Positions 1 through 44,131 of a stretch of DNA of 44,131 bases are shown piece by piece. The position numbers and the translations under genes were made by a program. The stretch spans positions 1 to 44,131 of the forward strand of contig DAHVKW010000003.1 in assembly GCA_027320695.1 (NCBI GenBank), in the 5' to 3' direction. The notes beneath the pieces were generated by a model. The model saw only the letters and a program-made list of their open reading frames with translations. It was not told the DNA's origin and ran no database searches. The stretch comes from Actinomycetota bacterium. GTDB lineage: Bacteria; Actinomycetota; Acidimicrobiia; Acidimicrobiales; Acidimicrobiaceae. The stretch's first letter is position 1. Every line of letters begins with the position of its first letter.

Positions 1-198
1 TGCTCCTCGAACATCGATGATTTCGTGCGCTTCGTGCTCGCCCCAGCCAACAATGAATCCGTTTTTGATTGCGAGCCCCGTCTCGATCCACTCTTTGGTG
101 GCGGGAGAAAACACTTTTCCACCTAAAACCGAGATGTCAGCAGGAACCTCTTTCCTCGCAACTGAGAGCATCTCTTTAGAGCCGGGATTACGCAACAT
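1..198 (-). CDS. Adenine deaminase / amidohydrolase family, N-terminal fragment (runs off window edge)
   Basis: Minus-strand translation from ATG at 198: MLRNPGSKEMLSVARKEVPADISVLGGKVFSPATKEWIETGLAIKNGFIVGWGEHEAHEIIDVRGA. This is the beta-sandwich N-terminus typical of adenine deaminase/amidohydrolases. Not in the ORF track because it has no stop in the window. Confidence 0.6.
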   Translation of the reverse strand, partial: MLRNPGSKEMLSVARKEVPADISVLGGKVFSPATKEWIETGLAIKNGFIVGWGEHEAHEIIDVRGA

Positions 199-427
199 AG
201 TTCAACATTAGAGGTAAGAATGGCGGTTAACTATGTTGTTTCGTGAATTTAGTCTCTTGTTGAATAATAATTATGACTTTTTGGGTAATAGAAGTCGGTA
301 ATCGCCCAAAAGTTTGTTTCGCTTGCCGATTTCTCGAGATGTGAATGATTCGATTATTTTGCACTATCTAACATCATTGCCTGTCTTGGCAGGCAATGAT
401 AGAGTTCCAAACCGATTGGGTGAGAAA

Positions 428-955
428 TCAGATTGCTGCCGCTTTTTGACGGTTCCAAATATTTGCGCAGTCTGCGCAGACCTCGTCGGGAATGAGACCG
501 ATCTTCATCAAAACTCCAAATATCTTGCATCCAAGACATAGGCCGAGCGCGGACTCCATGAAAGCTGCAACCGTCAGTGCGCCGAGAATGACATCTCCTG
601 CAACCGAGGATCCGATGGCAAGGTAGGCGATTGTGGCGGCCAGAGAGAAGGCGAGTCCGATAGCCTGTGCGAAGCGCTTTGGAGGGCCAGCCACTATCTT
701 TGGCTCTAACGGAAGCTTAGGCACGATCACTTTTGTTGCCAGCAGGCCGAGCGGGCTGAATCTGGGTCCCGCTGCTACTCTTGCGGCGAAACCGTAGAGT
801 AGGACTAGCACCAGAAGATGCGCTCCAGTCACTATGGTGGTGACCGCGAGCACTACCACTCCTGCCGCTACAGTCCTTGCCGAAACTTCATTGACCGGGT
901 TTGGGAAGGTGAACGTTTTTGATATCTGTGATCTAATTCCCATAATTCCTATCAT
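428..955 (-). CDS. DUF4395 family membrane protein
   Basis: FPNPVNEVSARTVAAGVV... with several TM segments and a C-terminal Cys-rich GLCLGCKIF...CADCANIW tail, typical of DUF4395. Confidence 0.75.
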   Translation of the reverse strand: MIGIMGIRSQISKTFTFPNPVNEVSARTVAAGVVVLAVTTIVTGAHLLVLVLLYGFAARVAAGPRFSPLGLLATKVIVPKLPLEPKIVAGPPKRFAQAIGLAFSLAATIAYLAIGSSVAGDVILGALTVAAFMESALGLCLGCKIFGVLMKIGLIPDEVCADCANIWNRQKAAAI

Positions 956-1142
956 TATAGTCAGGAATTCAAACTTTGGGAATTAAAGTTGACTTAATTT
1001 GTAATAATTAGAAAAAAAATTCGCAATCGGCATTCAGCATTTTGGTGCCGTTTGCCTATGCGGCCCAGTTTAACCAAAGCAGCTCATCCTGGTCGGTATC
1101 TCCGAGAGGCAACTTCAAGAGATTCGACCAGGATGAGCTGGT

Positions 1143-1163
1143 GCTTAGCTCGCAGAGCTAAGC
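1143..1163. terminator. Hairpin downstream of the 1183..1812 gene, possible terminator
   Basis: Perfect 9-bp inverted repeat GCTTAGCTC-gca-GAGCTAAGC; no long T tract on the minus strand. Confidence 0.4.
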
Positions 1164-1182
1164 TGCTTGTTTTATCCTGCAA

Positions 1183-1812
1183 TTAGGCGTTTGCCCCTAC
1201 CAGATTTCTTCGCTCGATTTTCGAGAGGCCGGCAAGGATCTCATCCGCCGGGTCAGCCTTTCTGGCGTGGTACATACCCAGTATCGACAGCAAGAGCATG
1301 ATAGCCGCCGCTATGAATGCTCCCACGGCCGCCCATCCCATGATCACAGCCATGGTTCCAAACGCATAAGCGTTCAGAAGCATTCCTCGAAGGGTTGTTC
1401 CCTGGAACGAGGTCTGGTCAAGGGCCGCGAGGCTTGTGGCTTCTGTGCTGCCAGGGGTTGCTGTCCTTGCTGCTGCGCTGATCTTAGAGTAGACGCCGTG
1501 ATAAGGCATGTTGTATAGGTGCACCGCTATGAAGTCGTTGGCGTAGACTTCAGCCTGCTGGCCGGTAAGCAGCTGCTGTCCGGCGTATTGGGATACCGAA
1601 GGAATCATGCTAGGGGTGATTTCGGTGCCCGCTTTCGGGTTGGCGAACGCGGACTGGGCAGGGAAGAAGATCTGCTGCTCAGATAGTTGGCTGCGAACCT
1701 GGCTGTTGATGTAGTTGTGACCCCAGGTAAGCAGTCCTCCAGCGACGATTAACACTGCCACCAATAGCATCCCGGTAAGACTGACCAGAGTATCGAAAGT
1801 CTTGCGTCTCAT
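1183..1812 (-). CDS. Conserved hypothetical membrane protein, two TM segments flanking an extracytoplasmic domain
   Basis: 209-aa ORF with N- and C-terminal hydrophobic helices. Confidence 0.7.
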   Translation of the reverse strand: MRRKTFDTLVSLTGMLLVAVLIVAGGLLTWGHNYINSQVRSQLSEQQIFFPAQSAFANPKAGTEITPSMIPSVSQYAGQQLLTGQQAEVYANDFIAVHLYNMPYHGVYSKISAAARTATPGSTEATSLAALDQTSFQGTTLRGMLLNAYAFGTMAVIMGWAAVGAFIAAAIMLLLSILGMYHARKADPADEILAGLSKIERRNLVGANA

Positions 1813-2630
1813 TTTGGCCTTCTTTCTTGCTTGTCAATATCCCCTTCGGTCTGAATTGCACCGACATTGTGAGCCAGAAAGGCACTCCCATCGCCACTAT
1901 TAAATAGTGTCGTTGGCAGATGCTTGTTCAAGGTCAACCAATGCGGCCCGACTTTTGCAAATCCAGCCGAAGCGAGGATATTTTTGGGAACTTTGTTTAG
2001 CTCGTTAATATGGAGATCGTACTGCCCCCCATCCCCTTGGTTCCAAAATGCGGGTGGGGCTTGGATTTTTGGACAACCGACGAGACCTCTTGTCGAATCT
2101 GTTTCCAAGCTCTTTCCCAACACCTTGAACATAGTTTCATAGTAACTGCGCGGAAATGGGCAACTAGGCCTGTTACTACCGTGACCGTTACGAAATTCTA
2201 CGGTACTGACACCCGTATTCCCTGGTCTTGCGGTCTTTGCAAGTCGCCTACGGGAATTTCTCGGTAGAATGATTTCGGTAGTGATGTTTTGACAGGTCGG
2301 TCCGCAGACTAGGAAGCGTTGGCGGCTGGTGGTGAGCCGTATGGCTATTTCACAGAAGGAGTGGACTTTTAACTAACCGAATCAAATAGTCAATCTTGGA
2401 ACAGATTTGAATCGTTCTGTTCGTGCGGTGGGCTTCCAACTTCTCCATTGCCACGGCACTCCGATATCGGGGCTAAGTTCCTAGAGCTTGGTAACTCCTG
2501 CGAGTGCTGAAGTTGGTGTCGGAGATTGGATGTGGATAGGATTGATTACATTGATCAGTTATCCACGGCTGGAAATGATAAGGGGTACTTGAAGTGCCTA
2601 TACACGCTGGTGGACTTTTAATGCTATTTA

Positions 2631-3356
2631 GTGAGGGATCGTTCGGTGGATCCGCTCGTTAATACCCGTACCAGTTCGATTCGCGAACATGGTCCCATTA
2701 GGGTTTTGATCGTCGACGATCATGCCTTGGTGCGCGAAGGAACTGTTCAGCTGCTCGAGCGCGAGGCTGACATGATCGTGGTGGGCCAAGCCTCTACGGG
2801 TGCCCAGGCTAATTTGCTGTTCGATCGTCTGGGAATCGATGTCGCGCTTCTTGACGTCAACCTTCCCGATATGAGCGGGCTCGAGGTCGCGCGCCTAGTG
2901 GCTCTAAAGCATCCGACGATAAGAGTTTTGGTTGTAAGCGCCTATGACGATTACGCCTATGTTGCCGAAGCTCTGGAGCTCGGTGTGGCCGGATACCTGC
3001 TCAAGACGGCAACAGGAAGAGAACTCGTTGATGCCGTCAGGACTGTGGCAGGAGGCGATTTCGTGTTGAGCGGATCGATATCGCTGCGTCTGGCACACCG
3101 CAGGCAGACAAACCATGAAGTCAACGAGGCAAAGTTGACACCAAGGGAGATTGACGTATTTCGTCTTCTTGGCAAGGGATTGACGAACAAGGGTATTGCC
3201 AATAATCTAGGGCTGACTCTTCGGACGGTGGAAGGCTACGTTTCTAATGTTCTGGCAAAACTTGGAGCGACTTCAAGAACCGAGGCGGCGCTTTATGCGC
3301 TTAGCCGGCATCTAATTCCTTTGGACGAACGCGATGAGCAGACAGAGACACACTGA
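2631..3356 (+). CDS. LuxR/NarL-family two-component response regulator
   Basis: REC domain (VLIVDDHALVREG...DVALLDVNLPDMSG...VLVVSAYDD...GYLLK) plus LuxR HTH (LTPREIDVFRLLGKGLTNKGIANNLGLTLRTVEGYVSNVLAKLG). Confidence 0.95.
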   Translation: MRDRSVDPLVNTRTSSIREHGPIRVLIVDDHALVREGTVQLLEREADMIVVGQASTGAQANLLFDRLGIDVALLDVNLPDMSGLEVARLVALKHPTIRVLVVSAYDDYAYVAEALELGVAGYLLKTATGRELVDAVRTVAGGDFVLSGSISLRLAHRRQTNHEVNEAKLTPREIDVFRLLGKGLTNKGIANNLGLTLRTVEGYVSNVLAKLGATSRTEAALYALSRHLIPLDERDEQTETH

Positions 3357-4785
3357 ATACATAACGGTGTTGCGGCGCGCCGCTCACCCTCCTTCGTATG
3401 AGCTCCAATTCTGGCTTCTTCAAACATCGGTAATCCTGATAGCTGTTCTGCACTTGGTCGTAGATTTGAAGTGGAGCCATGAAACAGCATTTCCAGATGG
3501 GATTCCGGTCGCCCTGCTCATCATTCCTGTTGGCTACGCGGCGCTGAGATACGGGCTGTCCGGTTCGGCGGCCACCGCGTTGTGGGCGACGGTGCTTTGG
3601 TTCCCGGATCTGCTACTTTCTCACGACCGAGGACATTCTGGCAGTGATCTGGTCAGCTTGATCCTTGTCGATGCCGTGGGGTTCTTCGTGGGTCAGCGGG
3701 TCGAAGCTGAGAGAATGGCACGGGCAAGGGTGGAGAGCGCGGCAGTGGAACTCGCCGGCGCTGAAGAACGCTACCGCCAGCTCTTCAACGCCAACAGCGC
3801 TCCGATCCTTCTGTTTGACGAGCTTGGGACGATCCTGGACGCAAATTTTGCCGCACACATGGCATTCGGCGCCGAGGTAGTGGGCAGTTTCGACAGAGGA
3901 ATCCTGGGCATTGACATCCTCGCGGAGGACCATTCCGGCCGAGTCATCTCGATGGCTGATGGCCATGATTATAGGGTGGATCTGGTCCGTTTGACCACCG
4001 GAAGAGGAGACCGCGCGATCCAGGTGGTTCTAGAGGATATTACCCGCGAGCGCAGCGAGGGACGGCGGATAAGGCACTACGCGGAACTGGTTGTGCGTGC
4101 CGAGGAAGAGGAGCGGCTGCGTTTGTCGCGGGAGCTCCATGACGAGCCTCTCCAGGTACTGATGCATTTGTCCAGGCGGTTGGCAATGGTAGCAGAAGAT
4201 CCAGTTCCGCCGGAAAATTTGGAAGAGACGCTCCTGGAGCTGCGCCAGCATGTGCTCGACGCCGCCACCGGGCTAAGAGGCATAGTGACCGGCCTGCGGC
4301 CGCCCGCTCTTGACCAACTCGGCCTGGTGCCAGCGCTCAGGAGCTTCTGTGCCGATCTGGAAGATCAGACCGGGCTTCTGGTCTCTATCGAGGTGTCTGG
4401 CAATCCGGAGCGCCTTCCCTCTGAAGTCGAGCTTGGAGCTTTCAGAATTGTCCAGGAATCAGCTAGCAACGCGGCCCGCCATGCCGATGCGAGAGCTCTA
4501 AAAGTGTCAGTTGAGTTCGACAAAGATACCCTGCGACTCGAAATATCCGATAACGGTCGGGGATTTGATCCTGACAAGCTTGACGAACATACGGGCGAGC
4601 ATCTTGGCGTGGTTGGCATGAGGGAGCGCGCCAGGCTTCTCGGCGGCGGTCTCGACCTGCAATCGTCGATCTCCGGTGGAACCATAGTGAAGGCGTCGAT
4701 TCCTGTCAGAGGATTTGAGCTGGAACGCGACCACCCCTCGTTCCAGCAGGAAACGGCGGCCACCGGGCAGAGTGCCCGAGACTGA
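3334..4785 (+). CDS. Membrane sensor histidine kinase (NarX/DegS-like) with PAS-like domain
   Basis: N-terminal TM segments, PAS-like region, LSRELHDEPLQVL dimerisation/phosphoacceptor motif, HATPase ISDNGRGFDPD...GVVGMRERARLLGG; overlaps the response regulator gene. Confidence 0.92.
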   Translation: MSRQRHTEYITVLRRAAHPPSYELQFWLLQTSVILIAVLHLVVDLKWSHETAFPDGIPVALLIIPVGYAALRYGLSGSAATALWATVLWFPDLLLSHDRGHSGSDLVSLILVDAVGFFVGQRVEAERMARARVESAAVELAGAEERYRQLFNANSAPILLFDELGTILDANFAAHMAFGAEVVGSFDRGILGIDILAEDHSGRVISMADGHDYRVDLVRLTTGRGDRAIQVVLEDITRERSEGRRIRHYAELVVRAEEEERLRLSRELHDEPLQVLMHLSRRLAMVAEDPVPPENLEETLLELRQHVLDAATGLRGIVTGLRPPALDQLGLVPALRSFCADLEDQTGLLVSIEVSGNPERLPSEVELGAFRIVQESASNAARHADARALKVSVEFDKDTLRLEISDNGRGFDPDKLDEHTGEHLGVVGMRERARLLGGGLDLQSSISGGTIVKASIPVRGFELERDHPSFQQETAATGQSARD

Positions 4786-5027
4786 TTCTCGGATTTCCCG
4801 ACCTAATGCCTTTGTTTCTCCGCGAGTCGGCTGGGTGCCCCAAATCCAAGGCGGCAAAGCCGGCTAATGTGATGTACCTTGACAGGCCGACTTCGGATGC
4901 CAGGATCGATCCAAATTCGAACGGGGCAAAGCTCCAGGTTCAAGTGCCATTGCGCAGAGTGGCGGATAGATCGCCCGCAAGGAATCCTAAATTTTTTCCG
5001 AGCGATGTTTTCGCGGCCATGACTTAT

Positions 5028-6485
5028 TCACTGGACTTTGCCTTGTACCGAAAGGCTGGCGTTGATGCCCGAGGCCGCCACTTTTCCCATCCTGACCGCC
5101 TCCACCACCGTAGCTCCTCCATTTAGAGCATCGCCCGCTGCGAAATAGAGAGGATTGGACGTAGCTCCAGTTTCCGGGTCGACAATTATCAGCCCAGAGC
5201 GAACCTCAAGGTCTGGGATAAATGCCAGGAAGTCGGTTCTCGGCGTTTGGCCAATTGCCTCTATCACAGTATCGACCTCTAGGAGAAATTCGGAACCTTC
5301 AATCGGGACCGGTATTCGCCGGCCCGACGGGTCAAGCTCGCCAAGTTCCATCTTCGCGCACTGAATAGCGCTAACCCGCCCGTTGCCTCGGTATTGGAGA
5401 GGACTTGTAAGCCAGGCGAATCGGATGCCTTCTTCAACAGCCTCTCCGTATTCAACGGCATAGGCGGGCATCTCCTCAAGGCTGCGCCTGTAGAGGATGG
5501 TGACCTCATTTGCGCCAAGTCTTACGCATTGTCTTGCAACATCCACGGCAGTGTTGCCCGCTCCGATGATCGCCACTCTATCTCCAACTCTAGGCAGGTC
5601 GGCAGACTTGATTCTTTCGATAAACGGCAGGGAGAAGTGTATTCCTTCCAATTTGCTCCCCTTGCATCCGGTGGAAGCCCCTTTGCCCATTCCTACCGCC
5701 AGCAAAATGGCATCATATGAAGCTTCGAGTTCCTTCAGTAATTTGTCGTCCACCGTAGTGTCGAGACGAAATTCAACGCCCAGTTCCCAGAGCCGGGAAG
5801 TTTCTGTCTCTAGTGGATCGCTGAGCTGGCGATAGGGCGCTATGGCACTGCGCGCCAGACCTCCCGTAGCTGACTTGGAATCGATCAAAGTGACTTTGTA
5901 TCCCCAATTCGCGAGTTCAAAAGCTCCGGTCATTCCAGCCGGGCCCGCCCCTATGACTGCGACCTTTTTCCCGTTGTGAGCCGGCCTGGCAGGAACCAAG
6001 AGGTCGCCTTCATTGAAAATATGGTCAATCGCATACCTTTCAAGACGTCCGATATCTACCGGTCTCTGGTTGGTGGAGTGCAGGACGCAGGCCCCCTCGC
6101 ATAGTTCCTCCGTGGGACAGACGCGGGCACAAGTTCCTCCCATAGGGTTTTCGAGGAGAATAATCTCTGCCGCCTCATTCGGCTCTCCCACGGAAATGGC
6201 TCCTATGAAACTCGGAACATCAACTTTCACAGGACAGGCCAACATGCATGGTGCCGGAGTGAGTGGTCCCCCGCATAGCAGGCAGCGGTATGCCTCTAGG
6301 AAAGCGTCCTGGTGCGAAATTGGGGGTTTGAGCTCCGCCGTCATCGCTTGCCACGGGTCCGGCAGGTGAGAGATCTCATAGAGGTCGGTTCTCGGCGCTG
6401 CCTTGCGAATTCCCCCCCTAATGGGCTCGGCGTGCACTGCTTTACCTCCTGGACAGGATCGACTTCGATCTGTTCTGGCATTCAT
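5028..6485 (-). CDS. NAD(P)/FAD-dependent oxidoreductase of the glutamate synthase small subunit / PreT family
   Basis: N-terminal Fe-S region (CLLCGGPLTPAPCMLACPVKVDVP...GTCARVCPTEELCEGAC) and two Rossmann motifs (VAVIGAGPAGMTGAFELA; VAIIGAGNTAVDVARQCVRLGA). Confidence 0.9.
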   Translation of the reverse strand: MNARTDRSRSCPGGKAVHAEPIRGGIRKAAPRTDLYEISHLPDPWQAMTAELKPPISHQDAFLEAYRCLLCGGPLTPAPCMLACPVKVDVPSFIGAISVGEPNEAAEIILLENPMGGTCARVCPTEELCEGACVLHSTNQRPVDIGRLERYAIDHIFNEGDLLVPARPAHNGKKVAVIGAGPAGMTGAFELANWGYKVTLIDSKSATGGLARSAIAPYRQLSDPLETETSRLWELGVEFRLDTTVDDKLLKELEASYDAILLAVGMGKGASTGCKGSKLEGIHFSLPFIERIKSADLPRVGDRVAIIGAGNTAVDVARQCVRLGANEVTILYRRSLEEMPAYAVEYGEAVEEGIRFAWLTSPLQYRGNGRVSAIQCAKMELGELDPSGRRIPVPIEGSEFLLEVDTVIEAIGQTPRTDFLAFIPDLEVRSGLIIVDPETGATSNPLYFAAGDALNGGATVVEAVRMGKVAASGINASLSVQGKVQ

Positions 6486-7043
6486 TTTCGCCTTGGACCT
6501 CGAAGTTTGTCAATTTGAGGCATCAGAGCATTTGAAGCCGGCTCTGCAAGAAACTCCAGGTCAACGCCCATCGAATTGTTTTGCGATGTCCGGTGACCAC
6601 GGAAAGTGGCAGGCGATCGATTATTTATTGGCCAAAGAGAATGCATGTTTTGGATCAGGTCTTGGCCAGTTTCGCAAAGCGCAACCCAACGCGGATTTGA
6701 TGCACCAGGGGAATCGGACTGATTTGCGTAGAAGCCTAGGTTGCCCCTCGTGGTGCCACTGTGTTGTGGAGTAGTCATCCGGCGTGGGAATTTCCGGGTC
6801 CAGGAAATTACACGGTGTTTTCCGCGAAATTGGCTGTCGACGTAACTCCTGGTAGATGGCTATATGCCAGGTTCAGTGCCGAAATCTTACGGGTACGGCA
6901 CCGTAGTATCTCGGCTGTCAACACTGAGGTATTGCAGATAGTCCGAGTTCCTTCCATTCGTAGCATTACCCATGACGTGATTAACGAGTTAGAGCTTTGC
7001 AGGAAAGATCGACCGTTCCGTCACCTACGTTAGGGAGGTTTAA

Positions 7044-7685
7044 ATGGCAATTTCTTCAGGGAGATACCTTAGGCCAGGAGCGGTCGCGGGTGGCTTGGCC
7101 ACCTTGGCAATCGGCGCTCTGCTGGCAGCTTGCGGCTCATCAACAGCTGCATCATCTACTAGCTCAACCGAAGCACCCACTACTCAGGCGCCAACCACTA
7201 CTACTGAGGCACCAACCACTACGGCGGCCCCCCAGAACGTAAGTTTGCAGCTTGCGACCGAAAGTGCGAGCGGAAGTAAAGAGGGTTATCCAAAATTCAT
7301 ACCAGGGGATATCACCATACAGCAAGGGTCACCGGTGGTTTTGACGATCACCAGTGTTGACGACGGCCCGGCTCCATTGCCGGCCAGCCTTGCCACCTAC
7401 GAGACGATCCAGGGTGGTACGGAAACCGTAGATGGTTCACCGGTAACCGCTATACCGAATGCCAACATTTCCCACACGTTCAGCGTGCCGGACCTTGGTA
7501 TCAATGTCCTGATTCCTCCAGTTCCCAAGGGTGCCAAGACGACGACCGTTACCTTCACCTTCACACCTTCTAAGACCGGTACCTTTACGTGGCACTGCTT
7601 TGCTCCTTGCGGAGACGGTGCTGACGGTATGGGCGGCGCAATGGCGACCATGGGCGAGATGGAAGGCAACATAACAGTGTCCTAA
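7044..7685 (+). CDS. Cupredoxin-like lipoprotein
   Basis: Lipobox LLAAC, Thr-rich linker, cupredoxin-like C-terminus SHTFSVPDLGINV...GTFTWHCFAPCGDGADGMGGAM. Confidence 0.8.
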   Translation: MAISSGRYLRPGAVAGGLATLAIGALLAACGSSTAASSTSSTEAPTTQAPTTTTEAPTTTAAPQNVSLQLATESASGSKEGYPKFIPGDITIQQGSPVVLTITSVDDGPAPLPASLATYETIQGGTETVDGSPVTAIPNANISHTFSVPDLGINVLIPPVPKGAKTTTVTFTFTPSKTGTFTWHCFAPCGDGADGMGGAMATMGEMEGNITVS

Positions 7686-7688
7686 GGC

Positions 7689-7746
7689 TTATTCAGGCAG
7701 GGCGTGTGGCCTAGCGCCCCAGTTCCCATGCGCCCTGTCTGAATAA
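7689..7746 (+). terminator. Long stem-loop between cupredoxin genes (terminator/attenuator or mRNA stabiliser)
   Basis: Near-perfect 16-bp inverted repeat TTATTCAGgCAGGGCG (7689..7704) / CGCCCTGtCTGAATAA (7731..7746) just after the stop codon. Confidence 0.55.
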
Positions 7747-7753
7747 TTAAGCC

Positions 7754-7786
7754 CGTGGCCGCTGCAGGTATCTTGCAGCGGCCACG
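7754..7786 (+). terminator. Second strong stem-loop between cupredoxin genes
   Basis: Perfect 13-bp inverted repeat CGTGGCCGCTGCA-ggtatct-TGCAGCGGCCACG. Confidence 0.55.
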
Positions 7787-7826
7787 AGTGTGAAACAAGA
7801 GAAGCAGTCAAGGAGGCAGGTAGGAC

Positions 7827-8492
7827 ATGAAGCTCATACAGAGGCGTAGGACGGTCAATGGAAGCGCGAAGCCGATTGCAGCGTTTAGCAATAGGCGGTT
7901 AGCCAAGGTTGGGGCAGCGGGCGCAGTGGCTACGGCAGCATTGCTGCTGTCGGGTTGCACCAGTTCCACTTCGGCGACAGCAGCAAAGGATGTTTCGGCT
8001 GTCAGCCCTTCCGTTGTTCACGAACAGATGGTCATCCAAACGGGAAAGATGGACGGAAAGCCCGGCTGGCCAAAAATTGTTCCCTCTGACCTCACGTTTG
8101 CTGCTGGTACAACGGTGGATCTAAAAATTGTCAATTATGACGATGGCACAGCGCCATTGTCGCCAGTTTCCCCTTATGGACATGTCTGGGGGTCCGACCC
8201 GACCTTTGGTCTGGTGAACGGGGGAAGCGAAACGGTGGACGGCAAAGCTGTAACAGAGATCGCAAACAACCTGGTATCGCATACTCTCACGGTTCCAGGA
8301 TTGTTGATAAACATTCCTATCCCAGCTGTTCCCTCGGGGCAAAAGAGCATCACTGTCGAGTTCACGTTCCAAGTCCTCAAGACGGGAAAGTTCTTCTGGC
8401 AGTGTGAAGCTCCGTGCGGAAGCGGATCAACAGGCATGGGAGGGGCAATGAACTCCATGGGATGGATGCAGGGCTATATCAACGTGACGTGA
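7827..8492 (+). CDS. Cupredoxin-like lipoprotein, paralogue of 7044..7685
   Basis: Lipobox LLSGC; SHTLTVPGLLINIPIPAVPSGQKSITVEFTFQVLKTGKFFWQCEAPCGSGSTGMGGAMNSMG aligns with the preceding gene. Confidence 0.8.
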   Translation: MKLIQRRRTVNGSAKPIAAFSNRRLAKVGAAGAVATAALLLSGCTSSTSATAAKDVSAVSPSVVHEQMVIQTGKMDGKPGWPKIVPSDLTFAAGTTVDLKIVNYDDGTAPLSPVSPYGHVWGSDPTFGLVNGGSETVDGKAVTEIANNLVSHTLTVPGLLINIPIPAVPSGQKSITVEFTFQVLKTGKFFWQCEAPCGSGSTGMGGAMNSMGWMQGYINVT

Positions 8493-8600
8493 TCAAAGAT
8501 CGTGCATGACCCTTGCTTTGGGGCGTTGACCAGTAGTTTCGATCGGTTAGAAGGAGGTGGTTACGTTGTATGACGAGAACTTCCTAGGAGATGATGTTAA

Positions 8601-9602
8601 ATGAGGAAGCTTTCAAAGAGTAAGCAACAAGCTTCAGGCGGACTTGATTTGATTCCAGCGGAATCGTGTGCGATTCCGGCGGATGGGCAAGCTTGTTCGA
8701 TCATGCCAGCTGTGCTCGCGGACGAGCCAGCCGGCAGCGTAGAAAAGGATTTATCAAGAAGACGTTTTCTTGGAATGTTCGGCGCGGTGGCAGGTGCCAC
8801 TGCAGTCCTGGGCACTGGCGTTGAGCTACTTTCCTACCGTGCATATGCCCAGGGCCTTCCAAAGACGAACAACTGGACCGGCAACAGTGGAATGACCGGA
8901 AGTGGCGCAGCCGACATGGCAAGCACCCAGGCTCCTCCCACTCACCAGTGGGCAATGGTAATAGATCTAAGCATGTGCAACGGCTGCGGGTCGTGCACTG
9001 CCGCGTGTCAAAAGGCTCACTACCTCACTCCGGATCAGACCTGGATGAAGGTTTTCGAGCTGACCGACACTACTGGACAGACTTATCACCTGCCAAGACC
9101 GTGCATGCAGTGCGAAAACCCTCCTTGCTTGCATGTTTGCCCGGTGCATGCGACCTTCAGGCAGGAGCAGGGCGTAGTTTTGGTAAACCAGGACCGCTGC
9201 ATCGGTTGCCGCATGTGCATGGCCGCGTGTCCATACGAGGCCAGATACTTCAACTGGAATTCAGACGTGAAATATCCCCCGATCCCGGTTGAGGCTACTC
9301 CGGAGTTTCCCGTGCCCCAGCGTCTGGGCACAGTCGGGAAGTGCACTTTCTGCGTTGGGAATTTAAACCACGGCCTGCTCTCGGAGTGTGCTGCAGGATG
9401 TCAAATGGGCGCCATCTATAACGGCGACCTGAAAACGGACGTGGCGGTAAACAGCGCGGGTACGACGGTGAAACTGTCAAAGTTCCTCGATGACAACAAT
9501 GCCGTCACTTTCAAGCCGGAGCAAAATACACACCCCCGGGTTTGGTACATATTGGGACACGGCCAGAACCTTAATGCCGATGCATCAACGGCGAAGTCTT
9601 AG
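8601..9602 (+). CDS. Tat-exported 4Fe-4S ferredoxin-type electron transfer subunit (NrfC/PsrB/DmsB-like)
   Basis: Twin-Arg signal SRRRFLGMFGAVAGATAVLG and four Cys clusters: CNGCGSCTAAC, CMQCENPPCLHVCP, CIGCRMCMAACP, CTFCVGNLNHGLLSECAAGC. Confidence 0.92.
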   Translation: MRKLSKSKQQASGGLDLIPAESCAIPADGQACSIMPAVLADEPAGSVEKDLSRRRFLGMFGAVAGATAVLGTGVELLSYRAYAQGLPKTNNWTGNSGMTGSGAADMASTQAPPTHQWAMVIDLSMCNGCGSCTAACQKAHYLTPDQTWMKVFELTDTTGQTYHLPRPCMQCENPPCLHVCPVHATFRQEQGVVLVNQDRCIGCRMCMAACPYEARYFNWNSDVKYPPIPVEATPEFPVPQRLGTVGKCTFCVGNLNHGLLSECAAGCQMGAIYNGDLKTDVAVNSAGTTVKLSKFLDDNNAVTFKPEQNTHPRVWYILGHGQNLNADASTAKS

Positions 9603-9618
9603 AGAGTAGGGAGGAATC

Positions 9619-11091
9619 GTGAAAGAGACAGATATAAACGAGAGTGCCCTTCTGAATGAGAATGGCCAAAGAGATGCAGAGCAAGCCTGGGCCGCGGATG
9701 TCCGCAGAGCCGCAATAAGGCCGACAATAGGGCGCGCGAGCGTTGCCTGGAAGCTTTCGGTAACGGTGCTTGGCCTAGTAGTGCTGGCAGGCTTAGGTGC
9801 CTGGATATACCAGTTCAAGCGTGGTCTTGGTGCGGCTGGCTACAATGATCAGGCATTTTGGGCAGTTTACATTGTCGATGTCGTTACCTTTATTGGAGTG
9901 AGCTATGGCGGCGCGGTCATATCGGCAATCTTGCGCCTCACCGGCCAGAGCTGGCGAGCGCCGCTTACTCGACTAGCCGAAGGCACGGCATTGGTCACAG
10001 TTCTGATCGGCGCGCTTTTCATCTTTCCGCACCTTGGCAGGCCGGAACGTTTCTGGGAGATCCCGATCTATGTGAACACCTCTTCGCCGCTGTTTTGGGA
10101 TTTCATGGCGATCAGCACATACGTTTTGGCGACAGTGATCTTTTTCTACCTGCCGCTGGTTCCCGATATGGCCATCGTCAACAAGACACTCGGCAGAGCC
10201 GATAGGCCCGCGCGTTTCAGGATTTACAAGGCGCTATCCCTGAAGTGGATGGGAAACGAACGGCAGCGCCGCCTGCTGCACTCGGTTCTCACGCTCATAT
10301 CGCTGATAATCATCCCGCTTGCCGTATCGGTTCACTCCGTGCTTTCATGGGCGTTTGCGACGACTAGCAGGCCAGGTTGGATGGAGTCCGTCTTTCCTCC
10401 TTATTTCGTGATCGCGGCGCTCTACTCGGGCACTGCGCTGGTCATTGTCGTCGCATCAGCCTTCAGGAAGGGGTATCGCCTGGAGAGGTTCATTACCAAG
10501 CGGCATTTTGTCCGGCTTGGTTACATAATGGCAGCTCTTGGACTGGTTTACGCATACCTTACCATTGCTGATCTTTTGTCCGAGGGTTACACCGGAATCA
10601 CCAGCGGCTGGATACGGCAAACTATCGCCGGTCGCTATGCCATACCGTTCTGGTTCTATGTGGTTTTTGGCGAGGTTCTTCCAATAGCGCTGGTGGCGGT
10701 GAAAAAGACTCGAAACATCAAGGGTATGACCGTGGCAAGCGTTGGCGTGGTAATCGCGTTATGGGTCAAGCGAATCGTTATCGTGCTTCCTCCGGTAACC
10801 CAGCCGCTAATCGGCGGATTCTGGGGAACGTACCATTTCACTTGGGTATCAATCACGATCACAGTTGCGGGCGTCGCAGCCATACCTTTTGGTTTGATGC
10901 TGTTGTTCCGCTTTCTCCCCGTTCTTTCAATTGACGAGATGGAGGAGATGGGTGAGCTTGGGTCAGTGGAGCAAGTCTCCAAAGAGACCCTGGCAGTACA
11001 AAAGCAGGCGCCAGCATACGCATATGCAAATGGCAACGGTCATGTGAACGGCAACGGAGTGGGAATGCCTGAAAAGGAAGTGCAATTATGA
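9619..11091 (+). CDS. NrfD/PsrC-type polytopic quinone-interacting membrane subunit
   Basis: 490 aa, about 10 TM helices, NrfD-like sequence, GTG start directly downstream of the Fe-S subunit. Confidence 0.9.
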   Translation: MKETDINESALLNENGQRDAEQAWAADVRRAAIRPTIGRASVAWKLSVTVLGLVVLAGLGAWIYQFKRGLGAAGYNDQAFWAVYIVDVVTFIGVSYGGAVISAILRLTGQSWRAPLTRLAEGTALVTVLIGALFIFPHLGRPERFWEIPIYVNTSSPLFWDFMAISTYVLATVIFFYLPLVPDMAIVNKTLGRADRPARFRIYKALSLKWMGNERQRRLLHSVLTLISLIIIPLAVSVHSVLSWAFATTSRPGWMESVFPPYFVIAALYSGTALVIVVASAFRKGYRLERFITKRHFVRLGYIMAALGLVYAYLTIADLLSEGYTGITSGWIRQTIAGRYAIPFWFYVVFGEVLPIALVAVKKTRNIKGMTVASVGVVIALWVKRIVIVLPPVTQPLIGGFWGTYHFTWVSITITVAGVAAIPFGLMLLFRFLPVLSIDEMEEMGELGSVEQVSKETLAVQKQAPAYAYANGNGHVNGNGVGMPEKEVQL

Positions 11092-11675
11092 AAAGTCTTT
11101 CGAGATGGCTCATTGCCGCCGTGGCAACGATTGGCTCGGTGCTGGTTGTGTCAGGCACTGCTGTAGCGGCCGCTGGGCAAAGTAGCGCCGTACTTGATCT
11201 GGCGGTACAGACTGTATCGGCCAACGGAGTTAATTTGGCGCTGTCTGCACAGGCGGGATCCGGGGCTTCCGGACAGAGTGTGACCTTTTTTGTCCAGACT
11301 CAGGAGTTTTCTAGCCATGGATGGATGGCGCTTGGCACCTCAGTCACGAACTCTGCCGGCGAGGCTACCTACACCTATACTCCGACATGGACCGGTACGG
11401 AACTTTTTGGAGCGGCTCTAGGTTCTTCGGATGCTGTTGCCACGCCGAGCGTCACAAAGTCATTCCAAGTTTTGAAGGATCCTCCCGGGGTGCCCCAGAG
11501 CGTCATTGAATACTCAAGGCCGCTCGGCACCGAAGGAGGGATATTCGTCAAGAGCATTTTGTCGGTTCTCGCTCTGGTGTGGATTCTGCTCCTTGGCTCG
11601 CTCGTTCTGGTGGTTTGGCGCATGCCTCGCCTGACAAGAGCATCGGTGGATACCAGCCAATCTGGGAGGAACTGA
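11088..11675 (+). CDS. Secreted/membrane-anchored protein with Ig-like domain and C-terminal TM
   Basis: Signal peptide, Ig-like beta region (GQSVTFFVQTQEFSSHGWMALGTSVTNSAGEATYTYTPTWTGTELFGA), C-terminal TM; overlaps the nrfD-like stop. Confidence 0.7.
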   Translation: MKSLSRWLIAAVATIGSVLVVSGTAVAAAGQSSAVLDLAVQTVSANGVNLALSAQAGSGASGQSVTFFVQTQEFSSHGWMALGTSVTNSAGEATYTYTPTWTGTELFGAALGSSDAVATPSVTKSFQVLKDPPGVPQSVIEYSRPLGTEGGIFVKSILSVLALVWILLLGSLVLVVWRMPRLTRASVDTSQSGRN

Positions 11676-11676
11676 G

Positions 11677-12201
11677 ATGATTCAGATCGGTGCAAATATG
11701 AAGAAAAGATTGTTCACGCGCCAAGCGGCGACCATAGCCGGGCTGGCAGTGATCGGAGGCATCGCGGCTGCCTGTGGCGGAGCATCTACCGCGGCAAGCC
11801 AAGTAGCCACCGTCGATGGCAACGCGCCGTGGATGACCACTCCCTCAGCCAATGGAGCCTCAGGGTCGGCCCAGGTCATCAACCTGACAATTCAGGACGT
11901 GACTACTCCGCAAGGCCCCCAGCCCGCATTTGTAGGTCCCAACGGCAAGGGAGCCGCAGATCTGTTCAGCGTCTCGGCCGGCAAACAGGTGCAAGTGGTT
12001 GTGGCCAACAAGGATGCCATGCCGCATACCTTTACGGTAGCGGATCTTGGGCTGAACATCACGATTGCTCCCGAGGCAACAACGAAGTTCAGTTTCACGG
12101 CGAAAGCCGCTGGAACTTATTCTTGGTACTGCGCTATTCCATGTGGCAGCTGGGTGATGAGCAATCCAGGCTATATGAAAGGCGACTTCAAAGTAGCTTG
12201 A
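11677..12201 (+). CDS. Cupredoxin-domain lipoprotein (third in cluster)
   Basis: Lipobox AAAC; cupredoxin core MPHTFTVADLGLNITIAPEATTKFSFTAKAAGTYSWYCAIPCGSWVMSNPGYMKGDFKV. An internal ATG at 11698 is an alternative start. Confidence 0.85.
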   Translation: MIQIGANMKKRLFTRQAATIAGLAVIGGIAAACGGASTAASQVATVDGNAPWMTTPSANGASGSAQVINLTIQDVTTPQGPQPAFVGPNGKGAADLFSVSAGKQVQVVVANKDAMPHTFTVADLGLNITIAPEATTKFSFTAKAAGTYSWYCAIPCGSWVMSNPGYMKGDFKVA

Positions 12202-12231
12202 TGATAAATCTTCCAGACAGTCGGTCTGGTC

Positions 12232-12264
12232 CCTTGGAGCAGAGCTAGAAGCTCTGCTCCAAGG
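12232..12264 (+). terminator. Terminator-like hairpin closing the cupredoxin/NrfD cluster
   Basis: Perfect 14-bp inverted repeat CCTTGGAGCAGAGC-tagaa-GCTCTGCTCCAAGG. Confidence 0.65.
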
Positions 12265-12489
12265 CATTTAATACGGCTGAAATTAATCTGTCGGACTCGA
12301 GCGTCATTCGTAAGGCTTCAGTTGGCGGCGGGACATTCTTGCTAGCGGCAAGAATGCCTTTTATGCCTGGTTCAGCCTCGCGGCAATCCGCTTTCCCGTG
12401 CTAACCCTTTATATTCCGCTATTTACTTTTTACTGGTAAAGCAATAAAATTAGGTCGCTGTTTTCTCAGTAGAGCGGGGAAGTCGATAT

Positions 12490-14604
12490 ATGTCGACAGA
12501 AGAGGAACAACAGGTCTCTGAAGCACAGATTGCGGTTCACTGGCGTGAGGAGGAGTTTTACTATCCGCCTGCGAAGTTCATCGGACAAGCCAATGCGTCA
12601 GATCCTGCCATTCTTGACCGGTTCAGCGAAGAAAATTTTCCGGAGTGTTTCAAGGAATTCGCTGATCTGCTGAGTTGGGATCATTACTGGCACACGACCT
12701 TGGATTCGAGTAATCCACCATTCTGGAAGTGGTTCGTCGGCGGAAAGTTGAACGCATCGTATAACTGCATCGATCGCCATCTTGAGAAGAATCGTAATAA
12801 GTCGGCAATCCTTTGGGCCCCTGAGCCCGAGAATGAAGAAATCAAATCCATTACCTATCAGGAGTTGTACCATCAGGTTAATGAGTTTGCCGCGCTGCTT
12901 AGGGATTTCTGCGGCCTAAAGGCCGGCGACCGTGTTACTTTCCATATGCCCATGGTTCCTGAACTCCCGGTATCTATGCTTGCATGCGCACGACTAGGAG
13001 TGATCCACTCCGAAGTCTTTGCCGGCTTCAGCGGAGCATCCTGCGGCGGAAGAATTGCCGACTCGGGCAGCCATGTGCTGGTCACGATGGACAGCTACTA
13101 TCGAAGCGGCGAGCTCGTCGACCACAAGGTCAAAGCAGATGAGGCTATCGCGACTGCGCATGAACTTGGATTCGACATTGCCAAGGTCCTGGTCTGGCGC
13201 AGATATCCAGGCAAGTACGGGTCAAAGACTCCGATGGTTGAAGGCCGCGACTTCTTCGTGGATGAAGTCCTGAAGGACTTCAAGGGCAAGATCGTAAGCC
13301 CGGTCTCCATGCCGGCCGAGGCTCCGCTGTTTCTCATGTACACGAGCGGGTCTACCGGCAAGCCAAAGGGATGCCAGCATAGCACCGGCGGCTATCTTTC
13401 TTATGTCGCGGGGACATCGAAGTACTATCAAGATATTCATCCCGAAGACACCTACTGGTGTATGGCTGACATCGGGTGGATCACCGGCCACTCATATATT
13501 GTCTATGGCCCGCTTGCTTTGGGCACGACCACGGTGATCTACGAAGGAGTGCCGACCTATCCAGACGCTGGACGGGCATGGCGCATTGCGGAGCGGCTGG
13601 GCGTGAATATATTCCACACTGCGCCGACAACCATTAGGATGCTGCGAAAATTGGGACCGGATGAGCCGGCGAAGCACAACTACCACTTCAAGCACATGAC
13701 AACGGTGGGCGAGCCCATCGAGCCTGAAGTTTGGCGCTGGTACCACGATGTCGTAGGCAAGAACGAAGCTGTGATTGTCGACACCTGGTGGCAGACCGAA
13801 AATGGTGGCTTCCTCGGCAGCACCCTTCCTGGACTTCAGCCCATGAAGCCGGGCAGCTGCGGACCCGGAGTGCTGGGCGTATTCCCGGTGATCATGGATG
13901 AAGACGGAAATGAGGTGGAGGCCGGAAGCGGCAGGGCCGGCAACATGTGCATTCGCAATCCATGGCCCGGGATACTGCAGACGATTTACGGACAGCCCGA
14001 GAGATTCGTCCAGGTTTACTACGAGAAGTACTGCAAGGATCGAAACAGCAAGGATTGGCGTGATTGGCCGTACTTTGCTGGTGACGGAGCGGTTAAGGCG
14101 GCAGATGGCTACTTCCGCATTCTCGGCAGAGTTGACGACGTTATCAATGTGGCCGGCCACCGGTTGGGCACAAAGGAACTCGAGTCCGCAAGCTTGACCG
14201 TGCCGGAAATTGCCGAAGCCGCCGCTGTTCCAGTCGTAGATGAGCTGCGCGGCCGAATCGTTGAGATGTATGTCTCCCTGAAACCTGGTTTTCAGCCGAG
14301 CAAGGAGATCTCGGATAAAGTTACCAAGGCCATCGAGACCGAGATCGGCAAGATCGCGCGTCCCAAAAATGTCTGGATTGTCCAAGACATGCCAAAGACG
14401 CGGTCGGGGAAGATCATGCGCAGGGTCATTGCCGGAATTTCCAACTTCACTGACGCTGGAGATCTGACCACTCTCGCTAATGCCGAGGTGGTGGAAGGCA
14501 TCCGCCACCATGTCCAAAGTGAGAAACTGGCCAAAGGCGATGTTCCGCGTGAGCTGTCGCCTGCAGAAATAGACGAAATCAAGGCCTTCGGAAGCGCCGA
14601 ATAG
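12490..14604 (+). CDS. acs: Acetyl-CoA synthetase (AMP-forming)
   Basis: YTSGSTGKPKG, DTWWQTENGG, GDGAVKAADGYFRILGRVDDVINVAGHRLGT and C-terminal KTRSGKIMRR motifs. Confidence 0.95.
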   Translation: MSTEEEQQVSEAQIAVHWREEEFYYPPAKFIGQANASDPAILDRFSEENFPECFKEFADLLSWDHYWHTTLDSSNPPFWKWFVGGKLNASYNCIDRHLEKNRNKSAILWAPEPENEEIKSITYQELYHQVNEFAALLRDFCGLKAGDRVTFHMPMVPELPVSMLACARLGVIHSEVFAGFSGASCGGRIADSGSHVLVTMDSYYRSGELVDHKVKADEAIATAHELGFDIAKVLVWRRYPGKYGSKTPMVEGRDFFVDEVLKDFKGKIVSPVSMPAEAPLFLMYTSGSTGKPKGCQHSTGGYLSYVAGTSKYYQDIHPEDTYWCMADIGWITGHSYIVYGPLALGTTTVIYEGVPTYPDAGRAWRIAERLGVNIFHTAPTTIRMLRKLGPDEPAKHNYHFKHMTTVGEPIEPEVWRWYHDVVGKNEAVIVDTWWQTENGGFLGSTLPGLQPMKPGSCGPGVLGVFPVIMDEDGNEVEAGSGRAGNMCIRNPWPGILQTIYGQPERFVQVYYEKYCKDRNSKDWRDWPYFAGDGAVKAADGYFRILGRVDDVINVAGHRLGTKELESASLTVPEIAEAAAVPVVDELRGRIVEMYVSLKPGFQPSKEISDKVTKAIETEIGKIARPKNVWIVQDMPKTRSGKIMRRVIAGISNFTDAGDLTTLANAEVVEGIRHHVQSEKLAKGDVPRELSPAEIDEIKAFGSAE

Positions 14605-14756
14605 AAAATCGTGGTTGCAGCCGCCGATCGTTTTGTTTTGAATACTGCATGAAGCCAGAGTTCGAAGCGGCAATCGATCCTTGATTGCATAGATGTGGCA
14701 GGGTCATCATAGATGGCTCTGCCGGGGCTAGCAATGAAATGCGAGATGCCATAGCT

Positions 14757-15044
14757 ATGACGTGGCACTACATTGCGGGTGAATTATCTCTGTTGCTCGG
14801 GGAGCTTGGCAAGGTTACGGGAGACGAGATCATCACCCAGCAGATTTGCAAATTGCGGATAGAAGCCGAAACGGTGCCGTTTTCAGCGCTGCCAGACATA
14901 GCGGCGGAGTCCCTTGCTCTGGCCAACGAATTGTGCCAGTTCTCTTTGGTCAACGGGGACAGCCTGGTCTTCACCCGGCAACTGACGGTATGCAGCGAGA
15001 TATGGCGTTTTGGGACTTCGGCAGGCCTGCTGGTGGATGATTGA
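14757..15044 (+). CDS. Hypothetical small protein
   Basis: Protein-like ORF from internal ATG (MTWHYIAGELSLLLGELGKVTGDEIITQQ...); no recognised family. Confidence 0.35.
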   Translation: MTWHYIAGELSLLLGELGKVTGDEIITQQICKLRIEAETVPFSALPDIAAESLALANELCQFSLVNGDSLVFTRQLTVCSEIWRFGTSAGLLVDD

Positions 15045-15295
15045 GCCTTTGGTCCTCCCGCTGCCCGACAAGCATGAACCCTGGAGCACTTTGTTCTGTC
15101 TTTGCGCTGCCCGCTATGCAATTATGTGCCGCTCATGATTCGGGCGCCGGCACCAAAGGTGTCAAAAAATGGTAGTTTGGCAAATGAAAGTCGGCTAATT
15201 AGAGCGGTGAAAGCGATGTTCTGGAGATTATTCACTATCGATCCCGCCAAGATTAGCTACGTCGAGTAGTCATCTGAATTGCGGGGGATATTGAA

Positions 15296-16498
15296 TTGAG
15301 CACCATGCAGAGCGAGGCAAGTTTGCAGCTGGAATGGGGGTTGAACCAATTCAATCCCTGGGATCGCCGGATTACCGAGGAAAATATCTGGCCCATTTAT
15401 AGGGCTATGCGTCAGGAAGGCCCAGTTGTTCACAGCGAGGCTCTTGGCGGATTTTGGTGTGTGACGCGTTACAAGGAAGTCCGCGCGGCTGCCCTGGATT
15501 ACCGCAACCTTTCATCGGGCCATGCCCTTGAGATCGGCAAGCAGAACTGGACCGACAAGCCAAGGACTCGTCTAATCGAAACCGATCCGCCGGAGCACAC
15601 CAGGCAGCGCAAAGCTATGCAGGCACCAATTCTGCAGAAGAGGATGGGTGAGTTCTCAAACGGCATTCGGGAAAGCGTGGTGGATCTTTTAGACCACATT
15701 GCCCAACTCGGGGAGTTTGACATCGTCGCGGATCTGGCAGAGCCGATCCCTCAGGAGGTTCTGGGCCGAATTCTGGGGTTTGACGAGGAGACAAGGCGAA
15801 GGAATCGGGAGCTTGTTCGAAAGTTCGTCCACGCTGATTTAGAGACGAGTGAGGACGCGCATGGCGACTTCTGGGCATTTCTAATAGAGACCATTCAAGA
15901 CCGGCTTCGCCATCCAGGCGAAGATTTTCTGAGCCAGCTTTGCATTGCCGAGGTGGACGGCCAGCGCTTTAGCGAGTCTGAACTCGTTGGGATGCTACAT
16001 GGATTTGCACTCGCCGGGCACCACACCGCCATAGACGCAATATCGTCGATGCTGCTGCACCTCTCGGATGACGAAGTCAAGTTCGCATATCAGGACGATC
16101 CTTCCATCGGTACTCAGATCGTCGAGGAAACTTTGCGCATCGACTCCCCCATTCATCTCGAAGGACGCACCGCGATGGCTGACATAGTGATAGGCGACGT
16201 GGGCATTCCTGCCGGGGAATCAGTTGCTCTTTTGTATGCTTCGGCGAATCACGATGACGTCCAGTTCGAGAATCCGGAAGAGTTCAACCCCAAGCGCTCT
16301 GCGAATCAGCATGTGGCATTCGGTTACGGGATCCATATGTGTATCGGGCTGCATCTCGCCAGGCTGGAAATGAACGTGGTTCTCGAAGAGATGGTGAAGC
16401 GGTTTCCCTCCTATCGGGTCACAGGTTCGCCTCGGGGCACGGGCATGGTTTTTGGCCATCACATGGGCTGGGAGTCGATACCGGCAACAATTGGTTGA
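15296..16498 (+). CDS. Cytochrome P450
   Basis: I-helix ALAGHHTAID, ExxR (EETLR), heme-binding FGYGIHMCIGLHLAR. Confidence 0.95.
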   Translation: MSTMQSEASLQLEWGLNQFNPWDRRITEENIWPIYRAMRQEGPVVHSEALGGFWCVTRYKEVRAAALDYRNLSSGHALEIGKQNWTDKPRTRLIETDPPEHTRQRKAMQAPILQKRMGEFSNGIRESVVDLLDHIAQLGEFDIVADLAEPIPQEVLGRILGFDEETRRRNRELVRKFVHADLETSEDAHGDFWAFLIETIQDRLRHPGEDFLSQLCIAEVDGQRFSESELVGMLHGFALAGHHTAIDAISSMLLHLSDDEVKFAYQDDPSIGTQIVEETLRIDSPIHLEGRTAMADIVIGDVGIPAGESVALLYASANHDDVQFENPEEFNPKRSANQHVAFGYGIHMCIGLHLARLEMNVVLEEMVKRFPSYRVTGSPRGTGMVFGHHMGWESIPATIG

Positions 16499-16584
16499 GG
16501 CCGCGCTGCCGGCTCGTAGCGCTTTTCGCCAAGTCGTCGGCCAAGTTGCGAGTATGCCAAACATCACCTGCCAGTTTGCAAAGT

Positions 16585-16634
16585 ACAAGGGTGGCCTCGC
16601 CACGATCCATTGGAACGCGCGGTGCCACCCTTGT
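16585..16634. terminator. Inverted repeat between convergent P450 and UbiD genes, possible bidirectional terminator
   Basis: ACAAGGGTGGC (16585..16595) / GCCACCCTTGT (16624..16634), perfect 11-bp arms in a convergent intergenic region. Confidence 0.45.
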
Positions 16635-16648
16635 GATGCCCCAGCTAT

Positions 16649-18154
16649 TTAGATGTGTAGCTCCTCTTCGGGGTTGTCAAAAACTTTCACTACCGGGGGT
16701 TTGCCGGGCATTCCAAGGTCATCCCACCGGGCCAGGGCATTTTCGTACTGTTCGGTTGTCAATGCCGTCCTGCGTGAGAAGGTCTTGATATTCTTGAACT
16801 CCTTGCACGCGTAGATCAGGGCCTTTGATCCGTAGGGGCGCTCTTCATTGGGGTTCTTGCTCGGATCGAGGTAAGTTGACCATGTGTTGCGCAGGATGTC
16901 GATATCTTCGGAAACTCTGCAGCGCGTGGAAGCCGCCCAGATGACCTGTTCCAAATCGGATGGATCGACGTCATCGTCCACCACGTAGATGAATTTTGCG
17001 AAATACGCGCCTCCGGCACATTGGGCGGCGATCGCAGCTGCCTGTTGGGCATGGCCTGCGTACATCTGTTTCAGAGAGACCACAGTCATTCCGAACCCGC
17101 CAGCGGCAGAGGGTACAGACCATACGCCTTGAACTCCCGGGATACCACAGGCTTCGAGGTCGCGCCACACTCTCGCGCCGCGCATCACGGATAGGAAAAG
17201 GTTCTGCTCACACGACGGATGGTCAGCCATGAGCGCCGCCGTCATGATTGGCTGGTTCCTGAAATATATCGCCTTGATCTCTATGCTTGGCGTCTGTTCC
17301 AATCCGGGCCGGCCGTAATATCCTGTGAATTCGCCAAAGGGCCCCTCTTCGCGTCCGCCTTCGGGATAGGAGTATCCTTCGATTACCAACTCGGCTCTGG
17401 CTGGGATCGGCAGGCCGGTGATCTTGCCGGGAACTGTTTCGATCGGAGAACCTTGGAGTCCTCCAGCCGCATCATATTCCGATTCCTGTTTGGGGAATCC
17501 CGTTGCGGCGCAGATGAACAGCAAAGGGTCGACGCCGTAGACGCTGACCACCGGACACGGCTTTCCTTTGGCCCACCACTTCTCGCGGTCCAATAACGTG
17601 TCCTTGCCCGGGGAGGAGTAATATCCGACCCTGTCTTTTTCTTCAACCATCTGGCGGTATGTGCCAAGATTGATGCGCCCGGAGTCTGGATCCTGGGTGA
17701 TGATGACATCTGCGGTACCGATGTACGGTCCTCCGTCCCGCACCCAGTGGGTAGGAGTCGGGAAGTAGCTCAAATCGATATCGTCGCCCATCCAAACGTT
17801 TTCAAAAATGGGCGCGTCTTTCGGATCGATTGAAACGGGCTTGATTTTTTCGTCGAACTTTTCTTTTATGTACTGGACCAGTTCAATCGGGGTTTTGCCG
17901 GGAAGGGTCCGCATCGCCAGCGAAAGGCGGTTCATGCTGTTCCCGATGGGATTGAAAAGCACTCGCACGTCGCCTTTGTGGCCCTTTGGATTCTCGAACA
18001 GCAAAGTTGTTTGTTCGGAGTTTTTTCCGTTGAGATAGGTCAAAGCGCCCATTTCAAGATGAGGGTCCACCTCTTTGGTTATGTGGGTGACTTCCCCGAG
18101 CTTCTCTACGTCGCCCAGCCAGTCCCTCAGGTCGCGAATATCGACTTTGCTCAT
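16649..18154 (-). CDS. UbiD-family prFMN-dependent (de)carboxylase, copy 1
   Basis: UbiD signature region EEGPFGEFTGYYGRPG and YIGTADVIITQDPDSGRINLGTYRQMV; likely start MSKVDIRDLRDWLGDVEKLGE, inside the 16649..18223 ORF. Confidence 0.92.
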   Translation of the reverse strand: MSKVDIRDLRDWLGDVEKLGEVTHITKEVDPHLEMGALTYLNGKNSEQTTLLFENPKGHKGDVRVLFNPIGNSMNRLSLAMRTLPGKTPIELVQYIKEKFDEKIKPVSIDPKDAPIFENVWMGDDIDLSYFPTPTHWVRDGGPYIGTADVIITQDPDSGRINLGTYRQMVEEKDRVGYYSSPGKDTLLDREKWWAKGKPCPVVSVYGVDPLLFICAATGFPKQESEYDAAGGLQGSPIETVPGKITGLPIPARAELVIEGYSYPEGGREEGPFGEFTGYYGRPGLEQTPSIEIKAIYFRNQPIMTAALMADHPSCEQNLFLSVMRGARVWRDLEACGIPGVQGVWSVPSAAGGFGMTVVSLKQMYAGHAQQAAAIAAQCAGGAYFAKFIYVVDDDVDPSDLEQVIWAASTRCRVSEDIDILRNTWSTYLDPSKNPNEERPYGSKALIYACKEFKNIKTFSRRTALTTEQYENALARWDDLGMPGKPPVVKVFDNPEEELHI

Positions 18155-18745
18155 TTCAAATACCTCCAATTGCTGTCCGGCCAAATGAATTCCCCAAAGC
18201 GCCTCTAAATCGATACATGCCATACCCCTGCATTAAGTTTCGATGTAATAGTAAATTGGCTGTCAGCGCCGCTCCAAATCTGACGGTTGCGAAGCCCCTC
18301 ATGCTGGTATTTGGCTGCATGAATAAAATTAAGCATGACGGGCTCTGCGCTATAAGCTCCGGTGCCCACCGTTACCCAAGTACTCATGTGTCCCCATCGT
18401 CTGGCTTGATATAGTAGCTCGCAATTTGTTGGCTCTCTTAGGGTCCGCGCTATCTCACTGTGATATTTACAAGTTAGAATCGCTGTTTGATAATGACAAT
18501 AGCGCACCATGATAGAGAAATACAAATTTACCGAGAAATATTTTCTGCGCCTTGAGCTGGCATTTTTATCCACAGGCGGTTTTTTGAATTGAGGTCTTGA
18601 GAAACGCCTATGTTACAATTTCTTCGACCTGGCGTTCCACGGCTGTGGGGATGAACACTTTGAGGCTCATTGGGGGGTAACAGACCAGGATTGGGGCTAT
18701 CCCGTTGGATATTTTGGGGATATCTATGCTGCAGGAGGTATTATT

Positions 18746-20215
18746 TTGCAAAATTTAGGGGATTGGCTTACGAAAGTCGAAGAGCTGGGCGAGTTGAAAA
18801 AGATCTCCGCCGAAGTCGATCCAGTGCTCGAAATGTCGACAATAACTTACATGGCCGGCAAAGAGGTCGGAGGGCCGACGCTCCTATTCGAGAACATCAT
18901 GGATCGTCCAGGCCAAAGGGTGTTGTTCAACCCATATGGCTCGAGTTACAAGAGGCTGGCATTGGCAATCAGGGAAAACCCCGACGATAAGCCGATAGAG
19001 CTGGCTCACACTCTGGCCAGGAAGATGAAGCAGAGGATTGCGCCAAAGATAGTCGATGGCGCCACCGCTCCAGTCAATGAGAACATCGAGACCGGAGATG
19101 ATATCGACGTCACCAAGTTTGGCGCCCCTGTTATGTGGCCTAGAGATGGCGGGGCATACATAGGCACCGCAGACGTGGTGATAACCAGGGATCCCGAATC
19201 ATCGAGAGTCAACCTTGGCACCTATCGCCAGATGGTCGAAGGCCCGAAGCAGGTGGGATTCTACGCATCTCCCGGCAAGGACGCTCTTTTGGACAGGGAG
19301 CTTTGGTGGAAACAGGGCAAGCCTGCTCCGGTGGCGGCAGTTTACGGAGGCGACCCGCTTCTTTTCCTGGTGGCGGCGACCACATTTCCAAAAGACATCT
19401 CAGAATATGAGTTTGCCGGAGGAATTGCGGGTGAGCCGATCGAGGTGTTCGAGAGCGAGATCACCGGCCTGACGCTTCCAGCCCACGCCGAAATAATCAT
19501 CGAGGGCTTTGCGTATCCTGACCAGACCGCTCCTGAAGGTCCCTTCGGAGAGTTCCAGGGTTACTATGGACGTCCTGGAGGACCCACCCCGTACATAGAG
19601 ATAAAGGCAATTCGCTACCGGAATAACCCGATCCTCATGTCCGCGCTCATGGCGGATTGGCCCTCCAACGAATGCGGAGTCATGTGGGCTCTGGCCAAAT
19701 CGTCCAAGGTCTGGGATGATCTTGACTCCATGGGCGTCCCTGGAATCAAAGGAGTCTGGTCTCCCCCTGAGGCGGCTGGATGGGGCTGGACGGTTGTCTC
19801 GATCGAACAAAGATATGCTGGTCATGCCTCGCAGGTGGGAGCGCTTGCTGCCCAATGCATGGGTGGTGCCTACTTCACCAAGTACGTTGTGGTGGTGGAT
19901 GAAGATGTCGATCCGACGAGTTTGTCCGAGGTGGTTTGGGCTATGGCTACGCGTTCAAGGCCTAAGGATTCCATTGACATACTGCGTGAGACCTGGAGCA
20001 CTTACTTAGATCCAAGCCAGAACCCCGCGGAGATGAGACCCTGGGGCTCGAAGTGCATAATAAACGCCTGCAAAGAGTACAAGTACATCAACGAGTTCTC
20101 CAGGCGAACCCGGCTGGACAGGAAGGTGTACGAAAAGGTTTCGGCAAAATGGCAGGAGCTCGGGCTAAATGGCCTGCCTCCGCAGATCGACTTTTTCGAA
20201 GACGAGAACATTTAG
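18746..20215 (+). CDS. UbiD-family prFMN-dependent (de)carboxylase, copy 2
   Basis: TTG start after AGGAGGT; EGPFGEFQGYYGRPGGPTPYIEIKAIRYRNNPILMSALMADWPSNE. Confidence 0.92.
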   Translation: MQNLGDWLTKVEELGELKKISAEVDPVLEMSTITYMAGKEVGGPTLLFENIMDRPGQRVLFNPYGSSYKRLALAIRENPDDKPIELAHTLARKMKQRIAPKIVDGATAPVNENIETGDDIDVTKFGAPVMWPRDGGAYIGTADVVITRDPESSRVNLGTYRQMVEGPKQVGFYASPGKDALLDRELWWKQGKPAPVAAVYGGDPLLFLVAATTFPKDISEYEFAGGIAGEPIEVFESEITGLTLPAHAEIIIEGFAYPDQTAPEGPFGEFQGYYGRPGGPTPYIEIKAIRYRNNPILMSALMADWPSNECGVMWALAKSSKVWDDLDSMGVPGIKGVWSPPEAAGWGWTVVSIEQRYAGHASQVGALAAQCMGGAYFTKYVVVVDEDVDPTSLSEVVWAMATRSRPKDSIDILRETWSTYLDPSQNPAEMRPWGSKCIINACKEYKYINEFSRRTRLDRKVYEKVSAKWQELGLNGLPPQIDFFEDENI

Positions 20216-21009
20216 CTCTGGCCGGCCACAATTGAAATAACGGAAGTTGGATGTAAAGCCTTCCAACTTGGGCCTTGGCCTAGCGTGGGAAGTTGGATCA
20301 CGGATGTTTGGCGCATGTGGCAGACAGCCGCATGCGCCGATGATTTAATCGACTGGCGAATTTTTCGAGATGAAGCAAAGTTTGCTCTTCCAGCCCTGGC
20401 GGGTGGCAGCCGACAGCTTGGTCTACCAGGCGTCGCGAGCATGCCTAAATAGCTGATGAGTTTGACCCGTGAGGTTTGGGCGAGAAAGGTCGCAAGCCTC
20501 AGAAGGAGGCTCGCCAATTCTCAGGGGGAGGACATCGAGGGCCTTTCTTCTTGAGATCGGGGAGACATTTTTCTCATCAGACCGCAAAACACACGGCCAA
20601 AGACGTGCGCGATCTGGAGTGATTACCCGCCCCGATGTTTTGCGCAAGTTATCTCCCGTCATTCTTGGCCCAACTAGCAAATGTGATATGTCCGATATTG
20701 CCTGATGATAGACTCGCATTGATTTCAAGTGGAATAAGCGACTTTCGCAACAGCTGACCGGATTTGCGAATTGGCGCAGGCCATAGCAGCGAATTGATGT
20801 GCGATGCGCGCGGCACAGGCTTGGTATTGGCAAGTAGCAGGCATCGTGGGTCTGGCGCCGCTGTTGGCAAAGTAATACCATTAGTTGGTGGTTTGGCAAG
20901 CTAAATCCGCCGGTGACCTTCGGGAAATTTTTCCGAGGTCCGCGGCGGTGAAATGTTTGAGGGGATCAAAGCGCAGCGTCCCAGGTTTGGGCTTGAAAAG
21001 AGGGTGGAA

Positions 21010-22437
21010 ATGGCACAGGGGTTCAGGGATTATCTCGATTTTATGGAGAGCAAGCACCCATCGGAAATCTTGCACATAGACGGAGTAGTTAACCCGGCTG
21101 GTTTTGACGTGACAGCCGTTTTGACGCACCTGGAGAAGCAGGGGAAGTACCCAATGACGCTTTTCTCTAACTGCCTCAACCTGAAGGGCGAGATATCGCG
21201 TTTTCCGCTCGCTACCAACATCTACGCGTCTCGAAAGCGTTGCGCAATTGCGCTGGGACTTGAATCTGAGCAGAGCGGACTACCACTCGGAATTGAATAC
21301 GCTCGCCGGGAGGCCGGCAGAAAGACGCCCCTGGAGATACCGAGATCACAGGCTCCGGTGTGTCAAATCGTAAAAGTAGGGGACGAGGCCGATCTTGAAG
21401 AATTTCCTATCGTCAAACACCACTACATGGATGGGGGACCCTACGTTGATATGACTCCGGTTATGAAAGACCCGGATTCCGGTGCCTATAACATCGCATT
21501 TCTGCGGACCATGTACAAAGGGCCACGAAAGCTGGGCTTTCACATGTCACCCCGGCACAACTGGCAGATAGTGAGGAAAAACGAAGAAAAAGGCACTGGC
21601 ACCCCAGTGGTGATCGTGGTGAGTCACCATCCTGCCTTCTATCTCGGTGCGCTGAACGTTTCACCCTTTGGCGTGGATGACTACGAACTAATCGGTTCGA
21701 TTATGAATGAGCCGCTTCGCCTGACCCCATCCGCGACCTGGGGAAGTAATTTCATGATCCCGGCGGATGCGGAGATCATTATCGAAGGGGAAGTTCTTCC
21801 CAATGTTCGTGAGGTCGAGGGGCCCTTCGGCGAGTTTCCGGGAACTTTTGGACCTCAGCGGGTACGCTGGGTCATCGATGTCAAAGCCATCAGCTACCGT
21901 GAAGATGCCGTGTACCAGGATATCTTTGTAGGGCACAAGGACAATTGGACTCTGGGCGCCATACCAAAGGAAGGAACAATATTCAACCGGATAAAGGGAG
22001 TTGTTCCAACCATTCGAGGCCTGCACATGCCCGACTCGGGCGCTGGAAGGTTCAACTGCTACATCTCAATTGGCAAGAAAGTAAATGGAGAGAGCAAGCA
22101 AGCTGCCATGATCGCATTGGGCGAGTGCGACTTCGTCAAGAATGTGATCGTCGTCGACGAGGATGTCGATCCCTTCAATGAGCATGAAGTGATGTGGGCA
22201 GTCGCAACCAGGGTCCAAGCTTCACAGGATGTGGACATCATTAAGAATGTCAAAGGGAATACGCTTGATCCATCTCAGATCGACGATGTCTTGACCGACA
22301 AGATAATCATTGACGCCACCAAGCCCCTGGGCCGTCCTTTTGCCGAACGGGTTCGGGTTCCAGACGAATCGCTGGAGCGAATAAAGCTGGAGAATCTGGT
22401 AAGCCAAGATGAACTTGAGAAGTTAGCGAGGGGATAA
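21010..22437 (+). CDS. UbiD-family prFMN-dependent (de)carboxylase, divergent copy 3
   Basis: EGPFGEFPGTFGPQRVRWVIDVKAISYREDAVYQDIFVGHKDNWTLGAIPKEG. Preferred start ATG at 21010 (SD-like GAGGGTGG); ORF opens at 20953. Confidence 0.88.
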   Translation: MAQGFRDYLDFMESKHPSEILHIDGVVNPAGFDVTAVLTHLEKQGKYPMTLFSNCLNLKGEISRFPLATNIYASRKRCAIALGLESEQSGLPLGIEYARREAGRKTPLEIPRSQAPVCQIVKVGDEADLEEFPIVKHHYMDGGPYVDMTPVMKDPDSGAYNIAFLRTMYKGPRKLGFHMSPRHNWQIVRKNEEKGTGTPVVIVVSHHPAFYLGALNVSPFGVDDYELIGSIMNEPLRLTPSATWGSNFMIPADAEIIIEGEVLPNVREVEGPFGEFPGTFGPQRVRWVIDVKAISYREDAVYQDIFVGHKDNWTLGAIPKEGTIFNRIKGVVPTIRGLHMPDSGAGRFNCYISIGKKVNGESKQAAMIALGECDFVKNVIVVDEDVDPFNEHEVMWAVATRVQASQDVDIIKNVKGNTLDPSQIDDVLTDKIIIDATKPLGRPFAERVRVPDESLERIKLENLVSQDELEKLARG

Positions 22438-22443
22438 GTCAAG

Positions 22444-22593
22444 ATGGTAAAGCTTTTCGACGCCGTATGCCCACAGTGCAAGGGCAAGTTCCACTGCCAC
22501 TGGGAGGACTTGAGGCACAAGGATTACAAGCTGGTGTGTCCTTTCTGTAGCACATCGTTTGCCCAGGAGGAAAGTCCGCAAATTATCGAGTGA
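22444..22593 (+). CDS. Small (49 aa) zinc-ribbon protein, probably cotranscribed with UbiD copy 3
   Basis: My translation: MVKLFDAVCPQCKGKFHCHWEDLRHKDYKLVCPFCSTSFAQEESPQIIE. CPQC/CPFC pairs; ATG 6 nt after the UbiD stop, whose C-terminal coding end carries GAGGGGA. Absent from the ORF track (below size limit). Confidence 0.75.
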   Translation: MVKLFDAVCPQCKGKFHCHWEDLRHKDYKLVCPFCSTSFAQEESPQIIE

Positions 22594-23263
22594 TTGCAAA
22601 AGTGCGCCCACCGATGTCCAATTTTGGCGGACTGCGGATTGTCTCAATCTCATTATCTGGCGCTTGAGAAATTATTTAAGATTCGGCTGCTGCAGCCAGG
22701 ATCATTCGGCGCCTTGTCCGAGTTTGGCGCGACCCTGGATGTTTTAACCTCTGCTTTCGGCGAATGAGCTGCTGTTGATGCTTGCGATATCTGCCTGTGT
22801 TACCCCCGCATCCTGTTCCTCTTTAGCTGTTAGGCGGCTTCGCCAGTAGCGCGGTGCTCCGCGGGTTCACTCGCGGGTTGGCTTTGTCGCGCTAACCGAT
22901 CAGTGATACGGTCATGACCGGCCTCCATTAGCCAGGTGCGACTGCTGCGCGCAAGAAGAAGGATATTTCACTCGAGAGCCCTGTCTTTGGAACGGGCCAA
23001 TAATTATCGCCGGCCCGGGCGGTCCAAATCAGCAGCTGTTTGCATGCATGGCTTGAACGAGCGGCTTCGTTTTGAATGTTCAAGTACTGCACCGAAGAAC
23101 CGCTTGGCTTCCACCACGTTGCCGGCAGCGGTTTACCTGGGAATGAATTGCAGTGGCACGGTGGTGGGTAGCCGAGTTTTACGGGTACCACAGTGGGATT
23201 CGGGCCTTGAACCACGTAGTTTCCCAGTGTTTGATACCGGTCTGTCAGCATACGCTTACGCTC

Positions 23264-23488
23264 ATGTTGACAGCAGTCGAGTATACAGTGGCTATCTTGG
23301 TGAGCATCTCGCTGCTGGTACTTCTTGCATATGCGGCATTTTTTCTCAGCGTAATTTTTATCGGACTGTTTTCAAAATGTCGCGACCCCTTGGCGGAAGA
23401 ACTCGATGAGTTTCTCGACGGTCTTCTCGGCCCTAATGCGTCTCCCTGGCGGGAACCGGAGAGGCTGCACGGAAAGAGGCATCGATGA
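23264..23488 (+). CDS. Small single-TM membrane protein
   Basis: Internal start of ORF 23153..23488: MLTAVEYTVAILVSISLLVLLAYAAFFLSVIFIGLFSKCRDPLAEELDEFLDGLLG... Confidence 0.5.
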   Translation: MLTAVEYTVAILVSISLLVLLAYAAFFLSVIFIGLFSKCRDPLAEELDEFLDGLLGPNASPWREPERLHGKRHR

Positions 23489-23619
23489 GTCTCATCTCGA
23501 CGGTGCCGGAGCCGAGATAGGCGCGCATCGATAATGACCAAGGGGCGAGCAATAAAAGCATTTGGAAAGAGTTTTGCGTCTTTAACAAGCTACAGATCTG
23601 TTCATGAAAGCGGGCGAGC

Positions 23620-24561
23620 ATGAGACCTTCTCAGCGATTTATTCAAATTGTTCTCGGGGTTATTTGGTTGGTGGATGGAATACTCCAGTTCCAGCCTTAT
23701 ATGTTCACCAAAGATTTTGCCACCGACGTGTTAGCCGGAGCTGGCCAGGGCCAGCCCGCCTTTGTGGCACACCCGGTTACCGCCATGGCCCAGTTTCTAA
23801 CGCCGCATATCGCGTTTTGGAATGCGATTTTCGCCACAATCCAGGTGCTTATCGGCGTGGGGATTTTGATTCGCAGGACTGTGAAGCCGGCCTTGGTAGT
23901 TTCGTTCGGATGGGTGATAGCGGTTTGGTGGTTTGCTGAGGCCTTCGGACAGATGTTCGGTGGAAGCGCAACAATTTTGAATGGCGCTCCCGGCGCGGTC
24001 TTGCTCTACGGCTTGATTGGCGTGCTGGTTTGGCCGGCCGGCCAGTCCAAGGAGATTTCAGCATCTGGCAGCGGCCTGGTTGGAGATATGGGTGGCAGAA
24101 TAATTTGGGCAGTGCTGTGGATTCTGGACGCTGCACTTCAGTTTTTGCCGGCTAATCACGCCAAGGGCGCTTTGTCTTCAGCGATCACCGGAGCCGCCTC
24201 TGGCGAGCCCGGGTTCCTGGCTTCAATAAGCAATCACGTGGGCCACACGATAAAGGGATTCGGTCCGGAGATTGCGATACTCCTCGGGATCGCTGAAGTT
24301 CTGATAGGTCTTGGAGTTTTGGGAAAGCGGCCAAACATCGCGCTCATGGCGGGCGCCGCCTTAGCTCTTGTGATTTGGGTGGTAGGGCAGGACCTAGGAG
24401 GGATACTCACCGGCCAGGGAACCGATCCCAACGCAGGCCCGCTCTACATCTTGTTGGCTCTCACTTGCTATCAGTGGCCGAACACGGTTTCCGAAAGGTT
24501 TTCCTTCCGCTCGCTGCGAGTCAGAGAACGTTCTGTTGACCAGGTTCCCGCTAGCGCCTAA
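23620..24561 (+). CDS. Conserved polytopic membrane protein with internal duplication (DoxX-like)
   Basis: Two related halves: RFIQIVLGVIWLVDGILQFQPYMF... and GRIIWAVLWILDAALQFLPANHAKG..., each followed by a further helical segment. Confidence 0.75.
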   Translation: MRPSQRFIQIVLGVIWLVDGILQFQPYMFTKDFATDVLAGAGQGQPAFVAHPVTAMAQFLTPHIAFWNAIFATIQVLIGVGILIRRTVKPALVVSFGWVIAVWWFAEAFGQMFGGSATILNGAPGAVLLYGLIGVLVWPAGQSKEISASGSGLVGDMGGRIIWAVLWILDAALQFLPANHAKGALSSAITGAASGEPGFLASISNHVGHTIKGFGPEIAILLGIAEVLIGLGVLGKRPNIALMAGAALALVIWVVGQDLGGILTGQGTDPNAGPLYILLALTCYQWPNTVSERFSFRSLRVRERSVDQVPASA

Positions 24562-24590
24562 CCCACTTTTCGCCCGGGGTCGACGGCTCG

Positions 24591-25787
24591 TTAGCCGAGA
24601 CCCCGCAGCATGAAGTTCCAGTAAAAGAACGGCAGCCCGAATCTTTTCAGCAGCCACATGTCATAGCGCTCTTTCTTGGTGTTGATCAAAGGAACAGTAG
24701 GATGTGGAGTGAGGCTGTAATCAAACTCTGCCAAAAGCATCTTGCCTCTCGCGGTAGTGAAAGGGCAAGCGGCGTAGCCGTCATAGCGGGCCGTCAATTC
24801 TTTGTCATTGATAGCTGAAAGCAGATTTGCGATCACTACTGGCGCCTCTTTCCTTATCGCCGCGCCGGTTTTCGAGGTTGGCGCATTGCAGACGTCACCC
24901 AGAGAAAAGACTTCGGGATAGCTGGTATGGCGAAGAGTGTGACGGTCTACGCTCACCCAACCGAAGGGGCTTGCCGGGTCTGCCAGAGGAGAGTCCCTGA
25001 CGAACTTGGGCGCACGCTGTGGCGGCGCAGTGTGGAGCAGGTCGTAGGTGATTGACTGGCGCGTCTTGCCGTCGGGTGTTGTGATCTCGAAAGTGGCCGC
25101 ACGTTTGCCGGGGTCGACCTCGACAAGCTCATGACTGAACCTGGCGTCAATGCCGTAGCGCTCGATGACGCTTGTCAGCACTTTGGCGAATTCCGGGACA
25201 CCGAAGATTCCTCCTGCCCCGGTGGCAAATATCAGATCCGTGTTCGCCAGCGTGCCAGATTTCTGCCAGTAATCCGCGGAGAGATAGGCGGCTTTCTGGG
25301 GTGCGCCCGGGCACTTTATGGGAGTGCCTGGCGCGGCAAACAGTGCCGTGCCTCCTCGAAACTTTCGAACGAGCTCCCATGTTTTCGGGGCTAGTTCGGC
25401 AACGTAATTTGAGCTGGCAAAAGGCGTGTGGACGGCATCTTCCAGACCTGGCACCAAATCCCAAGCCATCTCCAGCCCAGGGCAAACGACAAGGTAGTCA
25501 TAGGATATTTTGGCTCCGGAGGATATGGAAACTTCGCGTTGATCCGGATCGATCTCCACCGCTTTGTCCTGAATCCAGCGCACCCCTCTGGGCATGACGC
25601 TGGTTTCCGAACGCCGCGTGTTGGCAAGCGAGCTCACGCCGCCACCCACCAAGGTCCAGAGCGGCTGATAGTAGTGTATGTCAGATGGCTCGATGACGGC
25701 GACGTCATCTTGGCCCGCGCGACGGAGCCTGGCGGCAATGCTTATTCCAGCCGAACCCCCTCCGATGATGACAATTCGATGATGCAT
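24591..25787 (-). CDS. FAD-dependent sulfide:quinone oxidoreductase-like protein
   Basis: IVIIGGGSAGISIAARLRRAGQDDVAVIEPSDIHYYQPLWTLVGGGV, FAAPGTPIKCPGAPQKAAYL, VFSLGDVCNAPTSKTGAAIRKEAPVV. Confidence 0.88.
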   Translation of the reverse strand: MHHRIVIIGGGSAGISIAARLRRAGQDDVAVIEPSDIHYYQPLWTLVGGGVSSLANTRRSETSVMPRGVRWIQDKAVEIDPDQREVSISSGAKISYDYLVVCPGLEMAWDLVPGLEDAVHTPFASSNYVAELAPKTWELVRKFRGGTALFAAPGTPIKCPGAPQKAAYLSADYWQKSGTLANTDLIFATGAGGIFGVPEFAKVLTSVIERYGIDARFSHELVEVDPGKRAATFEITTPDGKTRQSITYDLLHTAPPQRAPKFVRDSPLADPASPFGWVSVDRHTLRHTSYPEVFSLGDVCNAPTSKTGAAIRKEAPVVIANLLSAINDKELTARYDGYAACPFTTARGKMLLAEFDYSLTPHPTVPLINTKKERYDMWLLKRFGLPFFYWNFMLRGLG

Positions 25788-25978
25788 TTGAATCTCCTGC
25801 TCTAATTTTTTCGATAGCTTTTTGCTTACTTTGCGGAAAGTTAAGAAAGTTTATCGATTTAGTCAACATTAGTCAAGACAGTAGAAAATCTTACTTGTGA
25901 ACTGCTAATTTGAGTAGTCGTGACGCTCGGCTCCAAGATTTTTGAGCCAACCGGGGCCTTTAAGGTTCAGTCAGGGCG

Positions 25979-27250
25979 CTATCGCCTCTGACTCGCAAAG
26001 CAGCAGAGTTTGTACTTCTTCCCGCTTCCGCACGGGCAAGGGTCATTTCGCGATGCGGCTTTCCATTTCCGGCGTTCGCCAGTTTCCGATCTTTCGATTT
26101 CCGCCATGATCGACTGAGGGGACATCCCCTTTTTGTAGAATCTGAGAACCTCCTCCAGCTGTGGCTGCAGGTGGCGGTAGTAGGTTCGATAGCCCTCGCA
26201 GAGGTAGTTGAGGCCGTCTTGCCCATCGGGAGTTTGCGCGAAACGGTCCTTTGGACATCCGCCATTGCACAATGAGAGCACTGGGCACTCTTTGCAGTAG
26301 CGGGGCAGCGAGTCCTTTTTTGCCTGTCCGAAGGCCTTCTGTTTGGGAGATTCGATCAATTCCGCCAGGCTGCGGGTAGTCAGGTTGCCAAGGAAGTTAT
26401 CTGGATTCACGTAGTGGTCGCAGCTGTAGGTTCCGCCGTCGTGTTCAACTGCGAGAACCCTTCCGCAGGTTTCAGACATTATGCAAATGTTGGCGGGCTT
26501 GCCGCCCACCACCAGAAGGCATTCCAAGAAATTCTGGATGCCAATTTGCCCCAGATCGTGGCGGATCCATTCATCAAAGACCGTGGATAGGAAACTCCCC
26601 ATTGCTTGCGGATCTACTGACCAGGGGGCAACGCTTCCATCGCTTAGGCGGCTGACAACGGGTAGGAACTGGAGCCAGCGGACTTTCTGATCGAGGAAAA
26701 AGCGGTAGACCTCTCGGGGAAATTGCGAGTTCCGGGAATTGAGAGTGCAAAGGATGTCCGGCTCAATGCCGCGGGCGCGAAGCTGGCGCAGCCCTCGCAT
26801 GGCATTGCGGTGGCTCCCGTCGCCGTTTCGGTCGATCCGGTAGGCGTCGTGGAGATCTTCCGGACCGTCAAGGCTGAGTCCTACCGTGAAGCTATTCTCG
26901 GCCAGGAAATCACACCAGGCCTCGTCAAGACGCGTACCGTTGGTTTGCAGATTGTTCAGGCACTGCCATCCCTCGGGGGTGTACTTTGCTTGAAATTCCA
27001 GCGCCTTCCTGAAGAAGTCGATCCCCGCCAGCGTAGGCTCTCCTCCGTGCCAGACGAAGTGAACTACGGGTCCAGGACTTTCAGCTATGAACGATTTGAC
27101 GTATCCCTCGAGCACCTCCGGTCGCATCCGGAACCGCTCATCGGAAGGAAACAGAGACTTTTTTTGCAGGTAATAGCAGTAGTCGCAACTCAGGTTGCAT
27201 ATCGGTCCGATTGGTTTGGCCATGACAACAAAAGGAATCGTTACGGTCAT
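25979..27250 (-). CDS. Anaerobic sulfatase-maturase-type radical SAM/SPASM enzyme with C-terminal SEC-C motif
   Basis: CNLSCDYCYY radical SAM motif; WHGGEPTLAG; CKECPVLSLCNGGCPKDRF...GLNYLCEGYRTYY SPASM region; C-terminal NDPCPCGSGKKYKLCC. Confidence 0.92.
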   Translation of the reverse strand: MTVTIPFVVMAKPIGPICNLSCDYCYYLQKKSLFPSDERFRMRPEVLEGYVKSFIAESPGPVVHFVWHGGEPTLAGIDFFRKALEFQAKYTPEGWQCLNNLQTNGTRLDEAWCDFLAENSFTVGLSLDGPEDLHDAYRIDRNGDGSHRNAMRGLRQLRARGIEPDILCTLNSRNSQFPREVYRFFLDQKVRWLQFLPVVSRLSDGSVAPWSVDPQAMGSFLSTVFDEWIRHDLGQIGIQNFLECLLVVGGKPANICIMSETCGRVLAVEHDGGTYSCDHYVNPDNFLGNLTTRSLAELIESPKQKAFGQAKKDSLPRYCKECPVLSLCNGGCPKDRFAQTPDGQDGLNYLCEGYRTYYRHLQPQLEEVLRFYKKGMSPQSIMAEIERSETGERRKWKAASRNDPCPCGSGKKYKLCCFASQRR

Positions 27251-27298
27251 TTTGCTGCTTGCGCTCCCTGATTCTTGGCAACTTTACACTGGAGCGTA

Positions 27299-27505
27299 TC
27301 ACGCGGTCTGGTCACCCTGCCAGACGCCAAAGTGCACCGCAGGAAACTTTAGGAGCAAATTAATGAGGTAGTAGTTTTCGCATTTGGCACGGGTTTTGAC
27401 GTAGAATTCGAAAGCGTCGAGACCAAAAGGGAATCGGCTTGGATTTGTAACCAAGGTGTCAGCTGATTCGCTATTAGGGTGGACGGCCGACTGAGGTGGC
27501 AGCAA
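27299..27505 (-). CDS. Possible small ORF just upstream of the anSME-like gene
   Basis: 68 aa, TTG start, ...FPFGLDAFEFYVKTRAKCENYYLINLLLKFPAVHFGVWQGDQTA; same strand, 48 bp before the maturase; no clear RBS. Confidence 0.3.
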   Translation of the reverse strand: MLPPQSAVHPNSESADTLVTNPSRFPFGLDAFEFYVKTRAKCENYYLINLLLKFPAVHFGVWQGDQTA

Positions 27506-27515
27506 GGGAATCGCC

Positions 27516-27950
27516 GTGAAGCCTTCATTGCAAGCTGGAATAGAACATGAGTTTGTTTTTCGCGTCCCGCAGTCAAAGACTGTGCCCGGTCTTTATCCAG
27601 AGGCTGAAGAGTTTCAGGTGATGCCTGATGTTCTTGCCACCGGATTTCTAGTAGGCCTGCTCGAATGGGCCTGCGTCAAGGCACTTCATCCTTATCTTGA
27701 CTGGCCCAACGAACAAAGCTTGGGAACGCACATCAACATCAGCCATGAGGCTCCCACTCCCCCCGGGTTCGAAGTCAAAGCTCGGGTCAAGCTCACAGAG
27801 GTTGATGGGCGCCGCCTCTTCTTTTATGTCGAAGCCGATGACGGCAAGGACATCATTAGCAGAGGCACCCATGAGAGGTACGTGATCGATAAGGCCAGAT
27901 TCTTGGAAAAGGTCGAGGAGAAAAAGGCTTGGTCTTCTCCTCGCCTATGA
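27516..27950 (+). CDS. FlK-like (fluoroacetyl-CoA thioesterase family) hot-dog thioesterase
   Basis: GTG start; VMPDVLATGFLVGLLEWACVKALHPYL...SLGTHINISHEAPTPPGFEVKARVKLTEVDGRRLFFYVEADDGKDIISRGTHERYVID. Confidence 0.82.
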   Translation: MKPSLQAGIEHEFVFRVPQSKTVPGLYPEAEEFQVMPDVLATGFLVGLLEWACVKALHPYLDWPNEQSLGTHINISHEAPTPPGFEVKARVKLTEVDGRRLFFYVEADDGKDIISRGTHERYVIDKARFLEKVEEKKAWSSPRL

Positions 27951-28181
27951 ATCGTGGTGATTCCCAGGTGCCAGCGGCGTAAGCCGCATCTTCTCGGGGC
28001 GCGGACGCTTTTCCGGCCGTTCTCTTTCACGGCATCGCCAGATATGGTTCGGGTGGGATGCAGAGGCAAAGACAAGGGCGGAGGCCGTGCCATCCACCAT
28101 ATGGACGATTGCCAAGGAGACCATAACAGGTCCTAGCGGGCGGGATCTGTCTTAGGGGTGACGTGCGGATATGGAATCGCA

Positions 28182-29558
28182 TCATTGCATGTTCATGTCG
28201 AAAACTGTTGGAATTCCCTTGTCCCAGTTGTCCCACAGAAAGTCGTTCTCAATGCCGTCTGCTATGAGTCTGAGCACATAGCGCACTTGATCCTTGTAAA
28301 AGTCGCAGAATGCGCCGCGCTGGTTGATCCCGCCGTTGATCTCGTGCGCTTCGGCGGGACAGGGGGCTCCGCAGAAATGGCGGATTGGACATGTTCCGCA
28401 CTCGTCGATCTCTTCGATCTTACGCCCCGTCACACTTTGGAAAGCGCTTGTTTCGAAGCAGGTCTCGAGTCCCCCGCTGAAAAGGTTTCCGCCATTGAAC
28501 TTGGGAAGGCCTATGAATTCGCTGCATGGGAAGAGATCTCCGCGGGCATTGACCGCGAAGAAGCAGCGGCCTCCGCCGCAGGGGGAGATGTCGCACATCA
28601 GCCTTCGAGCGGTGGGTGCCACGACAGCTAGCACAATGTTGGCAAAATTGGCGACAACTATCTTGCGTCCGGTCTCTGAATAGAGTTCGTGGGTCCTCTC
28701 GAGCGCTTTGAGGTATGACCTTGTAAAGTCGTCATCGCTAGGACGGACCTGCAGGCCTCCAGGAAGCGTGCAGCGCACCTGGTTGAGCATGCATGTTGGC
28801 ACTTCCAGGGAGTGGAAAAGCTCCACCATTTCGGTCAGGTGCTCGAGGTTCTGTGTCGTTACGGTTGTGATCACCGAATAGTTTTGGTATCCGCGCAGGC
28901 TCTCCATCACATCTATTACGCGATCATGGATCCCATGTCCGCTGAAGGTGTGCCTTGTCCGGTTTGTAATCTCAGCCGTAGGTCCATCCAGGGATAAGCC
29001 GAGACTTATGCCTCTTGAAGTTATGAACTCGATGGCTTCCGAGTCGAGCAGCGTTCCGTTAGTTTGTATCCCGAAGATGAAGTCGTCTTTGAAGTGATCG
29101 ATGGTGGCGAATACATTTGTCCGATTGAGCATTGGCTCGGAACCGTGAAAGATCAGCTGTGGTTTGACTCCGGGTGGCATCTGCCTGCGGAAATAGTCGA
29201 GAAGCAGGTCAAGGGCTTCAGTCAGCTGTTCCTTGGACATGTTTTGGCCGTGCCGGCGCATGGATTCCGGTAAATAGCAGTAGGTGCAGTTCAGATTGCA
29301 GCGCTCGGTGGGATTGAAGTACACCGCCGATGGAACCAGGCCGAATCGCAGATGGTCCATTTCTTCCGCGAACGCGCGCCTGTTTTCGCCTATCTTCTCC
29401 AGGAACCCTTTATCTGTGAGAATTTCTTTCGAAACATCTTTTCTGACTAGCGACCAAAAGGCGGTACCTGCATCGATGACTGCTTCATATTCCCGATGGT
29501 GAATATCGAACCTTACCAAGGATGGACTGGCGTCAGAGATCAAGCGGGTGTCGGTCAT
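28182..29558 (-). CDS. Radical SAM/SPASM peptide-modifying enzyme (resembles what I recall of the CbpB class)
   Basis: CNLNCTYCYLP radical SAM motif; HGSEPMLN; SPASM cysteines CDISPCGGGRCFFAVNARGDLFPCSEF...CGTCPIRHFCGAPCPAE; directly follows a short peptide ORF; SD GGAGAG before ATG. Confidence 0.9.
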   Translation of the reverse strand: MTDTRLISDASPSLVRFDIHHREYEAVIDAGTAFWSLVRKDVSKEILTDKGFLEKIGENRRAFAEEMDHLRFGLVPSAVYFNPTERCNLNCTYCYLPESMRRHGQNMSKEQLTEALDLLLDYFRRQMPPGVKPQLIFHGSEPMLNRTNVFATIDHFKDDFIFGIQTNGTLLDSEAIEFITSRGISLGLSLDGPTAEITNRTRHTFSGHGIHDRVIDVMESLRGYQNYSVITTVTTQNLEHLTEMVELFHSLEVPTCMLNQVRCTLPGGLQVRPSDDDFTRSYLKALERTHELYSETGRKIVVANFANIVLAVVAPTARRLMCDISPCGGGRCFFAVNARGDLFPCSEFIGLPKFNGGNLFSGGLETCFETSAFQSVTGRKIEEIDECGTCPIRHFCGAPCPAEAHEINGGINQRGAFCDFYKDQVRYVLRLIADGIENDFLWDNWDKGIPTVFDMNMQ

Positions 29559-29650
29559 TTGCTCACTCTCCGTTTAGCTCTGCTGTTGGACTTTGCAGAG
29601 TCCGCCAGTCCGGTCTCTTGTGCTGCAAGAAGTGCAATGGGTTCAAAGCG

Positions 29651-29794
29651 TCAAGCGACATCGGCTCTGCCCTCGTTCTCTTCTTGGTGAACCGGCGTGT
29701 TTACTACCAGTACGTAGTGAGACAGGCCTATACCGGTTGGTTGGCATGCTTTGCGGTACGCTGTCACCGTTGCTTTCTTGGATTTGGTCGTCAT
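29651..29794 (-). CDS. 47-aa RiPP precursor peptide candidate (CbpA-like), single Cys
   Basis: My translation: MTTKSKKATVTAYRKACQPTGIGLSHYVLVVNTPVHQEENEGRADVA. Strong SD GGGAGGGGGTG before ATG; lies between the cobalamin riboswitch and the radical SAM gene on the same strand; absent from the ORF track. Confidence 0.85.
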   Translation of the reverse strand: MTTKSKKATVTAYRKACQPTGIGLSHYVLVVNTPVHQEENEGRADVA

Positions 29795-29917
29795 TGTGTC
29801 ACCCCCTCCCGAGACAGTTCTGCTCGCGTGAAACTAAAAAGGGTGTGCGAGGATGGAAATGTAAACACCAGGCAAGCCTCCCGTTGCCAAGCTGCCGTTC
29901 CACAGGCAGGCTATGTC

Positions 29918-30082
29918 CTTACCGTCGAGGCCGGTCTCCTGACTTGCGCATCGCCATTTGCGTCACCTTCCCAGATGGCCAAGCATCCAGTGGTCAAAGA
30001 CGCAAACTCCACGCTTACAGTGGCGGGTCCGTGCCGGATTCTCACCGGCTTCCCGATTCTCCCCACATAAGGGGCACCTCGC
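29918..30082 (-). promoter_or_regulatory. Cobalamin (B12) riboswitch
   Basis: Minus strand has GGGAAGCCGGTGAGAATCCGGCACGGACCCGCCACTGTAAGC (core, ending at plus 30013) ... CATCTGGGAAGG ... AAGTCAGGAGACCGGCC (B12 box, plus 29929..29945). Confidence 0.97.
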
Positions 30083-30501
30083 GGTATTCAATTTTCAGTC
30101 ACCTTAGTAGTCAGCTGAAGCGCTGTCAACTTAGTCGGTGGTAATACTTGCAATTAGGCGGGCCGAAAGCCGATGGTGCCGTCAGCGTACGCCCGCTATG
30201 CGGGATAGCCGCCTAATGCTTGTATAGATCTCCTAGTCCAGCCCAATTTTGCATGTTCTGACCTCCAGGCGCATTTCAGCGCCGGCAAAGCTCACTTTGG
30301 ACAAAAAATTCAGCTCTACAGCAAACGAGGGATAAGTTCAAACAGGACCGCGCCCGACGAGATCTCATCGCGGTTCAGCTGCACTGGGAAATAACTGCCA
30401 GCGGGTACAACTCAAATTGAGTCCGGCTTCGCCTGATGTTTCTTTGCACCGATTGGGATCGGTTGAGCATATGGGAGCCTGAACCGCAGTTGCGGGGAGT
30501 C

Positions 30502-30981
30502 TCAGTCAAGGGGCTCGAAACCGTTCCCATGCGCAACGGAGATGACTAGTGATCCTGCCATTTTGTCATGCAGAGTCTGACGCTTAGCGTCTCTGAGCAT
30601 CATGAGATAGCCGAGACCTAGAATGATCGCGCTTATTCCCGAGACGAGATATCTGACAGTGGCCCTCAAATAGCCAAGCTTGCTTCCATTTAGATTGATG
30701 ACCCTCACTCTTGCGACCTTTGCGCCAACGGTTTGGCCAAACGGTCCTCCGAGCAGGATGACCATATACCCGAGGTCCACCAGTGCGCTCAGATCGTTGC
30801 CCAGTCTGGGATTGATGCGGACCAGGGCTTCGCCAATGGCCGCCATAATCAGGAGGTCAATCAGCCATGCCAGGGCTCGTTGGCCGAATGAGGCGAGAGG
30901 ATAGGTGAGACGGTCGTTCACCTGCGGATTATTTTCTTCGCCAAAACGGCTTGAGGAGGAAGATTCCCATGGACTGGCCAT
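30502..30981 (-). CDS. RDD family membrane protein
   Basis: YPLASFGQRALAWLIDLLIMAAIGEAL...GQTVGAKVARVRVINLNGSKLGYLRATVRYLV...AKRQTLHDKMAGSLVI. Confidence 0.9.
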   Translation of the reverse strand: MASPWESSSSSRFGEENNPQVNDRLTYPLASFGQRALAWLIDLLIMAAIGEALVRINPRLGNDLSALVDLGYMVILLGGPFGQTVGAKVARVRVINLNGSKLGYLRATVRYLVSGISAIILGLGYLMMLRDAKRQTLHDKMAGSLVISVAHGNGFEPLD

Positions 30982-31136
30982 TGCGTCCTCCTTGTATCTT
31001 GTCTTCCCTATTTCACCTTAGCTTTAAATGTCGCTGCCGCGAGCTGCAGGTGGGGCATAAGACTTTCCAGAAATTTGTACGATGTAGGCTAGGTCTTTGT
31101 CAATGATCAGCCATTTGGCTCGATATATGTTGGGGA

Positions 31137-32420
31137 TTGCTCTTGAGTAACAAAAATGCTGCACCTGCCAGAGGAACGAGGGATATCCTGCCCAAGGAGG
31201 CACAGCTCAGGAGCTGGGCTGTCTCAAGGATCCTCGAAACTTACTCAAAGCATGGTTTTACCCAGGTAGAGGTTCCGATAATCGAGAACATCGATTGGCT
31301 GACCGGCGGAGTCGGGGGTGAGAACGAGAAGCTTCTGTTCAAGATACTCAAGCGGGGCGACAAGCTTGATTTGACAGAGGTCAAAAGTGAAGACGACCTG
31401 TGCGATCTTGCTCTACGTTTCGACTTGACAGTTCCGTTGACAAGGTACTTTGCCAACAATCACGCGCTGCTTCCGATGCCCTTCAAGGCGATACAGATCG
31501 GACCGGTTTTTAGAGCCGAGCGACCTCAAAAGGGGAGGTTCCGCCAGTTCACCCAGTGCGATATAGACATTCTCGGAGAGCCCAGCTATTTGGGCGAGAT
31601 CGAACTTATCGCTGCTTCCGCGGAAGCTCTGAAGGCTCTTTCGCTGCGCGGGTTTGAAATCAAGATCAACGATCGCCGGGCCCTCGAGTCATTCCACCGC
31701 TATTGCGGGTTCGAAGAATCCCGGGCGGGCGAGTTTTTCATAATTCTGGACAAGCTGGACAAGGTCGGAATCGATGGTGTTGCGAAAGAGCTCGCAGCGA
31801 AGTCATTTGCCCCTGGGTCGATAGACAAAGCCATGAAGCTGCTGCAGGAGCTGTCAAGCGGACGGGACCCGGTGGATTTCTACTCCGAGATCGGAGTAGC
31901 TGACGAGGCTCTGTCTCAGATAGTAAAAATAGCTTCATTCTCCGAGGATCTTGGCGGAGGAGACTACTCGGTATCTCTCGACCCGACGGTCGTTCGGGGA
32001 ATGGGCTATTACACCGGGACGGTCTTCGAGGTGGCTTATCCAGGCTGGGGTTCATCGATTGCCGGCGGCGGGCGATATGACAAGATGCTCGAGCGTTTCG
32101 GCAGAGGCTCCCCTGCAGTTGGATTCTCGATCGGGTTCGAACGAGTGATGTCGATACTGTCAGATAATGCCGATTCTTCCCGGGGCGCGGCGCAGAGATA
32201 CGTAACGATTCTCTTTGCCGAGTCCGACGAGCTAAAGCCCGTGTACCAGCTAGCTGATCGGTGGAGGCAAGCGGGTTACAGCGTATCCCTGCGCCATCGG
32301 CAGGCCAAGATTGGCAACCAGTTCAAGAGGCTTGAGACCGAGGCCAACCTTGCTCGGCGCGAAGGAGACTTTTTCGGCGTACTCGTTTATGGCGAGGATA
32401 CCGAGCCCAGGGAGCTCTAA
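31137..32420 (+). CDS. hisS: Histidyl-tRNA synthetase
   Basis: GTRDILPKEAQLRSW, motif 2 FRAERPQKGRFRQFTQCDIDILG, GMGYYTGTVFEV, IAGGGRYDKMLERFG; TTG start. Confidence 0.95.
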   Translation: MLLSNKNAAPARGTRDILPKEAQLRSWAVSRILETYSKHGFTQVEVPIIENIDWLTGGVGGENEKLLFKILKRGDKLDLTEVKSEDDLCDLALRFDLTVPLTRYFANNHALLPMPFKAIQIGPVFRAERPQKGRFRQFTQCDIDILGEPSYLGEIELIAASAEALKALSLRGFEIKINDRRALESFHRYCGFEESRAGEFFIILDKLDKVGIDGVAKELAAKSFAPGSIDKAMKLLQELSSGRDPVDFYSEIGVADEALSQIVKIASFSEDLGGGDYSVSLDPTVVRGMGYYTGTVFEVAYPGWGSSIAGGGRYDKMLERFGRGSPAVGFSIGFERVMSILSDNADSSRGAAQRYVTILFAESDELKPVYQLADRWRQAGYSVSLRHRQAKIGNQFKRLETEANLARREGDFFGVLVYGEDTEPREL

Positions 32421-32536
32421 AGCGGTCCGGCCAATGCCCTGCCGATAAGCAAATTGTGACTAAGCGGTAAGAGGCATGCGATTTCTCCCGGACTCGACTG
32501 GTCGGTCCAGCATCAGGTCCAACCTAAGGTTGAGCA

Positions 32537-33640
32537 ATGACACTTGCTTGTTTCGATCGGCCGGTCGGCATATGGAAGGCTCTTCGCAATTCAAAATTGG
32601 CGAAGCTGAGTGGATTTGGATCAAAGAGCTTGTTTGGCGGATCGGCGTTGGTTGCGTTGTCCATGGTTGCCAGCGCCTGCGGTTCTGCGCCTGCTTCTGC
32701 GCCGGCGAAGAGGGCGGTCAGCAATTTTGCTGTGCCAACTTCGTCGACCTCGCCGGTTGCCCTTCATGGGGCGAAGGCAACCTGGCAGCTCCGAAATCCG
32801 CTCAGCCGGATGGTGTTGCTGCCGGCGGGCAACAATGAACTGGTGATTCTTGGAGGCCTTACTGCCGCGGACACGTCAGCAAACGGGGTATTTCGCTTGG
32901 ATATTGCCAACGGCGCTTTGAGTCCGGACGGCACTTTGCCGGCCGCGGTGCATGATGCTGCCGGAGCAGTGTTAGGAAGCGATTACATGGTGTTCGGAGG
33001 CGGATCCGTCAGCACGGTGAGTAGCGTCGAAGCGGTGCCGTTGTCGGGTGGGAATGGAACTGTCATTGGCACTCTGCCTCAACCTCGATCGGACTGCACC
33101 GCCGTAAACGTAAATGGGTCCGTGGTGATCGCCGGCGGCTACAACGGTTCCGCGGCGGATCCGGCGGTGCTAGCAACGACCGATGGAACCACCTTCAGGC
33201 AGATATCGACACTCAAGGTCGCGGTTCGTTACCCCGCGCTGGCTGCTCTTGGCAACTCAGTCTATGTCTTTGGCGGCGTAGAGGTTGGGGGACAGAACTC
33301 CGGACGTTTGTCGGCTGCCATTCAAAAGATCGATCTCTCAACGGGCACGACCTCCGTAGTTGGCTCGCTTCCCCAGCCGCTTGACGGGGCGATGGCGTTT
33401 GTCCTGCGCGGCAACGTCTTTCTTGCAGGAGGCGATAGCGGATCGGCGGCTAATCCCGTCAGCAATTCGTTGGTCTGGCGGTACCAGCTGGGGCAGGGAT
33501 TGACCCAGGTTGCGGACCTGCCTTTGGCGGTCTCTAATGCTGGAATTGCTGTATCGGGAAACACAGCCTGGATTGTCGGCGGAGAGCACAACGGGAAAAC
33601 CACCGCGATGGTCCAAACGCTGAGCGCTTCAGGCAACTAA
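32537..33640 (+). CDS. Secreted Kelch-like beta-propeller (lipo)protein
   Basis: Possible lipobox MVASAC; repeated Kelch-like motifs (YMVFGGGS, VVIAGGYNG, VYVFGGVEVGG, VFLAGGDSG, AWIVGGEHNG). Confidence 0.8.
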   Translation: MTLACFDRPVGIWKALRNSKLAKLSGFGSKSLFGGSALVALSMVASACGSAPASAPAKRAVSNFAVPTSSTSPVALHGAKATWQLRNPLSRMVLLPAGNNELVILGGLTAADTSANGVFRLDIANGALSPDGTLPAAVHDAAGAVLGSDYMVFGGGSVSTVSSVEAVPLSGGNGTVIGTLPQPRSDCTAVNVNGSVVIAGGYNGSAADPAVLATTDGTTFRQISTLKVAVRYPALAALGNSVYVFGGVEVGGQNSGRLSAAIQKIDLSTGTTSVVGSLPQPLDGAMAFVLRGNVFLAGGDSGSAANPVSNSLVWRYQLGQGLTQVADLPLAVSNAGIAVSGNTAWIVGGEHNGKTTAMVQTLSASGN

Positions 33641-33662
33641 GGCGCCAAATCTTGACTTGCAG

Positions 33663-34976
33663 CTAACCGCCTGTGGTCGGGGTTGCGGCCCCGCTCGCTT
33701 GGAACGGCGGGATGCCGACCGTAGAAGCATGGGTCATCATCAACGAGTAAGGCGGCGCCAGATCCACACCGTCGGGCTTGTCGAGGTATCCTGGCCGGGC
33801 TCCAGCTACTCCCGTGTACCCGTACTGCCAAACAATCTTGTAAGTCTTTGGGTCCACCACGATTACCCGGTGGTTCCAATCGTCGGTGGCGAGGATGTCG
33901 CCATTTGGAAGCGGCATGGCAATCGAAGGCTTATCGAGCGCCTGTGCTCCAGCGGGAGCAAAGCGCCAGGTTAGTTTTCCACTCCGGTTGAATTCCTCGA
34001 TCACTCCCGGCTTGGTGTAAGCGGCAGTCAGAAAAGTCCCTGGAGAGACTTCATTGGAATCTGACGGATAGGCAATTCCTGGTGGATGTGTTGAAAACTT
34101 GATCTGGCCGTCAGGCGTCATTTCGTCCACCCAGTCGCCGTTGATCTCGGTCACCAACCAGTCGCCGTTGGCCATCGGAAACATGCCGTTCGGACTTCCA
34201 AAGCGGAGAGGTGGTTGATGGCTGCAGTAAGGGGTGGTTTCGCCGTAGATGTGCAAAGGCACAAGCGAGGACGGCGACAGGTACAGCAGCCGGCAGTTAT
34301 TGGTGTCGGCCGAGATCATATTTCCATTGGGAAGGATCATCGCATCGTCGGGGTTGTCAAGAGATCCCGCGCTCGAACCGCTGGCTCCGGGGTTGCCGTA
34401 TCTGAAGATGATGTGACCGCTCTGTGGGGAAATCTCGGTGAGGACGGACTGGCTCTTCTGTGTGGCCAAGATGTGGTATCCCTTCGGGCCGAAAAACGCA
34501 TCGTCGGGCTCGGCGAAACTCTGCCCTGGAGTGAGATCTCCGCTTACCGGGAACTGCCAGATGATCCTTCCCTTGGCGTCGACTATCAGAATCCTCGAAT
34601 TATTGCGGTCGGCTATAACTATCGGTCCAGGCAAAACCGAAGGATCGGATCCAGGCTGAAGATGCCCAGCCTGCCCCTTGGCCTTGGCCTCAAGGGAGGC
34701 GATCCACGCGCCAGGAGCCATAGATGAGTTCATGGCAGCGGTCGTAACCTTGCTTCCAGATCCAGTAGAGGTGACCTTGGTGGTGGACGGCGAAGTAAGA
34801 GCCCGGGAAGCGCTGGTCTTGTTGGCTCCGTTTGATTCTGCGACAATGACAACCGCTGCCGAAATGACAATTACCGCTGCGGCAAGGGCAATAACAATTT
34901 TCGATTTGCCGCGTCTGTCGCGCGAGCCCTTTCCGAGCTGGCGCATCTGTGTATTCGAAGGCTCTTGGGAAGTCAT
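33663..34976 (-). CDS. Membrane-anchored PQQ/NHL/arylsulfotransferase-like beta-propeller
   Basis: N-terminal TM anchor; repeated DRNNSRILIVDAKGRIIWQF, DTNNCRLLYLSPSS, EFNRSGKLTWRF, DDWNHRVIVVDPKTYKIVWQYG. Confidence 0.8.
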   Translation of the reverse strand: MTSQEPSNTQMRQLGKGSRDRRGKSKIVIALAAAVIVISAAVVIVAESNGANKTSASRALTSPSTTKVTSTGSGSKVTTAAMNSSMAPGAWIASLEAKAKGQAGHLQPGSDPSVLPGPIVIADRNNSRILIVDAKGRIIWQFPVSGDLTPGQSFAEPDDAFFGPKGYHILATQKSQSVLTEISPQSGHIIFRYGNPGASGSSAGSLDNPDDAMILPNGNMISADTNNCRLLYLSPSSLVPLHIYGETTPYCSHQPPLRFGSPNGMFPMANGDWLVTEINGDWVDEMTPDGQIKFSTHPPGIAYPSDSNEVSPGTFLTAAYTKPGVIEEFNRSGKLTWRFAPAGAQALDKPSIAMPLPNGDILATDDWNHRVIVVDPKTYKIVWQYGYTGVAGARPGYLDKPDGVDLAPPYSLMMTHASTVGIPPFQASGAATPTTGG

Positions 34977-35158
34977 GACTAAGCGCCACCCTAGTGAAGA
35001 TGCAGCACTATCGCACGTTGTGCCGGTCTTTGAGCGCCAGCACTAACGGGGATGAATCCTCAGGAGGACTCCTCTTTGCATTGCGCGAATGCGCGAAGTT
35101 TGGCCTGGCGCGCCAAGGCTTTAGGGGGAAACGGGGTTCCGGCGAGGAATAGACTGGC

Positions 35159-35698
35159 ATGGCGATGCGGACAAAGAGCGTGCAAACGCGAACTGGAGAG
35201 ATACCCACAGATAGTGCCTACGGCTCGCCGAGAGCCATAGGCCAACCTGGCCTCGAAGGCCTCTGCGCTACAATATTCGCTTCTCTGGAAGGCGAGTGGA
35301 AAATCAGCCGCACCATTGAAGACATCGGAACCTTTAGAGGAGCGGCGAAATTCGAACTGATAGAACCCGCAACTTTGAGCTATCGCGAGGACGGCCAGCT
35401 AGAGCTGAATTCCGGGTTGAGCCGGCCGGCATTCAGGGAATATTATTACCAACTGGCCGAAGATAGGATTCTCGTAAGCTTTGCGGACGCCTCTCCGGGA
35501 GCGCGGCCGTTTCTTAGCCTATTTCCCCAGGTCACCACGGCAGACAGCTGGGCGCGAGACGTTCACAGCTGCGGTCCGGACCAATATGACTGCACTTACA
35601 GATTTGTCTCGCAGGACCGGTTCACCTCGCGCATAAACGTGGAAGGGAAATCCAAAAGATACTCTCTGTTCACCATTTATTCGCGGGCGATCCAGTGA
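35159..35698 (+). CDS. DUF6314-like protein
   Basis: LEGEWKISRTIEDIGTFRGAAKFE...FREYYYQLAEDRILVSFAD...HSCGPDQYDCTYRF...VEGKSKRYSLFTIYSR pattern. Confidence 0.7.
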   Translation: MAMRTKSVQTRTGEIPTDSAYGSPRAIGQPGLEGLCATIFASLEGEWKISRTIEDIGTFRGAAKFELIEPATLSYREDGQLELNSGLSRPAFREYYYQLAEDRILVSFADASPGARPFLSLFPQVTTADSWARDVHSCGPDQYDCTYRFVSQDRFTSRINVEGKSKRYSLFTIYSRAIQ

Positions 35699-35769
35699 CT
35701 GTCGAACGCCGGCTAATAGTCACACCGATATCTGGCTTCCGGCGGCTCGCTGACGTCACTAATTTGGCG

Positions 35770-35854
35770 CGGAGGGAGTGGGATTCGAACCCACGGTGCC
35801 TTGCGACACGACGGTTTTCAAGACCGTTCGATTCGTCCGCTCTCGCATCCCTCC
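35770..35854 (-). tRNA. tRNA-Ser (anticodon UGA)
   Basis: Minus strand GGAGGGATGCGAGAGCGGACGAATCGAACGGTCTTGAAAACCGTCGTG...GTGGGTTCGAATCCCACTCCCTCCG: acceptor, CGGTCTTGAAAACCG anticodon arm, long variable arm, GGTTCGAATCC T arm; CCA not encoded. Confidence 0.96.
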
Positions 35855-35859
35855 GGCAG

Positions 35860-36801
35860 CTAGGCTAGTCGATCGATTCTCGACAGGAGTTCACTTAACC
35901 AGGTTTCCGCTTTGTCGGATCTATCCTTAAGTTCGCCCAACTTTTCGGAGTTGCTGGCGGCCGACGGGTACGATCCGATAAATTTCAGTTCAGGTAAGCT
36001 GCGATGCAGCTGAGATAGCGTGTCTGCGACTATCGGATCTTCGATGTGACCCTCCAGATCGATCACGAAACAGTATTGGCCCAGGCCGGCTTTTGATGGG
36101 CGGGACTCCAACTTTGTCAGGTTGATGTTGCGGGCCGAGAATTGGGCCAAGATCGAGATCAGCGACCCGGGCCGGTCGGAGATCTGGAAACAAACTACCG
36201 TGGTTTTATCATGGCCGGTTCTAGGAGCCAGTTGGTCTTTGTTCAAAAGAAAGAACCTCGTCTGATTGCCCTTGTGATCCTCGACGTTGTTCCTCAGGAT
36301 TTCCAGGTTGTACAGGCCCGCCGAGACCGAAGGGGCTAGGGCGGCAGAAGCGGCATCAGAGCTTTCGGCGACGAGCATTGCCGCTTCGGAGGTGGAGTTG
36401 GTGGCGACATGTTCGACATGGGGTAGGTGCTCGGTTAGGAACCCGCGGCACTGTGCAAGGGCATGGGGGAACGAGAGCACCTTTTTGACCTGGCTCATCT
36501 GCGTCCCGCTCTTCGCCATTAGGTTCAGGTGAATGTCCAAGACTACTTCACGCAGCACAAACAGGTCGTAGTCGAAGATGAGCGGGTCGATGCTCGCCGA
36601 TACGGTTCCTTCTATTGAGTTCTCGATCGCCACAAACGCGTAGTCAACTTTGCGTGAAGCCACCGCTTCCATAACTGTGGCAAAGGTTGGAAAGGGTAAC
36701 AGCTTTGCTGTGGCAAGATCTGATTGGGACCTTAGGGCCTCTTCGGTGAAAGTGCCTTCAGGCCCGAGATATGCGATTGTGGAATCGGAAAAGTTTTTCA
36801 T
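35860..36801 (-). CDS. pheA: Prephenate dehydratase
   Basis: IAYLGPEGTFTEEA, VAIENSIEGTVSASIDPL, ACT region DRPGSLISILAQFSARNINLTKLESRPSKAGLGQYCFVIDLEGH; start MKNFS preferred over ORF start 36831. Confidence 0.93.
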   Translation of the reverse strand: MKNFSDSTIAYLGPEGTFTEEALRSQSDLATAKLLPFPTFATVMEAVASRKVDYAFVAIENSIEGTVSASIDPLIFDYDLFVLREVVLDIHLNLMAKSGTQMSQVKKVLSFPHALAQCRGFLTEHLPHVEHVATNSTSEAAMLVAESSDAASAALAPSVSAGLYNLEILRNNVEDHKGNQTRFFLLNKDQLAPRTGHDKTTVVCFQISDRPGSLISILAQFSARNINLTKLESRPSKAGLGQYCFVIDLEGHIEDPIVADTLSQLHRSLPELKFIGSYPSAASNSEKLGELKDRSDKAETWLSELLSRIDRLA

Positions 36802-36937
36802 CAACGTGATCCATTCATTGTTGTCGTCCACTTGGTACTAAAGCTTACGCAGATCGAAGCGGTTGCGATTCAGTTTGCGATGTCGTGTCAGCTATCTGCA
36901 GCTAGCCTTGTTTAATCAGCGAAAACAGGTGAGTGTG

Positions 36938-37729
36938 ATGCATCGTTCAACTCTTGAGATTCTTGTCAAAAAATTTGAGTCTGGTGAGATAACCCAAGGC
37001 GAACTCGTAAGGCACCTCGAGTCTGGATTCATGCTTGATCTAGGTTATGCAAAGCTGGATACCCACAGGCCGCTTCGCCAGGGTTTCCCCGAGGTGATAT
37101 ATGGCCCAGGCAAGACCCCAGCCCAAGTAGCGCACATAGTCCAAGCCCTGGTAACTCAAGAGCCAGGTTCAACCGTGCTACTGAGCAGAGCGAGCACCGC
37201 GCAGCTTGACGCCGCCAAGGAGATTGCCGGAGAGGCGATCACTTTCTACCACGGATTGAGTCTTTCAGATTCCGGCCATTTCAGCGCGGTTTGGAACCCG
37301 GTGCCAATTCGAGACGGCGTCAGCGTTTGTGTCATTACCGGCGGAACAGCTGACCTGGCGGTGGCAACCGAGGTGACCGCGGTCCTTTTCGCATTCGGCG
37401 TGAGATCGGATTTGATCTCCGATTGCGGAGTGGCTGGAATTCACCGCCTTCTGGAGCAGACCGAGAGGATCCGAACCGCTGACGTAGTAGTGGTGGTGGC
37501 GGGAATGGAGGGCGCTATCGCTTCGGTTGTCGGGGGACTTGTAAAAGCGCCGGTTATAGCGGTTCCCACCAGCACTGGCTACGGGGCGTCGCTTGACGGA
37601 GTCACAGCGCTTTTGTCGATGCTTTCTAGCTGTACTCCCGGACTGAGCGTGGTTGGGATTGACAACGGTTTCGGAGCGGCAGTCAGCGCTATTCGGATAC
37701 TGGATTATGGCACGAGTCGCCTGGGTTAA
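36938..37729 (+). CDS. larB: LarB nickel-pincer cofactor biosynthesis protein
   Basis: LDTHRPLRQGFPEVIYGPGKTPAQV, PurE-like VCVITGGTADLAVATEV...DCGVAGIHRLL...VVVVAGMEGAIASVVGGLVKAPVIAVPTSTGYGAS. Confidence 0.93.
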   Translation: MHRSTLEILVKKFESGEITQGELVRHLESGFMLDLGYAKLDTHRPLRQGFPEVIYGPGKTPAQVAHIVQALVTQEPGSTVLLSRASTAQLDAAKEIAGEAITFYHGLSLSDSGHFSAVWNPVPIRDGVSVCVITGGTADLAVATEVTAVLFAFGVRSDLISDCGVAGIHRLLEQTERIRTADVVVVVAGMEGAIASVVGGLVKAPVIAVPTSTGYGASLDGVTALLSMLSSCTPGLSVVGIDNGFGAAVSAIRILDYGTSRLG

Positions 37730-38948
37730 TCCCACTTCCGGCGTCAGCGGAGATATGCTCCTGTCCGCAATGGTGGACCTTGGCGCGGACCAGGAAGAGC
37801 TGTGCAGCGCATTGAGCACAATCGAAGCTCTGGATGGTTTTCAACTCCGGTTTGACCCTGTGACCCGCTGCGGATTGAGAGCGCTCCATGCGGAAGTCAA
37901 GCTGCCTGAGACGGGGGTGCACAGGAGGCTTTCCCAGGTCCATTCGATCATTGACCATTCGGATCTGAGCCAGCCGCAGAAAGACCTGTCAATGGAGATC
38001 TTTTCCAAGCTGGCTCAGGCGGAAGCAAAAGTGCACGGAGTAACAGTCGAGGAAGTCGAGCTGCATGAGGTAGGAGCGCTGGACTCCATTTTGGACATAT
38101 GCGGATTCGCGGTCGCAAAGGATCTTCTTGGGTTTGATCAGCTCTATACCTCTCCTCCCGCGCTCGGCAGGGGAGTGTCGAGAGGCTCCCATGGGGGCCT
38201 GGCTGTTCCGGTTCCGGCAGTTCTCGAGCTATTGGCGGACAAGCAAGCATACGGGGGCTCTCCGGATTTCGAAGCTACCACTCCAACTGGAGCGGCAATC
38301 CTTTCATCAGCGGCCGTATTTTGCGAGCAGATGCCGGAGATGATCATTAGTGCCGTTGGGTACGGCGCGGGCACCAAGGATCCTGTCGAGTTCCCTAATG
38401 TCGTGCAAATGACCCTCGGGACTATTAGCCATGAAGAGCATCGCGCTCCGCAGTTGCCGGGTCACTTCGAGCAGATCGTGGAGCTTCAGACCAATCTCGA
38501 CGACATTACAGGCGAGCTGAGCGGGTATTTGATTTCCGCTTTATTGTCCAAGGGGGCATTGGATGCCTTTGTTACCCCGGTCATTGCCAAGAAAGACCGC
38601 TCAGGCATGCTGCTAACTGTGGCTGCATCTTCCAACGACGCTGTTGGAATCTGTACAGAAATGTTTTCCCTTACCGGAACCCTTGGAATTAGAACAATAC
38701 CCAAATGGCGCTATGTTTTGGACCGTCAGTTCTTCGAAGTCACCGTTCTGGGGGAGGTCTTGTCAGTGAAGGCGGGACCTTTTAGAGCCAAGGTGGAGTT
38801 CAGCCAGCTGGCCGATTTAGCGGAGAAGCGAAATGTGCCGATCGTGCAGCTGGAGCGGATGGTTCAGACGGAGATCGAAAACTATATGCGAGCCAATTCG
38901 ATAGATTTTAGTTATGGAGAATGGCCCCCCGAGGGCGAGATTGGATAG
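37707..38948 (+). CDS. larC: LarC nickel insertion protein
   Basis: NPTSGVSGDMLLSAMVDLGAD, EVELHEVGALDSILDICG, TPTGAAIL, QTNLDDITGE; overlaps larB by 23 nt. Confidence 0.93.
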   Translation: MARVAWVNPTSGVSGDMLLSAMVDLGADQEELCSALSTIEALDGFQLRFDPVTRCGLRALHAEVKLPETGVHRRLSQVHSIIDHSDLSQPQKDLSMEIFSKLAQAEAKVHGVTVEEVELHEVGALDSILDICGFAVAKDLLGFDQLYTSPPALGRGVSRGSHGGLAVPVPAVLELLADKQAYGGSPDFEATTPTGAAILSSAAVFCEQMPEMIISAVGYGAGTKDPVEFPNVVQMTLGTISHEEHRAPQLPGHFEQIVELQTNLDDITGELSGYLISALLSKGALDAFVTPVIAKKDRSGMLLTVAASSNDAVGICTEMFSLTGTLGIRTIPKWRYVLDRQFFEVTVLGEVLSVKAGPFRAKVEFSQLADLAEKRNVPIVQLERMVQTEIENYMRANSIDFSYGEWPPEGEIG

Positions 38949-38958
38949 GTGGTAGCCC

Positions 38959-39891
38959 GTGGAATTCAGACAGCTCGGCAAAAGCGGTTTAACGGTTTCT
39001 GTTGTTGGTCTTGGATGCAATAATTTCGGGGTCCGCTGTGATTTCGAGCAGACTGAAGATGTCATCAATGCAGCTATCGAAAACGGGATAACCTTCTTCG
39101 ATACCGCCGATATCTACGGCGGCCACGGAGGCTCTGAGTCATTCATGGGAATGATCCTGAAAGGCCGCAGAGAACAGATCGTACTTGGCTCCAAATTTGG
39201 AATGGACATGGGTACCTCCGATGTCGCCAGAGGCTCGAGGCGCTACGTGCGCAAAGCGATAGAGGCGTCCCTGCGCAGGCTTCATACCGACTATCTCGAT
39301 CTTTACCAGTTCCACGAGCCGGATCCTCATACCCCGATTGAAGAGACGCTTAGCGCGCTTGACGAATTGGTCAAAGAGGGAAAGGTTCGCTATATCGGGT
39401 CTTCCAACTTTGCCGGTTGGCAAATCGCAGAGGCGGAACTTGTGTCGCAGGCTAAAAACTCGGAGCGCTTTATTTCAGCACAGAACCACTACTCCCTAAT
39501 AGAGCACTCAGTCGAAAAAGAGGTTGTTCCAGCTTGCATGAATTTTGGGATCGGCGTGCTTCCCTACTATCCGTTGGCCTCGGGATTGTTGACCGGCAAA
39601 TTCCGCAGAGGCGAAGAGCCGCCTCAAGGAACAAGACTTTCCGGCCGCCGCGAAGAGCTGGAGAAGGCGGACTGGGACGTCATCGACGGACTCGCTGATC
39701 TTGCCAAATCATTGGGCGGAAGCCTGCTGGATCTTTCCATTTCAGCACTGGCGGCAAAGCCCGCCGTTTCTTCGGTGATTGCCGGAGCCACGCGTCCGGA
39801 ACAGGTCGCGACGAATGTAAAAGCGATAGAGCTCAAGCTGAGTGATGATGACATGGCAAAGGTCCGGGAGATTACCGGCTCTTTGTTCTGA
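38959..39891 (+). CDS. Aldo/keto reductase
   Basis: TVSVVGLGCNNFG, FFDTADIYGGHGGSE, DLYQFHEPDPHTPIEET, GTG start. Confidence 0.93.
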   Translation: MEFRQLGKSGLTVSVVGLGCNNFGVRCDFEQTEDVINAAIENGITFFDTADIYGGHGGSESFMGMILKGRREQIVLGSKFGMDMGTSDVARGSRRYVRKAIEASLRRLHTDYLDLYQFHEPDPHTPIEETLSALDELVKEGKVRYIGSSNFAGWQIAEAELVSQAKNSERFISAQNHYSLIEHSVEKEVVPACMNFGIGVLPYYPLASGLLTGKFRRGEEPPQGTRLSGRREELEKADWDVIDGLADLAKSLGGSLLDLSISALAAKPAVSSVIAGATRPEQVATNVKAIELKLSDDDMAKVREITGSLF

Positions 39892-40251
39892 TGTCGCCGC
39901 TTCGTTCCTGTCTGCTTAGCTGGCGGGTGCAGCTGCCGGGGACTTGAGGCTGGAGGACGAGCCGCCGTCCATTCGGCTCGGTGAGATTACCAGAATCCGC
40001 AGTTTGAAAAGATTTTCTTTCATTTCATTTGTTGTTCATCCTCGCGTTATTTTTCTGTAACAAACGCCGTTTAGAAATATATGCATGGCTGGCTACGCAG
40101 AGATGATCGCAGTGGATGAGAACGGATTTGAAATCGGTGCTCCGTCATCGAAAATCCGTGCGCAGAACTGCGTAGCGGCTTATAGGTCTACCCCCAGGAG
40201 TGTCGGTGCGGCCGCCGCAATGGCTGGCCCATCAATTATGACGCTCGAACC

Positions 40252-40315
40252 TTGCAATGCCACCGAAACCCCCTCGGAGCTGCGCCGCTAGCCCACGGCG
40301 CAGCGGGCATTGCAA
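40252..40315. other. Nested inverted repeat between convergent genes
   Basis: Outer TTGCAATGCC (40252..40261) / GGCATTGCAA (40306..40315); inner GCTGCGCC (40279..40286) / GGCGCAGC (40297..40304). Confidence 0.5.
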
Positions 40316-40383
40316 TTCATTTATTTGATCTGTGTCCCAGAAGCGGTATCTTCAAAGAGTTAATTTTCATCCCTCTTCGTGGT

Positions 40384-41859
40384 CTAACTTCGAAGATCTT
40401 CCGGTTCGAACAGGTTGACTATCGGGGCCTCGCCTTTGAGTCCAAGCTCTTGCCATCTGGCAGCCACTTTCTCGTATACATTTCTATCGAGACGCGTGCG
40501 TTTCGCGAATTCCTTGATGTATTTGAACTCTTTGCAAGCGTTGATGATGCATTTTGATCCCCAAGGTCTGAGCTCAGGAGGGTTCTGGCTGGGGTCTAGA
40601 TAGGTGCTCCAAGTTTCTCGCAAGATATCGATAGAGTCTTTTGGCCTGGACCTAGTGGCCATCGCCCAAATCACTTCGGCGAGATTCGCCGGATCGACGT
40701 CCTCGTCTACCACCACGACGTACTTGGTGAAGTACGCTCCTCCCATGCACTGGGCTGCCAGCGCGCCCACTTGTGCCGCATGGCCAGCATATTTTTGCTC
40801 TATCGATACGACAGTCCAGCCCCATCCGGCAGCTTCCGGAGGGGACCATACTCCTTTGATCCCCGGCACTCCCATGGACTCGAGGTCGCTCCATACCTTC
40901 GCAGATTTTGCCAGTCCCCACATCGCTCCAGCTTCATTGGACGGCCAATCCGCCATAAGGGCTGACATTAATATCGGATTGTTGCGATACCGTATTGCGC
41001 TGATCTCGATATATGGAGTCGGTCCTCCCGGTCGACCGTAGTAGCCCTGAAATTCTCCGAAGGGGCCTTCTTGTTCAACTTGGTTAGGGTACGAGAACCC
41101 CTCGATGATGATCTCAGCGTTGGCTGGAAGCTTCAGGCCGGTGATTTCGCTGGTGAAGACTTCTATTGGCTCTCCAGCTATGCCACCCGCGAATTCATAT
41201 TCGGAAACGTCTTTAGGAAATGTGGTGGCCGCCGTCAGGTAGAGCAGCGGGTCGCATCCATACACGGCTGCGACAGGAGCTGGCTTGCCTTGGCTCCACC
41301 AGAGCTCGCGGTCAAGCAATGCGTCTTTTCCTGGAGAAGCGTAGAAGCCAACTTGGTTTGGTCCTTCGATCATCTGCCTGTAGGTTCCAAGGTTGATTCT
41401 CTTTGAATTTGGATCCATGGTGAGAACCACGTCGGCTGTTCCTATGTATGCGCCTCCGTCTCCGGGCCACATCACCGGTGCTCCAAACTTAGTGACGTCG
41501 ACTTCGTCGCCCATTTCAATGTTCTGGTTCACCGGAGCGCTGCTCGGATCGACTTTTATTGGCTGAGTTCTGTAGCTCATCTTGTGCGCTAGGGTTCGCG
41601 CGAGATCAAGCGGCCCCGTTTCAGGGTCTTCGCGAACGGTGACGGCAAGCCTGCGGTAACTCGAACCGAAGGGGTTGAACAGGACTCGAAAGCCTCGATG
41701 TCCTTGGATATTCTCGAAGAGCAGGGTGGGACCTCCAACCTGCTTACCAGAAAGATATGTGATGGTAGACATCTCGAGGACCGGGTCAACCTCAGCCTCG
41801 ATTCTTGTGAGCTCCCCTAAATCCTCGACCTTTGCCAGCCAATCACCTAAGCTTTTCAC
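40384..41859 (-). CDS. UbiD-family prFMN-dependent (de)carboxylase, copy 4 (very similar to copy 2)
   Basis: EGPFGEFQGYYGRPGGPTPYIEISAIRYRNNPILMSALMADWPSNE; likely GTG start at 41859 preceded by AGGAG. Confidence 0.92.
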   Translation of the reverse strand: MKSLGDWLAKVEDLGELTRIEAEVDPVLEMSTITYLSGKQVGGPTLLFENIQGHRGFRVLFNPFGSSYRRLAVTVREDPETGPLDLARTLAHKMSYRTQPIKVDPSSAPVNQNIEMGDEVDVTKFGAPVMWPGDGGAYIGTADVVLTMDPNSKRINLGTYRQMIEGPNQVGFYASPGKDALLDRELWWSQGKPAPVAAVYGCDPLLYLTAATTFPKDVSEYEFAGGIAGEPIEVFTSEITGLKLPANAEIIIEGFSYPNQVEQEGPFGEFQGYYGRPGGPTPYIEISAIRYRNNPILMSALMADWPSNEAGAMWGLAKSAKVWSDLESMGVPGIKGVWSPPEAAGWGWTVVSIEQKYAGHAAQVGALAAQCMGGAYFTKYVVVVDEDVDPANLAEVIWAMATRSRPKDSIDILRETWSTYLDPSQNPPELRPWGSKCIINACKEFKYIKEFAKRTRLDRNVYEKVAARWQELGLKGEAPIVNLFEPEDLRS

Positions 41860-41942
41860 CCTCTGCACTCCTTTCCTAAAGCCCGAAACTGTCTGGCGTT
41901 TTGGAGCCAAAACCTACTTGGATCATCCAAGCCGCTACAGCT

Positions 41943-42674
41943 TCACGTATCCGGCCACATAAAGGTCGCCGAAATTATTGTTAGATCAGCCAGACTTGCG
42001 TATGCGAGATTGGACTTGCCTGGATGCCTGATTGGGATTTCAGGGTTGCCGGGCTCGATTTCACTCATTGCGCGAAGCGCTTGATCTATATGATGCCACC
42101 CCGGTCGGGGCACTGAAAATTCTAGATCTGCGGGAGAGGCCTGGGTTCTGCGCGCCAATCCCAACATTCCAGAACTTGAGCCGTCAGAAGAGACGGCAAA
42201 GACCTTACCACTTGACCCAGCCTGACCTGCGCCATCCCAAGCGAAGATACCGATAGCATCCGTCTTTGGAAAGAAGTAATCCAAAGATGAGTTTGCGAGG
42301 ATCATCGAAAAGACTTCTCCAGATGATTTGGTAGGCCGGTTCCGGGCTTCGATGTCCCCGGTTGTGAGTATTTTGCAATTTGAACAGCCGCTAAATACGG
42401 ATTGGATGCCTTTGGCAATAGCTGAGCCCATCGTGTTGCCAAAGGTTGTCACTGCTGCACTGACCAGCCCGCCATTGGAATTTACAGTCGCCTTGTCCGC
42501 CATCAAACGGCCTATCTCAACTAGAGAGGGCGTCGAACCGCCAGACATTCCTTGGCTAAAACCTTGGCTGGCAATTCTCGAATCAGGTTTGCCAGTCAGC
42601 ACTCCTGTGGCCGTAGTATTAGCGGCATCTGCGGCCTTGACCGGGGCCTTTCTCAAAGAGCTCATTTCCCCCAC
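41943..42674 (-). CDS. Hypothetical protein
   Basis: 243-aa ORF with plausible composition, no recognised family; directly upstream of UbiD copy 4. Confidence 0.45.
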   Translation of the reverse strand: MGEMSSLRKAPVKAADAANTTATGVLTGKPDSRIASQGFSQGMSGGSTPSLVEIGRLMADKATVNSNGGLVSAAVTTFGNTMGSAIAKGIQSVFSGCSNCKILTTGDIEARNRPTKSSGEVFSMILANSSLDYFFPKTDAIGIFAWDGAGQAGSSGKVFAVSSDGSSSGMLGLARRTQASPADLEFSVPRPGWHHIDQALRAMSEIEPGNPEIPIRHPGKSNLAYASLADLTIISATFMWPDT

Positions 42675-42994
42675 TTACGCACGAATTGATGCGAAACCCG
42701 AAACACAGAAAATCATGCGACTGCGTCGTTGTATCACTACCGGGAGATAGCTTTGCAGCGTTACATGATATGAATTGGCGCTACTGATAGTCGAACGCAA
42801 AAATAGCGGATTGCACCAACACAAGAGACATAAGTTGCAATTCTTCCCCACACCTTTGAATGCGTAACCGATACTAGCACCTTCGCGCATATCGCTGGGT
42901 CTCAAATGCTCGAGTCGCTTGGTACGCAAGAGGCAGACGAGGAACTGGCAAGGCTGGGCCCGGGAGGGCGAGTTACCTGGATTCGCAGCATCGA

Positions 42995-43210
42995 ATGATC
43001 GAATTTCCCGGCTTTTTGGATGCGGCGCGCTTTGTCGATCTCGGATGCCCTGACCGCGAAGCGCTGAATCAATATCTGGATATCTCGATAATTTGGGGCA
43101 TGGTCTCTCTGGTATTGAAGACCCGGAATGCCGGAGGAGCCACGGCCGCCGATATCGCAACGGCCAAGATCCTCGATAGGGCTGCCAGGGAGCTGATAGA
43201 ACCTGAATGA
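42995..43210 (+). CDS. Hypothetical small protein
   Basis: MIEFPGFLDAARFVDLGCPDREALNQYLDISIIWGMVSLVLKTRNAGGATAADIATAKILDRAARELIEPE; ATGA overlap with a preceding short ORF. Confidence 0.4.
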   Translation: MIEFPGFLDAARFVDLGCPDREALNQYLDISIIWGMVSLVLKTRNAGGATAADIATAKILDRAARELIEPE

Positions 43211-43246
43211 GTCAAATCTGAGCGTTTGGATGAAGCTGGCTTTGGA

Positions 43247-43768
43247 TCAAGGCTGGCTTTTGTGGCCGGCCTTTTTTTCGATGCCGAAGGTGAGCTTTTC
43301 AACTAGCCTCAGCAAAGCCTGGACCTCGGATTTTGGCCAATGCGCCACTACTTCGGCAATAGTTTGCTGGCGGAGCTTGACAACCTCGTCGAGCACCCTC
43401 TTGCCGGCTGGCGAGATGATGATCAGGTATGCCCTGGCGTCCTGTTCGTGCACCTTACGGGTAACAAGCCCGTTGGCTTCCAACTGTTTGAGCTGGCGGG
43501 AGACGGTTGATATATCAAGGGATAAGATGCCGGCCAGATCGCTTGGCCTGAGAGGACCATGTTCGTCCAATAATGCGAGCTGCCAATATCCAGCTCCATC
43601 TATCGCCGAAGCCTCTTTGGAGCAGTGAGGATAGGTTATTTTGCGCAACGCGCGTCCCAATCTGAAGAGCAGATGCTCGAGCTCAGGACTGTCGACTCTT
43701 GACCCGCCGGTTTCCGGCGAACTTGCATGATCAATCATAGAATTTGAAATAGATGCTTCCTCAAGCAT
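43247..43768 (-). CDS. MarR family transcriptional regulator
   Basis: wHTH: GPLRPSDLAGILSLDISTVSRQLKQLEANGLVTRKVHEQDARAYLIIISPAGKRVLDEV. Confidence 0.9.
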   Translation of the reverse strand: MLEEASISNSMIDHASSPETGGSRVDSPELEHLLFRLGRALRKITYPHCSKEASAIDGAGYWQLALLDEHGPLRPSDLAGILSLDISTVSRQLKQLEANGLVTRKVHEQDARAYLIIISPAGKRVLDEVVKLRQQTIAEVVAHWPKSEVQALLRLVEKLTFGIEKKAGHKSQP

Positions 43769-43954
43769 TTTTTGCTCAAGCCGGTAGAAATGTCATTACC
43801 GGCTGCTTTTATTGTTAATCCAGATCTCATCATAGGCCTTTCGTCCAACAATGTTAAACGTGGCTATCTGGGTAGGCTGAAAGCCACCGCCGAGGAACTG
43901 AGTTTGAGGGATGTGAGCTTGGTATTCTGGGTTGGTCATCTGTAAGGAGCGGAT

Positions 43955-44131
43955 TTGCGTTCAGATCTGAAGCTTGGAACGGTGGTCTCAACCACGGATT
44001 TGTTGAAGTTCCTCTCATGCGAAGAGCTGTCGGTTCTTGATCTGATGCGGTCAAAAGGTCTCGCCGCTCCAATCCCCGCGACCGTCTCGGAGCAGCTGGC
44101 GGCGAAGATGGGTTTGGCGAGCGAAGCTGTC
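43955..44131 (+). CDS. Unidentified protein, N-terminal part only (runs off window edge)
   Basis: Open frame from TTG after AAGGAG: LRSDLKLGTVVSTTDLLKFLSCEELSVLDLMRSKGLAAPIPATVSEQLAAKMGLASEAV. Confidence 0.45.
   Translation, partial: MRSDLKLGTVVSTTDLLKFLSCEELSVLDLMRSKGLAAPIPATVSEQLAAKMGLASEAV

Follow-up and report, generated by a model that had tools for sequence, protein, structure and literature searches.

A cobalamin riboswitch-led precursor peptide and radical SAM enzyme pair linked to B12 genes across bacterial phyla

The cbpAB locus and its products

We analyzed a 44,131-nucleotide stretch of actinobacterial DNA, hereafter the window. On its minus strand, a cobalamin riboswitch is followed by an open reading frame (ORF) for a peptide of 47 amino acids and then by the gene of a 458-aa radical SAM/SPASM enzyme. 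In minus-strand order, the features of this locus are:

29912-30095, minus strand: cobalamin riboswitch aptamer (RF00174; cmscan 120.8 bits against a gathering score of 31.5, E = 6.3e-30, model positions 1-189 of 189)
29892-29909, minus strand: P13-like hairpin behind the aptamer, CTGCC-loop-GGCAG, kept in 11 actinobacterial loci
29871-29888, minus strand: hairpin GGCAA-CGGGAGGC-TTGCC, which holds the Shine-Dalgarno (SD) sequence of the leader ORF (90.9% of cells paired, 11 loci)
29791-29868, minus strand: leader ORF of 25 codons with a GTG start, its TGA overlapping the cbpA ATG as ATGA, at the corresponding place in L036-L039
29800-29810, minus strand: SD sequence of cbpA, GGGAGGGGGTG, about 5 nt before the ATG
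29651-29794, minus strand: cbpA, 47-aa precursor peptide with one Cys and the core TAYRKACQPTGIGLSHYVLV (TIGR04164, 36.8 bits; cut-off 35)
28182-29558, minus strand: cbpB, 458-aa radical SAM/SPASM peptide maturase with a CNLNCTYC motif and SPASM domain (TIGR04163, 680.8 bits; cut-off 375)

A preliminary description of this DNA had proposed a near-consensus cobalamin riboswitch, a short ORF with a very strong SD, and a radical SAM/SPASM gene about 90 nt farther on. All three hold: the aptamer matches RF00174 over its full length, the SD stands directly before the 47-aa ORF, and the gap between the peptide stop and the enzyme gene measures 92 nt. The same description had tentatively proposed a CbpA/CbpB match, and the HMM searches bear this out, with the two adjacent genes scoring above both curated cut-offs. 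Nothing excludes membership of the NCBIfam pair; the actinobacterial leader ORF, or N-terminal extension, is local variation. That no B12 gene adjoins the riboswitch is true of the genes tested around it. The 25-codon leader ORF between the aptamer and cbpA had been overlooked.

CbpB carries a CX3CX2C SAM-cluster motif together with SPASM cysteines. Eleven cysteines are invariant in 63 of 63 CbpB sequences (C87/C91/C94, C322, C327, C345, C387, C390, C396, C400, and C418), a number sufficient for a SAM cluster and two auxiliary clusters. An AlphaFold2 model of CbpB is confident (pLDDT 88.9), and the PDB entries closest to CbpB in both fold and sequence are CteB, a SCIFF thioether maturase, and anSMEcpe. 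CteB (5wgg/5why) is the top match for both fold and PDB sequence (E = 3e-20 and 4e-34) and has the same SPASM arrangement. However, CbpB reaches only 109.6 bits against the SCIFF maturase cut-off of 425 (TIGR03974), and CbpA has one Cys, not six.

The NCBIfam maturases nearest after CbpB itself are PapB, DynA, and the anaerobic sulfatase maturases (anSMEs), all far under their cut-offs. The ranthipeptide maturase PapB (NF047865) is the closest of these, at 139.1 bits. This is nevertheless below the 340-bit cut-off, and the residue at Cys+4 in CbpA is an invariant Gly rather than Asp or Glu. The anSMEs (TIGR03942) share the fold and cluster layout of CbpB, which scores 112.8 against 349 bits, but CbpB has an invariant Ser in place of the Asp that follows the SPASM Cys. 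The stretch after the SPASM Gly-x4-Cys reads Cys-Asp in anSMEs and an invariant Cys-Ser-Glu-Phe in CbpB. The N-terminal 76 residues of CbpB are predicted to form three strands and then three helices, in the order of a PqqD-like RRE; a fold search with this domain alone and Pfam gave no significant match. CbpB would modify CbpA, most likely by a thioether or another cross-link involving the invariant Cys.

We located CbpA by motif in 73 loci. Its core has the consensus VIAxRKxCxAxGTGLSHYIL and is followed by a short, often Lys-rich tail. The Cys and the Arg at -3 are invariant in all 73 peptides, and variation in the G-x-G-L-S-H-Y stretch is rare. L048 and L073 have a GLAHY variant. Among 11 actinobacterial sequences, purifying selection on the core is strong (pooled pS of 0.72, pN of 0.16). 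CbpA lies upstream of CbpB in nearly all relatives not cut by a contig end (80 loci). Given this recurrence and the selection on the core, the arrangement in the window is not a chance one. The score of 36.8 bits is by itself narrow, and it is this conservation across relatives that makes the CbpA assignment firm. In many homologues, the cbpA SD resembles AAGGAGGTGATC, the extended complement of the anti-SD, and cbpA may therefore be highly expressed.

Distribution and linkage to B12 genes

A scan of genome contigs with three CbpB queries, the ones found in the phylum of the window, returned 208 relatives. We kept 80 loci (L036-L115), which are 54-90% identical and, going by their record titles, come from more than twelve phyla. 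The CbpB cut-off is exceeded in only 3 of 398 genomes of the window's phylum. The CbpB family is sparse but wide. In a tree of 63 CbpB sequences, Actinobacteria form a single supported clade to which the window belongs, and several other phyla intermingle. This mixing is compatible with a degree of horizontal spread, without amounting to proof. Phage records yielded only distant radical SAM proteins, under 60% identity.

The CbpA/CbpB family itself is not new, as it is already named and is annotated by NCBI in a cultured strain. Plasmid pHY1 of Methylovirgula sp. HY1 (L117, 14795-16374) has an NCBI-annotated cbpA-cbpB pair whose neighbors are nar genes, a Crp/Fnr regulator, and pqqADE; this pair has no cobalamin riboswitch and no B12 neighbors. 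A literature search, with most subscription journals outside its reach, found nothing on CbpB, on TIGR04163/TIGR04164, or on the combination of a riboswitch with a RiPP and a radical SAM enzyme.

We searched the genomes behind all 80 loci for RF00174 and placed the matches on the contigs by their coordinates; 19 loci were scanned directly with cmscan. Coordinate mapping gave some coincidental matches (the sole match of L086 lay beyond its contig and was left out), and the placements were therefore checked again for aptamer motifs. Among the 72 loci whose upstream DNA reaches 500 nt or more, 56 have a cobalamin riboswitch that lies in the orientation of cbpB and precedes it by 140-550 nt. Conserved aptamer motifs are present at the mapped place in 55 of these 56 (the exception is L111). 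The other 16 loci have no riboswitch within 1 kb.

Eleven of these 16 riboswitch-less loci are near genes for cobalamin biosynthesis or corrinoid uptake (L049, L057, L067, L073, L075, L078, L085, L088, L091, L103, and L108). Nearly all of the 11 have cbpAB within such a cluster, in most cases reading in the same direction as the genes around it; the neighbor listed for L088 is CobO, about 3 kb off. Representatives of the B12-neighbor families were confirmed by NCBIfam or Pfam, and the other members were assigned by blastp to these representatives. Gene orders include CbiM-CbiQ-ATPase-cbpAB-CbiX-CbiC-CbiD (L049), CbiA-CbiC-cbpAB-CbiX-CbiM (L073), and CobT-CobS-cbpAB-BtuF-BtuC-CobO (L057). Some riboswitch loci also have B12-type neighbors (L081, L104, L110, L084, and L082). 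In L041, L048, L082, and L106 the gene immediately 3' of cbpB is cobT, which the contig end truncates in L041; in L046, the next genes are bluB and a partial cobT, in that order. Neither a riboswitch nor B12 neighbors were found in 5 of the 72 loci (L044, L045, L053, L102, and L112). A riboswitch or a gene cluster ties cbpAB to the B12 regulon in about 93% of assessable loci (67/72), and no single B12 step consistently adjoins cbpAB.

A short stretch resembling the N terminus of CobT lies right behind cbpB in L047, perhaps as a remnant, and an intact CobT is encoded elsewhere in that genome. Asparagine-synthase-like and Diphthami_syn_2 (Dph6-like) proteins are encoded between cbpAB and btu genes, or beside cbpAB, in L057, L075, L078, and L103, three of which also have a small radical SAM protein at that place. 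These proteins may belong to the same process as cbpAB.

Conserved structures of the leader

The stretch between aptamer and cbpA differs among phyla. Under the stricter of two tests, a strong terminator precedes cbpA in 38 of 53 loci that have the riboswitch, where dinucleotide-shuffled sequences give 1.0 on average; under the looser one, a stem and then a T-run stand between aptamer and cbpA in 41 of 55. Outside Actinobacteria, such a terminator follows the switch at most loci, while the actinobacterial clade that includes the window has a conserved hairpin pair instead. Actinobacterial loci lack a terminator on the stricter reading, and the looser test finds only weak stems in L036 and L043. 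In the window, no strong stem plus T-run of an intrinsic terminator lies between the aptamer and cbpA, so that the leader does not have the form of a transcriptional-type switch.

Single-sequence minimum free energy folds of the window leader gave no significant structure, and the covarying hairpins emerged from comparison. Across the 11 actinobacterial loci, the P13-like hairpin has 100% of cells paired, with three of its five pairs changed on both sides. Taken together, the two hairpins have 95.5% of cells paired and four pairs with two-sided changes, which no shuffle equalled. In the window, the SD of the leader ORF sits in the loop of the second hairpin. The GGGAG of this hairpin is 9 nt from the start codon in 9 of the 11 loci, and 8 nt and 6 nt in L043 and L048, respectively. 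A start site within conserved structure behind the aptamer is the arrangement of a translational-type riboswitch, and the window riboswitch appears to be of this type.

What the hairpin-borne start opens varies within the clade. The window and L036-L038 have the 25-codon ORF with the ATGA overlap, and L039 has a 22-codon ORF that ends at the cbpA SD. In L041-L043 and L046-L048, the same start opens CbpA itself, as an in-frame N-terminal extension. The leader peptide shows no clear selection (pS 0.38, pN 0.31), which suggests that its translation, rather than its product, is likely what matters. A comparable leader is known from Mycobacterium tuberculosis ppe2, where a B12 riboswitch was shown experimentally to act through a leader ORF that overlaps the next start as AUGA (PMC11260477). 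In both systems, a B12 riboswitch is followed by a short ORF whose stop codon shares bases with the following start codon in this way. Unlike the window cbpA with its strong SD, however, ppe2 has no SD of its own, and its switch is assigned to Class IIb (PMC11260477).

A possible role in corrinoid supply

The gene content of CbpB-bearing genomes bears on the stage at which the pair might act. CbiC was found in 36 of 50 such genomes, compared with 55 of 199 in the sample of the window's phylum, and is present in the window genome and in all ten actinobacterial CbpB-bearing genomes tested. CobT is present in 46 of the 50. CbiC is missing from 14 of the 50, and 12 of these lack CbiD too. In seven of the 12 (L057, L075, L078, L081, L103, L104, and L110), cbpAB lies in or beside CobT/CobS/CbiB or Btu-type genes. 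All of these are metagenome-assembled genomes (MAGs) of unstated completeness. CbpB-bearing genomes are mostly incomplete MAGs; absence of CbiC and CbiD is thus weaker than presence and is suggestive. These genomes argue for a stage that B12 makers have in common with salvagers, and a role in cobalt insertion or ring building only is weakened by such apparent salvagers. A simple replacement of BluB by cbpAB is not general either, since BluB is above its cut-off in 12 of the 50 genomes and bluB directly follows cbpB in L046.

We consider there to be about an even chance that CbpA/CbpB, under a B12-repressed riboswitch, supplies a radical-modified intracellular peptide that serves corrinoid supply when B12 is scarce. 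At low cobalamin, the switch would leave the leader start site open, a direction expected from this class of RNA. In the clade of the window, ribosomes would first translate the leader ORF, a short one, and then begin again on cbpA where the two overlap as ATGA; in most other phyla, scarcity of B12 would instead block formation of the terminator. CbpB would carry one SAM-binding and two auxiliary clusters and act on the short invariant core of CbpA, the likeliest product being a cross-link with the invariant Cys. Because no signal peptide, exporter, or protease gene adjoins CbpA, we infer that the modified peptide remains within the cell. There it would act in corrinoid supply at a stage common to makers and salvagers, rather than in ring building alone; candidate stages are corrinoid handling, nucleotide-loop assembly, reduction, or uptake. 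Against this reading stand the five loci and the Methylovirgula plasmid pair that have neither a riboswitch nor B12 neighbors, as well as the lack of any one B12 step that regularly adjoins cbpAB.

Could the modified peptide instead spare B12? Modified CbpA, or a cofactor cut from it, might replace cobalamin in some reaction, in the manner of MetE/NrdAB, and be repressed by B12 for that reason. Such a role would suit the many loci, the majority, that consist of a stand-alone riboswitch-cbpAB unit with a terminator, resembling riboswitch-controlled B12-independent isozymes, and also the persistence of the pair in apparent salvagers. But in several phyla cbpAB lies in or beside cob/cbi/btu clusters, of which B12-replacing isozymes are not known to be usual members. 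The substitute for a B12-dependent process that the preliminary description had offered survives as a rather unlikely alternative with a poorer fit to this operon embedding. The other suggestion made there, cobalt/B12 acquisition, gains support as a general idea from the linkage of cbpAB to cob/cbi/btu genes; a role in cobalt alone is weakened by the CbpB-bearing genomes without ring-synthesis markers. We hold it unlikely that modified CbpA is a cobalt chaperone or cobaltophore, binding Co(II) through its Cys and His to feed a cobaltochelatase or transporter. Both residues are invariant in the core, cbpAB adjoins CbiM, CbiQ, and CbiX in L049 and L073, and the window genome, in addition to CbiC, has a riboswitch-led contig with ORFs that, read by eye, resemble CobU/CobS/CobQ/CobN-type genes. 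Yet the 12 of 50 genomes missing CbiC and CbiD, seven of them with the pair in salvage-type clusters, and the lack of an exporter or receptor at most loci speak against it.

Formylglycine-type chemistry, in which CbpB would oxidize the CbpA Cys within a C-x-(A/P)-x core as anSMEs do, appears very improbable. CbpB is a clear anSME relative in sequence and fold (4k36-4k39), and Ala or Pro stands at +2 from the Cys in most CbpA peptides. Against this, its score is far under the anSME cut-off, and the Arg that closes the motif is an invariant Gly in CbpA. CbpB also has its invariant C-S-E-F where anSMEs have C-D (CDHY in the window's own anSME), and the Asp at that place is their catalytic base.

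The preferred reading, an intracellular peptide serving corrinoid supply, has one specific and speculative form. Modified CbpA might be a conserved, genetically encoded corrinoid-handling peptide. Its invariant His (with the Cys or the modified residue) would rest on the cobalt atom of incomplete corrinoids, and the peptide would deliver them, in makers as in salvagers, to CobT/CobU/CobS, the enzymes of the nucleotide loop. We regard this form as improbable; if it is true, a widespread part of B12 metabolism has been missed, one made by RiPP chemistry. Few cofactor pathways are as well mapped as that of B12, yet cbpAB is probably an unrecognized part of bacterial B12 supply. The CbpA core is as constrained as a cofactor peptide, and named family members occur in cultured strains, among them Paramagnetospirillum caucaseum SO-1 and Methylovirgula sp. 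HY1.

Other genes of the window include a second radical SAM/SPASM enzyme, an anSME with a C-terminal SEC-C motif (25979-27250, minus strand; TIGR03942, 436.8 bits). An anSME is encoded downstream of cbpB in the window, L036, L038, and L039. Four UbiD-family decarboxylases are also encoded in the window (16649-18223, minus; 18746-20215, plus; 20953-22437, plus; 40384-41910, minus). On the plus strand, at 36863-38948, an AIR-carboxylase-like protein and then a nickel insertion protein (PF00731, PF01969) form a LarB/LarC-like pair.
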